A stretch of 64,000 nucleotides of DNA from an uncultured Aquabacterium sp. (GTDB taxonomy: Bacteria > Pseudomonadota > Gammaproteobacteria > Burkholderiales > Burkholderiaceae_C), in assembly GCF_913773725.1 (NCBI RefSeq), contig NZ_CAJYGK010000161.1, positions 62,001 to 126,000 on the forward strand, read 5' to 3'. Position numbers and translations under genes: made by a program. Shown here piece after piece: positions 1 through 64,000 of this stretch. How positions within the stretch are numbered: the first letter of the stretch is position 1; every line of letters begins with the position of its first letter. The notes under the pieces were generated by a model. The model ran no database searches. It was not told where the DNA came from and saw only the letters and a program-made list of their open reading frames with translations.

Positions 1-1518
1 CGATTGTGGATCGGTCTGGCCACACTCATCACCGCCGTTCTCGTGCTGGTGGGCGGGACCACCTGGCTCTCGCTGAAGGACGCCGCACATGCCGAAGCCG
101 AGCGCGCCCTGGCGGCGGACAAGCTCAAGGCCGCCCGCCGCTGGGCCCACCTCAGCGAAGTGGTGGTCAACCGTGTCATCGCGCTCGCCCATGTGTCGGC
201 CAGCAGCGAAGACACCGCCAAGGACATCCGCGCCCGCAACGAGACCGACATCAAGGAAATCACCGCCATCAAGGCGCAGATCGAAGGCATGCCGCTGACG
301 GACGCGGACAAGACCCAGATCCAGCTGGTGGGCGAACACCGCAAGACCGTCCTCGCCACCCACGCCCGCATCAAGGCGATGAGCGATGCCGGCGACGCAG
401 CCGGCGCGCGTCAGCTGACCGACACCGCCTTCAAGCAGGAAGTCGAGGCGTACTACGCCGCCCTGGGCCGTTTTGCCGAGATGCAGGAAGAAGCCAGCGT
501 GGCCGCGGGCGAAACCTTGGTCAACACCAACCGCCGGCACGCACTGATCTCGCTGGGCCTGCTGCTGGGCCTCATGACCGTGATGGCCTTTGGCGCGCAG
601 CGGCTCATCAGCTCGATTCGCGAGGCCCTGCAGCACTCGGTCGAAGCCGCGCAACGCATCGCCGAGGGCGACCTCACCGTGCAGCTCGACACCGCTCGCA
701 GCGACGAACTGGGTGACCTGATGCGCGCCCTGCAGGCCATGACCGCCTCATTGGGCGGCCTGGTCAGCCAGGTCCGCCACGCCACCAACAGCATCCAGAC
801 GGCCTCCAGCGAAATCGCCTCGGGCAACCAGGATCTGAGCGCCCGCACCGAGCAGGCCGCCAGCAGCCTGCAGCAGACCGCCTCGTCGATGGAGCAGCTG
901 TCCGGCACCGTGCAGCACTACGCCGACACGGCCCGCGAAGCCAACCAGCTGGCCACCGACGCCACCGTCGCCGTGCGCCACGGTGGCGAAGTGGTCGACC
1001 AGGTGGTCACGCAGATGGACGGCATCGCCACGGCCTCGCGCAAGATCGCCGACATCATCGGCGTGATCGACGGCATCGCGTTCCAGACCAACATCCTGGC
1101 CCTGAACGCCGCCGTGGAAGCCGCCCGGGCCGGCGAACAAGGCCGCGGCTTTGCCGTGGTGGCCGCTGAAGTGCGCACCCTGGCCCAGCGCAGCGCGCAG
1201 GCCGCCAAGGAAATCAAGACGCTGATCAACGACTCGACCGAGCGCGTGGACAACGGCGCCAAGCTGGTGGGCTCGGCCGGCCAGACCATGCGCGAGATCG
1301 TCTCCGCCATCGAACGCGTGAACCAGATGATGACCGAGATCACCGCGTCGGCCAGCGAGCAGAGCGACGGCATCCGCCAGGTCAATGGCGCGGTCAACCA
1401 CCTCGACCAGATGACGCAGCAGAACGCCGCGCTGGTGGAAGAGGCGGCCGCAGCCGCCACCAGCCTGCGCGACCAGGCTGATCAGCTCAACAGCCTGGTG
1501 CGGGTGTTCAAGGTGTGA
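1..1518 (+). CDS. methyl-accepting chemotaxis protein (5' end cut off by window)
   Basis: Inner-membrane chemoreceptor that senses a periplasmic signal and controls the CheA kinase. The frame is open to base 1 and the visible N-terminus already lies inside the first membrane helix, so the start is upstream of the window. Counting from base 4: helix 1 about residues 2-20, a helical periplasmic domain of the four-helix-bundle type to about 178, helix 2 about 180-200, HAMP about 200-250, then the signalling domain. The conserved hairpin tip beginning [20 protein letters not shown] lies near residue 356. The protein ends right after the signalling helices, with no NWETF-like tether for CheR/CheB. 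Its stop is 6 bp from the stop of convergent metK. The signalling domain is nearly the same as that of the second receptor at 6.4-8.0 kb, which suggests paralogues. The ligand cannot be told. Confidence 0.93.
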   Translation, partial: RLWIGLATLITAVLVLVGGTTWLSLKDAAHAEAERALAADKLKAARRWAHLSEVVVNRVIALAHVSASSEDTAKDIRARNETDIKEITAIKAQIEGMPLTDADKTQIQLVGEHRKTVLATHARIKAMSDAGDAAGARQLTDTAFKQEVEAYYAALGRFAEMQEEASVAAGETLVNTNRRHALISLGLLLGLMTVMAFGAQRLISSIREALQHSVEAAQRIAEGDLTVQLDTARSDELGDLMRALQAMTASLGGLVSQVRHATNSIQTASSEIASGNQDLSARTEQAASSLQQTASSMEQLSGTVQHYADTAREANQLATDATVAVRHGGEVVDQVVTQMDGIATASRKIADIIGVIDGIAFQTNILALNAAVEAARAGEQGRGFAVVAAEVRTLAQRSAQAAKEIKTLINDSTERVDNGAKLVGSAGQTMREIVSAIERVNQMMTEITASASEQSDGIRQVNGAVNHLDQMTQQNAALVEEAAAAATSLRDQADQLNSLVRVFKV

Positions 1519-1524
1519 ACGGGG

Positions 1525-2709
1525 TTACAGGCCCGCTGCCGCGCGCAGCGCAGCCGCCTTGTCCGTCCGCTCCCACGTGAACTCGGGCTCTTCGCGGCCG
1601 AAGTGGCCGTAGGCCGCGGTCTTGGAATAGATCGGGCGCAGCAGGTCCAGCATCTGGATGATGCCCTTCGGACGCAGGTCGAAGATGCCGCTTTCGGCCA
1701 CGATCTTCGACAGCTGGTCGTCAGGGATCACGCCCGTGCCTTCGGTGTAGACCGTGATGTTCATGGGCTGGGCCACGCCAATGGCATAGGCCACCTGCAC
1801 CTGGCACTGACGCGCCAGGCCGGCGGCCACGATGTTCTTGGCCACGTAACGGGCGGCGTAGGCGGCCGAGCGGTCCACCTTCGACGGGTCCTTGCCCGAG
1901 AACGCGCCACCGCCGTGCGGGCAGGCGCCGCCGTAGGTGTCGACGATGATCTTGCGGCCGGTCAGGCCACAGTCACCCTGCGGGCCCCCGATCACGAAGC
2001 GGCCGGTCGGGTTGATCAGGTAGCGGGTGTTCTCCAGCCATTCCTTCGGCAGCACCGGCTTGATGATCTCTTCGATGATCGCCTCGTTGAACTCGGGCTT
2101 CATCTTGTCGCCCAGGCTCCACTCGGGGCTGTGCTGGGTCGACAGCACCACGGTGTCGATGCTGTGCGGCTTGCCGTCCACATAGCGCATCGTCACCTGG
2201 CTCTTGGCGTCCGGGCGCAGGAAGGGCAGACGGCCGTCCTTGCGCAGCTGGGCCTGGCGCTCGACCAGACGGTGCGCGTAGTAGATGGGCGCCGGCATCA
2301 GTTCGGGCGTCTCGTCGCAGGCGTAGCCAAACATCAGGCCCTGGTCGCCCGCACCGATGTTCAGATAGTCGTCCGAGGCGTGGTCCACGCCCTGGGCGAT
2401 GTCGTTCGACTGCTTGTCGTACGCCACCAGCACCGCGCAACCCTTGTAGTCGATGCCGTACTCGGTGTTGTCGTAGCCGATGCGCTTGATGGTGTCGCGC
2501 GCCACCTGGATGTAGTCGACGTGCGCGTTGGTGGTGATCTCACCGGCCAGCACCACCAGCCCGGTGTTGCACAGCGTTTCAGCGGCCACGCGGCTCTTCG
2601 GGTCTTGTTCGAAGATCGCGTCGAGGATGGCGTCCGAAATCTGGTCGGCGACCTTGTCGGGGTGGCCTTCAGAGACGGATTCGGAAGTGAAGAGGAAATC
2701 GTTCGCCAC
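1525..2709 (-). CDS. metK: S-adenosylmethionine synthetase
   Basis: Makes S-adenosylmethionine from methionine and ATP in the cytoplasm. The family signatures are present: GHPDK near the N-terminus, [12 protein letters not shown] for ATP binding, and [19 protein letters not shown]. The frame extends upstream to 2769, but I place the start at the GTG at 2709, which gives [19 protein letters not shown], the normal family N-terminus, with GGAG 8 bases upstream. The resulting 394 residues are close to the family's usual length of about 385-395. It is convergent with the upstream chemoreceptor and divergent from the first PEP-CTERM gene. No SAM-sensing riboswitch was recognised in the leader. Confidence 0.97.
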
Positions 2710-3072
2710 AGTGGGTACTCCAGAAGATTGATGACGGGCACTCGGCGTCGCCGAGGCTGTGGAAGTCATCCGGGTGCGGTTCTTCTGGCAGCGGCGAACG
2801 CTTTAGCGGCATTTGTAAATCGCCCCGCAAGTTGTCCTGTTAACTCGGCGATGCGCAAAGTGTAGTGGATTTCGCAAAGCCTCGGGTCGTGACCGAATTC
2901 ACGCCCGATCGCGAAAAGTGCTCCGTTTACCGTACGGAATCCGTATCACGAAAGCAGCCCCCCTCAGCCAGGTGATTGTTACAACCTGGTTACAAAGGTC
3001 AATGGCGGCCAAGGAGAGCGAACCACCCTTTGCTGTATATCGCGCTCCTCTTGCAGTTCATCGGGAGTAACC
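2710..3072. promoter_or_regulatory. divergent intergenic region metK / PEP-CTERM gene, with two inverted repeats
   Basis: A 363-bp gap between divergent genes with no credible coding frame. It contains a 13-bp palindrome, TACGGA-A-TCCGTA, at 2933-2945. It also holds an inverted repeat, CCAGGT (2968-2973) and ACCTGG (2984-2989) with a 10-bp spacer, about 85-105 bp before the PEP-CTERM start. Either could be an operator. I found no convincing -35/-10 pair for metK. Confidence 0.4.
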
Positions 3073-3678
3073 ATGTCCAAGCTGCCCATCCTCGCCGCCG
3101 CTGTCCTAGCTGGCTTTGCTGTCTCGTCTTCTGCCGCAACGAAAGACCTCGGCAACCTCACAGACACCGCATCCGCTACACAGAACATCATCTATGCAGG
3201 CATCTTTGGTGCATCGCTGCAACCCGGCTCTTTCGACCGGTTCGAGTTTGATCTGGACTTCGCCTCTGACGTCACCATTGACATCTATTCCCGCCTCGCA
3301 CTGACTATCGGAGCGGAATTTGACCTTTACGACAACACCAACACGTTGATCGACTCCAAGGCGCTGAGCGGCGCCACTCAATTGGGTACGGTCTCCGGAC
3401 TCTCGCTGGGTCTGAGCGGCGGCCAAGCCCGCCAGAACTTCCAGCATAGCCAGCTGACGTTCTCTGACGTGGCCGCCGGTACCGACTACCAGTTCCGCTT
3501 CGATCCGGGCGTGTTCACTCTGGCGGTGGGGTACCGTGTTCAATTCGCAGGCAGTACGCTCGCCACCCCGATGCCGCCCACCCCAGCCGTGCCCGAACCC
3601 CAGACTTACGCCTTGGTCGCTGCGGGGTTGGGCGTTGTTGGCTTCCTCTCCCGCCGTCGCCGCGCCGCTCAGGCCTGA
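3073..3678 (+). CDS. PEP-CTERM sorted exported protein, FxDxF-like
   Basis: A 201-residue exported protein expected to be processed by an exosortase at the cell surface or carried with exopolysaccharide. It has a signal peptide of about 21 residues ending in SSSAA. The C-terminus is a typical PEP-CTERM tripartite tail: VPEPQTYAL, a hydrophobic helix (VAAGLGVVGFL), then SRRRRAAQA. The stretch FDRFEFDLDF near residue 56 recalls the FxDxF class of PEP-CTERM proteins. GGGAG lies 5 bases before the ATG. The middle domain has no recognised function. It sits alone between metK and the acyltransferase genes, and the likely sorting enzyme is the exosortase at 13.4 kb. Confidence 0.85.
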   Translation: MSKLPILAAAVLAGFAVSSSAATKDLGNLTDTASATQNIIYAGIFGASLQPGSFDRFEFDLDFASDVTIDIYSRLALTIGAEFDLYDNTNTLIDSKALSGATQLGTVSGLSLGLSGGQARQNFQHSQLTFSDVAAGTDYQFRFDPGVFTLAVGYRVQFAGSTLATPMPPTPAVPEPQTYALVAAGLGVVGFLSRRRRAAQA

Positions 3679-3689
3679 CCTGCGCGCCA

Positions 3690-3710
3690 CGGGGCCGGCA
3701 CACGGCCCCG
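3690..3710 (+). terminator. possible stem-loop terminator after PEP-CTERM gene
   Basis: CGGGGCC (3690-3696) pairs with GGCCCCG (3704-3710) around a 7-nt loop, starting 12 bases after the stop codon. There is no T-run, so an intrinsic terminator is only possible. Confidence 0.35.
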
Positions 3711-3773
3711 CTCAGGCACAATCCCTCACGGCCGACACCAGCCCGGTGCCGGCCGTGATGCTTTTTGTGGCCC

Positions 3774-4679
3774 ATGAACCGTCTGTTCACCCTGCTTGCA
3801 CACTGGCCGCTGCCTCTGCTGCACGGCATCGGCGCCCTGCTGGGGTGGCTGGTGTACGGCCTGTCGCCCTCTTACCGCCGCCGCCTGCAGGCGCACGCGC
3901 GCGCGGCCGGCCTGAACGCCCGCCAGGTCCGCCAGGCCGTGGCCCACGCCGGCAAGATGGTGGGCGAGCTGCCCTGGCTGTGGGGCCGCCCCCAGCACGA
4001 GGCCCTGGGCGCGACGGTGCAGTGGCGCCACCCCGAAGTGGTCGAAGCCGCCCTGGCCGAAGGCCGCGGCCTGCTGCTGCTCACGCCCCACCTCGGCTGC
4101 TTCGAGGTCACGGCGCAGGCCTATGCCGAACGCTTCGGCGCCGTCAAACCCATCACCGCGCTGTACCGCCCGGCCAAGCAAGCTTGGCTGGCCGAGATGA
4201 TGAAGGGCTCGCGCAACCGCCCCGGCATGCAGACCAGCCCCGCCACCCTGGCCGGCGTGCGCCACATGCTGCGCGCCCTCAAGAAGGGCGAGACCGTCGG
4301 CCTGCTGCCCGACCAGGTCCCGCCCGAAGGGATGGGCGCCTGGGCCCCCTTCTTCGGCCGCTCCGCCTACACCATGACGATGGCCGCCCGGCTCGTCAGC
4401 CAGACCCGCTGCGCCGTCGTGCTGCTGCGCGGTGAACGCCTGGACGCCACCCAGCGCCAGCAACTCGGGTGCGACTACCTCGTCCACGCTGAACGGGTGT
4501 CGCCTGAAGTCGAAGCCGTCCTGGCCGGTGGCGATGCGGCAGAATCGGCCGCCGCCGTGAACCGGCTGATGGAACACCAGATCATGCAAGCACCCGAGCA
4601 GTACCTGTGGGGCTACAACCGCTACAAGGCCCCCCGCGCCGAGATCCTGACCTCGGCCACCCCGGGAGAGGCCGCCTGA
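3774..4679 (+). CDS. lpxL: lipid A biosynthesis acyltransferase, first copy
   Basis: An HtrB/LpxL-family acyltransferase that adds a secondary acyl chain to the lipid A precursor at the inner membrane. The ATG at 3774 gives 301 residues, close to the usual length of about 300. A TTG at 3765 is the only earlier option and adds just MWP. There is an N-terminal hydrophobic anchor. The catalytic HX4(D/E) motif is visible as TPHLGCFEV near residue 107, and a second family block, LLPDQVPPEGMGAW, lies near 179. The stop codon overlaps the start of the next acyltransferase (TGATG), so the two are translationally coupled. Which acyl chain each adds cannot be told. Confidence 0.9.
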   Translation: MNRLFTLLAHWPLPLLHGIGALLGWLVYGLSPSYRRRLQAHARAAGLNARQVRQAVAHAGKMVGELPWLWGRPQHEALGATVQWRHPEVVEAALAEGRGLLLLTPHLGCFEVTAQAYAERFGAVKPITALYRPAKQAWLAEMMKGSRNRPGMQTSPATLAGVRHMLRALKKGETVGLLPDQVPPEGMGAWAPFFGRSAYTMTMAARLVSQTRCAVVLLRGERLDATQRQQLGCDYLVHAERVSPEVEAVLAGGDAAESAAAVNRLMEHQIMQAPEQYLWGYNRYKAPRAEILTSATPGEAA

Positions 4680-5614
4680 TGCGCCCCGGCCAGGCCCGTT
4701 TCTCTGTCAGCCACCTCGCGCGCGAGGCCGGCATCCGCCTCGCCATCGGCCTGCTCTGGCTGCTGCATTTCCTGCCCCTGCCCGTGCTGGCCGCGCTGGC
4801 CGCGCTGCTGTCGCGGGCGCTGTACCACCTGGCCGGATCCCGCCGCCGCATCGGGCTGCGCAACCTCGAGCTGTGCTTCCCGCAGTTGTCGCAGGCCGAG
4901 CGCGAAACCCTGCTCAAGCAGCACTTCCGCTGGCTCACGCAAAGCCTGCTGGACCGCACCGTGCTGTGGTGGGCCTCGCCCGAGCGGGTGCAACGCCTCA
5001 TCCACGTCGAAGGCGACATCGGCCTGGCCGAGCGCGTGTTCCAGGAAAGCGGCCGCCCCACCATGTGGCTGTGCCCGCATTTTGTGGGCCTGGACGTGGC
5101 CGGCGCCGCCATCCTGCTCAAGCAGCCGCGCCCCGGCGCCTCCATCTACCAGACGCAAAGCCACCCGCTGATGGACGCCCTCATGCGCCGCGGCCGGCTG
5201 CGCTTCGGCAACGCCGACATCTTCCCCCGCAGCGACTCGGTCAAGCCACTGCTCAAGGCCGTCAAGCAAGGGCGCGGCTTCTTCAACCTGCCCGACATGG
5301 ACTTCGGCGCCAGGGACGCAGCCTTCGTGCCCTTCTTCGGTGTGCAGGCCGCCACGCTGCTGGCGCCCTCGCGCCTGGCCCGCATGCTCGACATGGTGGT
5401 GCAACCCGTGATCGCCGAGATCCTGCCCGGCGGCCGCGGCTGGCGCGTGCGCTTCGAAGCGCCGCTGGCGGGCTTTCCCACGGCCGATGCCGAGGCCGAT
5501 GCCGCCGCGTTGAACCGCTACATCGAGGGCGAGATCCTGAAACAACCGGCGCAGTACCTGTGGGTGCACAAGCGGTTCAAGACCCGGCCGGACGGGGCGC
5601 CCGGGCTGTATTGA
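4679..5614 (+). CDS. lpxL: lipid A biosynthesis acyltransferase, second copy
   Basis: The second LpxL/LpxM-family acyltransferase, 311 residues, coupled to the first by a TGATG overlap. GGGAGAG lies 8 bases upstream of the ATG, which decides the start over longer in-frame options. After a hydrophobic N-terminal segment comes the catalytic motif CPHFVGLDVAG (HX4D), then the block FNLPDMDFGARDAAFVPFFG. Two tandem copies commonly sit beside metK and dapF in Burkholderiales. The pair probably adds the two secondary acyl chains, in an order that cannot be assigned from sequence. Confidence 0.9.
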   Translation: MRPGQARFSVSHLAREAGIRLAIGLLWLLHFLPLPVLAALAALLSRALYHLAGSRRRIGLRNLELCFPQLSQAERETLLKQHFRWLTQSLLDRTVLWWASPERVQRLIHVEGDIGLAERVFQESGRPTMWLCPHFVGLDVAGAAILLKQPRPGASIYQTQSHPLMDALMRRGRLRFGNADIFPRSDSVKPLLKAVKQGRGFFNLPDMDFGARDAAFVPFFGVQAATLLAPSRLARMLDMVVQPVIAEILPGGRGWRVRFEAPLAGFPTADAEADAAALNRYIEGEILKQPAQYLWVHKRFKTRPDGAPGLY

Positions 5615-5676
5615 GCCTGCCCCGGAAGGGGGAAGCCAAGCTGCGTTCTTCCATCATGAGGAAAGCGGACATCGGC

Positions 5677-5744
5677 CAGACGTATAAGCGCCCCTCGTCT
5701 GAGTGATGACACCCTGCGGCCAACGTGGTCAGATATCCGGACCA
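5677..5744 (+). promoter_or_regulatory. inverted repeats upstream of second PEP-CTERM gene
   Basis: CAGACG (5677-5682) and CGTCTG (5696-5701) form a 6-bp inverted repeat with a 13-bp spacer. TGGTC (5726-5730) and GACCA (5740-5744) form a second one shortly before the gene at 5762. They are candidate operators or leader hairpins only; no promoter elements could be assigned with confidence. Confidence 0.25.
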
Positions 5745-5761
5745 ACCCAGGAGTTCCCTTC

Positions 5762-6268
5762 ATGCAGTTCATCCGTTCGCTGGCCGCCACCGCTGTTCTG
5801 GCCGCCACCGCCCTCGGCGCCCAAGCCGGCACCTTCTCTGGCGCTGTCGCCGCCGGTACCGATCCGTTCGACGTCCTGGCCACCAGCCTGACCATCACGG
5901 GCCCGTCCAACCTGGTCGGCGGCGTGTCCTCCAGCGGCTACACCACGCTGGTCCCCGTCACGGTCGGCGGCACGACCTTCAACATCACGCTCAGCGCCAC
6001 CGCCCTGGACATCCAGAGCGTCTACCTGAAGTCGGGCACCACCCTGGTCGGCACCGACACCAACCTGGCTGACGGCTTCGCCTTCAACAACCTGGCCGCT
6101 GGCACCTACGGCCTGTACATCACCGGTCGCAACACCAACACCTCGCTGGTGGGCGTCTTCGCCGGCACCACCACGGTCACCGCCGCCGTGCCCGAGCCCG
6201 GCAGCGTCGCCCTGGTCCTCGCCGGCCTCGGCGTGGTCGGCATCATGAGCCGCCGCCGCCTCGGCTGA
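5762..6268 (+). CDS. small PEP-CTERM exported protein
   Basis: A 168-residue exported protein with a signal peptide (MQFIRSLAATAVLAATALGAQA) and a C-terminal sorting tail: VPEPGSVALVLAGLGVVGIM, then SRRRLG. The mature part is rich in Thr, Gly, Ser and Asn and looks like a beta-rich secreted domain of unknown role. AGGAG lies 8 bases before the ATG, and a strong intrinsic terminator follows 22 bases after the stop, so it is probably a one-gene transcript. Its tail closely resembles that of the PEP-CTERM protein at 3.1 kb, which suggests the same exosortase. Confidence 0.85.
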   Translation: MQFIRSLAATAVLAATALGAQAGTFSGAVAAGTDPFDVLATSLTITGPSNLVGGVSSSGYTTLVPVTVGGTTFNITLSATALDIQSVYLKSGTTLVGTDTNLADGFAFNNLAAGTYGLYITGRNTNTSLVGVFAGTTTVTAAVPEPGSVALVLAGLGVVGIMSRRRLG

Positions 6269-6289
6269 TCGGCGCCTCTCCGCCCCCGC

Positions 6290-6317
6290 AAAAGGCCGCA
6301 CCGTGTGCGGCCTTTTT
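6290..6317 (+). terminator. rho-independent terminator
   Basis: AAAGGCCGCAC (6291-6301) pairs perfectly with GTGCGGCCTTT (6305-6315) around a 3-nt loop, followed by a T-run. The flanking A and T tracts mean it could also work on the other strand. Confidence 0.9.
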
Positions 6318-6427
6318 CATGCCTGGTCCTGTCCGGTACACCCCCCTCGCATCAACCCTACTCAAGCCCCCTTCCGCCCCTGCCGATACCCCCACACGTT
6401 CCCAAAAAAAGTTGGATGGAGAGACAG

Positions 6428-7999
6428 ATGGGCTGGATCACCTGGTTACGCAAGTTCTCGATTCGATCGCGCCTGATCGCCTGCATGGTGCTGGTGGTGG
6501 GCATCGGCACCGTGGTGGGCGTCGGCATGACGCTCAAGCTGCACACGCTCAAGGGTGAAGTGGAAGGCTTTGCCAGCCATGAATTCGAGGCCACCCAGGC
6601 CATGGCCGAGCTGGCCCTGCACATGGGTCGGCTGCGCGGGTTCGAAAAGGCGGCCATCATCCACGCAGGCGATTCGGTCTCGGCCGAAGCCGACCGGCTG
6701 TCGTGGAACAAGAGCCTGGAAAACAGCCGCGCCGCCATCGCGCGCATCAAACAGACGCTGACCGAGCAGGACCTGATCGACCAGATCGACGGCCTGCAGA
6801 GCAAGCTGAACGGCTACGCCGAAGCCCTGGCCCCCTCGCTCGGGCACATGGCCGAGGGCGTGCTCAACACCCCGCCCGACGCCTACGCCGCCACCGAAGT
6901 GGCCCGCGCCAAGGCCGATGTGCTGGAGCTGAGCACCACGGCCCTGCAGGAGCGCCTGTCCGGTCTGGCCCAGCAACGCCGTGACCGCTCGGCCGAAACC
7001 GCCACCGAAACCGTGATCTGGCTGTGGGTGCTGCTGCTGTCGCCGGGCATCATCTTCCTGCCGCTGATGGGGCTCACGATCGCCTCGATCACCGGGCCGC
7101 TGCGCCGGGCGGAAGACATCACCCAGGCCATCGCCCACGGCGACCTGACCCGCGAGATCGCGCCCAAGGGCAACGACGAGATTGCCCACCTGATGCTCTC
7201 GATGAAGAGCATGCAGGCCGGCCTGCGCGAGATGGTGGCCTCGGTGCGCATGTCGTCGGAAAGCATGCTGACGGCCAGCACCGAGATCGCCGCCGGCAAC
7301 CAGGATCTGTCCACCCGCACCGAGCAGACGGCGTCCAACCTGCAGGCCGCCGCCTCGTCGATGGACGAGCTGAGCAAGACGGTGGAACACTCGGCCGAAT
7401 CCGCCAGCGTGGCCAACCACCTGGCCGACACGGCCAGCCAGCGGGCCGCACAAGGCGGCGAGGTGGTCGAAAGCGTCGTGGCGCAGATGGAGCAGATCAC
7501 CCAGGCGTCGCGTCAGATCGCCGACATCATCGGTGTGATCGACGGCATCGCCTTCCAGACCAACATCCTGGCGCTGAATGCGGCCGTGGAAGCCGCACGG
7601 GCCGGCGAGCAGGGCCGCGGCTTTGCCGTGGTGGCCGGCGAAGTGCGCTCGCTGGCGCAGCGCAGCGCCGAGGCCGCCCGCGAGATCAAGACCCTGATCG
7701 GCCAATCGGTCGACCGGGTGGAAACCGGCTCACAGAAGGTGCGCGAAGCCGGCACCGTCATGCAGGAAATCGTCGATTCGATCCAGCGCGTCACCCAGGC
7801 CATGAGCGAGATCGCAGACGCCACGCGCCAGCAGTCCTCCGGCATCGGCATGGTCACCGAATCGGTCAACCAGCTCGATCAGATGACGCAGCAGAACGCC
7901 GCGCTGGTGGAGCAATCGGCTGCGGCCGCCGACAGCCTGCGCCAACAGGCCGCCGACCTGTCGCGCACGGTGCAGCGTTTCCATTTGGACCCGGCCTGA
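6428..7999 (+). CDS. methyl-accepting chemotaxis protein
   Basis: A full-length chemoreceptor of 523 residues. The ATG at 6428 is chosen because GGAGAG sits 4 bases upstream and the product begins directly before the first membrane helix (about residues 13-35). A helical periplasmic domain follows, then helix 2 (about 195-216), HAMP to about 265, and the signalling domain, with the hairpin [20 protein letters not shown] near residue 373. There is no C-terminal CheR/CheB pentapeptide. The signalling half is almost identical to that of the receptor at the left edge, while the sensing domains differ. The gene follows the terminator of the PEP-CTERM gene and is convergent with ugd. Confidence 0.93.
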
Positions 8000-8028
8000 G
8001 CCGGGGGCTGCACGGCGCTTCGGGCGGG

Positions 8029-9234
8029 TCAGTCCTGCCCGAACAGGTCGCGGCTGTAGACCTTGTCGAGCACGTCCTGCAGATCGGGGCCGATGCGGTT
8101 GGCCACGATCACGTCGGATTTCGCCTTGAACTCGGCCAGGTCCTTGATCACCTTGGAGTTGAAGAACTCGTCTTCCTCCAGCACCGGCTCGTACAGGATC
8201 ACTTCCACGCCCTTGGCCTTGATGCGCTTCATCACGCCCTGGATGGAGCTGGCGCGGAAGTTGTCGCTGCCCGCCTTCATGATCAGGCGGTAGATGCCGA
8301 CCACCTTGGGCTTGCGCGCCAGGATGCTGTCGGACACAAAGTCCTTGCGCGTGGTGTTCGACGTGACGATGGCGCCGATCAGGTTCTGCGGCACGGCCGA
8401 GTAGTTGGCCAGCAGCTGCTTGGTGTCCTTGGGCAGGCAGTAGCCGCCGTAGCCGAAGCTCGGGTTGTTGTAGTGGGTGCCCACGCGCGGGTCCAGGCAC
8501 ACGCCGTCGATGATCTCGCGGGTGTTCAGGCCGTGCGTCTGGGCGTAGGTGTCCAGCTCGTTGAAGTAAGCCACGCGCATCGCCAGGTACGTGTTGGCGA
8601 ACAGCTTGATGGCCTCGGCTTCGGACGAGCCCGTCAGCAGCACCTGCACCTCGGGCTTGAGCGAAGCCTGCTTCAGCAAACCGGCAAACCGCTCGGCCCG
8701 CGCAGAACGCTCGCCCACCACGATGCGGCTGGGATACAGGTTGTCGTGCAGCGCGCGGCCTTCGCGCAGGAACTCGGGCGAGAAGATCACCTGGCTGGTG
8801 TTGAACTTCGCGTTCACCTCGTCGGTGAAGCCCACAGGGATGGTCGACTTGATCACCATCACCGCCTTCGGGTTGACCTTCAGCACCTCCTGGATCACGG
8901 CTTCCACGCTGCGCGTGTTGAAGCGGTTGGTGTCGGGGTCGTAGTCGGTCGGGGTGGCGATCACCACGTACTCGGCTTCGGCGTAGGCCTCGGCGGCGTT
9001 CGTGGTGGCGCGCAGGTTCAGTTTTTCGGTCTGCAGGTAGCGGGTGATGTCGGCGTCTTCGATCGGCGAGACGCCGTTGTTCACCATGTCGACGCGGGCG
9101 GGGGTGATGTCGATCGCAATCACCTCGTTCTGGCGGGCCAGCAACACGGCCATGGACATGCCCACGTAACCAAGACCCACAACCGCGATCTTCGAGGGAG
9201 GCTGCTGAGTGAGGCTAGGTTGGGGTGCAGTCAT
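8029..9234 (-). CDS. ugd: UDP-glucose 6-dehydrogenase
   Basis: Oxidises UDP-glucose to UDP-glucuronate with NAD, giving a precursor for polysaccharides. The Rossmann motif [10 protein letters not shown] lies at about residues 18-27. The catalytic cysteine is in [19 protein letters not shown] near residue 273, and the ATPTDYDP and SPEFLREG blocks are conserved. The sequence matches the enterobacterial Ugd type throughout, with a 13-residue N-terminal extension. The ATG at 9234 is chosen; the longer frame adds an unrelated leader. It is divergent from dapF. UDP-glucuronate is a likely substrate for the exopolysaccharide glycosyltransferases at 16-31 kb. Confidence 0.93.
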
Positions 9235-9267
9235 GAGTGGTTCAAGGCCCTCGAAGAGAGCGTCACG

Positions 9268-9346
9268 TGCTGTTGAGAACAGCAGCGATGCTAACCCCCT
9301 TCGGTGGCGGCTCAGGCAACCAGGTGTGAGCAAACGGTGTGTTTGC
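9268..9346. promoter_or_regulatory. two perfect hairpins between ugd and dapF
   Basis: TGCTGTT-GAG-AACAGCA (9268-9284) lies in the ugd leader, 34 bases before its ATG. GCAAAC-GGTGT-GTTTGC (9330-9346) lies 25 bases before the dapF ATG. Both have perfect arms (7 and 6 bp). They could be operators or leader hairpins in this 137-bp divergent gap. Confidence 0.4.
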
Positions 9347-9371
9347 ATCGGTAAGGCCGATAATCCGCACC

Positions 9372-10235
9372 ATGAAGCTGCGTTTCACCAAGATGCACGG
9401 CGCGGGCAACGACTTCGTCGTGCTGGACGCCACCCGTTCGCCGCTCGATCTGAGCCCGGCGCAGTACCGCTTTCTGGCGGACCGCCGCTTCGGCATCGGC
9501 GCCGACCAGATCCTGATCGTCGAACCCGGCGACCCGGCCCGCGGCACCGACTTCACCTACCGCATCATGAACGCCGACGGCGGCGAGGTAGAACAGTGCG
9601 GCAACGGCGCGCGCTGCTTTGCCCGCTTCGTGCACGACACCGGCCTTACGGCCAAGGACGTGATCCGCGTGCAGACCATGAAGGCCGTGATCGAGCCCCG
9701 CCTGCAGGCCGATGGCCGCGTCACGGTCGACATGGGCGCGCCCTTCCTGGTGCCGGCCGATGTGCCTTTCGATGGCGCTGGCCTGACCCCGCGGCTGGAG
9801 AACGGCTGCGAGCTCTGGCCGATCGAACTGGCCAACCACCCGGTGGAAGTGGCCGTGGTCAGCATGGGCAACCCCCACGCCGTGATGCGGGTTGACAGCA
9901 CCGAGCACGCCCCGGTGGACGAGCTGGGCCCCCAGATCGAAGGCCACAGCCGCTTCCCCCGCCGTGTCAACGCCGGCTTCATGGAGGTGGTGAACCGCGG
10001 CCACATCCGCCTGCGCGTGTACGAACGCGGCTCGGGCGAAACGCTGGCCTGCGGCTCGGGCGCATGTGCGGCTGTCGTGGCCGGCATCCGCCTGGGCTGG
10101 CTGGATGACACCGTGGACGTCGACATGCCCGGTGGCCGCCTCACCATCCGTTGGGCGGGCCCCGGTACGCCCGTGCTCATGACCGGTCCGGCCGTCAAGG
10201 TGTTTGACGGCGAAATCGACGTGCCCGCGCTCTGA
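9372..10235 (+). CDS. dapF: diaminopimelate epimerase
   Basis: Interconverts LL- and meso-diaminopimelate for lysine and peptidoglycan synthesis. The two catalytic cysteines are visible: C76 in [13 protein letters not shown] and C227 in [12 protein letters not shown]. The N-terminus [19 protein letters not shown] is the family start, so I use the ATG at 9372 rather than the in-frame ATG at 9339. The 287 residues are a normal length. It is followed after 23 bases by the DUF484 gene and then xerC, a conserved proteobacterial order that suggests one operon. Confidence 0.97.
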
Positions 10236-10258
10236 ACCCTTCTGAACCGACTTCCCCC

Positions 10259-10951
10259 ATGACCCTGCAAGGCATCACCGAAGAAGAAATCGCCAACTAC
10301 CTGGTGAACACCCCGGCGTTTTTCGAGCGCCACGCGCAGCTGCTGGCCAGCATCACGCTCAGCAGCCCGCATGGCGGCCGGGCCGTGTCGCTGCAAGAGC
10401 GGCAGATGGAGATGCTGCGCGACAAGATCCGCGGGCTGGAAAAGCGCATCATGGACATGATCCGCCTCAGCCAGGAGAACGAGGCCATCGTGCACCGCCT
10501 GCACCTGTGGGTGCGCAGCGTGCTGCTGTGCCATGACGACGCGGCCCTGCCCGACACCGTGGTCAAGGGCCTGCAGGACCAGTTCCTGATTCCGCAGGCC
10601 GCGGTGCGCATCTGGGGCACCACCGCGCACCCTGTGCGCGCGGCGCTGGCCGAACAGGCCGATGCCCTGCCCGCCCTGCAACCCGTGAGCGACGACGCCC
10701 GCAGCTTTGCCGGTAGCCTGAGCCAGCCCTATTGCGGCGTGAACGCCGGCTTCGAGGCCTCGAAGTGGCTGGAAGACGCCAGCACCGTCACCTCGCTGGC
10801 CCTGATCCCGCTGCACCGCGATGGCGCATGCTTCGGCCTGCTGGTGCTCGGCTCGCCCGACCCGACCCGCTACACGGCCGACATGGGCGTGGAGTTTCTG
10901 GTGCAGGTGGGCGAGGTGGCGGGGGCGTCGCTGAGCCGGTTGCTGGGCTGA
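10259..10951 (+). CDS. DUF484 family protein
   Basis: A cytoplasmic protein of 230 residues belonging to DUF484, a family almost always found between dapF and xerC. It opens with ITEEEIANYLVNTPAFFERHAQLL, a signature of the family, followed by a coiled region (about residues 40-80) and a GAF-like alpha/beta domain to the end. The biochemical role is unknown. The xerC ATG lies 2 bases after its stop, so the two are likely cotranslated. Confidence 0.88.
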   Translation: MTLQGITEEEIANYLVNTPAFFERHAQLLASITLSSPHGGRAVSLQERQMEMLRDKIRGLEKRIMDMIRLSQENEAIVHRLHLWVRSVLLCHDDAALPDTVVKGLQDQFLIPQAAVRIWGTTAHPVRAALAEQADALPALQPVSDDARSFAGSLSQPYCGVNAGFEASKWLEDASTVTSLALIPLHRDGACFGLLVLGSPDPTRYTADMGVEFLVQVGEVAGASLSRLLG

Positions 10952-10953
10952 AC

Positions 10954-11934
10954 ATGACGGCTGCGCCGGGCGCCGGCCTCATCGCCCAGCACCTGACCTA
11001 CCAGCGCACCCAACGCCGGTTGGCCGAACGGACGCTGGCGATGTATGGCGACGCCTTCACCCGGCTGCAGACGCTGTGCGAGAAAGAGGGCCTGGCTCTG
11101 GACGCCATACGCCCCCACCACGTGCGCGGCTGGATCGCCCGGCTGCACGCCCAGGGGCTGGGCCCCCGGAGCCTGGCGATCACCCTCGCCGCCTGGCGCG
11201 GCCTGTTCAAGTGGATGGGCCGGGAGCGGCTGGTGGCCGCCAACCCGGTGGACGGCATCAAACCGCCCAAGGCGCCCAAGCCCTTGCCCAAGGCCTTGTC
11301 GGTGGACGATGCGGTAGCGCTGGCGGAACGGGTGCCCAGGCTGCCGCCCACACCTGCGGCCTCTCAGGCCGCGGCCACACGCCAGGAGCGCGAAGCCCCC
11401 TGGCTGGCCGCCCGTGACGCGGCGATGATCGAACTGCTCTACAGCAGCGGCCTGCGTAGCGCGGAGTTGATCGGCCTGGATGCAGCAGCCGGCCCCGACG
11501 CCGCAGGCTGGATCGACCTCCAGGCCGCCGAGGCCCATGTGCTGGGCAAGGGCCACAAGCGCCGCAGCGTGCCGGTCGGCTCGGCCGCGATGCGGGCGCT
11601 GCGCCACTGGCTGGACGTCCGGGCCAGCCTGACGCCGCCGCAAGACAACGCCCTGTTCATCAGCCGCCTGGGCACGCGCATCACGCCCATGCAACTTCGC
11701 AACCGCCTCAAACAGCTGGCACAGCAGGCGGGCCTGCCCACGCACGTGCATCCGCACATGCTGCGCCACAGCTTTGCCAGCCACCTGCTGCAGTCCAGCG
11801 GCGATCTGCGCGCCGTGCAAGAACTGCTGGGCCACGCCCACATCACCACCACGCAGGTCTACACCAAGCTCGACTTCCAGCACCTGGCCAAGGTGTACGA
11901 CGCGGCCCACCCGCGCGCCAAGCGCAAGGTCTGA
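10954..11934 (+). CDS. xerC: tyrosine recombinase XerC
   Basis: A site-specific recombinase acting with XerD at dif to resolve chromosome dimers. The N-terminal SAM-like core-binding domain spans about residues 8-100 and the catalytic domain about 110-326. Active-site residues seen: R168 in SSGLRSAELIGLD, the HPHMLRHSFASHL block (H-x-x-R), LLGHAHI, and the nucleophile Y303 in TTQVYTKLD. The 326 residues are slightly longer than the usual 300, owing to an Ala-rich insert near residue 130. The dapF-DUF484-xerC context supports XerC over a phage integrase. Confidence 0.95.
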   Translation: MTAAPGAGLIAQHLTYQRTQRRLAERTLAMYGDAFTRLQTLCEKEGLALDAIRPHHVRGWIARLHAQGLGPRSLAITLAAWRGLFKWMGRERLVAANPVDGIKPPKAPKPLPKALSVDDAVALAERVPRLPPTPAASQAAATRQEREAPWLAARDAAMIELLYSSGLRSAELIGLDAAAGPDAAGWIDLQAAEAHVLGKGHKRRSVPVGSAAMRALRHWLDVRASLTPPQDNALFISRLGTRITPMQLRNRLKQLAQQAGLPTHVHPHMLRHSFASHLLQSSGDLRAVQELLGHAHITTTQVYTKLDFQHLAKVYDAAHPRAKRKV

Positions 11935-11993
11935 CGCCACCGCGCAGGGCCCCTGAGGGACAATTCGGGTTTTGCACATTCCCGGTCCCGAAC

Positions 11994-13199
11994 ATGAAAA
12001 CCATCACCCTGCGCGCAGGCAAAGAACGCTCGCTGTTGCGTCACCACCCCTGGGTCTTCCAGGGCAGCATCGCCAAGGGTGGCGCCGACGCGGGCGAGAC
12101 CGTGCGGGTCGAGTCCCACGACGGGAAGTTCCTGGCCTGGGCCGCCTTCAGCCCCAGCTCGCAGATCCGCGTGCGCGCCTGGAGCTTTGACGAAGCCGAA
12201 CGGATCGACGCGGCCTTCTTCCAGCGCCGGGTGGAACAGGCCGTGGCCCTGCGCCGCCGCCTGGGCATCGACTCGAACGGCATCCGCCTGATCCACGGCG
12301 AGGCCGACGGCCTGCCCGGCCTGATCGTCGACCAGTACGGCGACCTGCTGAGCGCCCAGTTCCTGAGCGCCGGCACCGAACGCTGGAAGGACGCGATTGC
12401 CGACGCCCTGCTGGCGGCCACGGGTTGCGCCTATCTGTATGAACGATCGGATTCCGGCGTGCGCGGGCTGGAAGGCCTGGCGCCCGTGACCGGCTGGCTG
12501 CGCCACCCCGACACCGCCGACGGCAGCCGCCGCGCGACGGAGGTGACCATCCACGAAAACGGCTGGAAGCTGACATTGGACGTGGCAGAGGGCCACAAGA
12601 CCGGCTACTACCTGGACCAGCGCGACAACCGCGGGCTGTTTGCGCGCCTGGTGCGCGAAATGGGCTGCAAGACGGTGCTGAACTGCTACAGCTACACCGG
12701 TGGCTTCAGCGTGGCCGCGCTGGCTGGGGGCGCCACCGAGGTGACCAGCGTGGATTCATCCGGCCCGGCCCTGGCGCGCGCCACGGCCCACGTGACGCTG
12801 AACGGCTTTGACGCCGCGGCGCACACCGCGCTGGACGCCGACGTGAACGGCACGCTGCGCCGCTTCATCAAGGAAGGCCGCACGTTCGACGCCATCGTGC
12901 TCGACCCGCCGAAGTTCGCGCCGAGTGCCGCCCACGCCGACCGCGCCAGCCGCGCCTACAAGGACATCAACCGCTTGGCCTTCAAGCTGCTTAACCCGGG
13001 CGGGCTGCTGCTCACGTTCTCGTGCTCGGGCGGCATCGGCGCGGAGTTGTTCCACAAGATCGTGGCGGGCGCGGGGCTGGATGCGCAGGTGGATGGCTAC
13101 CTGCTGCGCAGGCTCGAAGCCACACCGGATCACCCCACGACGATCACGTTCCCGGAAGGGGAGTATCTGAAGGGACTGGCCATCGTGCGGAAGGGGTAA
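11994..13199 (+). CDS. rlmI: class I rRNA (cytosine-C5) methyltransferase, RlmI-like
   Basis: A SAM-dependent methyltransferase of the RlmI/YccW type, which methylates a cytosine of 23S rRNA in E. coli. At 401 residues it is close to E. coli RlmI (396). There is an N-terminal PUA-like domain (about 1-80, with RHHPWVFQGSI), then a Rossmann methyltransferase domain. The SAM-binding block is VLNCYSYTGGFSVAALAGGA near residue 229, and the catalytic blocks are VLDPPKFAPS near 302 and TFSCSGGI near 342. It is a monocistronic-looking gene 59 bases after xerC. The target base is inferred from the family. Confidence 0.88.
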   Translation: MKTITLRAGKERSLLRHHPWVFQGSIAKGGADAGETVRVESHDGKFLAWAAFSPSSQIRVRAWSFDEAERIDAAFFQRRVEQAVALRRRLGIDSNGIRLIHGEADGLPGLIVDQYGDLLSAQFLSAGTERWKDAIADALLAATGCAYLYERSDSGVRGLEGLAPVTGWLRHPDTADGSRRATEVTIHENGWKLTLDVAEGHKTGYYLDQRDNRGLFARLVREMGCKTVLNCYSYTGGFSVAALAGGATEVTSVDSSGPALARATAHVTLNGFDAAAHTALDADVNGTLRRFIKEGRTFDAIVLDPPKFAPSAAHADRASRAYKDINRLAFKLLNPGGLLLTFSCSGGIGAELFHKIVAGAGLDAQVDGYLLRRLEATPDHPTTITFPEGEYLKGLAIVRKG

Positions 13200-13391
13200 C
13201 GGGCGAGCGCGCGACCTGACCGCCACGTGCGATCACCTCAGGATCACTCGGCGATAGCTCACTCGCACGACAATTGTGATGAAAAGTCACTGAACCCCGA
13301 CTCCGGGGGCAACATGTGACAGAAATAGCGCAGATCTGAGAAGATGTGAACCGGATCAGACCCCGATCACCAAGCCACCCTCGGGAGGGCG

Positions 13392-14330
13392 ATGGTGAAC
13401 AAGTCTTTGAACTGGCACCTCATGAACCACCGGATCGCTCTCGGCGCACCAAAATCCGTCTCGCTGGGGAGGTATGACCTCTGGCTACTGCTCGGCGCAT
13501 TCGTAGCGCTATACGCGCCTACCTACGCAACCCTCGACCGAGTCGTGTGGATCAGAGAGGGTCAAGGGCATGGCCCTATTTTGGCCGCATTGATCGGATG
13601 GCTCATCTGGACACGCCTTCCGAAATTCCTCGCTCTGAATACACCCCCAAACACATTTGCGGGGAGCGTCACGTTGCTGCTTGGTGCCGTGATGTATGTG
13701 CTAGGACGGTCCCAAGACCTGATGGCGCTTGACACGTTCTCTCAAGTTTTCTTCCTAGGAAGCATAGCTTTGCTTTACAGAGGCTGGGCCGGACTAAGGC
13801 TCATGTGGTTTCCTCTGTTTTTCTTCATATTTATTATCCCGCTTCCCACGACATTCGTGGACTCCGTTACTGCTCCTTTGAAGATGGCAGTGTCCGTGGT
13901 ATCGGAAAACGTGCTTCATGCCGCCGGATTTCCAATAGGACGAGAAGGGGTGATGCTGGTAATCGGCCCCTACAAGTTGTTGGTTGCTGATGCATGCGCA
14001 GGAATCAACTCGATCTTTGCACTAGAAGCCGTCGGGGTTTTCTACATGAGCATTGCCGGCCACACCAACAGGCTCCGCAACATTCTACTGGCCACATTCA
14101 TCCTTCCTATATCTTTTATCTCAAACGTCACGCGCGTGTGTACACTCGTTCTGATTACCTATTATTTTGGCGATGAAGCTGGCCAAGGCTTCGTTCATGG
14201 ATTTGCCGGAATTCTGCTTTTCGTCGTGGCAACCCTCCTCACGCTCGCAACAGATTCCTTGCTTGGCCTTTTTTTGAAGGATGGGTCACAAAATGTCCGC
14301 ACCAGTCCATCTCATGCAGGCAGCAACTGA
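13392..14330 (+). CDS. xrtB: exosortase B
   Basis: An integral membrane cysteine transpeptidase-like enzyme that processes PEP-CTERM tails. It has about eight membrane helices in 312 residues. The three catalytic positions are conserved: Cys in VADACAGINSIFALE, Arg in SNVTRVCTLV, and His in GQGFVHGFAG. It is followed by EpsI and by exopolysaccharide genes, the classical setting of exosortase B in betaproteobacteria. GGGAGG sits just before the ATG. Candidate substrates in the window are the PEP-CTERM proteins at 3.1, 5.8, 44.8 and 55.2 kb. The A, B or other subtype is judged from context and length only. Confidence 0.88.
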   Translation: MVNKSLNWHLMNHRIALGAPKSVSLGRYDLWLLLGAFVALYAPTYATLDRVVWIREGQGHGPILAALIGWLIWTRLPKFLALNTPPNTFAGSVTLLLGAVMYVLGRSQDLMALDTFSQVFFLGSIALLYRGWAGLRLMWFPLFFFIFIIPLPTTFVDSVTAPLKMAVSVVSENVLHAAGFPIGREGVMLVIGPYKLLVADACAGINSIFALEAVGVFYMSIAGHTNRLRNILLATFILPISFISNVTRVCTLVLITYYFGDEAGQGFVHGFAGILLFVVATLLTLATDSLLGLFLKDGSQNVRTSPSHAGSN

Positions 14331-15051
14331 GCAGACCGGGATGTGGCCAGAATGGAGGCGTCCGACTCGCAGGACATGGTTCGTTGTTGGCATGGCGCTC
14401 TTGTTGCTGACGCTCGGCTACGCCCTCCAACCTCGTCTAACAGAGAACACTGTGGATGAAGCCACTCTTAATCGACTAATACCTAAGAGTTTTGGCGAAT
14501 GGGTGGAAGTGAAAAGCACCGTACCTCAAGTGACTACGGCCACGGATCAGGCCTTGTCCGACCAGCAACCGTATGACGCGCAGGTAATGCGCACGTACCG
14601 GCACAGTTCAGGTCAGACTGTCATGATTGCGATTGCATACGGCAGAAACCAACGACAGGAAATCAAAGTCCATCGTCCGGAAGTCTGTTATGCCGCCGCG
14701 GGTCGAAAAGTGGTCTCTATCGCGCCCACTGAATTCGGAATCGAATCCGGGGATGGCCAACCCGTGATCGGCATGCAGATGCTGACTACCCTTCCAAGGC
14801 AGGAAGCAGACGAACTGGTGCTTTACTGGATTCGGATTGGTCACACCTTCTCACAAAGCGGACTGACCCAGCGCCTGCATATTCTGACAGAGGGCTTGAA
14901 AGGGCGGAGATCAGACGGGATACTCGTTCGCTTTTCTCAGATCATACCGAGGAATTCGGATACTGCAGCATCCAAAAACCTGCAACAAGCATTTGCTCGC
15001 GAACTCATTGCCGCCCTTCCAAAAGAAGGCCGACAACTACTCATAAACTGA
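14293..15051 (+). CDS. epsI: exosortase-associated protein EpsI
   Basis: A DUF3485/EpsI-family protein, 252 residues, which in many genomes is adjacent to or fused to exosortases. One N-terminal membrane helix (about residues 33-50) is followed by an extracytoplasmic domain with the hallmark HRPEVCYAAAGRKV near residue 131, whose His and Cys are conserved. The start overlaps the xrtB 3' end; ATG 14281 is an alternative, but the purine-rich tract before it touches that codon, so 14293 is preferred. Its exact activity is unknown; it is thought to assist exosortase function or exopolysaccharide export. The next gene starts 3 bases after its stop. Confidence 0.85.
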   Translation: MSAPVHLMQAATEQTGMWPEWRRPTRRTWFVVGMALLLLTLGYALQPRLTENTVDEATLNRLIPKSFGEWVEVKSTVPQVTTATDQALSDQQPYDAQVMRTYRHSSGQTVMIAIAYGRNQRQEIKVHRPEVCYAAAGRKVVSIAPTEFGIESGDGQPVIGMQMLTTLPRQEADELVLYWIRIGHTFSQSGLTQRLHILTEGLKGRRSDGILVRFSQIIPRNSDTAASKNLQQAFARELIAALPKEGRQLLIN

Positions 15052-15054
15052 ATC

Positions 15055-16023
15055 ATGAAATTCGTCATCTTCGGGGGAGCCGGCTACATCGGCACAGAAC
15101 TGGCAAAATATGCTCTTTCAGAGGGGTGGGCATCCGAGGTGGTGATTGCCGATATCCGGGAATCCTCGCTCACAGGCAATCCTGGCGTCACTTACAAGCG
15201 CTGTGATGTGCGACAGGCTATTCCGGCGGATCTGGCGGAAAATGGAGCAGTCGACTGGATCTTCAACTTTGCAGCGGTGCATCGTGAACCCGGCCACGAA
15301 GCTCACGAATACTTTGATACAAACATCGCGGGCGCGCAAAATGTTTGCGCTTTCGCCGAAGCTACTGGATGCAAGAATATTTACTTCACGAGCAGCATCA
15401 GCGTATACGGCCCCACAAGCAAGGCGACAGATGAAAAATCTCCGATGTGTCCGATCACGCCATACGGCGGATCAAAGTATCCTGCGGAGCTGATCCATCG
15501 CAGCTGGCAGAAATTGGGGGATGATCGGCGCCTCGTCATCGTTCGGCCCGGAGTAGTGTATGGCCCTCGCGACCCCGGCAATATTGGTCGAATGATCAGA
15601 GCAATTCGGAAGGGTTATTTCGCATTCCCCGGATCCACCGACATCAAGAAATCATATGCATATGTGTATGGGCTTCTAGAGTCAATGCGATTCACCACCG
15701 CACGACGGGAACCTGTCATCACCTACAACTATGTGGAAACCCCAACCGAAGATTTAGGCACCATTGCCAATATCGTCAAACAGTTTGTAGGCTCCAAGGC
15801 CCCCATCCTGAGTCTGCCCACAGGATTACTGCTCCCATTTGCATACTTGGTGCAACTGGTTGCCGGAAGCCGAAACCCGATCCATCCAGTGCGGGTGATC
15901 AAGGCTGGACGCCCCACTCACATCGTGCCGCAGACGTTGCTGGACATGGGGTTTGATTTCAAGTATCCCTTTGCTGCATCGCTGGCGCACTGGAAGAAAG
16001 TCAGCCCTCAAGACTTTGAGTGA
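15055..16023 (+). CDS. NAD-dependent epimerase/dehydratase (extended SDR)
   Basis: A nucleotide-sugar epimerase or reductase of the extended SDR family, 322 residues. The cofactor motif FGGAGYIGTELAKY is at residues 5-18, and the catalytic YxxxK is in PYGGSKYPAELI near residue 140, with upstream TSSISVYGP. It lies between EpsI and the first glycosyltransferase with gaps of only 3 and 12 bases, so it belongs to the exopolysaccharide operon and probably supplies an activated sugar. The exact substrate cannot be read from the sequence. Confidence 0.85.
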   Translation: MKFVIFGGAGYIGTELAKYALSEGWASEVVIADIRESSLTGNPGVTYKRCDVRQAIPADLAENGAVDWIFNFAAVHREPGHEAHEYFDTNIAGAQNVCAFAEATGCKNIYFTSSISVYGPTSKATDEKSPMCPITPYGGSKYPAELIHRSWQKLGDDRRLVIVRPGVVYGPRDPGNIGRMIRAIRKGYFAFPGSTDIKKSYAYVYGLLESMRFTTARREPVITYNYVETPTEDLGTIANIVKQFVGSKAPILSLPTGLLLPFAYLVQLVAGSRNPIHPVRVIKAGRPTHIVPQTLLDMGFDFKYPFAASLAHWKKVSPQDFE

Positions 16024-16035
16024 GACAAGGAACCC

Positions 16036-17079
16036 ATGGAAAAAATGCAGGTCCTCGTCGTCATCCCCACGCTCAATGAGGCAGAGCACATCGAGGCCAC
16101 AATCGTTGCCTTGCATCAAGCCATACCAGACAAGGCGGACATTCTGTTCGTTGTCGTGGATGGCGGCAGTACGGATGGTACGCAAGCCATCGTGCAGCAA
16201 CTGAAAGATTGCAATTTCCCCAATTTGAGGCTACTGCACAATCCAAAACGCCTTCAAAGCGCGGCGGTGAATCTGGCCGTCAGGCAATTTGGAGCCCCTT
16301 ATAAAGTCCTCGTCCGATGCGACGCCCATTCTGTATACCCACCAGGTTTCATTCGGGATTTGGTTGCGTCGTTGGATGAGCACGTCGCAGACGCCGTTGT
16401 CGTCCCCATGGATTCCATCGGAGACACGCCTCTGAGAAAGGCGATTGCGTGGGTATCGGACACGCCTGTTGGGTCCGGAGGGTCGGCTCACCGCGGAGGA
16501 AGGCAAAGTGGCTTTGTCGATCACGGCCATCACGCCGCTTTCCGAATGGCTTCGTTCTGCCGGGCCGGTGGGTACGACGAATCGTTCAGCCATAACGAAG
16601 ATGCAGAGCTTGATTGCCGCCAGCGCGCCCTGGGTTCGAGGATATTCCTTGACGCCAATATCCGCATCGGATATTACGCTCGCCCGACGCTTCGCAGCCT
16701 CTGGAAACAGTACAGCGCATATGGTAGTGGGCGGTCACGAACTGTTCGTCGCCACCCTGGGTCCCTTCGTGCCCGACAACTGGCGGTCCCCGTTCATGTT
16801 GCGCTCTCTACGGGTGCGCTCGTGGCGGCGCCATGGGTACCTTGGTTGCTTGCTTGGCCACTCCTGTATTTGGCCGTGTTGCTTGGTACTAGCGCAGCAC
16901 TCGGGATCAAGCATCGTAATCTCGCCGCTGCGCTCGCTGCCCCAGCAGCCTTTGTCATGCATACGGCCTGGGCCATTGGCTTCTTCAGGGGGATGCTCGC
17001 ATTCCGAGAGGAGGCCTGGACTGAGAAGAATGCCGAGCCACTGGCGCTATCGGGCTCGTCAGTTGCTGGAGGAGCATGA
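16036..17079 (+). CDS. family 2 glycosyltransferase, ExoA-like
   Basis: A GT-A fold glycosyltransferase of 347 residues, resembling the succinoglycan glucosyltransferase ExoA. N-terminal VVIPTLNEAEHIEATI and VVVDGGSTDGT bind the nucleotide sugar, CDAHSVYPPGF carries the metal-binding acidic motif (D-x-H), and SHNEDAELDCRQRALG is the catalytic base region. Two C-terminal hydrophobic segments (about residues 245-320) suggest membrane association. Its last codons overlap the next gene (ATGA), showing tight coupling. It most likely adds a sugar to the lipid-linked repeat unit on the cytoplasmic face. Confidence 0.87.
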   Translation: MEKMQVLVVIPTLNEAEHIEATIVALHQAIPDKADILFVVVDGGSTDGTQAIVQQLKDCNFPNLRLLHNPKRLQSAAVNLAVRQFGAPYKVLVRCDAHSVYPPGFIRDLVASLDEHVADAVVVPMDSIGDTPLRKAIAWVSDTPVGSGGSAHRGGRQSGFVDHGHHAAFRMASFCRAGGYDESFSHNEDAELDCRQRALGSRIFLDANIRIGYYARPTLRSLWKQYSAYGSGRSRTVRRHPGSLRARQLAVPVHVALSTGALVAAPWVPWLLAWPLLYLAVLLGTSAALGIKHRNLAAALAAPAAFVMHTAWAIGFFRGMLAFREEAWTEKNAEPLALSGSSVAGGA

Positions 17080-18248
17080 GTAATACCTCCGATCTTCGCG
17101 TGGCTCTCATCGACCCCTCTCTTTTCACCGGCCCCTATGATGCGGCGCTAACCGCAGGATTACAGTCGTGCGGTGTTCGCCCTCATTGGCTCACACGCCC
17201 CACCCGTCGCGGCGACCGTCAAGAGATCCCTGTCGAGTTCACGTCTGCGGTGTTCTATAAGCATGTGGACGATGCCAGAGCCTTCCCAAAAGCTGCTCGC
17301 ACAGCTGTGAAGGGTCTCGCCCATCTCGTCGGACTAGCGAGGTCTCTGAGATGTCTGATTCGGTCTCGCCCGGATGTGGTCCACGTGCAGTGGGTTGTAT
17401 TGCCACCGGTCGATCTTATTGCGCTGTGGCTCATCAAACGCTTCAGACCCGTTGTGCTTACCGTGCACGACACTGTTCCGTTCAACGGGGAACGGATCTC
17501 ACTGCTGCAAAACATCGGGTTTCATGCGCCCATCCGGCTTGCAGATGAAGTGATCGTGCACACGCGCTCGGGCAGGGACACGCTCTTGCGTCATGGTATC
17601 CCTGCATCCAAGATCAATGTCGTGCCGCACGGTCCCTTACCCCTGCACGCTAAGCCAGACCCGCTCCGCCCAGCAAAAGATCCGCAGCGTTACACCTTTG
17701 TGCTGTTCGGCGAACTGAAACCCTACAAGGGTGTTGATTTGCTGGTCGAAGCTGTGGGCTCGTTACCGGCGGACGTCCGGGAGCAGGCACGTGTGATCAT
17801 TGCTGGCCGCGAACGGATGGACATGAATCCAATCTATCAGCGCGTCAAAGAGTTGGGCGTGGAGCATCTCATCGACATCCGGCCGTTCCGCCAGTCGGAA
17901 GACGAAATGGCGAACCTTTTTGTAGACTGCGACTGCTTCGTTTTTCCATACCGACAGATTGATGCAAGTGGCGTCTACTTCCTCACGAAATCATTCAACA
18001 AATGGATGATCGCCAGCAGGGTGGGAATTTTCGCGGAGGACATGGAGCAAGGCGCACAAGGCGTACTTGTAGAGCCCGAAGACGTCGATGCACTGAAAAA
18101 TGCATTGCATAACGCCATTACGAAGAGGCACACGCCGGGCCCTGTTTCATCGACCGGAACCTGGTCAGGCATTGGAGAAATGACAAGAAAAGTGTACGAG
18201 AAGGCTATCAGACAGCGGGCTGAGCGCGCAACCGCCCTTTCATCCTGA
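17076..18248 (+). CDS. family 4 (GT-B) glycosyltransferase
   Basis: A cytoplasmic retaining-type glycosyltransferase, 390 residues, GT-B fold. The N-terminal acceptor domain contains DVVHVQWVVLPP and VVLTVHDTVPFNG. The C-terminal donor domain contains LFGELKPYKGVDLLVEAV near residue 208 and the acidic block FVFPYRQIDASGVYFLTKSF near 288, which replaces the usual EX7E. The ATG overlaps the stop of the preceding GT2 gene by 4 bases. It belongs to the plus-strand exopolysaccharide operon; donor and acceptor are unknown. Confidence 0.87.
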   Translation: MSNTSDLRVALIDPSLFTGPYDAALTAGLQSCGVRPHWLTRPTRRGDRQEIPVEFTSAVFYKHVDDARAFPKAARTAVKGLAHLVGLARSLRCLIRSRPDVVHVQWVVLPPVDLIALWLIKRFRPVVLTVHDTVPFNGERISLLQNIGFHAPIRLADEVIVHTRSGRDTLLRHGIPASKINVVPHGPLPLHAKPDPLRPAKDPQRYTFVLFGELKPYKGVDLLVEAVGSLPADVREQARVIIAGRERMDMNPIYQRVKELGVEHLIDIRPFRQSEDEMANLFVDCDCFVFPYRQIDASGVYFLTKSFNKWMIASRVGIFAEDMEQGAQGVLVEPEDVDALKNALHNAITKRHTPGPVSSTGTWSGIGEMTRKVYEKAIRQRAERATALSS

Positions 18249-18269
18249 AGACACCGACTGGATCCTCTC

Positions 18270-19304
18270 GTGACCAAACCTCCAAAAATCAGCATCGTTA
18301 TTGCCTGCTATAACTACGCCAAGTACGTCGCGCTTGCGATCGAAAGCGCACTGAGGCAGAGCTATTCACACAAGGAGATCGTCGTCGTCAACGACGGGTC
18401 CAAGGACAATTCACTGGAGGTCATTGGTCGCTATGCTGATCAGGTTCAGTTGATTGATCAACCGAACCAGGGGCATATTGCTGCCTGTAACAACGGGTTC
18501 AAAGCAGCCACCGGCGACATCGTGATATTTCTGGACGCTGACGATTTGCTGGATACGGATACCTTGGAGAAGGTGGCGCAGGCGTGGCGACCGAACTGCT
18601 CGAAGCTTCAATATGACGTCCGCATCATCGACGCAGACGGACGCGACCTCGGACGACGTTTCTGTCATTTCACAGCAGATTACGACGCGGATCGCGTGCG
18701 GTCCGACTTCAAGCGCACAGGCACCTATCGGTGGCCTGTGACGGTCGGGAACGCTTACTGCCGCGCTTTCCTTGCCGAGGTCATGCCGCTCACGGTCAGC
18801 GAAGCCCCTGATGGATGGCTCAATACCATCGCGCCAGCGTTCGGCGATGTCATTACCATCCCCGAAGTGCTGGGTAGTTACCGGGTGCACGGCTCAAACC
18901 TGTGGTCAAACACCGGCAACGACAACGCCAAACTGCCCAGACGCATCTCACACCGGCAACTTGAAATCGCTGCAATGAAGCACTGGGCCCAGCGGAAAGG
19001 GCTACCTCCCGTCTCAGTAAACCCACTCGATTATGAACTCCCCTTCATCAACTATCGTCTGATGGCGATGAGGCTGGGGCTGGACTACGCGGGTCGCGAT
19101 AAGGACAACGTCCTTAAACTTGTCTGGGCCGGGTGCACGGAAGGTTTGAGGCAGCCAGTCCCCTGGACCCAAAAAATCGGTCATTTGGGCTGGTTCCCGC
19201 TGATTGCGATTCTGCCTAAAGCCTTGTTGCAGCCCCTCATCCGTTTCCGCTATAACCGCTCGGATTTTCTGTTGAGCGTGAAGCGCCGGCTTCAACTCAA
19301 TTGA
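18270..19304 (+). CDS. family 2 glycosyltransferase
   Basis: A GT-A glycosyltransferase of 344 residues starting at GTG 18270. IVIACYNYAKYVALAIESAL and VVVNDGSKDNSLEVI form the nucleotide-binding half, and VIFLDADDLLD holds the DxD metal motif. A later block (PDGWLNTIAPAFGDVITIPE, then GSYRVHG) is shared with the minus-strand glycosyltransferase at 29.8-30.8 kb, so the two are paralogues. It is the last gene of this plus-strand run; its stop overlaps the stop of the convergent GH16 gene by 8 bp. It probably acts on the exopolysaccharide repeat unit. Confidence 0.87.
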   Translation: MTKPPKISIVIACYNYAKYVALAIESALRQSYSHKEIVVVNDGSKDNSLEVIGRYADQVQLIDQPNQGHIAACNNGFKAATGDIVIFLDADDLLDTDTLEKVAQAWRPNCSKLQYDVRIIDADGRDLGRRFCHFTADYDADRVRSDFKRTGTYRWPVTVGNAYCRAFLAEVMPLTVSEAPDGWLNTIAPAFGDVITIPEVLGSYRVHGSNLWSNTGNDNAKLPRRISHRQLEIAAMKHWAQRKGLPPVSVNPLDYELPFINYRLMAMRLGLDYAGRDKDNVLKLVWAGCTEGLRQPVPWTQKIGHLGWFPLIAILPKALLQPLIRFRYNRSDFLLSVKRRLQLN

Positions 19305-20694
19305 ATTCCCTCCGATAGGCGCGCACCCAATCGATTTCCAGTGCTTGAGGTATCACGCTGGAGTCCACCCCGTATCGCCCGGCCCACTGACCGCCGACAG
19401 CAAGGTTCAGAATGATGTGCGCGGGGGCTGCTGCCGATCCATCCGAATAGTTCCAACGGACGTTTCGCGTGTAGATCCGCTCACCATCCACATAGAGTGT
19501 CAAGGCGTCGGGGGTCCATTCCGCACCAATGGTGTGCCAGCCCCCGCTGAAATCATACGGCGCGCGCCAGAAAGTCCATGTCGAATCGAAACTCGGATGC
19601 TTGAACGCGTAGCTTGCGGCAAGCCCCCTTGCATCCACCACGCCCGAGTGAATCATGTCACGGGTGTCTTCGACACCATTGTTCACGAATTCAAAAATAT
19701 CAATTTCGGGGGGCCATGCGAGCCTTCCGAACTCCGACACGTCAGAGTTAAGCCAGAACGCGGACGACAGACCAATTCCAGCGGGCATTCGAACCCTTGC
19801 TTCAAAATACCCGTAGCGGGTAGTCCAATCCGACCGGATCATCCCTGATTCGTAGTCAATTCCGTCCGCAGAGCCGGTTCTCACGCGTCGGGCAATCAGC
19901 TTCAGCACTCCATCTGCGACCACGTGGTTGCTGTTGTCTCGGTAGCGTTGCTGCTCATCGTTCAGCCTGTCGGACGTGCCTCCTGCATAAATGAATCGGG
20001 TAAACCACTTCGCCCGGTTCAGCGAGGAGCCATTGAATTCGTCGTTAAAGGCAAGCAAGTAGCCCGCCGGTACAAACGACCCTACGGCTGACACGATCGG
20101 TTCGGTCTGCTCGATGGCATCCCGCTGCCTCAAGGAGGCCGAGTCGACACGCGCCCGCGTACCATTCGTCAACACTTGGAACTCTGCGTTCGCGACGTAG
20201 TTGGGTGCCGTGAATTCGATGACATATCGGGCATAGGACGAACTCACTACGCTCACTTCGTGTGTCCGGAAGGGCTCTCCGGACGCCGTCCGGAAGATGA
20301 CTGCAAGACGAGTGGTCTTCCCGCTCGAGGCGTTGCGCGCCTGTACTTCGAGCCGATAGGATGCCCCGGGCTTCAACCCTGCGGTTCCTAGCGACTGGAA
20401 GACACGCCACCCGACGTCCATCGCCTTACCTCCTGGACGCAACTCGCTGGACGTGACCAGTGCATCCGACAGGTTCCAACCCGCGCTCCCGGATGTAAAG
20501 AGGCCGTTCACGATCAGTTCCGGATAGCTCACCTCCAGTCCCGTCGCCTGCACCACATCTGATTGCGTCACAACAGGCGCCTGGGATGGCGATTGCATCG
20601 TCTCAGAAGATCCTCCACCGCATCCCGCCACCACCGCCGTGAGAACCAAAGCGCACCACCTCCGCCGCCAGTATCCGTACCCCGATCCCGCCAT
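19297..20694 (-). CDS. GH16 lipoprotein with N-terminal carbohydrate-binding domain
   Basis: A predicted outer-envelope glycanase of 465 residues. The ATG at 20694 has GGAG 8 bases upstream and gives a lipoprotein signal with lipobox VVAGC near residue 26; longer in-frame starts add an unlikely leader. A CBM4/9-like beta-sandwich spans about residues 50-185 (NGLFTSGSAGWN at its start). A GH16 domain follows with the catalytic E-x-D-x-x-E motif as PPEIDIFEFVNNG, so both glutamates and the middle Asp are present. It is related to the next GH16 gene. In an exopolysaccharide locus it probably trims or releases the polymer, as the GH16 depolymerase ExoK does for succinoglycan. Confidence 0.85.
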   Translation of the reverse strand: MAGSGYGYWRRRWCALVLTAVVAGCGGGSSETMQSPSQAPVVTQSDVVQATGLEVSYPELIVNGLFTSGSAGWNLSDALVTSSELRPGGKAMDVGWRVFQSLGTAGLKPGASYRLEVQARNASSGKTTRLAVIFRTASGEPFRTHEVSVVSSSYARYVIEFTAPNYVANAEFQVLTNGTRARVDSASLRQRDAIEQTEPIVSAVGSFVPAGYLLAFNDEFNGSSLNRAKWFTRFIYAGGTSDRLNDEQQRYRDNSNHVVADGVLKLIARRVRTGSADGIDYESGMIRSDWTTRYGYFEARVRMPAGIGLSSAFWLNSDVSEFGRLAWPPEIDIFEFVNNGVEDTRDMIHSGVVDARGLAASYAFKHPSFDSTWTFWRAPYDFSGGWHTIGAEWTPDALTLYVDGERIYTRNVRWNYSDGSAAAPAHIILNLAVGGQWAGRYGVDSSVIPQALEIDWVRAYRREFN

Positions 20695-20967
20695 GCCTGC
20701 TCCAGAACAACCCATCCACATCGTGCTCTGGTGATCGGCACCTGCCGGGACAACTGAGGCGAAGAGTGGTAACGTCCCTCCGCCATTTCGCAACGTGGTG
20801 TAACGACCACCCTCTACGGCTGCCGGCCCACCTGCATAGGGGCCATTCCGCCTTTTGCGAGTACTGCATGCAAGACGGCCGCGCGCTCGGTACGCTGGAC
20901 CGGTATATTGCTCAATCAGGCCGTCACCAGGCACGGCTCAACTTGATGCTGTCCTCAGTCCGCCACG

Positions 20968-21834
20968 ATGTCCGACGCCCTGCGCCGCCGCCAGCTTTTG
21001 TCCACCGCGCTTGCGGCGTTACCGCTCTCCGCGTGTGCTGCGCCGCAGACCTCCTCCACGGCAGGCAGTGCGCCCCAGCCGTTGGGGGCAACACGCGAAC
21101 ACGGCTATCGGCTGGTCAAAGACTGGGACTTCGTCAATGTGATCCGGAGCCATGATGCGTTGCGCAAGGAATTTCACACCCGCTACATCTATGGTGGAGG
21201 CAAGCTCGATCATCTGAATGACGAGTGGCAACGTTATCGGGACAACGACAACCATGTCTTCACGCCTGATGGCCTGGCTTTGGTCGCAAGAAATGTGAAG
21301 GGGCTCACCTCAGGCGGAATCGAAAGCGGCATGCTTCGATCGCGCTGGAGCGGTCAGTACGGCGTCTTCGAGATCTCGATGCGGTGCCCGCGCGGACTTG
21401 GATCGTGGCCAGCGTTCTGGCTGAACCCCCAAGATGCCGTGTGGCCACCCGAAATCGATATTGTCGAGATCGTGAACAACGGCCGGGACACGACCAGGCA
21501 CAGCTTTCACTTCCTTCACGGCGCAGGGACAAAGAGCCGCCAGACCCGTGTTTCACGGCTGGACAGACACCACCGCTACCTGACGCAGGGTGACTTTGCA
21601 GACGGATTCCACACCTTTGCGGTGGAATGGGCTCCGGAGTACGTGAGGCACTATGTCGATGGTGCGCTGATCGTCGACCGGGACTTTTCCTGGATACACA
21701 ACGACGGTCGAGACGCTGGCGACGCACATGTGCTGGTGAACCTCGCCATCGGCGGCAAATGGCCCGGGCCTCCGGATGCACGTACGCTGCCAGCCCAACT
21801 GGACATCCAGTACATCCGAGTCTGGCAACGCTGA
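20968..21834 (+). CDS. GH16 family glycosyl hydrolase, lipoprotein
   Basis: A 288-residue GH16 enzyme with an RR-containing signal (LRRRQLLSTALAALPLSACA) ending in a lipobox-like LSAC; the RR makes Tat export possible. The catalytic motif is intact: PPEIDIVEIVNNG. The shared stretch LDHLNDEWQRYRDNDNHV matches the other GH16 gene (RLNDEQQRYRDNSNHV), so the two are divergent paralogues that differ in the carbohydrate-binding domain. The next gene starts 3 bases after the stop. Its likely role is cleavage or length control of the locus's own exopolysaccharide. Confidence 0.85.
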   Translation: MSDALRRRQLLSTALAALPLSACAAPQTSSTAGSAPQPLGATREHGYRLVKDWDFVNVIRSHDALRKEFHTRYIYGGGKLDHLNDEWQRYRDNDNHVFTPDGLALVARNVKGLTSGGIESGMLRSRWSGQYGVFEISMRCPRGLGSWPAFWLNPQDAVWPPEIDIVEIVNNGRDTTRHSFHFLHGAGTKSRQTRVSRLDRHHRYLTQGDFADGFHTFAVEWAPEYVRHYVDGALIVDRDFSWIHNDGRDAGDAHVLVNLAIGGKWPGPPDARTLPAQLDIQYIRVWQR

Positions 21835-21837
21835 ATC

Positions 21838-23142
21838 ATGAACAACGCGAACCCTTCTCCCCCAGACTTTGGCGATCGAAGAACAGCTTTGAGGTTGGGC
21901 CTCCTCCTGCCACTGCTGGGTATCACTGTGCTACAGCGCTTCGGTTTGACGCTGTCTGCGAACTACGCGCTGCAATCCGCATTGATCGGTACCTACGTGC
22001 TGCTTGGCATCGCGGTGGTGCGAGGCTACCTGGAACTGGCGCCTTGGCGCGTGATTGTCATTCTGGCAGGAGGCAGCATCGCCACCCTCAGTCTGCTGCT
22101 CAACACGACAGACGCCATGACCCTCGGCAAGACGTCCATGTCGTCGCTCATGCTGCTGCTGGCGATGTATCTGCCACTTGCATTCCGACTCCGGCCGGAT
22201 CCGCGCAACAAGGATGATCTCGACTGGCTGCTCGACATGCTGGGCAACCTCATTCTGTTGACAGCGATATTCGGTGTCGTTCAGTTCGTCGTGCAGTTCG
22301 GATTGAAAGACCCGCTTCTCTTCGATTTCACACCGCTGATCCCCGAGGTTCTGAGAGGCCCGACGGGCTTTAACACCGTCATCCCAGTGGGCAACCTGTT
22401 CAAGTCCAACGGGTTCTTCATACGGGAGCCCTCGGGGGCGTCATTCCTGATGGCATTCGGCATCATCCTGGAGCTGACGAGAGGGCGTCGCCCTTGGCGG
22501 CTGGCCGTGCTCATCGGAGCGCTGTTGCTCACCTACTCCGGTACCGGGTTGCTTGCCCTGGCGATCGGGCTGATGTTTCCGTTCGGCGTCAAAACCGTCT
22601 TGCGCTATGTCGGGGCAGCAGTGGTCGGCGGGGCGCTTCTCTGGGCGTTCGGCGATGCGCTCAACCTGTCCTTTACCTTGGGCCGAATCGGCGAGTTCCA
22701 ATCCGAGCAAAGCAGCGCTTACATCCGATATATCGCCCCGATGCGCCTGATTGCAGAAACTTGGGAGGCCAGTGCCACGGCGTTCTGGCTTGGCAACGGA
22801 CCAGGCTCCATCCTGAGAACAGAAGTGGGCTACGCGTTCCACGACCCCACCTGGGCCAAGGCCATTTTCGAGTACGGGGTTCCTGGGCTCCTGTGCTTCG
22901 TTGCCCTCTTCGGCCTGATGATGCACGAGTCAGGGCTGGGCTCATCTGTCAAAGCCACCCTGTTCGCTTACTGGCTCATCATGGGCGGGCACCTGCTGAC
23001 GCCGGAAAGCATTCACCTCAGCTGGCTGCTGCTGGCTTTCGTTCCCGTGGCGCAGAAGAAAGCAAAGCTGCCACATACCGGCCTCGGCACTGCAGCCGCC
23101 TTCAGCCCAGCTTTTCCATTACCTCGCGGACGATCTGGTTGA
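21838..23142 (+). CDS. O-antigen ligase/Wzy polymerase-like membrane protein
   Basis: A 434-residue integral membrane protein with about eleven hydrophobic helices and one large periplasmic loop between about residues 285 and 335 (RIGEFQSEQSSAYIRYIAP, then WLGNGPGS). This layout and the R-rich loop fit the Wzy polymerase / O-antigen ligase superfamily, which assembles repeat units at the periplasmic face. The sequence is poorly conserved, so the assignment rests on topology and context. The gene follows GH16 by 3 bases. Its last 41 bp overlap the 3' end of the convergent GT4 gene. Confidence 0.75.
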   Translation: MNNANPSPPDFGDRRTALRLGLLLPLLGITVLQRFGLTLSANYALQSALIGTYVLLGIAVVRGYLELAPWRVIVILAGGSIATLSLLLNTTDAMTLGKTSMSSLMLLLAMYLPLAFRLRPDPRNKDDLDWLLDMLGNLILLTAIFGVVQFVVQFGLKDPLLFDFTPLIPEVLRGPTGFNTVIPVGNLFKSNGFFIREPSGASFLMAFGIILELTRGRRPWRLAVLIGALLLTYSGTGLLALAIGLMFPFGVKTVLRYVGAAVVGGALLWAFGDALNLSFTLGRIGEFQSEQSSAYIRYIAPMRLIAETWEASATAFWLGNGPGSILRTEVGYAFHDPTWAKAIFEYGVPGLLCFVALFGLMMHESGLGSSVKATLFAYWLIMGGHLLTPESIHLSWLLLAFVPVAQKKAKLPHTGLGTAAAFSPAFPLPRGRSG

Positions 23143-24265
23143 ACCGGGCAGGATTGAGGTGCTCCCGCATGCGCGCGTGGCCTGAACGGGCCATGGCTTC
23201 CGCGCGATCCGGATGCTGGAGCAAATCAATACAAAACTCAGCGATTCGGGCATCCGAGTCGCTGGCCAGCATGTCGATTCCATCGCGGAACAGTGGCGCA
23301 AATGCGTCGATCACGTGGCGGGTAGCAACCACGGGCCGCCCATACTGATAGGCCTCTAGGGCCTTGATGTTCGTTCCGGCCCCCCCGCGCATCGGCACCA
23401 CACTTGCCGTCACGCGGGCGTAGGCGTCAGCAAGGGATTCGACAAAGCCAAGTACTTCCACGTTCGGCTGCGCGGACCACGCCCGACACTTTTCCGGGCT
23501 GCCCTTACCCACGACCAGAAAACGAGCCTGCGGCACCTTTTCGAGGACCTTGGGCCAGATCGCGTCCAAAAACCAGTCCACCGCGTCCTGATTGGGAAGG
23601 TAATCCAGCAAGCCGATGAACATCAGGCCTGGAGTGTCCGGCTGAGCGAATACGGGAACCGCCCCTTCTCTCTGAGCCGCAGCCGGCAGATTCGGCAGCA
23701 CAGAGCCAGGAAGCCAGGGGAAAGCTTGGCGTTCTGCCTCACGGCAAAAGAAATAATGGCGATGATTCAAACCTCCAAGCCGAAGGCGGCCGCGAACGAT
23801 CAGTCGGTCGTTGACGAGGCGAAGCAACGCCCCGACCTTCATCTTCAAGGTGGCCAGCGTACCCCAAGGAGGATGGAACACGGCATCGTCGAAGTCGACC
23901 ACAACAGGGACACGGGGCGGTAACTTCAGCTTGAGAGCGGGTTTCACGTAACGGCTGACGATGACGTCGTACGACGTGAAGTCGACATGCTGCGCAACGA
24001 CGCCAGTAACGTAAGCCGAAGGTAGATCGAAGCGCGGTCTGCCCAGCCAGCCCTTCACGGTCAGATTGAGCTCGATGACTGACACCCCGTCAAGCAAGGT
24101 ATCGACTCGCTCGGGCGGCTTGGACTCGCCAGGCCAGAAGAAGTTGATTACCACCACTTCTACCTGACCTAACTGCCTCAGCGCCTCAATCAAAAAGCGG
24201 CTTCGCTGGGCGGAGCCCCAGCGTTGGTGAGGTGATATATAAGACAGAAATAAGTATTTTACCAC
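23102..24265 (-). CDS. family 4 (GT-B) glycosyltransferase
   Basis: A 387-residue GT-B glycosyltransferase. The start is a GTG at 24265, the only option that keeps the N-terminal beta-strand KYLFLSYISPHQRWGSAQR. The donor-binding half has LMFIGLLDYLPNQDAVDWFL and LVVGKGSPEK, and the E-x7-E-like block is MRGGAGTNIKALEAYQYGRPVV. The N-terminus resembles sugar transferases that contain an SPHQRWGSAQR-type loop. It is the last gene of the minus-strand arm and overlaps the Wzy-like gene by 41 bp tail to tail. Confidence 0.85.
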   Translation of the reverse strand: MVKYLFLSYISPHQRWGSAQRSRFLIEALRQLGQVEVVVINFFWPGESKPPERVDTLLDGVSVIELNLTVKGWLGRPRFDLPSAYVTGVVAQHVDFTSYDVIVSRYVKPALKLKLPPRVPVVVDFDDAVFHPPWGTLATLKMKVGALLRLVNDRLIVRGRLRLGGLNHRHYFFCREAERQAFPWLPGSVLPNLPAAAQREGAVPVFAQPDTPGLMFIGLLDYLPNQDAVDWFLDAIWPKVLEKVPQARFLVVGKGSPEKCRAWSAQPNVEVLGFVESLADAYARVTASVVPMRGGAGTNIKALEAYQYGRPVVATRHVIDAFAPLFRDGIDMLASDSDARIAEFCIDLLQHPDRAEAMARSGHARMREHLNPARFNQIVREVMEKLG

Positions 24266-24402
24266 GCTAATGCCGCTCGCTTACCACGATATGCTATCGC
24301 GTACTCGATTAATATCACCCAAAGAGCCGCGCCAGCACTCACGACGCACCACAAAATGATAATGTGCTCAGGGACTCATTAAGTTAAAATCCACCTAAAA
24401 AA

Positions 24403-25413
24403 TTATCTCATTAACTGGACACCGCAACCCTCAAGAATAGGTCGAACCGAATCCCATACGGCCCGTACAGCGACATCCCCATCGCCATCAAAACTATCGA
24501 AGAAAACTTGTGCAAAGCTATAAGACCGCTGCTGAAAAACCCCAGAAGAATAGGCCAGAGCAGAACTCCAGAATCCATACAACTCCACCTCAGGGTTCAT
24601 GGCAACGAAAATCTCCACGGGGACCCTTTTAAACTCTTCAGGGAGAGGGCGACACCCTGGTATAGAATTTACCAACTCCTGAACAGAAACGGGATCGCGA
24701 GGATGCGGCTTAAAATATACGGTTTCCCCGCTTGAAGTAAGGCGATGCACGAGGCTCTTGAGAAATTTCAGGTATGTCGCCTCTGCAGCCAAGCCGTCAG
24801 TTACCAAGGACTGCGACAATATCAACGAACCTGACAGTTCTCCTCGCTCAGGCGAGCGATCTCTGATTGCTCGCAAAGCTGGTTTTAAGTCGTACCACGG
24901 AATACTCACTTCCTTGCCAGGAATATTCTCGAACATGCTGTAGAACGCGTCAAACCCCGAGAGCGGAAAATAGCTAGGCAAGCCGACCCCGCTTACGCCG
25001 ACTTTCCGAAGAAAAGTCTTTGTAATATTCTTTGCGACAATGTACTTGTTTCCATCGTTCCAACTTGGATGCTTGAAGCTATGCGGCAGGTACAAAGCCA
25101 GTCCGTCCTCAAAACCGCAAATTCGACTGGAACGCCTCTTTGCGGCCAAATAAATCTCCACCTCCGACGGATTGAATCTGTTACTCAGGAATACGCTGTC
25201 CTCCGGGGAGAAATCAAACCGGGAACCCGATGAAAAGCGCAACGAATCAAATTTTCGCCCACCCAACAACGCATCAATCTCGGAAAACACAGAAGCAAAA
25301 TCCCCACAGTCAGTGTACTGGATACCAACCGCGTTGTGCAAACCTCGCTCATCCGCGATCAGCTTACACAGGAAATATTGCAACGGGCCGTTGTATACAA
25401 AATAATCAGACAT
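24403..25413 (-). CDS. polysialyltransferase-like glycosyltransferase (tentative)
   Basis: A 336-residue soluble protein, possibly a sialyl- or nonulosonosyltransferase. The stretch GSLILSQSLVTDGLAAEATYLKF followed by VYFKPHPRDPVS is the pattern seen in the alpha-2,8-polysialyltransferase / GT52-like families, where the HPR motif binds CMP-sugar. EVELYGFWSSALAYSS near residue 280 fits the second conserved block of those families. The CMP-sugar genes just upstream support this, but I recognise no close relative. Base composition is markedly AT-richer than in the flanking genes, with runs of A/T on both sides, suggesting transfer. Confidence 0.6.
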   Translation of the reverse strand: MSDYFVYNGPLQYFLCKLIADERGLHNAVGIQYTDCGDFASVFSEIDALLGGRKFDSLRFSSGSRFDFSPEDSVFLSNRFNPSEVEIYLAAKRRSSRICGFEDGLALYLPHSFKHPSWNDGNKYIVAKNITKTFLRKVGVSGVGLPSYFPLSGFDAFYSMFENIPGKEVSIPWYDLKPALRAIRDRSPERGELSGSLILSQSLVTDGLAAEATYLKFLKSLVHRLTSSGETVYFKPHPRDPVSVQELVNSIPGCRPLPEEFKRVPVEIFVAMNPEVELYGFWSSALAYSSGVFQQRSYSFAQVFFDSFDGDGDVAVRAVWDSVRPILEGCGVQLMR

Positions 25414-25535
25414 TGTCCCTCGGCGCCAAACACCGCCGCCATATCCGAAACGAATAGCCCGGATTCGCGGGCATTCTGTTTAATCTATATTAATTAATCT
25501 GCCATGCCGCCCGTGAATCGCCCAAAGCCCTCACA

Positions 25536-26255
25536 TCAGTCAGGATGCAGCAATCCCGAGAGACGCTGGGCGCCTCCAGTCGTAGCGGTCAGGTAGTTGA
25601 GGTAAGCCAGATCCTCTTCATAATCTATGTCGAATTTGCAGAACTTACTCGCCAACTCGAAAGCAACTCTATTACCGAGGAATAAAGGATCAAATGCTCG
25701 AGGGAAAGGAAAAATTTCACCGCCGAATATACGATACGCTGGCGGACAGTCTTGACGGCGAACCATCGAGCGCTGCTCAAAATTCTTAATAGATGGAGAC
25801 AAGAGACCGTCTTGGTCAAAAAAAACTCGAGGGTCCTCGGGCGTAACAACACACACGGAAGAGTACTGGCCCGTGGAGAACTTCTTGTAAGCGGACTCAA
25901 AGGTCTGTATATCACGAAGAGGATGCGTTGGCCGCAACCAAAGGACATTGGTTGGCAAGGGGATGTTTTCCCGTTCGCACTTCACACGGAAATCCTCGAG
26001 GATATCCTCCTCCATAGAAAAATCCATAGAGGCCTCCGCCCCTCGGAGAAAAGGAACGTCCGCACCATACTGCTCGCCCACACTGGCATAATCAGCACTA
26101 TCTGTAGACAAGATAACGCGGTCGATAAACGACAGCTTTTTGGCGAAATTTATGGAATGCGCCAACAGCGGAACTCCCGCGACCGTCGCCACGTTCTTCC
26201 CTGGATAACCCTTGGACCCGGATCTAGCCGGCACTATTGCCCATGTCGTCGACAT
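25536..26255 (-). CDS. CMP-nonulosonate (NeuA-like) cytidylyltransferase
   Basis: Activates an acidic nine-carbon sugar with CTP, in the manner of CMP-sialic acid synthetase. It has 239 residues. N-terminal WAIVPARSGSKGYPGKNV is the nucleotide-binding loop of the NeuA/KdsB family; LRPTHPLRDIQTFESA is the sugar-binding signature, and the FDIDYEEDLAYL tail holds the acidic metal motif. The ATG at 26255 has GAAGGGG 6 bases upstream, deciding it over the longer frame. The NeuB-like fusion gene ends 1 base upstream of this start, so the two are cotranslated. Its base composition is AT-rich like its neighbour. Confidence 0.85.
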   Translation of the reverse strand: MSTTWAIVPARSGSKGYPGKNVATVAGVPLLAHSINFAKKLSFIDRVILSTDSADYASVGEQYGADVPFLRGAEASMDFSMEEDILEDFRVKCERENIPLPTNVLWLRPTHPLRDIQTFESAYKKFSTGQYSSVCVVTPEDPRVFFDQDGLLSPSIKNFEQRSMVRRQDCPPAYRIFGGEIFPFPRAFDPLFLGNRVAFELASKFCKFDIDYEEDLAYLNYLTATTGGAQRLSGLLHPD

Positions 26256-26256
26256 C

Positions 26257-27774
26257 TTAACCCCTTCTATATTTATGATGTTCGCTTTCGTTAATACGCT
26301 TCTCTGATTCCCCAACTATCATTTCGGTCTCTCTTATGTTATCCACATACTCTTTAAATGCGGGTGTAGTGAGATCCACGGCCACAGCATCAAAGTGAGC
26401 CCATTCGGTATTTCCCAGTTTCACATGCTTCTCGAGCATCCTGGCACCTGCTGCGACGGCCAGTGCTGACGCTTTCCACCCAAAGTCGTGACTAGAATAG
26501 CCAGGGATGATTCGATCGTGTTTCAGCGACAGGTCGTGGTAGTGCCTGACAACGCCCACATTACAGTCGTGCAACGGCGTTGGGTACGCAGAATTGCACT
26601 GCAATAGATAGAGCTGACTGCATTTCGAGAAGTTTTCCAATACGAAGTTCTCGTACTCCGCATCGGTCATCCCGGTGGATAAGACGACAGCGCCGTCATA
26701 GGTGTCAGCCACATACTTCAGATAGTCTGTGTGCTCGGAGATGGTGGACGGCAGTTTCACCATCGCAGGGTTGAGGTCCTGCATGAACTCAAACGAAACC
26801 TGGTCCAATACCGAGGCAAACCAGCCGATTCCGACCTCATTGCAGAGCTGATCGACAAAGAGGAAATCCTCCTTGGACAATTCAAGCTGGTAGCGATAGT
26901 CGGCGAAAGTTTTCCCGAAAGGTGAGACATAAGGGGAGGCGAGCTGTTCGGGGGTGTAGAAGCCGGCAACATCACGCTTCTGCAGCTTGATGAAATCGGC
27001 ACCCGCGGCCTTACTGGCACGAATCATCCTTTCGAGACGAGTACGGTCACCAAAGTGGTTGGTAGTCAGTTCCGCAACGATCGACACTCTGTTTGGACTG
27101 TCTGGGCGAGTTGATGCATGCGGCAATGACGCATTGAGCTCACTGGGCGTCAGGGCGCTGAAGCTTCGGCCGCCAACATGCTTGAGGTTGAGCAGCGAGT
27201 CACGCAGAAAGTACAGCGTGTTGACGAAATAGAACTCCTGTACCGAGATGCGAAGCGCGGTTTCTTCTGCATCCTGCGGTGCGAAATCCTTTCCGAGCTT
27301 CTGACTCAGCCCGACGCCCGCATTGAAGTCGAACCCGACCATGTAAACGGTTTGCTGCCGCCCTTTGAGTTCAGCAACCTTACGTGCGATCTTCAGTGCA
27401 GTGAGAAACAGCACGTCTTCAATGACCAGATCATCGCTCATGAAGCGCTGCATGATCAGATCTGATGAAGCCTGGGTAAGCGGCACGTGAGGGGCCACGT
27501 GAACCTTCTTCCCTTTGGCATCGAACTCGTGGCTTGCAACGTACAGGCGCGACCGGAATTGCGACTCTGCCAGCCCCCGCTCCACCCATTCACCGTGAAA
27601 AACGGTGATGTCTGCAGGCACGATGCGCTCGGCATCATTGATACCGATCACCAAAGAGCCCTGATAGACCTCAGGTCTGACGTCGTCGACGCTGGGCCCC
27701 TTACCGACGATGTAGATCGTATCGGTGCTGTATATCGACGCGATATCGTTGAGAAGGGTCGAGAAATTGTCCAT
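26257..27774 (-). CDS. fusion of an MptE/DUF115-like domain and a NeuB-like nonulosonate synthase
   Basis: A 505-residue protein with two parts. Residues 1 to about 225 form a Rossmann-like domain with YIVGKGPSVDDVR and LVIGINDAERIVPADI, resembling the MptE-like/DUF115 family found in flagellin glycosylation proteins. Residues 230-500 are a NeuB-type TIM barrel that condenses a hexose derivative with PEP. Its motifs are IVAELTTNHFGD, AAGADFIKLQKRD, KLPSTISEHTDYL, LSTGMTDAEYENF, LLQCNSAYPTP, GYSSHDFGWKASA and LEKHVKLG. The usual C-terminal SAF (antifreeze-like) domain is missing. ATG 27774 has a GAGG-type site 7 bases upstream. It overlaps the phosphatase gene by 74 bp. The sugar product is unknown. 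Confidence 0.8.
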   Translation of the reverse strand: MDNFSTLLNDIASIYSTDTIYIVGKGPSVDDVRPEVYQGSLVIGINDAERIVPADITVFHGEWVERGLAESQFRSRLYVASHEFDAKGKKVHVAPHVPLTQASSDLIMQRFMSDDLVIEDVLFLTALKIARKVAELKGRQQTVYMVGFDFNAGVGLSQKLGKDFAPQDAEETALRISVQEFYFVNTLYFLRDSLLNLKHVGGRSFSALTPSELNASLPHASTRPDSPNRVSIVAELTTNHFGDRTRLERMIRASKAAGADFIKLQKRDVAGFYTPEQLASPYVSPFGKTFADYRYQLELSKEDFLFVDQLCNEVGIGWFASVLDQVSFEFMQDLNPAMVKLPSTISEHTDYLKYVADTYDGAVVLSTGMTDAEYENFVLENFSKCSQLYLLQCNSAYPTPLHDCNVGVVRHYHDLSLKHDRIIPGYSSHDFGWKASALAVAAGARMLEKHVKLGNTEWAHFDAVAVDLTTPAFKEYVDNIRETEMIVGESEKRINESEHHKYRRG

Positions 27775-28405
27775 TGAAGACCTCGTCATTGACACGAACC
27801 AAGCAGTTATGTTCTAAAGCCAGCATCAGACCCGGAAGAAGGTCCCACGCGTAAGCTCCCTTTGGATTGATGAACCTCGCAAACGAGCCGCGAATCACAT
27901 TGAGCAGGTTGTAGACCGCGCAGCCTGTTACCCGGTATTCGACCGCATTTCTCAGCGCGTCGACAATCCCCTCGTTGAACGAAGACGACAGTCCAGTGAT
28001 GCGCGAATACACCGGAGGAACATCGTCACCGGTGATGAGTCGCTCATTCAGTTCAGGCATCATCAGCATGCTGCCTAGATGACGCCCTTTGCGCCAGATG
28101 CTGAGCGACACCCCCCACTCCTTTAACCCACTGCAGAAATTCTCAGTTCCATCGATAGGATCCAGAAGCGCAACATATCCGTCCTGAGATGGCGACTGAA
28201 AGTCGTAAGACTCTTCCCCCACAAAGACGAGGTCGGGCAGGTGCTGCTCTATGTGAGCGCGGACCAGCCGCTCAAGGAACTGGTCCGAACTGGTAACTGG
28301 GCTTCCGTCGGACTTGTAGGTAATATTGTATCGGCCAGCTTGCACCTCGGCCATGTTGTCACTGATAAGCCGCTCGACCGATTCAAGGAGTGCGCGCGTA
28401 TCCAT
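27701..28405 (-). CDS. inositol monophosphatase-family sugar phosphatase
   Basis: A 234-residue Mg2+-dependent phosphatase of the IMPase/CysQ/FBPase-like family. Metal ligands are in FVGEESYDF and LLDPIDGTENF (the family DPxDGT motif), with AYAWDLLPG supplying the third Asp. Its last 74 bp are also read as the start of the MptE-NeuB fusion gene, so the final 24 residues (after the conserved core) are dual coded. In this context it may dephosphorylate a nonulosonate-phosphate or its precursor, but inositol or another sugar phosphate is equally possible from sequence alone. Confidence 0.82.
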   Translation of the reverse strand: MDTRALLESVERLISDNMAEVQAGRYNITYKSDGSPVTSSDQFLERLVRAHIEQHLPDLVFVGEESYDFQSPSQDGYVALLDPIDGTENFCSGLKEWGVSLSIWRKGRHLGSMLMMPELNERLITGDDVPPVYSRITGLSSSFNEGIVDALRNAVEYRVTGCAVYNLLNVIRGSFARFINPKGAYAWDLLPGLMLALEHNCLVRVNDEVFNGQFLDPSQRYRVDIQHRYDLHRR

Positions 28406-28412
28406 AATATCC

Positions 28413-29789
28413 TCAGGTTAATAACTTCCAAGAAATGGGCAGCACGACGACTGCTCCGAGAACGGTAGGCCAGATCATCCCAATTGCATCAAGAAGGGGA
28501 CGCTTCGAGTCAAAGACGTGCCGCGCCGTGACAGCTCGCGCAACGTAGCCAATGGGTACAGCCAACAGCTTGGCCCCAAGTACGCCCGTCAACCCGAAGA
28601 CAGACCCTGCAATCAGCATGGCTACCAGCAAAACGCTGTTGTTCGCAATCCCGAGAAGCGCGCCGAACCGGGTATATCCCATCGCGTTCATAATTTGAGT
28701 CCCCGGTACGCTCGAAGCTCCACTGCTGACAGTCCAAAGAAGGGGCAGGAGAATGGGCACGACCGCAGTAGCCATTTCCACGCCAACCCAGATCCGCAAT
28801 ACTGGCACCATTAAAAAGAGAAAGACACAGACCCCGAGGGCAGAAAGACCTGAGAACACCAACGTAAATCGCCTGTATGTGGCAGCCAACCAAGCTTTAT
28901 CTGAAAGTCGACTGCTGGCCTCCGGAAGCAAGAACCCCCCCCCTGCCTGGAGAGCGGCAACCATGGCGTTCGCCACGCCCATCGCCACGGCATAGGCGGA
29001 AAGCGCCGTCAGGCTCATTGTCGCTGCAACAATGAATCTGTCTGCCTGAGCCCCAAGAAACCCAAATATGGCCTGGACCCAGACCCACCGCCCAAAGTGA
29101 AGCATTTTGCGGCGGAAATAGCGAAGATTGGTGGTCAGGAGATTGGGTGCATTCACCAAGTTGCGAGCCCAACTCAGCAGAATGAACGCAGCCATCACGA
29201 AAGTAAGACACACGGCGAACATCGTCGCCCCTGCGTCCTTCGTCAAACTTGCTGCCACTGTGCCAGCAACCGGAACGGAAACACGCAAGCTGCTTTCAGC
29301 AATGGCAAATGGTCTGTAGAGACGCAAGCCTTTGATGACGTTCAGTCCGAGACCGGTCAGCATCGACGCTCCGATGGTGGTCACCACAAGAAGACCAAGC
29401 ATCAGATGAGAAACGCTTCCAGCAACGAGTTCGGTTCTTTCAGAAATAATCGGGTAGAGCGCTGCCACAACGACACCAATCACCCCCACAGCCAGTGATA
29501 ACAGACAGATCACGGTAAAGCCGGTGGAAAACACGTGTGCCAGTGCTTTAGGATGGTGCTGCGTTCTGGCGATGTACCTCACTACCGTAGGCCCGATTCC
29601 GAGGTCCGTCAATGCGCCGGCAGCTACGAACGAATTGAACAAAACAACAAGACCAAACTGCTCCGCACCGAGAAAATGCAGCTGCATCGGAATGGTCAAA
29701 AGGACGACCACCTGACCCAGGACCGTACCCAGCGCATTACTGGCAAACAGAGTCGAGAGGTTTTTCCCTCGTCGCCAAAGATTCAACAT
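28413..29789 (-). CDS. Wzx-type oligosaccharide flippase
   Basis: A 458-residue polytopic membrane protein with about 12-14 helices, of the MATE-like/MVF polysaccharide transporter superfamily. The N-terminal helix NALGTVLGQVVVLLTIPMQL and the DLGIGPTVVRYIA stretch are characteristic of Wzx proteins. It should move lipid-linked repeat units across the inner membrane for polymerisation by the Wzy-like protein at 21.8 kb. Its start codon shares a base with the stop of the upstream glycosyltransferase (TGATG), and the phosphatase gene starts 7 bases after its stop, so it belongs to one minus-strand operon. Confidence 0.85.
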   Translation of the reverse strand: MLNLWRRGKNLSTLFASNALGTVLGQVVVLLTIPMQLHFLGAEQFGLVVLFNSFVAAGALTDLGIGPTVVRYIARTQHHPKALAHVFSTGFTVICLLSLAVGVIGVVVAALYPIISERTELVAGSVSHLMLGLLVVTTIGASMLTGLGLNVIKGLRLYRPFAIAESSLRVSVPVAGTVAASLTKDAGATMFAVCLTFVMAAFILLSWARNLVNAPNLLTTNLRYFRRKMLHFGRWVWVQAIFGFLGAQADRFIVAATMSLTALSAYAVAMGVANAMVAALQAGGGFLLPEASSRLSDKAWLAATYRRFTLVFSGLSALGVCVFLFLMVPVLRIWVGVEMATAVVPILLPLLWTVSSGASSVPGTQIMNAMGYTRFGALLGIANNSVLLVAMLIAGSVFGLTGVLGAKLLAVPIGYVARAVTARHVFDSKRPLLDAIGMIWPTVLGAVVVLPISWKLLT

Positions 29790-30838
29790 CAGCGGATTAC
29801 CCCTGCCAAGCGGAGAGCCTTCATCAAAACCTTAGGACGGGAGCCAGCCGCAAACCGCCAGAGGATCAGTTTCTCAGCCACCCTTCTTGGCGAGGCCAAG
29901 ACCGCCACGCTCCAAGCAGCTACTGCCATACAGGCCTTGCCATTCAGCCCTTGAGGACGCCGTAAACCTACAAGCAGATCTTTCAGCAAGCGCAGCACAG
30001 AATCATCGGACCATGGGTGCATGGACGGAGCGAGCTTCAAGGAGGCAACCCTATACGGCAACAGGGTCAGGCTGTAGCGAATACTGTCGCTTGGCACCTG
30101 AATACCCACCTTACTCGCCGTTTTTCTAGCGTACTCATAGAGCAGGCTTGCACGGGTTACTTCCCTACTGAACCGCTGAACATCCAATTCGGAAAACGCC
30201 CCGTCGTTCTTCCCGTGAATACGGTAAGAGACGAGCGCTTTAGGAACCGTCAAGACATCACCCATAAATGGCGCAGCCGCAATGCAGCAAGAGTCTGCAG
30301 CGCGCCCTCCGGAGTGATCCAAAGGAAATATCTTCTCCAGATACCTGCGACTGTAGATGTTCCCTGACCCCGGCGGTGTGGGATAAGCGCTGGTGGTGGT
30401 TACCCATGCACGCACTTCTTGCGCAGAGGGCACGACGTGGTATTGCGGGAGGTAAGACCCCAAGGGCTCCCCGTCACCACTCACGCAGCGCATCTGGAAC
30501 TGAACCTTGCTGGTGTCATCCGTCCAGACCGCGTCAGCTTCCCTGGCAACCGATGGCTCTACGAAATCGTCGGAGTCCAAGAACAGCACGGCATCGCCGG
30601 TACTGGCGGCAAAGCCAGCGTTGCAGGCGCCCACCTGGCCCTTATTTTCCTGAAAAATGGATTGAACCCGGCCCCTGTATCGTTCGATCACTGCACGCGA
30701 GTTGTCAGTGGATCCGTCGTCCACGACAATCACCTCGACATCTGGCCAATCGATACTCAGCGCACTCTCGATGGCGTCAGCAATATAGCTTTCGTAGTTG
30801 TAATTCGGTATGACGACCGACAGTTTGCGGAAATTCAT
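29789..30838 (-). CDS. family 2 glycosyltransferase
   Basis: A GT-A glycosyltransferase of 349 residues. VVIPNYNYESYIADAIESAL and VVDDGSTDNSRAVIERY bind the nucleotide, and VLFLDSDDFVEP holds the DxD motif. The C-terminal region with PFMGDVLTVPKALVSYRIHG matches the plus-strand glycosyltransferase at 18.3 kb, indicating a duplicated gene in the same locus. It starts 1 base after the acyltransferase stop and ends in a TGATG overlap with the flippase gene. Its sugar specificity is unknown. Confidence 0.87.
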   Translation of the reverse strand: MNFRKLSVVIPNYNYESYIADAIESALSIDWPDVEVIVVDDGSTDNSRAVIERYRGRVQSIFQENKGQVGACNAGFAASTGDAVLFLDSDDFVEPSVAREADAVWTDDTSKVQFQMRCVSGDGEPLGSYLPQYHVVPSAQEVRAWVTTTSAYPTPPGSGNIYSRRYLEKIFPLDHSGGRAADSCCIAAAPFMGDVLTVPKALVSYRIHGKNDGAFSELDVQRFSREVTRASLLYEYARKTASKVGIQVPSDSIRYSLTLLPYRVASLKLAPSMHPWSDDSVLRLLKDLLVGLRRPQGLNGKACMAVAAWSVAVLASPRRVAEKLILWRFAAGSRPKVLMKALRLAGVIR

Positions 30839-30839
30839 C

Positions 30840-31943
30840 TCATTGAGGCCTGAGTCGCCCCACCCTTACGTTTTTGATGTACCAGTCTTCAAGATCACGC
30901 AGCACGCCTTTTCGATCCATCACTGGCTTCTCGACGCACCACCAGGAAAAACACGCAAAGGCCACGGCCAGCGGCAGCGACACGGCAAAGTTGAAGTACC
31001 AGTTTCTATGTTCGGGAAACAATGCCACTACCGCCTGCTGAATCGGATACGCGTACAAATACATCCCGTAGGAATAATCTCCACTAAGAACCGTTCCGTT
31101 GCGGGGCGGATTCAGAAGCCCAAGGTAGGCCGTCACATAGGCAAGCGGCAACGCTGTAAAGCGAATCCCGTTGGGAACGAAGCAGATCAGACTCACGGTC
31201 AGGCCGCTGGCGGCCGTGGCCATGCCGAGCGACCAAGAAAGCTTGTCTCGGTAGCGATAGATCAACAGGCCTGCGACGAACGCCATCACGACGGTAGACC
31301 CGCCTGCGCCGCCGTAACCCGGATTGGGACGAAGCACTGTGTTAGCGATCTGGGCAGCATAGTAGAGCGCCATAAAAGCCAAGAGCCAGCGCCGGTTTTT
31401 AAAGACGCCCGTGATAGCCAGTACAGACAGGATCACATAGCAGACCAATTCGTATGGCACCGTCCACATCTGCCCGTTCACGGAGGTCAGCGGGTTGGCT
31501 TCATACACCCCGGGAAGGTGATATTGAACATGGCCAAGCATGTTCCAGAAGTAGTTGTAAAACTGGGCATGAGCAAAGTACTCTCGGAGTGGGAGTGTCG
31601 TAAATAGACTACCCAAGATAACCGCCGACAGAATCACCTCGACATTCAGCGCCGGCATGATCCGGAACACTCTCAGCCCAAGAAATGAGACGAGCGTCCT
31701 AGTTCGCTCCAAACTGCCCGCAACCAGGAAGCCGCTTAGAGCAAAGAACATCGGAACGATGAGTGTGATCAGGATCCCCTGCGCGCTGTTTACCGTAGCA
31801 TGCCAAGGAGTCTTGGTACCGGTTAACAACATGGCATGGGCGTAGATCACCCCGGCAGCAAGAACCAGCCGCATGTAATCGAAGCCGCTGGGCCGGAAAT
31901 TCACCTGGGCCAGGCGCTGTGCGATGGTCGTGGTACTGCTCAT
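30840..31943 (-). CDS. membrane acyltransferase, acyltransferase-3 family
   Basis: A 367-residue membrane protein with about ten helices, of the acyltransferase 3 / OafA-like family that O-acetylates surface polysaccharides. Family marks seen: FDYMRLVLAAGVIYAHA with the conserved His in helix 1, PMFFALSGFLVAGS (FFxxSGF motif) near residue 65, and VNGQMWTVPYELVCY near 155. It lies between the SGNH hydrolase and a glycosyltransferase with gaps of 10 and 1 bases, so it probably adds acetyl or another acyl group to the exopolysaccharide. Confidence 0.88.
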   Translation of the reverse strand: MSSTTTIAQRLAQVNFRPSGFDYMRLVLAAGVIYAHAMLLTGTKTPWHATVNSAQGILITLIVPMFFALSGFLVAGSLERTRTLVSFLGLRVFRIMPALNVEVILSAVILGSLFTTLPLREYFAHAQFYNYFWNMLGHVQYHLPGVYEANPLTSVNGQMWTVPYELVCYVILSVLAITGVFKNRRWLLAFMALYYAAQIANTVLRPNPGYGGAGGSTVVMAFVAGLLIYRYRDKLSWSLGMATAASGLTVSLICFVPNGIRFTALPLAYVTAYLGLLNPPRNGTVLSGDYSYGMYLYAYPIQQAVVALFPEHRNWYFNFAVSLPLAVAFACFSWWCVEKPVMDRKGVLRDLEDWYIKNVRVGRLRPQ

Positions 31944-31953
31944 GCTTTTTGGT

Positions 31954-32712
31954 TCAAGTCAATATACCGATGCGCCTGAGCGAAGGCTCGAGCTCAGCCT
32001 TCCAAACCCTGTATCCGGCGGGGCTGAGATGGAGCAGGTCAGGCGCAAAATAGGCTGGAACGGGATTGCCCTCGCTGTCAGACAAGGCCGTGTGCAGATC
32101 GACCACGACGACGCCGTCTCTGGAAGATGCGAATTGTTTGATGCCTTCGTTCAGCTCGGCAATCCTCGCGGGGTTGACTGGCGCAGCGGCGTTCAGGCGG
32201 GGCGGTACCGTGCAAAGAACCAGCGGGGTGGTGGGCAGCCTCTTCTTCAGCATGCCGGCCATCGCGGAAATGTTGCGCAAGGCCACTGAGGGCGCCTGCA
32301 ATGCGCTCAGATCAGCAGATCCGGCCAGCATCACAACCGCAATCGGATTCAGGTCCAGCACGTCCTCGCCGAATCTGAAAAGCATGCCGCGCGTCACGTC
32401 ACCGCCAATACCCCGATTGGCCGTCTTCACCTGGGGGAAGTCTTTTGCCAGGGTGGACCAACCGCCTGTCAATGAGTCGCCCACGAAAACCAGTGCCCGC
32501 TGATCGGCGGCACGTCGGGACCAGAAGTGCGCACGATTCTGGTTCATGTAATCGAACACACGGATTGCGCCTTCTCCAGGCCAATCGACTTGGCGCGAGG
32601 GGTACGGAGTCGGGCCGCTCTGCTGCGCACGAACCGACGCACCCGAGCCAAGGGCGAAGCCCCAGGCGAGAAGGTGGCGTCGCGTGCACCAGTAAGCGCC
32701 GTCAGTGCTCAT
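31954..32712 (-). CDS. SGNH/GDSL-family exported hydrolase with altered block III
   Basis: A 252-residue exported protein. The N-terminus CTRRHLLAWGFALGSGASVRA carries an RR motif compatible with Tat export. SGNH blocks: I as VFVGDSLTGGW with the nucleophile Ser, II as NRGIGGDVTRGML with Gly, and V as DLLHLSPAGY with Asp and His. Block III, normally G-x-N-D, reads LAGSADL, so the oxyanion-hole Asn is replaced by Ala. It may be an esterase acting on acyl groups of the exopolysaccharide, but activity is uncertain because of that change. Start ATG 32712 overlaps the epsG stop by 11 bases. Confidence 0.78.
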   Translation of the reverse strand: MSTDGAYWCTRRHLLAWGFALGSGASVRAQQSGPTPYPSRQVDWPGEGAIRVFDYMNQNRAHFWSRRAADQRALVFVGDSLTGGWSTLAKDFPQVKTANRGIGGDVTRGMLFRFGEDVLDLNPIAVVMLAGSADLSALQAPSVALRNISAMAGMLKKRLPTTPLVLCTVPPRLNAAAPVNPARIAELNEGIKQFASSRDGVVVVDLHTALSDSEGNPVPAYFAPDLLHLSPAGYRVWKAELEPSLRRIGILT

Positions 32713-33598
32713 TGATGACCATGCCAGCAAGACGGATGCCACTGCGAGCCATGCCCATACCGAGCTTCTCCAGGCCGTCCATCTTGGTGCGGTTGCGCCG
32801 CCCGATCACAAGCGCTGCACCGCATTTGGCTGCGATGACACGCGAGTCGGACCCGTTGGTTGCACCCGGGGTGTCGACCACGACATGGTCGAATTTGTTC
32901 AGCAGATCGTTGATGAGCAAGCCGAAAGCGGGACGCTGCACGAGTTCAAGTGGGTTCGGCGGGACCGTGCCCGCCGGCATGACGAAAAGACTGGGAAGAT
33001 CCGAGATCTGGTGAATGACGTGAGACTCCTCTCGCCCCATCAGGATAGAGCTGAGGCCCACATCATTCCGGATCTTGAAGACTTCATGCTGTCGAGGTGT
33101 CCGGAGATTGGCGTCGACGAGAAGGGTCTTCGCACCAAGCTGGCTCAGGACCACGGCCAGGTTGGCGGAGAAGAACGTCTTGCCGTCGCCAGAGTCAGGG
33201 CTGACGATGGCCAGTGCTGCCTTGGGCTTGTCTGGCGTGAAGAAGTCCGTCAGCAACTGGCTCCGCAGATCCCGGAATACTTCAGATTGCTCGCCGAACG
33301 GGTCGATTGCCGCACGGAGTTCTTCGGACAACTCACGTTCGCCTTTGATGGCGTACGGGTAGTGAAACTGTTGCGAGAGGGCCCAGAGCACTTCGTCGTT
33401 GTTGGCGAAGTTGAGCGCGACAGCGGATTCCCCAAAACGCAGGTTGTTGGCTCGCTGGTACAGGACGATCTGTTCGATCTGCTCGTCGGTCAAGCCCTTC
33501 GAGCGGCGCAAGACGTCGCCAATGCTGGAGTCAGCGCTCGTGGACAGTGCAAGTTCGCCTTCGGAGGGTGCACGGTCTGCCGGGTTGTTGGTACTCAT
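32702..33598 (-). CDS. epsG: EpsG-type tyrosine kinase-like protein with MshEN-like N-terminus
   Basis: A cytoplasmic BY-kinase/CpsD-like P-loop protein of 298 residues that partners with the chain-length protein. Walker A is SPDSGDGKTFFSANLA near residue 133, Walker A' is LLVDANLRTP, and Walker B is HVVVDTPGATNG. No Tyr-rich C-terminal cluster is visible; it ends at GMVINEH. Residues about 25-85 (SIGDVL, LTDEQIEQIVLYQ, RFGESAVALNF, VLWALSQQF) resemble the MshEN/T2SSE N-terminal repeat that binds c-di-GMP in MshE, although the first RLG motif is degenerate. It lies 54 bases downstream of epsF. Confidence 0.85.
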   Translation of the reverse strand: MSTNNPADRAPSEGELALSTSADSSIGDVLRRSKGLTDEQIEQIVLYQRANNLRFGESAVALNFANNDEVLWALSQQFHYPYAIKGERELSEELRAAIDPFGEQSEVFRDLRSQLLTDFFTPDKPKAALAIVSPDSGDGKTFFSANLAVVLSQLGAKTLLVDANLRTPRQHEVFKIRNDVGLSSILMGREESHVIHQISDLPSLFVMPAGTVPPNPLELVQRPAFGLLINDLLNKFDHVVVDTPGATNGSDSRVIAAKCGAALVIGRRNRTKMDGLEKLGMGMARSGIRLAGMVINEH

Positions 33599-33652
33599 GT
33601 GGTTTGACTCTGGTCGTTCGGTACGAATGTCTTGCTGGCAAGCAGCAAAGGC

Positions 33653-35083
33653 TCAGCGGGCGAGCAAGCGATTGCGAGAAACCGAAACCTGTTCGACGAT
33701 GCGGCCCGTACGCAGGCTGCCGGGCTTTGCGCTGGCATCAGGCAACACGGCCAGAACCGGCAGCCCGAGCTTGCTTGCTACTTCCTGTTCGCCACGCAGC
33801 CTCGGTGTCACAAGCTCAAGCAGCAGGCTGGTTGCGATGGCCAGCAAGGTACCCAGCACCAAGGCGACGGCCAAAGTCAGCTTGACATTGGGAGACGATG
33901 GGAAGGCAGGGGCACTCGCGTCTCGCAGCATGGAGACGTTCGTCTGATTGTTCTGGCTTTCCAGGCTGGTCTGGCTCACCCGGGCCATGACGAGGTCGTA
34001 GTTCCGTTGTGCATGTTCGACCTCGCGTTCAAGCACGGCCATGTCATCACGGCCAGCCTTGAGTCGGAGCACCTTCGCTCGTTGCGCGTCAAGTTCGGCT
34101 CTGACCTGCGCGAGACGGGCCTGGTTGATGTCGGTGGTCACGCCAACGCTGGACGTGACACGTCGCGTTTCGGAATCGATGCGGCGACGCAACTCCTGAA
34201 TATTGGCGCGCAGTTCGACGACGGAAGGGTGCCGATCACCAAATCGCGCATCCATTTCCTGCAGTTTGGCCTCCTGACGAGCCAGATCCGTTGTCAGGCC
34301 CACCAGGACGGGGTTGGACAGCGCTTCCGTTGTGCGGTCCCCGCGCTGCTCGGCAGCGGCCTTGCGGCTGACGGATTCGCTGACGATGGCCTGAAGGGAC
34401 ACCACTTGGCTGGAGAGTTCGTTCAAGCGTGCATTCTCGACATCGAGGCGCTCGTCAGTCGACGTGATGCCGCTCTGCTGCTGATACGTGGACAGCTTTG
34501 CGCGGGCCTTCTCAAGCGCGTCGCGGGCCTGCCGGGCACGGTCATCGAAAAAGTTGGTGTACTGCTTTGCGGGCTCGACGCGGAGTTCCAGGGTCACATC
34601 CATGTAAGCCTTCACGATCGCATTCGTGACAAGCGCGGCAAAGGCTGGCTCGGTCGCGGTGTAACTGACGCTGATGATGTTGGAATCCTTCGACGGCTTA
34701 ACGTCGAGTCGGGACTGGATCAACTGAGCCAACCACGCTTCGAAGTCGCCCTTTCCACCTGTGGCGTCATTCCACTGCGCGCGCACTTGCCGGTTCTCGG
34801 TGATACGGATTGCACGCATGGCGCGTTTGACGACCCGCTCGCTCCGCACGATGTCTGCCTGGGTCAGGATGACACTTGAGGAGCCAGTCAGAGGCACCAC
34901 ATTGCCATTGATGGGATCAAAGGCGCCGTTATTGCGCCCGTCTACCAACACGGTAGCGGTGGCGGTGTACTGCGAAGGCAGCAACAGGACCGTCAGGCCT
35001 GCGGCAATCAGCACGGCAACCAAGATGCTCACGCTGAGCAGCCAGCGGGCTTTGAGGACGAGAACAAGCTGCTTGAAGGTCAT
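33653..35083 (-). CDS. epsF: chain-length determinant protein EpsF (Wzz/GNVR)
   Basis: A polysaccharide co-polymerase of 476 residues that sets polymer length together with EpsG. It has an N-terminal membrane helix (about 13-34, LLSVSILVAVLIAAGLTVLL), a Wzz domain, long periplasmic coiled coils (about 165-380), a GNVR-like segment, and a C-terminal helix (LTLAVALVLGTLLAIATSLLL) near 415. It ends with a short cytoplasmic tail. It is the first gene of the minus-strand arm that runs to 23.1 kb, and its leader contains the inverted repeats and promoter-like element described separately. Confidence 0.88.
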   Translation of the reverse strand: MTFKQLVLVLKARWLLSVSILVAVLIAAGLTVLLLPSQYTATATVLVDGRNNGAFDPINGNVVPLTGSSSVILTQADIVRSERVVKRAMRAIRITENRQVRAQWNDATGGKGDFEAWLAQLIQSRLDVKPSKDSNIISVSYTATEPAFAALVTNAIVKAYMDVTLELRVEPAKQYTNFFDDRARQARDALEKARAKLSTYQQQSGITSTDERLDVENARLNELSSQVVSLQAIVSESVSRKAAAEQRGDRTTEALSNPVLVGLTTDLARQEAKLQEMDARFGDRHPSVVELRANIQELRRRIDSETRRVTSSVGVTTDINQARLAQVRAELDAQRAKVLRLKAGRDDMAVLEREVEHAQRNYDLVMARVSQTSLESQNNQTNVSMLRDASAPAFPSSPNVKLTLAVALVLGTLLAIATSLLLELVTPRLRGEQEVASKLGLPVLAVLPDASAKPGSLRTGRIVEQVSVSRNRLLAR

Positions 35084-35153
35084 GTTGAATGCTTAGATGG
35101 ACGAGGTGCGAGCGCGCGACATGAATCTATCTCTTTCCCGGCACGTAACGCGT

Positions 35154-35169
35154 TGAAAGTTGCGTGCCA
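35154..35169 (-). promoter_or_regulatory. sigma-54-like promoter upstream of epsF (imperfect)
   Basis: Minus strand reads TGGCACG-CAAC-TTTCA. The -24 element is perfect, but the -12 element has TTTC where TTGC is expected, breaking the key GC. It lies 71 bases upstream of the epsF start and inside the inverted repeats. Inference only; a weak promoter or a chance match are both possible. Confidence 0.35.
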
Positions 35170-35355
35170 GGACGCACGCCCCTCACTACGGGGGGGCGGA
35201 AGAAGCCTCCGCACAACTATGTGAGCATCGCAGGACACACGGCTAACTTCTAGCAACAAATTGTGACAAAGTCCCGGCTGTGCGGAACTCCCGCAACTTG
35301 ATGTGCTTTTCGCGAACAGCGTGGGTGCCGCTGCGGCTCCCTTTGCTCATTGTCC

Positions 35356-35374
35356 GAAAATGAGAATCAGTTGC
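35356..35374 (+). promoter_or_regulatory. Fur-box-like site
   Basis: GAAAATGAGAATCAGTTGC agrees with the 19-bp Fur consensus at about 14 positions by eye. It lies 92 bases upstream of the AraC-type regulator start. Iron control of that regulator would follow if the site is real. Confidence 0.3.
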
Positions 35375-35466
35375 GTTTTTAGTTAGCAACGTACAAAACC
35401 CGTTCAAACACGGGGGTGTACCCCGCATAATCGGTTGACTAAATCAGGCGATCGGTGAGAGCGGTC

Positions 35467-36558
35467 ATGAGTCAAAAGACGTCATCTCGAGGAAACATCT
35501 GGGATTTCCGCCGTGGCATAGCCACAGCGCGGGTGTTGACGCAAGTGGGGTTCGACCACGGCGTGAGCGTCGATGCCATGCTTCAGCACACGGGGATCAC
35601 CCGGGCCGTGCTGGACGATCCGGGCAGCGAGATCGAGGCCTTGCAGGAGGTCCAGCTGATCCGCAACCTGATCACCGAGCTGCCGCACCTGCCCACGCTG
35701 GGCCTGATCGCCGGCACGCGTTACCACGTGACCACCTACGGGCTGTGGGGCTTCGCCCTGCTGAGCAGCCCGACGCTGGGTGCGGCCGTGAGCATGGGTT
35801 CGCGCATGCTGAACCACACGTTCGCGCTGACCACGAACACGGTGGAGCAGCTGGACAGCGTGGTGAACATCACCTACCAGAGCGACCACCTGCCGCCGGA
35901 CGTGCGGCAGTTCATCGTCGACCGCGACCGTGCCGCCGCCGTGACGCTGCAGCGCGAGATCATGGGTCGCCCCCTGCCCTACAACCGCGTCGAGATGCGG
36001 CGGCCCGAGCCTTCGCCCGAGGTGGCGGCGGCCTACACCGAGCTGTTCGGCATCCGCCCCTTGTTCGGCCAGGCCCGCGAGGCTGGCAGCTTCGACGCCA
36101 GCCACCTGCACATGCCGCTGCCGCAGGCCGACGCCCACACCATGCAGCTGTGCGAGCAGATGTGCCGCCGCCTGGTGGATGCGCGCAAGGCCCGCACGGG
36201 CGTGGCCGCCGCGGTGCGCAACCGCCTGATGCGCACGCCGGGCCACATCCCCGACATGGAGGAGATTGCGGCCGAGATGCGCATGACCTCGCGCACGCTG
36301 CGCCGGCATCTGACGGCCGAGGGGGCCACGTTCCGCACGCTGCTGGAAGAGGTGCGCTCGACCCTGGCCGAGGAGCTGATGGCCAGCGCCACGCTGACGC
36401 ACGGCGAGATTGCCGAGCGGCTGGGCTATGCGGATGTCACGACCTTCATCGAGGCCTTCCGGCGCTGGAAGGGCGTGGCGCCCAGCACGTTCCGGCGGGA
36501 ACAGGGCTTGCCACCGCCGTCGAGCGGGCAGTTGCGGCGGCGGTTCATTCCGCGCTGA
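35467..36558 (+). CDS. AraC-family transcriptional regulator
   Basis: A 363-residue cytoplasmic regulator. An N-terminal arabinose-binding-like domain of the ArgR/OruR type spans about residues 15-210 (VLTQVGFDHGVSVDAMLQHTGI is its usual opening), and a C-terminal double helix-turn-helix lies at about 255-340 (EIAAEMRMTSRTLRRHL and EIAERLGYADVTTFIEAFRRW). ATG 35467 is preferred over GTG 35455 because GAGAG is well spaced before it. It is divergent from the exopolysaccharide operon; whether it controls that operon is a guess. It is separated from the HDOD gene by 113 bases with a hairpin. Confidence 0.88.
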   Translation: MSQKTSSRGNIWDFRRGIATARVLTQVGFDHGVSVDAMLQHTGITRAVLDDPGSEIEALQEVQLIRNLITELPHLPTLGLIAGTRYHVTTYGLWGFALLSSPTLGAAVSMGSRMLNHTFALTTNTVEQLDSVVNITYQSDHLPPDVRQFIVDRDRAAAVTLQREIMGRPLPYNRVEMRRPEPSPEVAAAYTELFGIRPLFGQAREAGSFDASHLHMPLPQADAHTMQLCEQMCRRLVDARKARTGVAAAVRNRLMRTPGHIPDMEEIAAEMRMTSRTLRRHLTAEGATFRTLLEEVRSTLAEELMASATLTHGEIAERLGYADVTTFIEAFRRWKGVAPSTFRREQGLPPPSSGQLRRRFIPR

Positions 36559-36577
36559 GGGGCGGCGATTTCGCCCC
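36559..36577 (+). terminator. possible terminator hairpin after AraC-type gene
   Basis: GGGGCG (36559-36564) pairs with CGCCCC (36572-36577) around a 7-nt loop, directly after the stop codon. No T-run follows. Confidence 0.35.
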
Positions 36578-36671
36578 AAGGCGAGAGATAGCGCACGTTT
36601 TGCCGGCGATGTCCGGCTTTCTGCGCCCCTGCGAACAGCCTAGACTGCCCCGGTAGACAGGAAAGCCGACC

Positions 36672-37502
36672 ATGAGCATCGCTCCCCAGCTGCGCAACCT
36701 GAACATCGATCTGCCGGCGTGCCCGAACACGCTGGTGAAGCTGTCCTTGCTGATGGCCGACGACGAGAGTTCGGTCGACCAGCTGGCAGGGCTGATCGAG
36801 ACGGACATGGCCTTGTCGTCTGCGGTGGTGCGCACGGTGAACTCGGCGCTGTTCGGCCTGCTCAAGCGGGTGGAGACGGTGCACGAGGCGATCCGCTACC
36901 TGGGCATGGCGCAGGTGGCCGGCCTGACCTACGAGATCGGCCTGCGCGGGGCGTTTCCGCCCAGCCCGACGCTGCAACGCATCTGGGATCGCGCGGGGGT
37001 GCGTGGCTTGGCCATGAGCCGCATTGCGCGCCAGCTGGACGTGGACCCGTGGCTGGCGCATACCGCCGGCCTGTTTGCCGAATCGGGCCGCGCGGTGCTG
37101 TACGTGTACGACAGCACGCGCTACACCGAGCTGGAAACGCAGGCGGAGAACGAAGACGAGGCGCTGTTGTGCGCCGCCGAGATCGAGGCCTTCGGCGTGA
37201 GCCATTCGGCGCTGGGCGCCGCGATGGTGCAGTCGTGGGGCCTGTCGCGGGATGTGGCCGACACGGTGCGCGCTCGCCCGCACACACCCAGTCAGTGGAC
37301 GCAGGAGCGGCCGACGGTGCAGCGGCTGCTGACGATCGACGCGGCCGTGGACAACCTGCTGCTGAACCCGGCACGGATGCAGTCGACCGAGGCGGTGTGG
37401 GCCGAGCTGGAGCCGGTGGCGGCCCAGGTGGGCCTGCATTTCCAGGCGTTTCAGCTGGCCACGATGCGGGTGTGCGAACGCCTGAACATGCAGCAGGGCT
37501 AG
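36672..37502 (+). CDS. HDOD domain protein
   Basis: A 276-residue single-domain HDOD protein. The fold is related to HD phosphohydrolases but lacks the catalytic HD residues. The characteristic opening LPACPNTLVKLSLLMADDESSVDQLAGLIETDMALSS is followed by VVRTVNSALFG and AIRYLGMAQVAGL. HDOD proteins usually act in signalling, often with c-di-GMP or chemotaxis systems, and two diguanylate cyclases lie 10 kb away. Partner and ligand cannot be read from sequence. Its stop overlaps that of the convergent racemase gene by 4 bp. Confidence 0.87.
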   Translation: MSIAPQLRNLNIDLPACPNTLVKLSLLMADDESSVDQLAGLIETDMALSSAVVRTVNSALFGLLKRVETVHEAIRYLGMAQVAGLTYEIGLRGAFPPSPTLQRIWDRAGVRGLAMSRIARQLDVDPWLAHTAGLFAESGRAVLYVYDSTRYTELETQAENEDEALLCAAEIEAFGVSHSALGAAMVQSWGLSRDVADTVRARPHTPSQWTQERPTVQRLLTIDAAVDNLLLNPARMQSTEAVWAELEPVAAQVGLHFQAFQLATMRVCERLNMQQG

Positions 37503-38185
37503 GCCACGGCCACTCGGCGCAGCCAGCGGGCCCCGGCTTCGACGCTGTCGATCACAGGCACGGAAGGCACGGGCGCCAGGCGGCTGGCCCAGCCTCCCAG
37601 GGCGGCGCCACCCAGGATGACGGCATCCAGGGGCCGCGCCCGATGGGCTTGCGCCGCCACGACATCGACGCACGCGGAAGACAGCTCGGCCAGGGCCTGA
37701 TCGGGCGCGGCCCGCAGGGCGCCGCCGGAGGCCGCCACGGTGTGCACCGCCATCAGGCCGCGTGGGGTCTGCTCGCCATGCAGGCGCAGGCCGCGGGCCA
37801 GGCGTTCGAGCATCGGGCCCCAGGCCGCTCCCCCGGTCACGATGGCAAAGGGGCCGATGGCTTCGGCCTCGCGCATGGCGGCTTCGGCCAGGCCCATGAC
37901 GGGCACGCCGGCCACCTCGCGCAGCGCCCACACGCCCGGATCCCCGAAACACGCCACGAGCACGGCCAACGGCCGGCCGTGCTGCTGCACGTGGGCATGC
38001 CAGGCATCAAGCACGGCATGGGCGGCGATCAGGTAGGTCTGTTCGCTGGCGATGTAGTCAGCCCCGAACGGCGCGGTGGCGCCCCGCACGGCCACACCCG
38101 TGTCCTGAAACGAAGGGGCCACCAGGGCCACGAGTTCGTCCGTCAGGTCGGCGCGCGTGTTGGGGTTGAGGAGCAGGACGTGCAT
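37499..38185 (-). CDS. Asp/Glu/hydantoin racemase-family protein lacking the second catalytic Cys
   Basis: A 228-residue cytoplasmic protein of the Asp/Glu/hydantoin racemase superfamily. It opens with MHVLLLNPNTRADLTDELV. The first catalytic cysteine is present in VLVACFGDPG near residue 80, but the second conserved block, usually G-C-x, reads VILGGAALGGWA, so the partner cysteine is Gly. A two-base racemase would not work without it, so it may be a decarboxylase-like or isomerase-like variant or an inactive member. It is the last gene of the transporter operon, 11 bases after the GntR gene, suggesting it acts on the imported compound. Confidence 0.8.
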   Translation of the reverse strand: MHVLLLNPNTRADLTDELVALVAPSFQDTGVAVRGATAPFGADYIASEQTYLIAAHAVLDAWHAHVQQHGRPLAVLVACFGDPGVWALREVAGVPVMGLAEAAMREAEAIGPFAIVTGGAAWGPMLERLARGLRLHGEQTPRGLMAVHTVAASGGALRAAPDQALAELSSACVDVVAAQAHRARPLDAVILGGAALGGWASRLAPVPSVPVIDSVEAGARWLRRVAVA

Positions 38186-38196
38186 GGGGTGGCGGC

Positions 38197-39015
38197 TCAG
38201 GCCGGGCTGGCCGGGCCGCGGGGACGACGCCCGCGGCGAGGGGTGGTCAGGGCATCGAACACATCGGGTTGCGCGGGCTCGGGCTGGTTGAAGCACAGGC
38301 CGGCTTCGATGTGGGCAAGGTGGTCGGTCATGAGGCGCACGGCGTGGTCGGTGGCCTCGGCCGCATTACCCTGGGCCGCGCGCAGCGCCGACAGCAGGCC
38401 GCGGTGTTCGTCGCAGCGGCAGGCCTGCACCCAGCGCACGGGCGTGGCGCTGGCGGGCGGGCGGCTGCGCTCGACCGGGGCGTAGCTCATGAGGATCAGG
38501 CTGGTGCGCGACACCAGCTTGTGCAGGAAGCGGGCAAAGGTCTGGTGGCCGGCGGCATCGGCCAGCAGCAGGTGGAAGCGGCCGGACTGGCGCAGCGCCA
38601 TGGCATGGTCACCGCGCTGGCGGGCGTCTTCTTCGGCTTCGATGCAGGCGGCCAAGGCCTTGAGCGCCTGGGTGCGGGCGCGGCCGGCGGTGTGCTCGAT
38701 GAAGCGGCGCACCAGCAGGGCCTCGACCACGCTGCGGGCTTCGAACACCTCGCGTGCTTCGGTGACGGTGGGCTCGGCAATGCTGGCGCCCTTGTTGGGC
38801 TGGATGGTGACGACCTGCTCTTGCGCCAGGCGGATCAGCACCTGGCGGATGCGGGTGCGCGACACGCCGAAGGCCTGGCCGAGCTTGTCTTCCACCAGTT
38901 TGGTGCCAGGCAGCAGGCGCTGATCGACGATGGCCTCGATCAGGCGTTCGTAGATGTCGTCATCGGACAGCGTGGCGGCGGTGGCTGGCACGGAATCGTC
39001 GTCGGGCGCGGTCAT
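38197..39015 (-). CDS. GntR-family regulator (FadR/FCD type)
   Basis: A 272-residue regulator. A winged helix-turn-helix lies at about residues 15-80 (LVEDKLGQAFGVSRTRIRQVLIRLAQE, VTIQPNKGASIAEPT), followed by an FCD ligand-binding domain at about 85-225 with EDARQRGDHAMALRQSGRFHLLLADAAGH, including the Asp and His expected to bind a metal. The C-terminal tail is basic. It lies within the transporter operon, 33 bases after potC, so it probably autoregulates it in response to the substrate or a catabolite. The TTGCATACA repeats upstream of potA are possible binding sites. Confidence 0.88.
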   Translation of the reverse strand: MTAPDDDSVPATAATLSDDDIYERLIEAIVDQRLLPGTKLVEDKLGQAFGVSRTRIRQVLIRLAQEQVVTIQPNKGASIAEPTVTEAREVFEARSVVEALLVRRFIEHTAGRARTQALKALAACIEAEEDARQRGDHAMALRQSGRFHLLLADAAGHQTFARFLHKLVSRTSLILMSYAPVERSRPPASATPVRWVQACRCDEHRGLLSALRAAQGNAAEATDHAVRLMTDHLAHIEAGLCFNQPEPAQPDVFDALTTPRRGRRPRGPASPA

Positions 39016-39048
39016 GGCGGGGCTCCGGTCGGGCGGTTGCAGTGTCGG

Positions 39049-39915
39049 TCAGGTGGCGCGGGTGCGGCGGCGCATCAGGGCCACGCCGGCCAGCGCCACG
39101 AAGATCACCAGCAGCGAGGTGACGGTGGTGAGCGTGCCCAGCGCGTAGATGGACGGGGTGGTGACGGTGGTGGTCAGGCCCTGCAGTTCGAGCGGCAGGG
39201 TGTTGAGGTCGCCGATGGCCTGGGAGGACCGGGCGATTTCGTCCCAGCTGAGGGTGAAGCCGAACATGCCGACGCCCACGAGCGAAGGCCCGATCAGCGG
39301 CAGCACGACGTGGCGCAGCGTCTGCCAGGGGGTGGCACCCAGGTCGCGAGCGGCTTCTTCGTAGGCCGGGTTGAAGCGGTTGAAGACGGCGAACATGATG
39401 AGCATGCCGAAGGGCAGCGTCCAGGTCAGGTGCGCGCCCAGGCCCGAGGTGTACAGGCCCATGAGGGTGGTGTAGGCCTCGAGGGCGTCCGTCCATTCCC
39501 ACTGCTCGAGCAGGCCCTTGACGAGGGTGTCGAACAGGCGGAACTGCAGGCCGATGCCCAGGGAGATGATGATGCTGGGCATGATGAGGCTGGCCACCGA
39601 GCTGTAGAACAGCACGCCGCTGCCTTTGAAGCCCTTGCGGAAGGCCAGGCCCGCCATCAGCGAGATCAGCACCGTGAGGGCCATGACGACGGCGCCCAGC
39701 GCCAGCGAACGCTGCACGGCCGCGCCGATGTCGACCACGCCCAGGCCCTTGAACAGCTCTTCATACCAGTGCAGCGACAGGCCGCGCATGGGAAAGGTCA
39801 GGCCGCCTTCGGGGCCCTGGAAGCTGAGCACGAAGATGGTGATGACGGGGCCATAGAGGAAGAGCACATAGAGCCCGAAGACCAGGGCCAGAGGCCAGAA
39901 GCCGCGTTTGTTCAT
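39049..39915 (-). CDS. potC: polyamine-type ABC transporter permease, PotC-like
   Basis: A 288-residue inner-membrane permease with six predicted helices. The conserved cytoplasmic EAA loop reads YEEAARDLGATPWQTLRHVVLPL near residue 195 and contacts the ATPase. The PotC-type N-terminus GFWPLALVFGLYVLFLYGPVITIFVLSFQ supports the assignment. ATG 39915 lies 1 base from the potB stop, giving tight coupling. It pairs with PotB to form the channel for the substrate delivered by the binding protein at 42-43 kb. Confidence 0.88.
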   Translation of the reverse strand: MNKRGFWPLALVFGLYVLFLYGPVITIFVLSFQGPEGGLTFPMRGLSLHWYEELFKGLGVVDIGAAVQRSLALGAVVMALTVLISLMAGLAFRKGFKGSGVLFYSSVASLIMPSIIISLGIGLQFRLFDTLVKGLLEQWEWTDALEAYTTLMGLYTSGLGAHLTWTLPFGMLIMFAVFNRFNPAYEEAARDLGATPWQTLRHVVLPLIGPSLVGVGMFGFTLSWDEIARSSQAIGDLNTLPLELQGLTTTVTTPSIYALGTLTTVTSLLVIFVALAGVALMRRRTRAT

Positions 39916-39916
39916 G

Positions 39917-40789
39917 TCAGAGTTCCTTGCGCAGGTCGACCAGGCGGTTGAGCGCGGCGATGATGAGCAGCACCACGCCCAGCAGCACGACAGCATTGGC
40001 CGCGGCCAGCGGGAACTGCAGGTACGAGGTCTGCACCTGGATGGTCTTGCCGACCGAGGCAATCTGCTGGCCGCCCATGACGCCCACGGTGACGAAATCG
40101 CCCATCACCAGGGTGATGACGAAGATGGAGCCGATCAGGATGCCGGTGCGGCACAGGGGCACGATGACGTGCCACAGCGTCTGCCAGGCGCTGGCGCCGC
40201 AGTCGTCGGCGGCTTCGATCAGCGCGCGGTCGATCTTCATCATCGAGTTGAAGATGGGCACCATCATGAAAGTGGTGTTGAGGTGCACGAAGGCGAGCAC
40301 CACCGAGAAATCGGAATACAGCAGCCACTCGATGGGCTGGTTGATGAGGCCCAGGTCCATCAGCGTGGTGTTGACCCAGCCGTGGCGGCCCAGCAGCGGG
40401 ATCCACGAGATCATGCGGATGACGTTGGACGTCCAGAACGGGATGGTCATGACGGTGAAGAGCACCGTCTGCGCGGCCACGCTGGGCACGTGGAAGGCGA
40501 CGAAGTAGGCCAGCGTGAAACCCAGCACCAGCGTGATGGCCCACACGAGCGCGCAGAACTTCAGCGTGGACAGGTAGGTCTTGACGGTGGTGCACAGCTC
40601 GCCATCGGGAGGGTTGAAGCAGCCATCGAACAGCGCCGTGTAGTTGGCCAGGGTGAAGCCGGGCTCGAGCGTGTACTCGTTCTGCGGCCAGAAGCTCACG
40701 GCGGCCACCAGCAGCAGCGGCATCACGAAAAAGACCAGGAAGACCACGCCCATGGGCGTGGCCTGCAGCCAGGAAGGAAGTGCTTTCAT
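39917..40789 (-). CDS. potB: polyamine-type ABC transporter permease, PotB-like
   Basis: A 290-residue inner-membrane permease with six predicted helices. The EAA loop is LIEAADDCGASAWQTLWHVIVPL near residue 195. ATG 40789 with GAGG 7 bases upstream is preferred over an in-frame upstream start. It follows the porin gene by 60 bases and is coupled to potC. A large periplasmic loop with two Cys (CFNPPDGELC) lies after helix 1, which is common in Burkholderiales PotB proteins. Confidence 0.88.
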   Translation of the reverse strand: MKALPSWLQATPMGVVFLVFFVMPLLLVAAVSFWPQNEYTLEPGFTLANYTALFDGCFNPPDGELCTTVKTYLSTLKFCALVWAITLVLGFTLAYFVAFHVPSVAAQTVLFTVMTIPFWTSNVIRMISWIPLLGRHGWVNTTLMDLGLINQPIEWLLYSDFSVVLAFVHLNTTFMMVPIFNSMMKIDRALIEAADDCGASAWQTLWHVIVPLCRTGILIGSIFVITLVMGDFVTVGVMGGQQIASVGKTIQVQTSYLQFPLAAANAVVLLGVVLLIIAALNRLVDLRKEL

Positions 40790-40849
40790 GCTGGGGCCTC
40801 GTGCAAGCAAGGCCCACGCCGCCAGGACGTGAGCACCTGCTCAGGTTTC

Positions 40850-41899
40850 TCAGAACGCGTGGGTGATGCCGGCGGTGAGGACCGTCTGGCTCTGGCCGGC
40901 CTTGCCCGCGAAACCACGCCCTTGCGTGACGAAGGCGAAATCGGCGTTGCCCGAGTTGTTCAGGAAGATCACGTTGGCGTTCAGCGTGGTGCGCTTGGAC
41001 AGGGCATAGGCGCCGCGGGCACGGAAGAAGGCGGTGTCGTCGTCGCTGTCCTTCTTGTCGTACTTCACGTAGTCCAGGCTGAGGGAGGCCTGGGCGCTGA
41101 GCGGCACGTCCACCCCGAAATCGACGACGTTGGCCTTGTAGGTGCCCGCCGCGGTGACGTCCTTCACATCGGCTGTGGCCACGCCCACCCGGGCCTTGAC
41201 CGCGCCGAACTGGTAGGACGCGCCCAGCGCGTACATGGTGGTGGCGCCGACACCGGCCGTGGGACTCTTGGCCGAGTACGCCACGCCGCCGACACCGACC
41301 GGGCCTTCGGCGTAGTTGAGGGCCGCCTGGAAGGTCTGCCCGGCGGAGGTGCGGCCGGCCTGCTCGCCCAGGCCGTAGAACAGGCCGGCTTCGACGCCGC
41401 CGATCTTGGGCGTGGTGTACTTGATGGCGTTGTTGGTCAGGTCGGACAGGGGGCCGAAGCCGCCCAGCAGGAAAGCCGAGTAGAAGCCGAAGGCAAAGTA
41501 GTTGCCCATGTAGTCGTCGGCCACGTTCCACTGTCGGCCCACGCGCACGCTGCCGAAATCACCGGCCAGGCCCACGTAAGAACCGCGGTTGAAGAAGGTA
41601 GTGCCGCCGTTGCCGGCGGTGCCGGTGTCGGGGCGCACGCTGGACTCGAGCCCGAACTGGGCCTTGAGGCCGCCGCCCAGGTCTTCGCTGCCCTTGAAGC
41701 CGATGCGCGAGTTGACGATGGCGTTGTCATCGACCTTGACGACCGAGCCGGTACTGGTGCCGTTGTAGACGTGGGTGGCACTGACCACGTCGAGGCCGAT
41801 GGCCCCGTAGACGGTGACGCTGGACTGGGCCTGGGCGACGCCGGCCAGCGCCAGCAGGGCCACGGTGAGACCGGACAGACGGAATGGGGTGTGGGACAT
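40850..41899 (-). CDS. outer-membrane porin, Gram-negative type
   Basis: A trimeric 16-strand general porin of 349 residues typical of betaproteobacteria. It has a signal peptide ending AGVAQAQ, then SSVTVYGAIGLDVV, the standard first strand. Middle strands include GSEDLGGGLKAQFGLES and VGLAGDFGSVRVGRQWN, and it ends in the aromatic outer-membrane signal TAGITHAF. GGAG lies before ATG 41899. It sits inside an ABC-transporter operon between the binding protein and potB, which is unusual and suggests it delivers the transporter's substrate across the outer membrane. Confidence 0.92.
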   Translation of the reverse strand: MSHTPFRLSGLTVALLALAGVAQAQSSVTVYGAIGLDVVSATHVYNGTSTGSVVKVDDNAIVNSRIGFKGSEDLGGGLKAQFGLESSVRPDTGTAGNGGTTFFNRGSYVGLAGDFGSVRVGRQWNVADDYMGNYFAFGFYSAFLLGGFGPLSDLTNNAIKYTTPKIGGVEAGLFYGLGEQAGRTSAGQTFQAALNYAEGPVGVGGVAYSAKSPTAGVGATTMYALGASYQFGAVKARVGVATADVKDVTAAGTYKANVVDFGVDVPLSAQASLSLDYVKYDKKDSDDDTAFFRARGAYALSKRTTLNANVIFLNNSGNADFAFVTQGRGFAGKAGQSQTVLTAGITHAF

Positions 41900-41919
41900 G
41901 AACAGGTACTCCGGGTGAA

Positions 41920-43257
41920 TCAAGCTGCGACGAATTCGTTCCATTTGCTGACCATGTACGTGTTCTCGTCCATGATCGCGTTCCAGCAGGCGATGCCGCC
42001 CATGCGCTGCTCGTAGCTGCCGCCATCGCGCACCTCGCCCTTCTTGGCGAGCACCTGGCCGGTGGGCGACTTGATGTCCTGCGCGGCGGGCTTGCCTTCC
42101 ATCCAGTAAGCCCACTCGTAGGCTTCCATCCTGGCCTTGGCGGTGTCGAGCACGGCGCTGTAGTAGCCCTGGCGGTTCAGGTAGGCGCCGGCCCAGCCAT
42201 CGAGGAACCAGTTGATGAATTCGTAGGCGGCATCGAGCTTCTTGCCCGACAGCGTGGCCGGGATGCCGAAGCCGGCGGCCCAGGCGCGGTAGCCTTCCTT
42301 GAGCGGCTGGAAGGTGCAGGCGATGCCCTTGGTGCGCACCGCCGTGACGGCGGGCGACCACATCGACTGGATCACGACCTCGCCCGACGACATCAGGTTG
42401 ACGGACTCGTTGAAGTCCTTCCACAGGCTGCGGAACTGGCCGGCACGCTTGGCTTCGATCAGGGTCTTGATCGTCAGGTCGATCTCGGCCTTGGTCATGT
42501 TGCCCTTGTCGGGGTACTTGTACAGGCCCATGGCCTCGACCACCATGGCCGCGTCCATGATGCCGATGGACGGGATGTTGAGGATGGCGGCCTTGCCCTT
42601 GAACTCGGGGTTGAGCAGTTCCTTCCAGCTGGTGATGGGCCGCTTGATGAGGTCGGGCCGGATGCCCAGCGTGTCGGCGTTGTACACGGTGGGGATCAGC
42701 GTCATGAACTGCGTCGGGGCCTTGGCGAAGGCCTTGCTCTTCTCGCCTTCCAGGAACATGACCTTCTTGGGCGCCGTGCCCTGGTCGCCGACCTTCTTGC
42801 CGTTGACCTCGCCACGGGTGAACAGCGGGGTGATCTTGTCGGCGTGCTTGATGCGCTTGACGTCGATGCCCTTCAGGTTGCCGGTGGGGATGATCTTCTT
42901 GAGGCTGAAGTACTCGGTGTCGATCAGATCGAAGCTGTTGGGCGCGGTGACGGCGCGCTTGGTGACGTCGTCGGTGGTGACGGGGATGTACTGGATCTTG
43001 ATGCCGGTGTCCGCCGCGAACTTCTCGGCAATGGCCTTGTCCTGGTTGACCGCGGTGCCCAGGTAGCGCAGCGTGATCGGGTCGGCCGCGTGGATGGCCG
43101 GGGCCCAGCCGCTGGCGAGGATGCCGCCGGCGCCGAGCAGGCCGCTCTTGAGCACGGTGCGGCGCGACAGGCCACAGGGAGACGCGTCGCTCGCCAGGGG
43201 GGTGCTGGGCGCGAGCGGCGCGCTCTGGCAGGCTTGGTCTTCGGGATCACGGGACAT
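41920..43257 (-). CDS. potD: PotD/PotF-like periplasmic substrate-binding protein with Tat signal
   Basis: A 445-residue binding protein of the spermidine/putrescine class. A Tat signal, LSRRTVLKSGLLGAGGILAS, lies near residues 30-50, so the protein is exported folded. The mature part begins around ADPITLRYLG. Typical two-lobe features include TDDVTKRAVTAPNSFDLIDTEYFSLKKI and GEVVIQSMWSPAV. GGAG lies just before ATG 43257. It is longer than E. coli PotD (348) because of the N-terminal extension and extra loops. Polyamine specificity is inferred from the family; the racemase in the operon hints at a different ligand. Confidence 0.88.
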   Translation of the reverse strand: MSRDPEDQACQSAPLAPSTPLASDASPCGLSRRTVLKSGLLGAGGILASGWAPAIHAADPITLRYLGTAVNQDKAIAEKFAADTGIKIQYIPVTTDDVTKRAVTAPNSFDLIDTEYFSLKKIIPTGNLKGIDVKRIKHADKITPLFTRGEVNGKKVGDQGTAPKKVMFLEGEKSKAFAKAPTQFMTLIPTVYNADTLGIRPDLIKRPITSWKELLNPEFKGKAAILNIPSIGIMDAAMVVEAMGLYKYPDKGNMTKAEIDLTIKTLIEAKRAGQFRSLWKDFNESVNLMSSGEVVIQSMWSPAVTAVRTKGIACTFQPLKEGYRAWAAGFGIPATLSGKKLDAAYEFINWFLDGWAGAYLNRQGYYSAVLDTAKARMEAYEWAYWMEGKPAAQDIKSPTGQVLAKKGEVRDGGSYEQRMGGIACWNAIMDENTYMVSKWNEFVAA

Positions 43258-43351
43258 GGTGGGCTCTCCAGGTTGGGTTGACAGGAAAAGGGATCCCCGC
43301 AGGCTCAGCACATGAGCCTGTTCGGTGGTGAAGATCGGGTTGGGGGGCGCT

Positions 43352-44401
43352 TCAGGCCGCGAGGCGGTGCAGATCGGCTTCGGCCCAGTGCACGCGGGCG
43401 CGTTCGCCGGGCTGCCAGGCTCGGGCGGCGTAGTCGGCTTCGCCCAGCACGACGTTGAGCTCGCCCTCACCGGGCAGCGCATCGCCCTTGAGCGTGACGA
43501 GCACGTAGGTGCCCTGGTATTCGACGCCGGTGACGGTGGCGCCCAGGCCCCCTGCCCCGCCGGCCTCGTCCAGCAGGCGGGTCTTGTCGGTGCGCACGGC
43601 GACCTTGGCCTGGTCCAGCGGCAGCACGTTGTGCCCACCGATGAAACGGGCCACGAACTCGGTGCGCGGCGCATTGAAGACCTCGCGCGGGCTGCCATCC
43701 TGTTCGATGCGGCCGGCGTTCATCACCACGATCTGGTCGGCCAGGGCCATGGCCTCTTCCTGCGAGTGGGTGACGTGGATGAAGGTCATGCCCAGGCTCT
43801 TCTGCCAGGCCTTGAGTTCGGCCCGCATGCGGATGCGCAGAAAGGGGTCGAGCGCCGAGAGCGGTTCGTCGAGCAGCAGCACACGCGGCTCGGTGATGAG
43901 GGCGCGGGCCAGCGCCACGCGCTGCTGCTGGCCGCCGGACATCTCGGCCGGCTTGCGCGCGGCCAGGTGCTGCAGCGACACACGCTCGAGCAGGTCCATC
44001 GCGCGCTGCTGGCGGGTGGCCTTGTCCACACCGCGCATCTTCAGGCTGAAGGCCACGTTGTCGAGCGCACTGAGGTGCGGGAATAGCGCGTAGCTCTGGA
44101 ACATCATGGCCGTGCCGCGCGCCGAGGCCGGCAGGTTGGTGATGTTGCGGCCACCCAGGATGATGTCGCCGGCGCTGGCGCCTTCATGGCCGGCAATCAT
44201 GCGCAGCGTGGTCGTCTTGCCGCAACCCGACGGGCCGAGCAGGCAGCAGTAGTGGCCCGCCGCGATGTGGAGGTCGATGCCTTGCACGGCGACCGGCGCA
44301 TCGGGACCCTCGCCATAGCGCTTGACCAGCTGCACCAGTTCAAGGTCGGGCTGGCTGGCCATGGTGGCCAGACGCTGGTCGTGCAAGGAAGGGGAAGACA
44401 T
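43352..44401 (-). CDS. potA: polyamine-type ABC transporter ATPase, PotA-like
   Basis: A 349-residue ATP-binding subunit and first gene of the operon. Walker A is LLGPSGCGKTTTLRMIAG near residue 54, the Q-loop is MMFQSYALFPHLS, the signature is MSGGQQQRVALARAL, Walker B is VLLLDEPLSALDP, and the H-loop is FIHVTHSQEEA. A C-terminal TOBE-type domain (about 260-349) is usual for PotA proteins. The ATG at 44401 is preceded by GAGG. A sigma-54-type promoter lies 42-57 bases upstream. Confidence 0.93.
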   Translation of the reverse strand: MSSPSLHDQRLATMASQPDLELVQLVKRYGEGPDAPVAVQGIDLHIAAGHYCCLLGPSGCGKTTTLRMIAGHEGASAGDIILGGRNITNLPASARGTAMMFQSYALFPHLSALDNVAFSLKMRGVDKATRQQRAMDLLERVSLQHLAARKPAEMSGGQQQRVALARALITEPRVLLLDEPLSALDPFLRIRMRAELKAWQKSLGMTFIHVTHSQEEAMALADQIVVMNAGRIEQDGSPREVFNAPRTEFVARFIGGHNVLPLDQAKVAVRTDKTRLLDEAGGAGGLGATVTGVEYQGTYVLVTLKGDALPGEGELNVVLGEADYAARAWQPGERARVHWAEADLHRLAA

Positions 44402-44442
44402 GGTGGAGGCCTCGGCAGGATGCGGCAGACGGCTTCACATAG

Positions 44443-44458
44443 CGCAAAGGCCGTGCCA
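44443..44458 (-). promoter_or_regulatory. sigma-54 (RpoN) promoter of the potA operon
   Basis: Minus strand reads TGGCACG-GCCT-TTGCG, matching the consensus TGGCACG-N4-TTGC(A/T) at every key position, including GG-N10-GC. It lies 42-57 bases before the potA ATG, placing transcription start near 44432. RpoN promoters need an enhancer-binding protein acting from upstream sites. Confidence 0.75.
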
Positions 44459-44530
44459 GCGAGTTTTGGCCGCAGAACCCCGCTGATCCGGCCTTCTTGA
44501 GCGCGCAAGCGCCTGGGCTTGGTGCGCCAC

Positions 44531-44596
44531 GCACCAGATTGCATACAAAACCTGCACCAGATTGCATACAAAAAGCGCACCGTTTTGCATACATCA
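44531..44596. repeat. three 23-bp-spaced direct repeats, putative upstream activating sites
   Basis: Two identical 20-bp copies, GCACCAGATTGCATACAAAA (44531-44550 and 44554-44573), and a third diverged copy (44577-44596) share TTGCATACA. The period is exactly 23 bp, about two helical turns. The core TTGCATACAA is a near-palindrome similar to FadR/GntR-type operators. The block lies about 99-164 bp upstream of the predicted potA transcription start, a normal place for enhancer sites. Confidence 0.8.
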
Positions 44597-44760
44597 AGGG
44601 CACTTTCCTCCTCCCGAGGTGGGCCCGCCATCACCCGAATGGATGAAACGGAACGCGACAGTCGGGATGGGTGGGGCCTCTGGTTTGCGCTATACCCGGC
44701 TTGCCGCCTGGCGGAAAAGTCGCCCGGCCTCAACACGATAAAGAAACAAGGAGTGCTTCC

Positions 44761-45675
44761 ATGTCCATCCGCCTGCCTGCGGTCGCCCCGCTGGTCTTGT
44801 CCATCGGCCTTGCCGCGGCCCTGCCCGCGCTGGCCGCCAGCCCTGAGGTGCTGCGCGCGAGCGCGGCCCTCACCGACCTGCAATTGACCGTGCGCAGCCT
44901 GGCCGACCTGTCGCCCCAGCCGGGCGTGGTGGCAGGCGGGTTCACGCTGAGCGTCTTCGACAACGATCCGGCCGTGCCCACCTGGTCGGACAGCCTGCTG
45001 CCGGCCAGCCCGCTGAGCTACGCAGGAAGCCAGGGCCACGTCGAGGTCGGCCCCGACGGGATCCGCGCCGAGACGGCTGCCTCGCTGGACGACGTGGTGG
45101 GGACGCCCGGCGGCCTGCATTTCAGCAGCTCGCCCGTGGTGGGGCCCGACGTCTGGTCGCTGATGGACCGCCCGCACGTCATGGTGGCCGCCGGTTCACT
45201 GGTGACCCTGTCCGGCGTGCTGACCGTGAGCTACACGCTGGACGCGCAGCCGGTGGCGGACTGGGCCGCCGCGCAGGGCAATGTGCTGGACTGGCAGCTG
45301 GCCTTCGGGGCAGACCGCCTGTTGTTCAGCATGAACTGGTCGGCCTTCTCGGCGGATTCGGATGTGTTCAATGCCTCGGCCACGGTGGACCTGACCACGC
45401 CGTACAACCTGGTGGGCAGCACCGATCCGAGCCTGTCGTTCAGCACGACCATGGTCAAGCCATTCAACCTGACGTTGGTCAACACGACCGACCAGGAGGT
45501 GGCCGTGATGCTGGACATGGGGGTGGCCGCGCGGACCACCACGTCGTTCTACGTGACGCTGGACACGCCGCCTGCCGTGCCCGAGCCGGCCACCTGGGTC
45601 CTGATGCTCGCCGGGGTGGCCGGGCTGGGCTGGCGCGCGTCATCCCGACGCGCGCGACTTGCGCTTACTGCTTGA
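44761..45675 (+). CDS. PEP-CTERM exported protein
   Basis: A 304-residue exported protein with a signal peptide (LVLSIGLAAALPALAA) and sorting tail VPEPATWVLMLAGVAGLGW followed by SSRRARLALTA. The body is beta-rich with many Ser, Thr, Val and Asp residues and no known domain. AAGGAG lies 7 bases before ATG 44761. Its last 11 bp overlap the convergent YceI gene. It sits divergently from the polyamine-type operon across the repeat-bearing control region. Confidence 0.85.
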   Translation: MSIRLPAVAPLVLSIGLAAALPALAASPEVLRASAALTDLQLTVRSLADLSPQPGVVAGGFTLSVFDNDPAVPTWSDSLLPASPLSYAGSQGHVEVGPDGIRAETAASLDDVVGTPGGLHFSSSPVVGPDVWSLMDRPHVMVAAGSLVTLSGVLTVSYTLDAQPVADWAAAQGNVLDWQLAFGADRLLFSMNWSAFSADSDVFNASATVDLTTPYNLVGSTDPSLSFSTTMVKPFNLTLVNTTDQEVAVMLDMGVAARTTTSFYVTLDTPPAVPEPATWVLMLAGVAGLGWRASSRRARLALTA

Positions 45676-46240
45676 TCGCTTCGATCTGGATGACAAGCTT
45701 GACGTCGTCCGGGATGTTGGGCACGCCATAGCTCATGCCGTAGGCGCTGCGCTGGATGGTGGTGACGAAGTCGCCACCGCACACCTCGCGCTGGATGCGC
45801 GGGTTCTGGTAGCAGCCATAGCCTTCGGCCTTCAGCGTGACGGGCTGGCTCTTGCCCAGCAGCGTCAGGGTGCCTTCCACGGCCGTCACCTTCTCACCGT
45901 CGAACACCAGCTTGTCGCTCTTGAACGTGGCGGTGGGGAAGGCTTCGCTGTTGAAGAAGTCCTTGCTCTTGAGGTGGCCGTCGAACGGGCCCACGCCGGT
46001 GCTGATCGAGCCGGTTTCGATCGTGATGTCGACCGAACCCTTCTTGGCTTCCTTGTCCAGCACGATGGTGCCGCTCTTCTTGTCGAAGCGGCCGCGGGCG
46101 GTGGAGGTGCCGAAGTGCTTGGCCTCGAACGTGACGAAGGTGTGCGTCGGGTCGATGTTGTAGGTGGCGGGGGCAGCGTGGGCCACGGAGGTCAGCACAG
46201 CGGCCGCAGCGGCCAGGGTCGAGAGGGCAAGACGGGTCAT
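45665..46240 (-). CDS. YceI family periplasmic protein
   Basis: A 191-residue exported lipocalin-like protein that in the family binds isoprenoid quinone-type ligands. The signal peptide ends VAHAAP. The YceI signature starts TYNIDPTHTFVTFEAKHFGTS and includes FDGHLKSKDFFNSEAFPTATF. Two Cys (YGCYQNPRIQREVCGG) near residue 150 could form a disulphide. AGGAG lies before ATG 46240. It is the last gene of an operon with a second YceI protein and cytochrome b561. Confidence 0.9.
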   Translation of the reverse strand: MTRLALSTLAAAAAVLTSVAHAAPATYNIDPTHTFVTFEAKHFGTSTARGRFDKKSGTIVLDKEAKKGSVDITIETGSISTGVGPFDGHLKSKDFFNSEAFPTATFKSDKLVFDGEKVTAVEGTLTLLGKSQPVTLKAEGYGCYQNPRIQREVCGGDFVTTIQRSAYGMSYGVPNIPDDVKLVIQIEAIKQ

Positions 46241-46311
46241 GCAGGGCTCCTGAAATGGGGTGCGCAGGGCACCGTTGAACAAAAGGGTTGAGTGAAGCTT
46301 GGGGGGGCGGT

Positions 46312-46926
46312 TCAAAGGGCGGGAACGCCCTTGAGCGCCAGCTTGAACTTGACCTGGACTTCGTTGGCGACGATGGACGGATCGCCCCAGTCGCCGCCGC
46401 CCACGTTGAAGTCCAGGCGCTTGAGGGTGAAGCCGCCCGCGGCCGTGGTCACGCCGGCGGCCTGCGTCAGCTGCACGGGCACGACCAGGTCACGGGCCTG
46501 TCCCTTGATGGTGAGCTTGCCCGCCACGTCGAAGCGGCCCGGGCCGGTGGGCTTGATGGCCGACGACTGGAACGTGGCCTTGGGGAACTTGACCGTGTTG
46601 AACCAGTCCGGCTTGGCCAGTTCGGCATCGGTTTCGGCGTTGATGGCCACGCTGCCCAAGTCGATCGTGAACGCGACCTGGCTGGCCTGCGGGGCCTTGG
46701 GGTTGAAATTGCTCTGAACGCTGAAGGCCTTGAAGCGGCCGTTGAGCGGCACGCCCAGCTGCTTGGCCACGAAGGTGACCTCACTCTGGGCAGGCACCAG
46801 GGTCTGGGCTGCGGGGGCGGCCGCGGCGTTCTGGGCCTGGGCAGGCACAGCGGCGGCGAACAGCGCCATGGCGGCCACGGCGGCCGGTGCCAGAAGGCGT
46901 CCACGCAGGCGGAGGGAGGCAGACAT
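46312..46926 (-). CDS. YceI family periplasmic protein, second copy
   Basis: A 204-residue YceI-like exported protein. The signal peptide is Ala-rich (AAVAAMALFAAAVPAQAQ). The body contains PAQSEVTFVAKQLGVPLNGRFKAF, FNTVKFPKATFQSSAI and GKLTIKGQARDLVVPVQL, which are YceI signatures. It is diverged from the first copy, so they are old paralogues. AAGGA lies 9 bases before ATG 46926. It lies 35 bases after the cytochrome b561 gene. Confidence 0.9.
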   Translation of the reverse strand: MSASLRLRGRLLAPAAVAAMALFAAAVPAQAQNAAAAPAAQTLVPAQSEVTFVAKQLGVPLNGRFKAFSVQSNFNPKAPQASQVAFTIDLGSVAINAETDAELAKPDWFNTVKFPKATFQSSAIKPTGPGRFDVAGKLTIKGQARDLVVPVQLTQAAGVTTAAGGFTLKRLDFNVGGGDWGDPSIVANEVQVKFKLALKGVPAL

Positions 46927-46961
46927 CGGTCGGATTCCTTTCGAGGGACGGAAGCGGGGGA

Positions 46962-47516
46962 TCAGGCGCGGCCGGGACGCATGCGGTCCAGCAGGCCATC
47001 GCGGTCGATGAACTGGTGCTTGAGCGCGGCGGCCACGTGCACGGCCACGAGGCCGATCAGGCCCCAGGCGGCCAGGGCATGCAGGGGCTTGAGCACCGCG
47101 GCCAGGTCGTCGCTGACAGGCACCCAGTCGGGCAGCGGCAGCACGCCGAACCACACGATGGGAAAGCCCTTGGCCGAGCTGTAGGCCCAGCCCAGCAGGG
47201 GCACAGCGAAGAACAGCAGGTACATCAGGTGGTGGGTGCCGTGGTGGGCCGCACGCTGCCAGCGCGGCATGGCGGCTTCGATGCGGGCCGGCAAGGCCGG
47301 CGGGCGGTGCGTGAGGCGCCACAGCAGGCGCAGCACCGACAGCGCCAGAATGGTCACGCCCGCCCACTTGTGCCAGTTGATGAGCTTGAGCTTGGCCGGT
47401 GAGAACGGCAGGTCATCCACATACAGCCCCACCGCGAAGGCGCCCAGGATGCCGATGGCGAGCAGCCAGTGCAGCGCGATGGCGGTCAGGGTGTAGCGGC
47501 GGGTGGCCTGGGACAT
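46962..47516 (-). CDS. cytochrome b561 (prokaryotic, YceJ-like)
   Basis: A four-helix inner-membrane di-heme b-type cytochrome, 184 residues. Candidate heme ligands are His in ALHWLLAIG (helix 1), NWHKWAG (helix 2), HHGTHHLMY (helix 3) and VHVAAALKHQF (helix 4). It is the first gene of an operon with two YceI proteins, the same pairing as yceJ-yceI in E. coli, which suggests quinone-linked redox transfer to a periplasmic carrier. GGAG lies before the ATG. Confidence 0.9.
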   Translation of the reverse strand: MSQATRRYTLTAIALHWLLAIGILGAFAVGLYVDDLPFSPAKLKLINWHKWAGVTILALSVLRLLWRLTHRPPALPARIEAAMPRWQRAAHHGTHHLMYLLFFAVPLLGWAYSSAKGFPIVWFGVLPLPDWVPVSDDLAAVLKPLHALAAWGLIGLVAVHVAAALKHQFIDRDGLLDRMRPGRA

Positions 47517-47660
47517 GGGTGAACTCCGGTTTGCGAGGGTCTGATGGCAGTGTGCCCGCCGTGTCGTGAAATCGGTTGAGGCTGGTTCACGCCTCGTTTC
47601 AGGAAATTTGAACAGTGGGGCACACCCTGGGGCGATTCTGCGTATGACCCGTTAAAGCTT

Positions 47661-47695
47661 GGGTGGTTTCGTCCGAAACCTCCGATGTACCACCC
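47661..47695 (+). other. mutually exclusive hairpins in the leader of the first GGDEF gene
   Basis: GGTTTC (47665-47670) pairs with GAAACC (47675-47680), while GGGTGGT (47661-47667) could instead pair with ACCACCC (47689-47695). The two pairings share bases 47665-47667. The gene lacks a clear ribosome-binding site, so the structure might affect translation. Confidence 0.3.
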
Positions 47696-47717
47696 TGGCT
47701 TTTCGGCCAGCTTCGCC

Positions 47718-48869
47718 ATGCACGGCATCATCGACCTCATTCTCGGCACGGACCCCAAGCAGCGGCTGCGGATCAAGCGCTCGCTGATGGCGGCCAACGT
47801 GTTCGTGGCCTGCATCGGCCTGCAGGTCTACGCGTGCCTGGTCGGCCTGATGAACCGCGACGAGGCCCAGGCTCTGTCGACGCTGATCGTGGCCAACATC
47901 GCCTTCTGGTACGCCCTGCTGCGCTCGGGTCTGAACCTGCGCTGCAACGACCCGGCCCTGACGCTGCCGCAGATCATGGCGGCCCTCACCATCATCGTGG
48001 GCGCCTATGCCACCACCGGCGCCGCCCACGGGGCCGTGATGATGCTGCTGACCCTGGTGCTGGTGTTCGGCATCTTCAACCTCAAACCGCAGGCGGCCCG
48101 GCTGGCCAGCGGCTACACGGTGGTGCTGATGGGGCTGGCCATTGCCTACAAGGTGAACACCGACCCGGGGCTCTACCCGCTGCGCCTGGAGTTCGTGCAC
48201 TTTGCACTGGTGGTGGCCATCGTGCCGACGATCTCGACGCTGGCCGCACAGCTCAGCAGCATGCGCGCCCGCCTGCAGACACAGAAGAACGAGCTGGCCC
48301 ATGCGCTGACCCGCATCCAGATCCTGGCCACGCGCGACGAGCTGACCGGGCTGGTGAACCGTCGGCACATGATCGAGGTGATCAACCAGCATCAGAAGCG
48401 CCTGCAGCGCTCGGGGCACCACCGCTTCTGCCTGGCGCTGCTCGACATCGACCATTTCAAGCGGATCAACGACGCCCATGGCCATGGCGTGGGCGACGAG
48501 GTGTTGCGCGGCTTCGCGCAGACGGCCCAGCAGGCACTGCGGGAAACCGATGTGCTGGCGCGCTGGGGTGGCGAGGAGTTTCTGGTGCTGCTCAATGACA
48601 CGACGCAGGAGCAGGCGCTCGCCGGTCTGGAGCGCATCCGCGAGGCGGTGACTGGCACCACGATCTCGCCCTCGGTACCTGAGCTGAAGCTCACGTTTTC
48701 CGCGGGGCTGACGCCGTATGTCGACGACGAGCCGCTGGACCAGTGCGTGGACCGCGCCGACCGCGCGCTCTACGCTGCCAAAGCGGGCGGCCGCAATTGC
48801 ACCGTGGTGCACGAGGGTCCGCCGCGCACCATCCACGCCCTGCACCGTGCAGGCGCAGAGCGAGGCTGA
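47718..48869 (+). CDS. membrane diguanylate cyclase (GGDEF), first of a tandem pair
   Basis: Makes cyclic di-GMP from two GTP. It has 383 residues: about five to six membrane helices in residues 20-190, a short coiled linker (MRARLQTQKNELAHALTRIQ), then a GGDEF domain. The active site is RWGGEEFLVLL with the inhibitory site RETD five residues upstream, and DELTGLVNRRHM starts the domain. ATG 47718 aligns with the start of the downstream paralogue; ATG 47685 is also open. No phosphodiesterase domain is present. The next gene, a close paralogue, starts 6 bases after the stop. Confidence 0.88.
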   Translation: MHGIIDLILGTDPKQRLRIKRSLMAANVFVACIGLQVYACLVGLMNRDEAQALSTLIVANIAFWYALLRSGLNLRCNDPALTLPQIMAALTIIVGAYATTGAAHGAVMMLLTLVLVFGIFNLKPQAARLASGYTVVLMGLAIAYKVNTDPGLYPLRLEFVHFALVVAIVPTISTLAAQLSSMRARLQTQKNELAHALTRIQILATRDELTGLVNRRHMIEVINQHQKRLQRSGHHRFCLALLDIDHFKRINDAHGHGVGDEVLRGFAQTAQQALRETDVLARWGGEEFLVLLNDTTQEQALAGLERIREAVTGTTISPSVPELKLTFSAGLTPYVDDEPLDQCVDRADRALYAAKAGGRNCTVVHEGPPRTIHALHRAGAERG

Positions 48870-48875
48870 GCGACC

Positions 48876-50036
48876 ATGCGAAAAGGTTGGCGGGCCCTCA
48901 ACGACCTCGTGCTCGGCGCCGATCGCCGGGTGCGCGAGCGCGTGCGGCTGTCGATGATCGCCGTGTGGGGCTACAGCGTGAGCTCGGTGCTGCTGGTCTA
49001 TGCCATGCACATCGGCCTGGTGGAGCGGGGGCCGGGCGAAGCATTGATGGCCTACATGTGGATCGGCATGTCGACCTTTTACCTGCTGGTGCGCAGCAAC
49101 TGGTCGAGCCGGATGGGCAGCCCCGGGATGGACCTGCCGCAGTGTCTGTATGCGCTGGGCGCCATCCTGTTTGCCTATGCCATCACCGGGCCGGTGCGCA
49201 GTTCGGTGTTGATGATGATTGCGCTGGTGCTGGTGTTCGGGATGTTCACGCTGTCGGCACGGCAGGTGTTCGTGATGGGTGCGGCCACGGTGCTGGGCCT
49301 GGGCGGCGTGATGGCGGCCATGGTCCACATCGACCCGGTGACCTTCGACCCGCGGCTGGAGCTGATCAAGTTCGTGCTGGCCGCCAGCACGCTGCCGGCC
49401 GTGTCGGCGGTGGCCTTCTACGTGGCCCAGGTGCGGGCCCGGCTGGTGCAGCAGAAGGCGGAGCTGCGCCACGCGCTGGACCTGTTGCAGGAGATCGCCA
49501 CGCGCGACGAGCTCACGGGCCTGGTCAACCGGCGGCACATGCTCGCGCTGATCGACAAGGAAATGCAGCGCCAGCAGCGCACGGGCGAAGGCTTCTGCCT
49601 GGCGCTGATGGACCTGGACCACTTCAAGCGCATCAACGACCAGCACGGCCACCAGGCCGGTGACGCCGCGCTGCGGCACTTTGCCGAGACGGCCCGCCAG
49701 GTGCTGCGCCAGACGGACACCCTGGCCCGGTGGGGCGGCGAGGAGTTCCTGCTGATGCTGCCCAGTCCGGAGCCCGGCCCGGTCGGCGCCGAGCTGGCGC
49801 TGGCCCGTATCCGAGATGAGCTGCAGGCTCGGCCCGTGAGCGACATCGGGCTGAAGCTCGGGTTTTCTGCCGGGGTGACCGAGCACCCGGCCGGCGAGCC
49901 GCTGGATGCCACGCTGGAGCGTGCGGACAAGGCCCTGTACGCTGCCAAGGCCGCGGGCCGGCAGCGCACCGAGGTGCTGCCGGCCACGTCGCGTCAGCCC
50001 CGGGAGCGCCCTCTGGCAGAGCAGCCGCATCTGTGA
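48876..50036 (+). CDS. membrane diguanylate cyclase (GGDEF), second of a tandem pair
   Basis: A 386-residue paralogue of the preceding gene with the same plan: about six N-terminal membrane helices, a coiled linker, and a GGDEF domain with active site RWGGEEFLLML and I-site RQTD. DLDHFKRINDQHGHQAGD supplies substrate and metal contacts. The membrane sensor has diverged more than the catalytic part, suggesting a duplication followed by sensory specialisation. It is probably cotranscribed with the first gene and may feed c-di-GMP to exopolysaccharide control. Confidence 0.9.
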   Translation: MRKGWRALNDLVLGADRRVRERVRLSMIAVWGYSVSSVLLVYAMHIGLVERGPGEALMAYMWIGMSTFYLLVRSNWSSRMGSPGMDLPQCLYALGAILFAYAITGPVRSSVLMMIALVLVFGMFTLSARQVFVMGAATVLGLGGVMAAMVHIDPVTFDPRLELIKFVLAASTLPAVSAVAFYVAQVRARLVQQKAELRHALDLLQEIATRDELTGLVNRRHMLALIDKEMQRQQRTGEGFCLALMDLDHFKRINDQHGHQAGDAALRHFAETARQVLRQTDTLARWGGEEFLLMLPSPEPGPVGAELALARIRDELQARPVSDIGLKLGFSAGVTEHPAGEPLDATLERADKALYAAKAAGRQRTEVLPATSRQPRERPLAEQPHL

Positions 50037-50170
50037 GACAGTGCGGGCATCACACCGGACGGGAGCCGCCACCTTCCCGCCCCCGTGGATGCAATGGAGG
50101 ACGCGGCGCAGCCAGCACCCAGATGCGGCAGGCCGTGCGAGGTGGCGCCCCGTCTTGATCGATTGCCGTC

Positions 50171-51766
50171 ATGCTGTCCCCCAGCGTCGTCCCTCTTGTG
50201 CATGAGGGCGACCGCGCGCCCGCAACGGATCCCTACCGCCAGGTCTTCGAGGCCGCCGGCGTCGGCATTGCCCGGGTGGCACCCAGCGGCCGCGTGCTGG
50301 AAGGCAACCAGCGGTTTGCCGAGATCGTCGGCCGACCGCAGGAGGCGCTCGTCGGGCTGAACGTGCTGGACCTCACCCATCCGGAGGACCATGCCGTCAC
50401 CGCCGCCGAGATCGAGGCCACGCTGTACGGCCAGCGGCCGCGCTACACCCTGGAGAAACGCTACATCCGGCCCGATGGCACCGTGGTGTGGGTGCATGTG
50501 AGCACGGTGCTGATGCGCGACACGCGGGGCGAGCCCACCGAGTTCGTCTCGGTGATCGAGGACATCACCGAACGGCGGCAGCTGCAGGAGGCGATGAACA
50601 GCGCCCGCGCCGCCGAGCGCGCCAGCCAGGCCAAGACGGAGTTCCTGTCCCGCATGAGTCACGAGCTGCGCACCCCGCTGAACGCGATGCTGGGCTTTGC
50701 GCAGCTGCTGCGGGTCGACCCCCGCCACCCGCTGAACGAGACGCAGCAGCGCAGCGTGCAGCACATCGAACGGGCCGGCGCCCACCTGCTGGCCATGCTG
50801 ACCGATGTGCTCGATCTGTCGCGCATCGAAGCGGGCAGCATGCCCATGCAGATCGGGCCGGTGTCGGTGCAGCAGACCCAGGACGAGGCCGCCGCCATGG
50901 TCAGCAATCAGGCGGCAGCCAGTGAGCTCACGTTGACCGTGGCGCCGCCGGTGGGCCCGCTGTATGTGCGCGCCGACCACGTACGGCTGCGGCAGATCCT
51001 GGTGAACCTGCTGTCCAACGCGATCAAGTACAACCGCCAGGGTGGCCGGGTGCAGCTGGAAGCCATGGCCGTGGGCGACGAGGTGGTGCTGACCGTGATG
51101 GACACGGGGCGTGGCCTGCATGCCGATCAGCTGGCCCACCTGTTCGAGCCGTTCAACCGCCTCGGGGCGGAGCGCACGGGGGTAGAGGGCACGGGCATTG
51201 GCCTGGTGATCGTGCGGCGCCTGCTGGAGCTGATGCAGGGCCGCATCGAAGTCAGCAGCCGGCCGGGTGAAGGCAGCATCTTCCGGGTCTGGTTGCCGGC
51301 TGCCGCCGCGCCAGGCCAGGATGACGAGCCCGGCGGCCGCTCGGGCTTCGGCACCCTGGACGGCCAGGACGACGCCCACAGCGGCGCACTCACCGTGCTG
51401 TACGCCGAGGACAACGTGGTCAACGTCGAACTGGTCCGCCAGGTGCTGCGGATGCGCCCGCAATGGCACCTGGAGGTGGCGCGCTGCGGCCGCGAGGCCA
51501 TCGAGATGGCACTGTCCCACCCACCCCAGCTGATGCTGCTGGACATGCACCTGGGCGACATGAGCGGGCTGGACGTGGCCGATGCCCTGGCCAGCCACGC
51601 CACGCTGGCCTGCGTGCCGTGTGTGGCGCTGTCGGCCGATGCGATGCCCGACCAGATCAGCGAGGCACGCCGGCGCGGCTTTGTCGATTACCTGACCAAG
51701 CCGCTGGACGTGGGCCGGCTGCTGCGCCTGCTCGACCAGCTGGCCGTGGGGCAGCACCTGCCCTGA
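50171..51766 (+). CDS. PAS-containing hybrid sensor histidine kinase
   Basis: A 531-residue soluble-looking sensor kinase with no clear membrane helix. A PAS domain lies at about residues 20-140 (YRQVFEAAGVGIARVAPSG, then RRPDGT-like RYIRPDGTVVW). The HisKA domain has the phospho-acceptor His in FLSRMSHELRTPLNAML near residue 165. The HATPase domain has NLLSNAIKYN, DTGRGL and GTGIGLVIVRRL. A C-terminal receiver (about 410-525) has the phospho-acceptor Asp in LMLLDMHLGDMSG and the conserved Lys in YLTKPLD. It has no neighbouring response regulator, so its output partner is unknown. Confidence 0.92.
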   Translation: MLSPSVVPLVHEGDRAPATDPYRQVFEAAGVGIARVAPSGRVLEGNQRFAEIVGRPQEALVGLNVLDLTHPEDHAVTAAEIEATLYGQRPRYTLEKRYIRPDGTVVWVHVSTVLMRDTRGEPTEFVSVIEDITERRQLQEAMNSARAAERASQAKTEFLSRMSHELRTPLNAMLGFAQLLRVDPRHPLNETQQRSVQHIERAGAHLLAMLTDVLDLSRIEAGSMPMQIGPVSVQQTQDEAAAMVSNQAAASELTLTVAPPVGPLYVRADHVRLRQILVNLLSNAIKYNRQGGRVQLEAMAVGDEVVLTVMDTGRGLHADQLAHLFEPFNRLGAERTGVEGTGIGLVIVRRLLELMQGRIEVSSRPGEGSIFRVWLPAAAAPGQDDEPGGRSGFGTLDGQDDAHSGALTVLYAEDNVVNVELVRQVLRMRPQWHLEVARCGREAIEMALSHPPQLMLLDMHLGDMSGLDVADALASHATLACVPCVALSADAMPDQISEARRRGFVDYLTKPLDVGRLLRLLDQLAVGQHLP

Positions 51767-51805
51767 ACCGCCGGCCGGAGCCGGGCCTGCAAGGCCCGGA
51801 CCGTG

Positions 51806-52327
51806 TCAGAGGGGAAGCTCGGTGAAGAAGCGACCGCCGTGGTAGACCAGCGGGGCCACGCCCACGCGACGGTGGCAGTGTTCCACCTGGCCGACGAAGA
51901 TGACGTGGTCACCGGCGTCATGGCAGCCGTGGTGACGGCATTCGAACGTGGCCACAGCCCCTTCGATCAGCGGGGCGCCGGTGAGTCCAGCCCGCCACGG
52001 CGTGCCCTCGAATCGGTCGATGCCCTTGCGCGCGAACCGTTCGGCCAGCACGCGCTGGTCGGCCGCCAGCACATTGATGGCGTAGTGCGAGGCGCGCTGG
52101 AAGCCGGGCATCGAGGTCGACTGGCGCGACAGGCTCCACAGCACCAGCGGCGGCGTCAGCGACACCGAGTTGAAGGAGTTGGCCGTCAGTCCGATCAGCT
52201 GGCCCTGCGGGTCGCGGGCGGTGACGATGGTGACCCCGGTGGTGAACTGGCCCAGTGCAGCACGGAACTCCTCCGGGGTGAACGGCAGCGGGAGCGAGGC
52301 GGAGGAGGAAGCGGAAGGCGTCGACAT
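51806..52327 (-). CDS. flavin reductase-like domain protein
   Basis: A 173-residue FMN-binding split-barrel protein of the flavin reductase family that usually supplies reduced flavin to monooxygenases. The signature runs FRAALGQFTTGVTIVTARDPQG and LTANSFNSVSLTPPLVLWSLSR, with C-terminal HVIFVGQVEHCHRR. Start ATG 52327 is chosen. No flavin-dependent monooxygenase lies nearby, so the partner is unknown. It is 40 bases from the convergent hybrid kinase gene. Confidence 0.88.
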   Translation of the reverse strand: MSTPSASSSASLPLPFTPEEFRAALGQFTTGVTIVTARDPQGQLIGLTANSFNSVSLTPPLVLWSLSRQSTSMPGFQRASHYAINVLAADQRVLAERFARKGIDRFEGTPWRAGLTGAPLIEGAVATFECRHHGCHDAGDHVIFVGQVEHCHRRVGVAPLVYHGGRFFTELPL

Positions 52328-52373
52328 GGTGGCGGGGCTGGCAAGCTGCCAGTGTAGTGGGCCCGGGCTGCCC

Positions 52374-53162
52374 TCAGTGCGCGGCAGGCTGTTGCCGCGG
52401 CGCGCCGGCTGCGGGGCCCATGCGGTAGATCCACACGGGCCGTGAGCCCGCTGCGCCTTCCAGCCGGGCGTGGGGCGTCCACCGCTGGCCGGCGTCGTCA
52501 CGCGCTTCGAACTCCAGGCTCACGAGCCAGCTGCCCGGGCGCATTTCGGCCGCGGCCTTGGCCATCGCGCGGGGCATGCTCTCCGGCCGCTGGAACAGGT
52601 AGACGAGCGCGCAGTCGGCCCAGCTGTCGGCCCACATGTCGCCCCGGCGCACACGGGCCAGCCCACGGCAGCGCCAGGCGGCCACGGCCCACCACAGCCA
52701 GCTCCACTCCACCCCTTCCAGGCGGGCCTGGGGATAGGCCGCGCGCAGTTCATGCAGGGCATCGCCCAGGCCGCAGCCCGCATCCAGCACGCGGCCGGCC
52801 GGGTCGGACAGGGGCGCGTGGACGGGCAGCCACTGCAGGGCGCCCTGCGGGGTGGGAAACACAGGCGCATCGCGCCAGGCGTTGAGCGGGTAGGCCAGCA
52901 GCAGCACGGCCAGGGGCAGCAGCCACAACCAGCCCGGCAGACCGGCACCCTGCCCCAGCGCCACGACGCTCAGCGGAAAGCCGGCCGCCACGAACACCCG
53001 GCGCCACGGTGTGGCGGCCACGAACGGCAGCAACGCCGCACAGGCCGCAGCCGCGGCCGGCAAGGCCAGCACCGCCCACAGCGGTGCGCCGGCCGCCTTG
53101 AGCATCACCGACAGGGCCCAGGCGGCGCCCCACGTGAGCAGCGCCGGCACAGGCCATGTCAT
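52374..53162 (-). CDS. membrane-anchored class I SAM methyltransferase
   Basis: A 262-residue protein with about four N-terminal membrane helices (residues 5-95) and a C-terminal Rossmann-like methyltransferase domain. Motif I is VLDAGCGLGDALHELR near residue 125, and LEGVEWSWLWWAVAAW follows, giving an acidic motif II. The active site and substrate are unknown. ATG 53162 is used; GTG 53177 is an alternative. It lies 28 bases downstream of parB on the same strand and may be cotranscribed with it. Confidence 0.78.
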   Translation of the reverse strand: MTWPVPALLTWGAAWALSVMLKAAGAPLWAVLALPAAAAACAALLPFVAATPWRRVFVAAGFPLSVVALGQGAGLPGWLWLLPLAVLLLAYPLNAWRDAPVFPTPQGALQWLPVHAPLSDPAGRVLDAGCGLGDALHELRAAYPQARLEGVEWSWLWWAVAAWRCRGLARVRRGDMWADSWADCALVYLFQRPESMPRAMAKAAAEMRPGSWLVSLEFEARDDAGQRWTPHARLEGAAGSRPVWIYRMGPAAGAPRQQPAAH

Positions 53163-53190
53163 CAACCGGGCGAGCACGGTCAGCGCAGCC

Positions 53191-54108
53191 TCAGGCTTCG
53201 CGGGCCGGGGGCGCGGCGGCGCGCAGCTTGTCGATCAGGCCGTTGAGCTCATCCAGGCTGCCGAAGGCGATGGTGACCTCGCCCTGCTCACCGCGCTTGG
53301 TGCGCTTCTTGACGTGGATCTGCACCGCGGCAGTCAGCAGGTCGGACAGCTCTTCTTCCAGACGCAGCACGTCACGCGACTTCTCGCCCTTGACGCGCAG
53401 CAGCGGCGTCTGACGGCCGGCCGAGCCCTGCACCTTGGCGACCAGCTTTTCGGCCTCGCGCACATTGAGCTTCTTGGCGACCACCTCGTTGGCAGTCGTG
53501 ATCTGCAGCGCCTTGTCCAGCGGCAGCAGCGCCCGCGCGTGGCCCATGTCGATGTCGCCGGCCATCAGCATGGACTGCACCGGCTCGGCCAGGTTCAGCA
53601 GGCGCAGCAGGTTGGAGGCGGCGCTGCGCGAGCGGCCCACGGCCTGCGCCGCCTGTTCGTGCGTGAGGCCGAATTCGGCCGTCAGGCGCTGCAGGCCCTG
53701 GGCCTCTTCCAGCGGGTTGAGGTCTTCGCGCTGGATGTTCTCGATCAGCGCCATCGCGGCGGCGGCCTCGTCGGGCACGGGCTTGACCAGCACCGGCACC
53801 TCGTCGAGCCCGGCCAGCTTGGCCGCGCGCGAGCGGCGTTCACCGGCAATGATCTCGTAGCGGCCCTCGCCCACCGGACGCACCAGGATGGGCTGCATGA
53901 TGCCCTGCGACTTGATGCTCTCGGCCAGCTCGTACAGCGAGCCCTCGTCCATGCGCGTGCGCGGCTGGTACTTGCCGGGCTGCAGCAGCGCGAGCTTGAG
54001 CACCGAGGGCTGGCCCTCGGCCGCCGGAGTGGCCGGGATGTCGCTGACTTTGGGGCCCAGCAGGGCCTCCAGGCCCATGCCCAGGCCTTTGGATTTCTTG
54101 GTCGCCAT
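53191..54108 (-). CDS. parB: chromosome-partitioning protein ParB
   Basis: A 305-residue CTPase and parS-binding protein that loads clamps for chromosome segregation. The N-terminal ParB box includes [13 protein letters not shown] near residue 90 and [20 protein letters not shown], and the helix-turn-helix is [23 protein letters not shown] near residue 145. A C-terminal dimerisation domain follows. It starts with the typical [18 protein letters not shown]. It lies 77 bases after parA. Three parS-type sites occur within 5.5 kb upstream. Confidence 0.95.
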
Positions 54109-54185
54109 GGGCAGGATTGTCCCCTGTTTCACGCTCGCCCGCCCCGGGGGCGGCAGAGTCACATGGGGAGACCGGATCGGGGCGC

Positions 54186-54971
54186 TCAGGCCGCCGTGCG
54201 CAACCCTGCGTTGACGCGCTCCACCAGTTCCTCGGCGAACGCGACGAAAGCCTGCGCGCCCTTGGAAGCCGGGTCGAACACCACGCCGGGCACGCCATAG
54301 CTGGGGGCCTCGGCCAGGCGCACATTGCGCGGGATGACGGTGTTGAACACCTTGTCGCCGAAGTGGCCCTTGAGCTGCTCGCTGACCTGCTGCTGCAGCG
54401 TGATGCGGGGATCGAACATCACCCGCAGCAGGCCGATGAGCTGCAGCTCGCGGTTGAGGTTGGCGTGCACCTGCTTGACGGTGTTGACCAGGTCGGTGAG
54501 GCCTTCGAGCGCGAAGTACTCGCACTGCATGGGCACGATCACACCGTGGGCACAGGTCAGGCCGTTCAGGGTCAGCAGGCTGAGGCTGGGGGGACAGTCG
54601 ATCAGCACGAAGTCGTAGTCGGCCTCGGCCGCCTCAAGGGCGGTCTTCAGGCGACGGTCGCGCCGCTCGAGGTTGACGAGCTCGATCTCGGCGCCCGAGA
54701 GCTCGCGGTTGGCGCCCAGCACGTCATAACCGCCCTTGGGGCTGCGCGCCCGGGCTTCGGCCACGGAGGCATGTTCCAGCAGCACGTCGTAGACGCTGTG
54801 GGCCAGGGTCCGCTTGTCGACGCCGGAGCCCATGGTGGCGTTGCCTTGAGGGTCCAGGTCGACGATCAGCACACGCTGCCCGATCTGGGCCAGGCCAGCG
54901 GCCAGGTTCACGGTCGTGGTGGTTTTACCCACCCCACCCTTTTGGTTGGCGATGCAGAAGATGTGCGGCAT
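54186..54971 (-). CDS. parA: chromosome-partitioning ATPase ParA
   Basis: A 261-residue ParA/Soj ATPase. The deviant Walker A motif is NQKGGVGKTTTTVNLA, the A' motif is LLIVDLDPQGNATMGSG-like (VLIVDLDPQGN), and Walker B is FVLIDCPPSLSLLTLN. ATG 54971 gives the typical PHIFCIANQKGG N-terminus; the longer frame is not supported. It works with ParB and the parS sites. The genes between it and rsmG are insertions relative to the usual mnmG-rsmG-parA-parB order. Confidence 0.95.
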   Translation of the reverse strand: MPHIFCIANQKGGVGKTTTTVNLAAGLAQIGQRVLIVDLDPQGNATMGSGVDKRTLAHSVYDVLLEHASVAEARARSPKGGYDVLGANRELSGAEIELVNLERRDRRLKTALEAAEADYDFVLIDCPPSLSLLTLNGLTCAHGVIVPMQCEYFALEGLTDLVNTVKQVHANLNRELQLIGLLRVMFDPRITLQQQVSEQLKGHFGDKVFNTVIPRNVRLAEAPSYGVPGVVFDPASKGAQAFVAFAEELVERVNAGLRTAA

Positions 54972-55171
54972 CCCGGAATTATCCACGCCCCCTCTGTCGC
55001 CCGCGGTCTGTCGGCGGCGAGGCGGTGTCACCCCCGTGTGTGCGGGGGCTGCGGCCAGCATCCGGGCCGTTTTCGTCACGCGGGCTTCACACCGCGCAGC
55101 GACCCTTGGGCCGCCCTGCGCCCACTCACCCGACCCGGCGCATGCATCCCATCCTCAAGCGGTATCACCCT

Positions 55172-56695
55172 ATGAAAAAGACTCTTGTTTCGATGGCAGC
55201 CGGCGTGGCGCTCAGCGTGCTGGCCCTGCCATCCCAGGCCGGCCTGCTGGACCAGGCGGCACTCAGCTGGACCCACGCGCACAACAGCACGAACGGCTAC
55301 CTGTCCGAGATCCTGAGCTTTGACGGCCTGCGCAACGAGGTGTGGGTGTCCGGCGTGAGCGGCATTGACATTCTGGATGCCCGCACCGGCTCCTTCCTGC
55401 AGCGCATCGACACGCGCGCCTTCGGCTCGGTCAACAGCGTCAGCATCCACAACGGGGTGGCGGCCCTGGCCATCGAAAACAGCAGCAACCGCGAGCTGCC
55501 GGGCGTGGTCCAGCTCTACAACACCGCCAGCCGGACGCTGACGGGCAGCTACACGGTGGGCCCGCTGCCGGACATGCTGACCTTCACCAAGGACGGCAGC
55601 AAGATCCTGGTGGCCAACGAAGCCACGCCGAACAGCAACCACTATGGCGCACGCACGTCGCCGGCCGGCACCTTCCCCCGCACCTATGGCAGCCATGCGC
55701 TGGATCCGGCTGGCAGTGTGAGCATCATCAACGTGGCCACCGGCACGGTGACGACCTCGACCAACCTGAGCACCGCGCTGCGCACGGGCACGGCGCTGCG
55801 CACCAACACCGGCATGGACTTCGAGCCGGAGTACATCGCCGTCAATGCCGCGGGCACCAAGGCCTATGTGACGCTGCAGGAAGCCAACGGCATCGGCGTG
55901 CTCGACATCGCGACCGGCCAGTTCGACAAGGTGGTCGGGCTGGGCACCAAGGACTTCAGCCTGCCGGGCAACCAGATCGATCCCAAGAACGACGGCAAGA
56001 TCGAACTGACCTCGGTGAAGGCCAAGGGCCTGTACATGCCGGACGGCGTGGCGACCTACGAGCGCAACGGCCGCACCTACCTGGTCATGGCCAACGAGGG
56101 CGATTTCCGCGAAGACGACGCCGACCGCAGCGCGGCCAGCACCGTGGACCCGAGCCTCGACGGCACGCTGCTGTCGAACCTGCGCGTGTCGAACACCGAC
56201 TCGTTCGCCGGCAACCTGTACGCCGCGGGGGCACGCTCCTTCTCCATCCGCGACGAGGATGGCAACCTGGTCTACGACAGCGGCAACATCCTGGACCGCG
56301 AAGCCATCGCCCTGGGCCTCTATGACGACAGCCGCAGCCGCGACAAGGGCGTCGAGCCCGAGGGCATCGAGATCATGGAGATCAACGGGCGGGTCATCGC
56401 CTTCGTGGGCCTGGAGCGCACCTTGAAGGCCGCCGTGGCCGCGTTCGACATCACCGACCCGAACCAGGTGAGCTTTCTGCGGATGCTGGTGGCCGAGGGC
56501 AGTGTGTCGCCGGAAGGACTGAAGGGCTTCCGCATCGGCAACGACTACTACCTGGGACTGTCGAATGAGGTGACCAACACCACCGCGGTGTTCTACCTGA
56601 CCTCGGCCGTGCCCGAGGCGGAAAGTTACGCGCTGGCCCTGGCTGGCCTGGCGGTGATTGGCCTGATGCGCCGTCGTGGCGTGAAGGCCGCCTGA
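55172..56695 (+). CDS. choice-of-anchor I-type protein with PEA-variant sorting tail
   Basis: A 507-residue exported protein with signal peptide MKKTLVSMAAGVALSVLALPSQA. The body is a beta-propeller-like region of the choice-of-anchor I type: SVNSVSIHNGVAALAIEN, FTKDGSKILVANEATPN, GMDFEPEYIAVNAAGTKAYV and GVEPEGIEIMEINGR. The C-terminus has a PEP-CTERM layout, but the motif reads VPEAESYALALAGLAVIG followed by LMRRRGVKAA, so the key Pro is Ala. It is inserted, on the opposite strand, between parA and the rsmG-linked gene. A stem-loop follows the stop. Confidence 0.85.
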   Translation: MKKTLVSMAAGVALSVLALPSQAGLLDQAALSWTHAHNSTNGYLSEILSFDGLRNEVWVSGVSGIDILDARTGSFLQRIDTRAFGSVNSVSIHNGVAALAIENSSNRELPGVVQLYNTASRTLTGSYTVGPLPDMLTFTKDGSKILVANEATPNSNHYGARTSPAGTFPRTYGSHALDPAGSVSIINVATGTVTTSTNLSTALRTGTALRTNTGMDFEPEYIAVNAAGTKAYVTLQEANGIGVLDIATGQFDKVVGLGTKDFSLPGNQIDPKNDGKIELTSVKAKGLYMPDGVATYERNGRTYLVMANEGDFREDDADRSAASTVDPSLDGTLLSNLRVSNTDSFAGNLYAAGARSFSIRDEDGNLVYDSGNILDREAIALGLYDDSRSRDKGVEPEGIEIMEINGRVIAFVGLERTLKAAVAAFDITDPNQVSFLRMLVAEGSVSPEGLKGFRIGNDYYLGLSNEVTNTTAVFYLTSAVPEAESYALALAGLAVIGLMRRRGVKAA

Positions 56696-56702
56696 GGCGG
56701 CG

Positions 56703-56727
56703 CAGGCCCCGGCGGGCGCGGGGCCTG
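56703..56727. terminator. strong stem-loop between convergent genes
   Basis: CAGGCCCCG (56703-56711) pairs perfectly with CGGGGCCTG (56719-56727) around a 7-nt loop, between the PEP-CTERM stop and the convergent gene's end. It has no T-run on the plus side but could limit readthrough both ways. Confidence 0.5.
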
Positions 56728-56745
56728 TGGATCGCGCCGCGGGCT

Positions 56746-57798
56746 TCAGCCCCGGCGCAACGGCCTCGAGGGCGGCGGCGTGGTCGAGCGTGCCCCCCGA
56801 GGGGCCTTCGAGCGGGTCTCGCGGTTTTCACGTGCGGCATCCGCCTGCACAGCCTGACGGGCTTGGCCCGCTGGCTTGCCGGTGGAGTGCCCAGCCACAG
56901 GCGGCTTGCTTCCAGTGCGGCCACCAGCGCCCTCCACGGACCGGCCGGCGGCTTTCTTGGCGACCTGCCCCGTAGGGTGCACCTTGCTGGCTGCTGCCTT
57001 GCCGGCCGGGCGAACGGGCACCGCGGCTGGTGCGCCGGCACGGCCAGTGCTGGGGGCACTGCGCACACCCTGCCTGGCATACGCCTGATCCGGATGCGTC
57101 CTGGCCAGGGTCACCTTGGCAGGAGCCGCCTTACCGGGCGTCGTCTTCGCGGGCGCCGCCTGGGTCGGGGCGTTCTTGCCGCCCGGAGTTGCGGGCCTGC
57201 CCGACCGCGCCACCTTCTCTGCCTTGTCGGCCTTCTGCGCCTTGGCAGAAACCAGCCGGTCTGTCCGCTCGCCCTGCCCGCTTCGCGAGGCCTTGGCGTT
57301 GTGGGGGACGTTGTGGGGGGCGGTGTCCTGGTCCCGCCTTGTGTCGCCAGCCCGCCTGGGAACGGACTTCGATTCGGCCGCCGGAACCCGGGCCTCGACC
57401 GGCGTGCTGGCCAACCGCGACGGCGTCGGGCGAGCCGAGCCACGTGCCTCGGCGTGCTGGGTGCGCTCCATTGCACCACGCGCCGCGGCTGGCCGTTCGG
57501 CCGGCCGGTCTGCCACGCGCTCGGTCTTCCGTTCGACTGTCCGCTCGACTGCCTGCTCCATCAAGCGCTCCGCAGGCCGCTCACTCGGGCGCCTGGCGGG
57601 CGGCGCCTCGTCCATGAACAAGGGCGCATCGGGGTTCCAGCCCGGCGGCGGCGCCACCTGCACGGCACGGCTCACCGCACCGGGCTCTGCCGCCGCGTGG
57701 GGCAGGACGGACAGGGTCGTCGCAGCCAGCGCCACAGCCGGTGCCCACACCCACACCCGCACGCGCATGCCGGCCCCGCCGCGCTTCTTCTGACTCAT
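56746..57798 (-). CDS. secreted, basic, low-complexity protein of unknown function
   Basis: A 350-residue protein I do not recognise. ATG 57798 overlaps the rsmG stop (ATGA) and has GGAGG 8 bases upstream, so the gene is real and coupled to rsmG. A signal peptide (VWAPAVALAATTLSVLPHAAA) is followed by a mature part dominated by Ala, Pro, Arg, Lys, Gly and Thr, with repeated PAERP/VERTVERK-like and PAKTTPGKAAPAK-like stretches. It is probably disordered and strongly basic, and could bind polyanions such as peptidoglycan, LPS or DNA in the periplasm. Function is unknown. Confidence 0.72.
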   Translation of the reverse strand: MSQKKRGGAGMRVRVWVWAPAVALAATTLSVLPHAAAEPGAVSRAVQVAPPPGWNPDAPLFMDEAPPARRPSERPAERLMEQAVERTVERKTERVADRPAERPAAARGAMERTQHAEARGSARPTPSRLASTPVEARVPAAESKSVPRRAGDTRRDQDTAPHNVPHNAKASRSGQGERTDRLVSAKAQKADKAEKVARSGRPATPGGKNAPTQAAPAKTTPGKAAPAKVTLARTHPDQAYARQGVRSAPSTGRAGAPAAVPVRPAGKAAASKVHPTGQVAKKAAGRSVEGAGGRTGSKPPVAGHSTGKPAGQARQAVQADAARENRETRSKAPRGARSTTPPPSRPLRRG

Positions 57799-58562
57799 TG
57801 CCCGGCCTCCGGGCGCATCCACACCAGGCACCGCTCGGCGTCCAGGCCCGGCACATGGAGTTGTTCCACGTGAAACACCCGGACGGTTTCCGGCAAAGCG
57901 GCCTGCTCGTCCTCGGGGGGCTTGCCTTTCATTGCCATCCACAGGCCGCCCGGCGCGAGCAATTGGTGCGTCAGGGTGACGAAATCCACCAGAGAGGCAA
58001 AGGCACGCGAGGTGATCAGGTCGTAGCTCTGCTTGAGCTGTTCGACCCGGGCGTGCTCCGCCTTCAGGTTCGGCAGCCGCAGCTCTGCCGCCACCTGGCG
58101 GATGAAGGCGGCCTTCTTGCCCACCGTGTCGACACAGGTGACGTGCACGCCTTCGCAGCAAATGGCCAGGACCACACCGGGCAGACCGCCCCCGCTGCCC
58201 ACGTCAAGCAGCCGAACCGGGCCCGCGCCGCCGAGCGCTGCGCGCTCCGACAGATGACGCCCAAGGGCCGGCAACACCGTCAAGCAATCCGCCAGGTGGT
58301 GGGTCAGCATGTCGGGTGCATCCCGCAAGGCTGTCAGGTTGTAGGTGCTGTTCCAGTGCTGGAGCATCACCATGTAGCGGGACAACAGCGTTTGCTGGGC
58401 ATCGCTCAGGTGCAGTCCCAGCGCCGTCACGGTTGGCTGCATGGCCTGCGTCCAGGCTTCGGCATTCCACTGTACCGGTGCAGACGAACGCGGGGCCGGT
58501 GCCGGACGAGCGGCGGATGCGGCGGGTCGGCGCGACGGGGTGCCGCGAGAGGAAGGAGGCAT
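57795..58562 (-). CDS. rsmG: 16S rRNA (guanine-N7) methyltransferase RsmG
   Basis: Methylates N7 of G527 (E. coli numbering) in 16S rRNA. It has 255 residues with an extra Pro/Arg/Ala-rich N-terminal tail of about 40 residues before the domain. The SAM-binding motif is LLDVGSGGGLPGVVLAI near residue 118, and the family block WNSTYNLTALRD lies near 70; ITSRAFASLVDFV follows. GGAG lies before ATG 58562. A parS-type site lies inside its 3' end. The upstream gene is mnmG, the usual order near replication origins. Confidence 0.92.
   Translation of the reverse strand: MPPSSRGTPSRRPAASAARPAPAPRSSAPVQWNAEAWTQAMQPTVTALGLHLSDAQQTLLSRYMVMLQHWNSTYNLTALRDAPDMLTHHLADCLTVLPALGRHLSERAALGGAGPVRLLDVGSGGGLPGVVLAICCEGVHVTCVDTVGKKAAFIRQVAAELRLPNLKAEHARVEQLKQSYDLITSRAFASLVDFVTLTHQLLAPGGLWMAMKGKPPEDEQAALPETVRVFHVEQLHVPGLDAERCLVWMRPEAGQ
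57862..57877. other. parS-type site inside rsmG
   Basis: TGTTCCACGTGAAACA differs from the perfect TGTTTCACGTGAAACA palindrome at one base and matches the looser form TGTTNCACGTGAAACA. It lies within the rsmG coding sequence. Confidence 0.8.
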
Positions 58563-58666
58563 GAAAACTCCGATGAGGCTCAGCGGGGCGCGGGGCTCCC
58601 ACGATGCCACCAGATGATAGATTGAGGCGAAGGCGGGGAGCTGGCACCGCCCCCGGCGATCAGGGC

Positions 58667-58682
58667 TGTTTCACGTGAAACA
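58667..58682. other. perfect parS site between rsmG and mnmG
   Basis: TGTTTCACGTGAAACA is the exact 16-bp parS palindrome, extended by GC on each side to 20 bp (58665-58684). It lies in the gap upstream of rsmG and 3' of mnmG. ParB is encoded 4.6 kb away. Confidence 0.93.
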
Positions 58683-58720
58683 GCCGGCCGGGAGACGGCT
58701 CGTCCCCACGACGGAGCAAA

Positions 58721-60805
58721 TCAGGCGGCCGCGCCGCCCTCCCCGTCCACCGCACCGTCGTTGGCCGCAAAGCCTTTGAACCGACCCTTTTTCAGATGAA
58801 TCAGGAGCAGCGAGATCGCCGCGGGTGTGACTCCGGAGATGCGCGATGCCTGCCCCAGCGTCTCGGGTCGGTGCTTGTCGAGCTTCTGCCGCACCTCGAA
58901 GCTGAGGGCTGCCACCTGCATGTAGTCCAGTTCGGCCGGCAGCTTCATGTGTTCGAAGTGCGCCGCCCGCTGAACCTCTTCGTTCTGCTTGTCGATGTAG
59001 CCGGCGTACTTGATGCTGATTTCAACCTGCTCGATGACGGCATCGGCCAGGGCGTCACCCAGCTCCTCGCGCAAGGTCATTCGGGTCACTGGCTGACGCA
59101 AACCCTGTTGGCCCTCCGCCCCGGCATGGGCACGCAACTCGGCCTGCCGGTTGGTGGCAATGGTGTCGACCTCCGTCAGCCGGTCGTACGTGACGCCCGG
59201 CCGGCGGAGCAGGTCTGCCAGGTTGTATTCGTGCTCCAGTGCCTTGCCCAGCAGGCGCTCCGCCTCGGAGGCGGGGAGTGTGGCTGGACGGACCCAGCTC
59301 GTGCGCAGTCGCTCTGTTTCACGTGAAACAGCATCGCGTTTGCGGTTGAAGGCATCCCAACGGGCATCGTCCACCAGCCCCACCTCGCGGCCCAGTTCCG
59401 TCAACCGCATGTCGGCGTTGTCCTCACGCAGCTGCAGGCGGAACTCGGCGCGGCTGGTGAACATGCGGTAGGGCTCGGTCACGCCCTTGGTGATCAGGTC
59501 GTCCACCAACACGCCCAGATAGGCCTGGTCGCGGCGCAGGGTCAGAGGTGGCTTGCCCTGCGCCTGCAGCGCGGCATTGGCGCCGGCATGCAGCCCTTGC
59601 GCAGCAGCCTCCTCATAGCCTGTGGTGCCGTTGATCTGGCCGGCGAAGAACAGGCCCTGGATGGCCTTGGTCTCGAAGGTCGACTTCAGTTCGCGCGGGT
59701 CGAAGTAGTCGTACTCGATCGCGTAGCCGGGACGCAGGATGTAGGCGTTCTCCAGGCCTGGCATGGTGCGCAGGGCATGGAGCTGGATGTCGAAGGGCAG
59801 CGAGGTGCTGATGCCGTTGGGGTAGAACTCGTTGGTGGTCAGGCCCTCGGGCTCCAGAAAGATCTGGTGCGAATCCTTGTCGGCGAAGCGGTTGATCTTG
59901 TCTTCGATCGACGGGCAGTAGCGCGGCCCCACCCCTTCGATGATGCCGGTGAACATCGGGCTGCGGTCGAAGCCGGAGCGGATGATGTCGTGGGTCTGCT
60001 GGTTGGTGTGCGTGATCCAGCAGGGCAGCTGGCGGGGGTGCATGGCCGGCGTGCCCAGGAAGCTGAACACCGGCACTTCAGGACCCGCGGGTGCCGACAG
60101 CGGCTCACCCGGCGCGCCCCATCCCCCCACGTGCCCGACGCCGTCACCGGGCTGCTCGGTCAGCTTCGAGAAATCGATGCTGCGGCCGTCGATGCGGGGC
60201 GGCGTGCCGGTCTTCAAGCGGCCCTGCGGCAGCTTCAGCTCCTTCAGTCGGGCAGACAGCGAGACGGCGGGCGGGTCGCCGGCGCGGCCGGCACTGTAGT
60301 TCTGCAGGCCCACGTGGATCTTGCCATCCAGGAAGGTGCCGGCCGTCAGCACCACCGCGCGCGCACGGAAGCGCACCCCGACCTGCGTCACGGCACCGAC
60401 CACCCGGTCACCTTCCACCATCAGGTCGTCCACCGCCTGCTGGAACAGCCACAGGTTCGGCTGGTTCTCCAGCCGCTTGCGGATGGCCGCCTTGTAGAGA
60501 ATGCGGTCCGCCTGCGCCCGGGTGGCGCGCACGGCCGGGCCCTTGCTGGAGTTCAGGATTCGGAACTGGATGCCGCCCTCGTCGGTGGCCAGGCCCATGG
60601 CGCCGCCCAGGGCGTCCACCTCCTTGACCAGATGACCCTTGCCGATCCCGCCGATCGACGGGTTGCAGCTCATCTGTCCCAGCGTTTCGATGTTGTGGGT
60701 CAGCAGCAGCGTGGCGCACCCCATGCGGGCCGCGGCCAGTGCGGCCTCGGTGCCGGCATGGCCACCACCGACCACGATGACGTCAAATTCCTGGGGATAA
60801 AGCAT
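58721..60805 (-). CDS. mnmG: tRNA uridine 5-carboxymethylaminomethyl modification enzyme MnmG (GidA)
   Basis: An FAD-dependent enzyme that, with MnmE, modifies the wobble uridine of several tRNAs. The FAD motif [21 protein letters not shown] is at residues 9-29. Other family blocks are [34 protein letters not shown] and the C-terminal [27 protein letters not shown] region. At 694 residues it is about 60 longer than E. coli MnmG, partly from a Gly/Pro-rich insertion near residues 212-245. A perfect parS lies inside its coding sequence. It is the first gene of the mnmG-rsmG block. Confidence 0.95.
59315..59330. other. perfect parS site inside mnmG
   Basis: TGTTTCACGTGAAACA, exact 16-bp parS palindrome (18 bp with the flanking C and G). 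Its place inside an essential-type coding sequence is common for parS. Confidence 0.93.
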
Positions 60806-60882
60806 GGGGACCTCGACAGCGGGCAGGGTGGCCGAACCACCTGGCTTGCCACATTTTTAAGCAACCTTCCATTGTACTGAAA

Positions 60883-60898
60883 CCCCGCCCCGGCGGGG
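60883..60898. terminator. GC-rich hairpin upstream of mnmG
   Basis: CCCCGCC (60883-60889) and GGCGGGG (60892-60898) are complementary with a 2-nt gap, so the actual loop would be 4 nt. No T-run. The 283-bp gap upstream of mnmG to the YkgJ gene otherwise shows no gene. Confidence 0.25.
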
Positions 60899-61088
60899 GG
60901 CTCCCGGGGGTCGCCCTGCCCTCACGGGGGTGACGAGCCCGGCCGCGACGGGATCAGTTGCACCGCAGCATCAAGCTAGGGATGGCGATCCTCCGCCCGC
61001 CTGCCTACAGTGGGTCATCGGTCGCTGTCATCACGACGATCATTCAAGCAGGGTTGTGGCAGAGATGGCCGGCGGCGACAATGACGGG

Positions 61089-61379
61089 ATGGCCCCGCCC
61101 TCCCCCGGCGTCGCCGCCGTGCCAGCATGCCGTCCGGGCTGCGGCGCGTGCTGCATTGCCCCCTCCATCAGCTCCCCGATGCCCGGCCTGCCGCACGGCA
61201 AGGCCGCCGGTGTGCCCTGCCCCCACCTGGACGACGCCCTGCGCTGCCGCCTCTTTGGTCAGCCGGCACGGCCGCCGGTGTGCGGCTCGCTGCAGCCTTC
61301 GCACGAGATGTGCGGGCCGGACCGCCAGCATGCGGTGCGCTGGCTCACCGAACTGGAAGCGGCGACCCGCTGCGACTGA
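61089..61379 (+). CDS. YkgJ-family cysteine cluster protein
   Basis: A 96-residue protein of the YkgJ/zinc- or iron-chelating cysteine-cluster family. It contains [38 protein letters not shown] followed by [21 protein letters not shown], giving at least eight cysteines in the usual spacing (CxxGCxxCC, C, C, C, C). Function is unknown; a metal or Fe-S site is expected. ATG 61089 is used; ATG 61065 is possible. Its last 35 bp overlap the convergent hydroxylase gene. Confidence 0.85.
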
Positions 61380-62367
61380 GATGGTCGCCATCGGGCGGGG
61401 TGCGGTGGCCTTCCAGCAGCCAGGCCGGTGGCGCCCCGGTGGGCGATCCGGTCAGCGCCTGCATCTGCTGGCGCAACCCTTCGGTCGTCAGGCCCTGGCC
61501 ATCGGGCGCCCAGCCCGGTGGCCCGAACAGGTAGCCCAGCACATCGCCCGGCCGGCGAGCCTTGCCTACATCGCGCACGATGGCCGCCCACTCGGCCAGA
61601 CAGATCCACCAGGCTGCGTAGGAGCGTTGCGGCTTGACCAGGCCGTAGCGGATCGGCACGCCTTCACGCTCGGGCACGTAGGTGCCGAACAGGCGATCGA
61701 ACAGCATGATGGTGCCGCCGTAGTTGCAGTCCAGGTACTCGACGTTGGCCGCGTGGTGCACCCGGTGCGCCGAGGGCGTGTTCAACACCCCTTCCAGCCA
61801 ACCCAGGCGGGGCACCAGATCGGTATGGATCCAGAACTGGTAGACGAGGTTGACCCCGTAGGACAGCAGCACCGCATCCGGCGAGAAGCCCAGCAGGCAC
61901 TGCGGCGCGAAGAACACGAAGCCGCCGCTGACCTTGCCCGTGATCGACTGCCGGAAGGCGGCAGCCAGGTTGTACTCGTTGCCGGTGTGATGCACCTGGT
62001 GGGAGGCCCAGTACCAGCGGATGCGGTGCCCGGCGCGGTGCAGCCAGTAATAGAAGAACTCGGTCGTGAAGAACATCGCGACCCAGCCCCACGCCGTGTC
62101 CATGGGCACAGTCCAGAGCCGGTGCGCGTACATCCAGGCGCCGAACGGCAACGCGGCACCCAGCACAGCCCCCATCGGGATGGCCTCGACAACGACCCGC
62201 CAGCCATTGATGCGCACCGTGGTCCAGAACGCGCGCCAGTCGTAAGCCTCCGGCCCGCGTCGCCGCGCAATCAGCACACCTTCCAGTGCGGTGACCAGCA
62301 CGGCCGACACGCCCATGGCGGCCATCATGATCTGGACGACGTCCAGTGAAGCCAGAAAGGAATTCAT
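61345..62367 (-). CDS. sterol desaturase / fatty acid hydroxylase family protein
   Basis: A membrane di-iron hydroxylase or desaturase of 340 residues with about four helices. The three His clusters are [11 protein letters not shown] near residue 120, [12 protein letters not shown] near 131, and [20 protein letters not shown] near 205, which together form the metal site. The Pro-rich cytosolic C-terminal tail ([10 protein letters not shown] onward) is longer than usual. It probably acts on membrane lipid or a sterol/hopanoid-like substrate that cannot be specified. ATG 62367 is preferred over longer in-frame options. Confidence 0.88.
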
Positions 62368-62480
62368 GGCCCCGACCATAAGGACGGGCCATGCCCTTGT
62401 CTGCCGGGGAACCCCTTCCGAGGCCCGTTTAACCCCGCGGGTAAGGGGCACCGAAGCGAGGCCCCGGGGAAGAGCGCGCG

Positions 62481-62894
62481 TCAGACCGCCTCGTCCAGCG
62501 CCTCGACGTAGTACCAGCGACCGCCTTCGCGAACGAAATCGCTCTTCTCGACCAGGCGATGGGCCCGCCCGCCCAGCTTGCTGCGCGCCACAAAGCTCAC
62601 CCAGCCGCGGTCCGGCCCGTTCAGGCCGGCGGCGCGCACGTCCAGCCCCAGCCAGCGCAGCCCGGGCTCGGGCGCCTCGATGACGGACGGGCGGGTGTCG
62701 GGGTGCCAGGTTTCGAGCAGGTACGGGCGCAGGTCCTTGACGAAGGCGCTGTACCGCGACCGCATCAGCGATTCGGGATCGGGGGCCTGCAGCGCCAGCG
62801 GCCCGGCGTGGTAGCGGCCACAGCAGGCCTGGTACGACGCGGCACGCCCGCAGGGACAGGCCTCACCGGCCGGGGTAGAGGGCGCGGCACTCAC
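62481..62894 (-). CDS. YchJ/UPF0225 SEC-C motif protein
   Basis: A 137-residue small protein with an N-terminal SEC-C zinc-binding motif, CPCGRAASYQACCGRYH, followed by the YchJ NTF2-like domain (LMRSRYSAFV, LLETWHPDTRP, WVSFVARSKLGG, FVREGGRWYYVEA). The start is GTG 62894, whose GTGA overlaps the stop of the upstream membrane-protein gene, with GGAGA before it. It is translationally coupled to that gene. Function is unknown. Confidence 0.87.
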   Translation of the reverse strand: MSAAPSTPAGEACPCGRAASYQACCGRYHAGPLALQAPDPESLMRSRYSAFVKDLRPYLLETWHPDTRPSVIEAPEPGLRWLGLDVRAAGLNGPDRGWVSFVARSKLGGRAHRLVEKSDFVREGGRWYYVEALDEAV

Positions 62895-63871
62895 GCGGTG
62901 TCTCCGGATTCCAATTGGTCGGCCTGCTGCAGGGCCAGGAAGATCTCGCACACGCCGCGCAGGTAGACCACCGTGGGCAGCACCACCGCCAGCGCGAACA
63001 CCATGCCGCCGCCCACCGTGGCCGCGCGCACATAAGGCAAGGCGTCTGCGGGAAGCATGGGGTCGATGACCCGCACGCTCAGCCCCAGCAGGCCGGCCAT
63101 CAGCATCTCCGGCTTGATGTCCACCCCCAGGATGAACACCGAGGCCTCGGCCATCACCCGGCCGCCGGCCATGACCATGACGCTGGTCGCCGCCCCGGTC
63201 AAGCCCGTGACCAGGCTCAACCCGCCCACCAGCACGGCCGACTGCAACAGCCGCTCGCGGACCAGCCGCCACAGCGTGCGACAGGCCTGCCACGACGACG
63301 CCCCCGCCCAGACCACCGGCCCGGTCAGCGGCGCGACGACAGCGACCACCGCCAGCATCGCCAGCCCGAGCAACAGCACGGTGGCCGGCACGACCAGCAC
63401 GAACAGCCACGGCCCCACGTAAGGCAGCCCGCTGACCCAGTACAGCCCGGCCACGCCCGCCGCGACGGCCGCCACCATGCTCAGGGCCCCGACCAGTGCC
63501 GCAAGCATGCGGTGCCCCACCCCCAGGCCGTCTTCCACCGCGTGCCAGCCATCCCGGCACGCCACGCCACGCGCCCGGTCCATGGACATCAGGCCGGCCG
63601 CATTGGCACCATAAAAAGCGATGAACAGCGCGGCCGCCCCCTGCCCGATCGCCCAGTTCAGGTCGCCGCGCCCCAGGGAGGCCTGGGCACTGGCCAGCGC
63701 CAGCCCCGCGCCCGAGAACGCCGCCAGCAGGATGTAGATCACCTGACCATCGCGCACGGCTTCGATGCTGGAGAGCACGCGCACCAGCGCCTGCCACCAG
63801 TCGAATCGGCGTGCGCGGCGAGGCAGCGGGGGGACGGAAGGCGGAGGAGGCAGCACAGAATCAGGGCTCAT
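62891..63871 (-). CDS. unknown multi-pass membrane protein
   Basis: A 326-residue integral membrane protein I do not recognise. After a Pro-rich N-terminal tail (VLPPPPSVPPLPRRARR) come about six to eight hydrophobic helices, the first two as QVIYILLAAFSGAGLALA and GQGAAALFIAFYGANAAGL, with loops containing RGVACRDGWHAVEDGLG. It is coupled to the YchJ gene by a GTGA overlap. ATG 63871 is used; TTG 63895 has a better-placed AAGGGA and would add eight residues. Confidence 0.72.
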   Translation of the reverse strand: MSPDSVLPPPPSVPPLPRRARRFDWWQALVRVLSSIEAVRDGQVIYILLAAFSGAGLALASAQASLGRGDLNWAIGQGAAALFIAFYGANAAGLMSMDRARGVACRDGWHAVEDGLGVGHRMLAALVGALSMVAAVAAGVAGLYWVSGLPYVGPWLFVLVVPATVLLLGLAMLAVVAVVAPLTGPVVWAGASSWQACRTLWRLVRERLLQSAVLVGGLSLVTGLTGAATSVMVMAGGRVMAEASVFILGVDIKPEMLMAGLLGLSVRVIDPMLPADALPYVRAATVGGGMVFALAVVLPTVVYLRGVCEIFLALQQADQLESGDTA

Positions 63872-63975
63872 CGTCGTGGGATGATGCGCGTTCAACGGGG
63901 TTCCCTTGGCGGCCGATCATAGGGGCAAGCCCTCATGTCCCCCTGAAGCCATGGCACAACATCCCACCCGGATGG

Positions 63976-63981
63976 TTGACA
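63976..63981 (+). promoter_or_regulatory. possible -35 element at window edge
   Basis: TTGACA is followed by 19 bases to the end of the window, so any -10 element lies outside. It may drive a plus-strand gene beyond the window. Confidence 0.2.
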
Positions 63982-64000
63982 TACGGGCACAAATAAGGGT

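Follow-up and report, generated by a model that had tools for sequence, protein, structure and literature searches.

Gene content of the locus

The window, the whole stretch of 64,000 nucleotides that was analysed, contains a minus-strand run of ORFs encoding an IMPase-like phosphatase, a fusion protein, a NeuA-like protein and a polysialyltransferase-like protein (Table 1). The run lies where the preliminary description had placed it, and the four proteins gave Pfam matches to PF00459, PF03102, PF02348 and PF07388, respectively. By their coordinates, the ORFs of the IMPase and the fusion share 74 nt. The ATG of the NeuA gene is at 26255, one base past the TAA of the fusion, which sets the limits of this gene; the profile scan of its product was run on 25536-26258.

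Table 1. Features of the putative nonulosonate cassette and the surrounding exopolysaccharide locus (window coordinates)
Feature	Position	Strand	Profile evidence and size
IMPase-family phosphatase, proposed nonulosonate-9-phosphate phosphatase	27701..28405	-	234 aa; PF00459 74.2 bits, 1.6e-20
Fusion of Maf/MptE/GT42-like domain and SAF-less NANS-type synthase	26257..27774	-	505 aa
Fusion N-terminal half, Maf/MptE/GT42-like Rossmannoid domain (predicted)	27103..27774	-	residues 1-224
Fusion C-terminal half, PEP-condensing synthase, NANS (9-phosphate) clade by sequence, without SAF	26260..27096	-	residues 227-505
NeuA-like CMP-sugar synthetase	25536..26255	-	239 aa; PF02348 60.4 bits, 2.9e-16
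GT38-type polysialyltransferase-like glycosyltransferase, outside core	24403..25413	-	PF07388 69.5 bits (cut-off 23.3), 4.8e-19
Wzx-like flippase, exopolysaccharide locus	28413..29789	-	PF13440
Wzy/O-antigen-ligase-like membrane protein, weak match	21838..23142	+	PF04932 21.7 bits, below cut-off 31.7
EpsG-type kinase and EpsF chain-length protein of the locus	32702..35083	-	TIGR03017 480.5 bits, above cut-off; TIGR03029 287.7 bits, below cut-off 313.8

The phosphatase belongs to the IMPase family, as it scored above the PF00459 cut-off and carries E, D, I/L, D, T and WD at the metal-site positions of the family. Across 51 sequences (the window and 50 loci), conservation reached 95% or more at each of E64, E65, D82, I84, D85, T87, W187 and D188. 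For the NeuA-like protein the best PDB match was NeuA 9ftb and the best NCBIfam model PseF, with 92.5 bits below the cut-off of 205.7. The GT38-like protein qualifies as a GT38 polysialyltransferase by its PF07388 score above cut-off and by the D/E-D/E-G and HP motifs described for GT38, found as EDG at 102 and HP at 237. Its relatives occur near the module in just 3 of 51 loci (L019, L045 and L048), and the gene is not part of the core cassette.

Conservation and neighbours of the three-gene module

In 50 of 51 loci, drawn from several phyla, an IMPase is encoded upstream of the fusion, and a NeuA-like gene is found within five ORFs of the fusion in 46. Of the 49 loci measured, 45 have overlapping IMPase and fusion ORFs, with the fusion assumed to start where its tblastn match does; gaps in L041 and L042 are probably artefacts because their tblastn match begins at residue 20. 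The upstream position across phyla and the overlaps rule out that these genes are chance neighbours, and their association suggests that the IMPase would be the phosphatase for a nonulosonate 9-phosphate. The arrangement of fused domain and synthase is kept in all 51 loci compared. L044 has the synthase half only, and L034 (Nesterenkonia) has neither an IMPase nor a NeuA-like gene within the 20 kb covered.

The cassette appears to move horizontally; Azomonas agilis is among its carriers. Carriage by phages was rejected: no relative was found in viral_contigs, and in three phage records the match was confined to the NeuB half. We also set aside the argument that the fused domain must be a transferase where the three-gene unit stands isolated, which is no more than a hint. 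Flanks were viewed in five of seven seemingly isolated loci; L028 alone was bordered on either side by recognisable opposite-strand genes with no transferase among them, a transferase-like gene adjoins on the other strand in L029, and around L003, L010 and L049 the ORFs, which may be spurious, matched nothing in Pfam.

The neighbourhoods of fusion and non-fusion synthases were compared using ORFs called by a simple script, with family counts covering the 25 commonest families per set. Around the fusion, Pfam was run on 90 of 129 neighbour proteins, 39 having been omitted by hand, including transposases, polysialyltransferase relatives and near-duplicates; neither Epimerase_2 nor any sugar-phosphate isomerase or kinase family was among the 25 commonest of 72 families. 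Near 27 non-fusion synthases with a KxQK motif (26 from a phylum search and 1 from a family search; 101 of 104 neighbours, three cut by contig ends being dropped), Epimerase_2 and DegT were absent from the 25 commonest of 86 families. HAD proteins (PF08282) made up just 7 of these 101 neighbours, so linkage to a phosphatase is by no means general beyond the fusion family. Near 20 KxQ[TS] synthases, all from the window's own family, 13 of 91 neighbours matched Epimerase_2 and 14 matched DegT, and no phosphatase was among the 25 commonest of 75 families. The contrast counts in favour of a phosphorylated route. The two non-fusion sets, both selected by their scores against the profile of the fusion itself, differ in taxonomy besides synthase type.

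The two halves of the fusion protein

The C-terminal half had been described as a NeuB-like synthase lacking the SAF domain, and both points held: PF03102 covers residues 250-492 of the fusion with 148.3 bits, PF08666 (SAF) gave no match in the Pfam profile search, and a DAHP or KDO8P synthase was rejected. The best NCBIfam matches of this half, NeuB_NnaB (132 bits, cut-off 399.65) and PseI (115.2 bits, cut-off 340.25), did not reach the curated cut-offs for synthases acting on free sugars. In BLASTP it scored 126 bits against a human NANS reference, the last 67 residues of which match PDB 1wvo; phmmer with the whole fusion, only roughly comparable, gave 82 bits for PseI and 42 for N. meningitidis NeuB. 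Since the NANS reference itself scored 147 bits against N. meningitidis NeuB, similarity scores alone do not settle the synthase subtype.

Phylogeny places the synthase half in the NANS-type (9-phosphate) clade, apart from NeuB, PseI and SpsE. In an IQ-TREE phylogeny of 80 sequences NANS, the fusion and other KxQK synthases grouped together in a 44-member clade (UFBoot 92), and 32 of these, NANS and the fusion among them, formed an inner clade (UFBoot 99). All six other references (two NeuB, PseI, SpsE, 6ncs and 3g8r) fell outside; the reference set included neither LegI nor a bacterial 9-phosphate synthase of proven function. The KxQK motif and a PYxS..GKT..LE stretch are common to NANS and the fusion. 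In the window protein, K266 and R267 are predicted to act at the sugar phosphate. SAF is not a defining feature of the clade because the synthases L058, L119 and L131 of the wider clade also lack it. Many residues are invariant in the fusion family and peculiar to it, and no characterised member of the family was found in the material searched.

An ordinary NeuB-, PseI- or LegI-type pathway with its remaining enzymes elsewhere in the genome, the IMPase being incidental, would agree with the identity of the best NCBIfam models for the synthase and NeuA-like proteins, although all scored far below cut-off. The tree positions of the NeuB, PseI and SpsE references and the constancy of the upstream IMPase speak against such a pathway, as does the window's assembly, which has one NeuB-family protein and no Epimerase_2. 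We consider it highly improbable.

The N-terminal half gave no significant Pfam match: PF01973 (MptE-like) was matched in 2 of 45 homologues, with a best E of 0.014, and the window's own domain did not match PF01973 or reach a Pfam gathering score. Its predicted structure falls in the Maf/MptE/GT42 group, sharing the fold over most of the domain and well above unrelated proteins, so the MptE/DUF115-like label of the preliminary description was right. Identity to Maf, MptE and Cst chains in the structure comparison was only 12-16%, and the predicted kinship with GT42 sialyltransferases is at the level of the fold. According to PMC11339370, the central domain of Maf corresponds to pfam01973 and resembles Cst-II. 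A search for free-standing copies of the N-terminal domain yielded 8 proteins from 500 candidates, and the idea of such copies was rejected: four, of 156-209 aa, lie on short contigs (0.9-1.3 kb), two extend into the beginning of the NeuB half and break off there, and two carry NeuB.

Proposed pathway and related systems

Our favoured reading, which we hold to be reasonably probable, is that the IMPase, fusion and NeuA-like genes form a core cassette making a nonulosonate by a phosphorylated route, most likely Kdn via mannose-6-phosphate. The substrate, phosphatase assignment, product and all transfer steps are what we infer from the computed features. The synthase half would join PEP to an aldose 6-phosphate, with mannose-6-phosphate the likeliest, and so yield Kdn-9-phosphate, the IMPase would strip the phosphate, and the NeuA-like enzyme would form the CMP-sugar. 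Transfer of the nonulosonate into a repeat unit would fall, in this window, to the GT38-like enzyme, perhaps together with the fused domain, and the Wzx/Wzy-EpsFG exopolysaccharide system would export that unit. The earlier proposal of a Kdn-like or other acidic nine-carbon sugar with the IMPase as phosphatase is supported by the conserved IMPase, the NANS-clade synthase and the lack of a ManNAc-source match.

That lack, first noted for the window, extends to its whole assembly for the three families searched, Epimerase_2, NanE and AGE, so a ManNAc route hidden elsewhere in this genome through one of them was rejected. Among 48 carrier genomes, Epimerase_2 proteins occur in 25, NanE above cut-off in 5 (one borderline) and AGE-family proteins in 17; the window's genome and 7 of the 47 others have none of the three above cut-off. 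A ManNAc-derived product is therefore possible in the carriers with Epimerase_2. The animal route to Neu5Ac, in which ManNAc-6-phosphate and PEP give Neu5Ac-9-phosphate, would also suit a NANS-type synthase, but the carriers with none of the three families above cut-off and the absence of Epimerase_2 from the commonest neighbour families of the fusion make it decidedly unlikely.

The window's genome has one PMI/GMP enzyme. No recognisable mannose-6-phosphate isomerase, judged by a strong PF01050 or PF20511 match or by PF07221, was found in 13 of 48 carriers; ten of these hold the guanylyltransferase part of GMP_PMI (seven above its cut-off) and G024, G040 and G041 show nothing. AGE-family proteins may also act as mannose-6-phosphate isomerases. 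The carriers without a recognisable PMI, and the family's own invariant residues, would fit another aldose phosphate (glucose-6-phosphate, arabinose-5-phosphate, heptose-7-phosphate or similar) and hence another ulosonic acid, perhaps one not yet described. Members of the wider clade may differ in substrate, since the SAF-less relative L119, of the window's own order, has its own SIS_2 sugar-phosphate isomerase in the layout SIS_2 isomerase, HAD protein, synthase, NeuA-like, a layout that also counts in favour of the phosphorylated route. Against this fairly unlikely alternative stand the absence of sugar-phosphate isomerase and kinase families from the commonest ones near the fusion and mannose-6-phosphate being the known alternative substrate of the NANS type, as given in PMC6200933 and PMC9000132.

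Predictions of sialic-acid-like sugars in bacteria usually rest on NeuC together with NeuB. If the Kdn reading is true, a widely scattered cassette, which annotation names simply 'N-acetylneuraminate synthase family protein', makes Kdn-type sugars via an animal-like phosphorylated route, and a KxQK motif with an IMPase neighbour would give a simple, testable annotation rule. A synthase joined to a sialyltransferase-like domain across the loci compared would be an unusual architecture. More tentatively, the fusion may be bifunctional, its Maf/GT42-like half transferring the nonulosonate that the NANS-type half starts; in that case the cassette, mobile and complete in itself, would serve to add a Kdn-like sugar to glycans or proteins in several phyla.

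Animal NANS, the Neu5Ac-9-phosphate/Kdn-9-phosphate synthase, shares clade and motifs with the fusion and likewise requires a phosphatase after condensation, but it has a C-terminal SAF and no N-terminal fused domain, the reverse of the fusion. The phosphatase of the animal route is a HAD enzyme rather than an IMPase. Maf flagellin nonulosonate transferases, MptE and GT42 sialyltransferases resemble the N-terminal half in predicted fold; unlike them, this half is joined to a synthase. The Kdn pathway of Bacteroides thetaiotaomicron and Prymnesium parvum, likened here by description, also uses three enzymes, from mannose-6-phosphate through Kdn-9-phosphate and Kdn to CMP-Kdn; its phosphatase is the B. 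thetaiotaomicron Kdn-9-phosphate phosphatase, and the available text mentions no fused Maf/GT42-like domain (PMC6200933). Serratia marcescens KL1/KL2 capsule loci combine NeuA with a NeuB fusion, but there NeuB bears an extra sugar-phosphate-isomerase-like domain (COG1082); the capsule contains mainly KDN, about 20:1 over Neu5Ac, and requires neuB (PMC9000132). L085 and L094, compared by layout and apparently Serratia-like (NeuB, SAF and AP_endonuc_2), fell outside the NANS/KxQK clade.

Organization and conservation of the cassette

The cassette is real, conserved and mobile. The four genes singled out in the preliminary description, each with an assignment backed by Pfam, all lie inside a Wzx/Wzy-EpsF/EpsG-type exopolysaccharide locus at approximately 15.0–35.1 kb of the window. 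The locus further encodes glycosyltransferases, two GH16 proteins, a weakly Wzy-like membrane protein, a flippase, an acyltransferase and a GDSL-family protein. The two GH16-family glycanase genes (PF00722; 19297–21834) are divergent and their products are possibly polymer-trimming enzymes.

Genes of the cassette region in the window
Gene	Position	Strand	Basis
IMPase-like	27701–28405	minus	Pfam
Fusion, 505 residues	26257–27774	minus	Pfam
NeuA-like	25536–26255	minus	Pfam
GT38-type polysialyltransferase-like	24403–25413	minus	Pfam

The IMPase ORF shares 74 nt with that of the fusion, and a single base separates the fusion stop from the NeuA start. The G+C content of the four genes is 0.49–0.54, versus 0.55–0.60 for the five adjoining locus genes that were measured and 0.64 for the window, and this low value suggests that they were acquired from elsewhere.

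A survey of 51 loci (47 + 3 + that of genome G305) showed that the conserved module comprises three genes, encoding the IMPase, the fusion and the NeuA-like protein. Of the four genes first proposed, the polysialyltransferase-like gene falls outside this module, and relatives of it were seen only at L019, L045 and L048. The IMPase gene is upstream of the fusion in 50 of the 51 loci, with one intervening ORF in L046. The neighborhood survey called for earlier bore out the pairing of fusion and NeuA in other genomes: 46 of 51 loci have a NeuA-like gene no more than five ORFs away, encoded on the other strand in L035 and L038 and matched weakly in five loci (L007, L026, L031, L033, L047; E 4e-10 to 4e-18). 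None was found within that distance in L009, L014, L017, L034 and L043, the first three of which are close to contig ends. Overlap of the IMPase and fusion ORFs occurs in 45 of the 49 loci measured (47–104 nt in 41 of these), and the IMPase metal-site residues are conserved.

In Synechococcus sp. UW105 (L028, 8076–13407) the three-gene unit is located between opposite-strand genes for RNase III and an RTX-repeat protein, and the fused domain is the sole transferase candidate within the unit.

Distribution of the fusion family

The fusion represents a real family. A protein search in which 8000 candidates were scored gave 1070 relatives at E ≤ 0.001, with 88–100% query coverage for the 120 listed. 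Scanning one genome per species yielded 49 loci, of which 47 hold the complete fusion; by organism name the hosts are alpha-, beta- and gammaproteobacteria, actinobacteria, cyanobacteria and a Deinococcales MAG. Three further loci are from two E. coli records, one of them chromosome-sized and unannotated, and an Enterobacter plasmid. When 5,426 complete genomes of E. coli were compared by DNA identity with the E. coli plasmid copy, 4 carried it, three of them on plasmids. The whole fusion was seen in 2 of 398 Pseudomonadota genomes, namely G305 and that of the window; the latter was also the one carrier among 299 genomes of its family, and the three other listed genomes of its genus had no copy. 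These low counts show a sparse, patchy distribution of the cassette, as horizontal spread would predict.

Both annotated plasmids bearing the fusion (E. coli and Enterobacter; L051, L053) carry capsule loci with ABC-type exporters, in which the NeuA-like, IMPase and fusion genes adjoin integrase genes and IS elements; this setting suggests that the capsule type is mobile. Actinoplanes aureus has a solitary synthase half (L044, 10016–10888; ~62% identical), and neither the N-terminal half nor the IMPase was found within the 20 kb examined.

Predicted route and substrate supply

Among 91 same-strand neighbors of 20 KxQ[TS] synthases, Epimerase_2 and DegT occurred 13 and 14 times, respectively, and no phosphatase was among the 25 commonest neighbor families. 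In contrast, Epimerase_2 and DegT were absent from the 25 commonest families around both 27 non-fusion KxQK synthases, where HAD PF08282 made up 7 of 101 neighbors, and the fusion (90 of the 129 neighbors picked); the sets differ in taxonomy as well. A SAF-less KxQK synthase from the window's own order adjoins a SIS_2 isomerase, a HAD protein and a NeuA-like gene, and in L122 and L131 NeuA and a HAD domain form one protein. Together, these contrasts and linkages point to a putative phosphorylated intermediate, and the IMPase perhaps replaces HAD in the fusion family. We consider it probable that the cassette works by such a phosphorylated route. For Kdn as the predicted product the chances appear about even, and the notion of a bifunctional fusion, with putative synthase and transferase activities in one protein, is tentative.

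At L119 (4209–6974) a stand-alone SAF-less KxQK synthase is accompanied by a HAD protein and a SIS_2 sugar-phosphate isomerase of its own, a related route possibly with a different sugar.

The completeness rating of the window's assembly is 99.3%, a figure that exists for this genome alone among the carriers, and the assembly's single NeuB-family protein is the fusion. The claim that the window lacks a ManNAc route holds assembly-wide for Epimerase_2, NanE and AGE, none of which was found; one bifunctional PMI/GMP enzyme is present. Among 48 carriers, matches over cut-off were obtained for Epimerase_2 in 25, NanE in 5 (one borderline) and AGE in 17, and for none of these in 8 (G000, G001, G014, G024, G026, G033, G035, G039). 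PF01050 was over cut-off in 28 carriers (five weakly) and PF20511 in 6. Thirteen carriers had neither AGE nor a strong PF01050 or PF20511 match; ten of these have the guanylyltransferase part (TIGR01479; seven over cut-off) and none matched PF10432. From these counts Man-6-P is likely available in most carriers, though not provably in all.

Relation to described Kdn systems

The cassette is new as a variant in which a NANS-type synthase is fused to a Maf/GT42-like domain and has an IMPase partner. Among the matches listed from open-licence PMC full texts, titles and visible abstract parts name neither the fusion nor the IMPase pairing. Published work describes Kdn formation via a 9-phosphate route in B. 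thetaiotaomicron and Prymnesium parvum (PMC6200933), and a KDN-containing Serratia marcescens capsule whose synthase is a NeuB fused differently from that in the window (PMC9000132). In the window's own family, L085 and L094 encode NeuB + SAF + AP_endonuc_2 proteins, a layout resembling that reported for the Serratia KDN synthase. A SIS_2 gene adjoins the L085 copy, as seen in L141.
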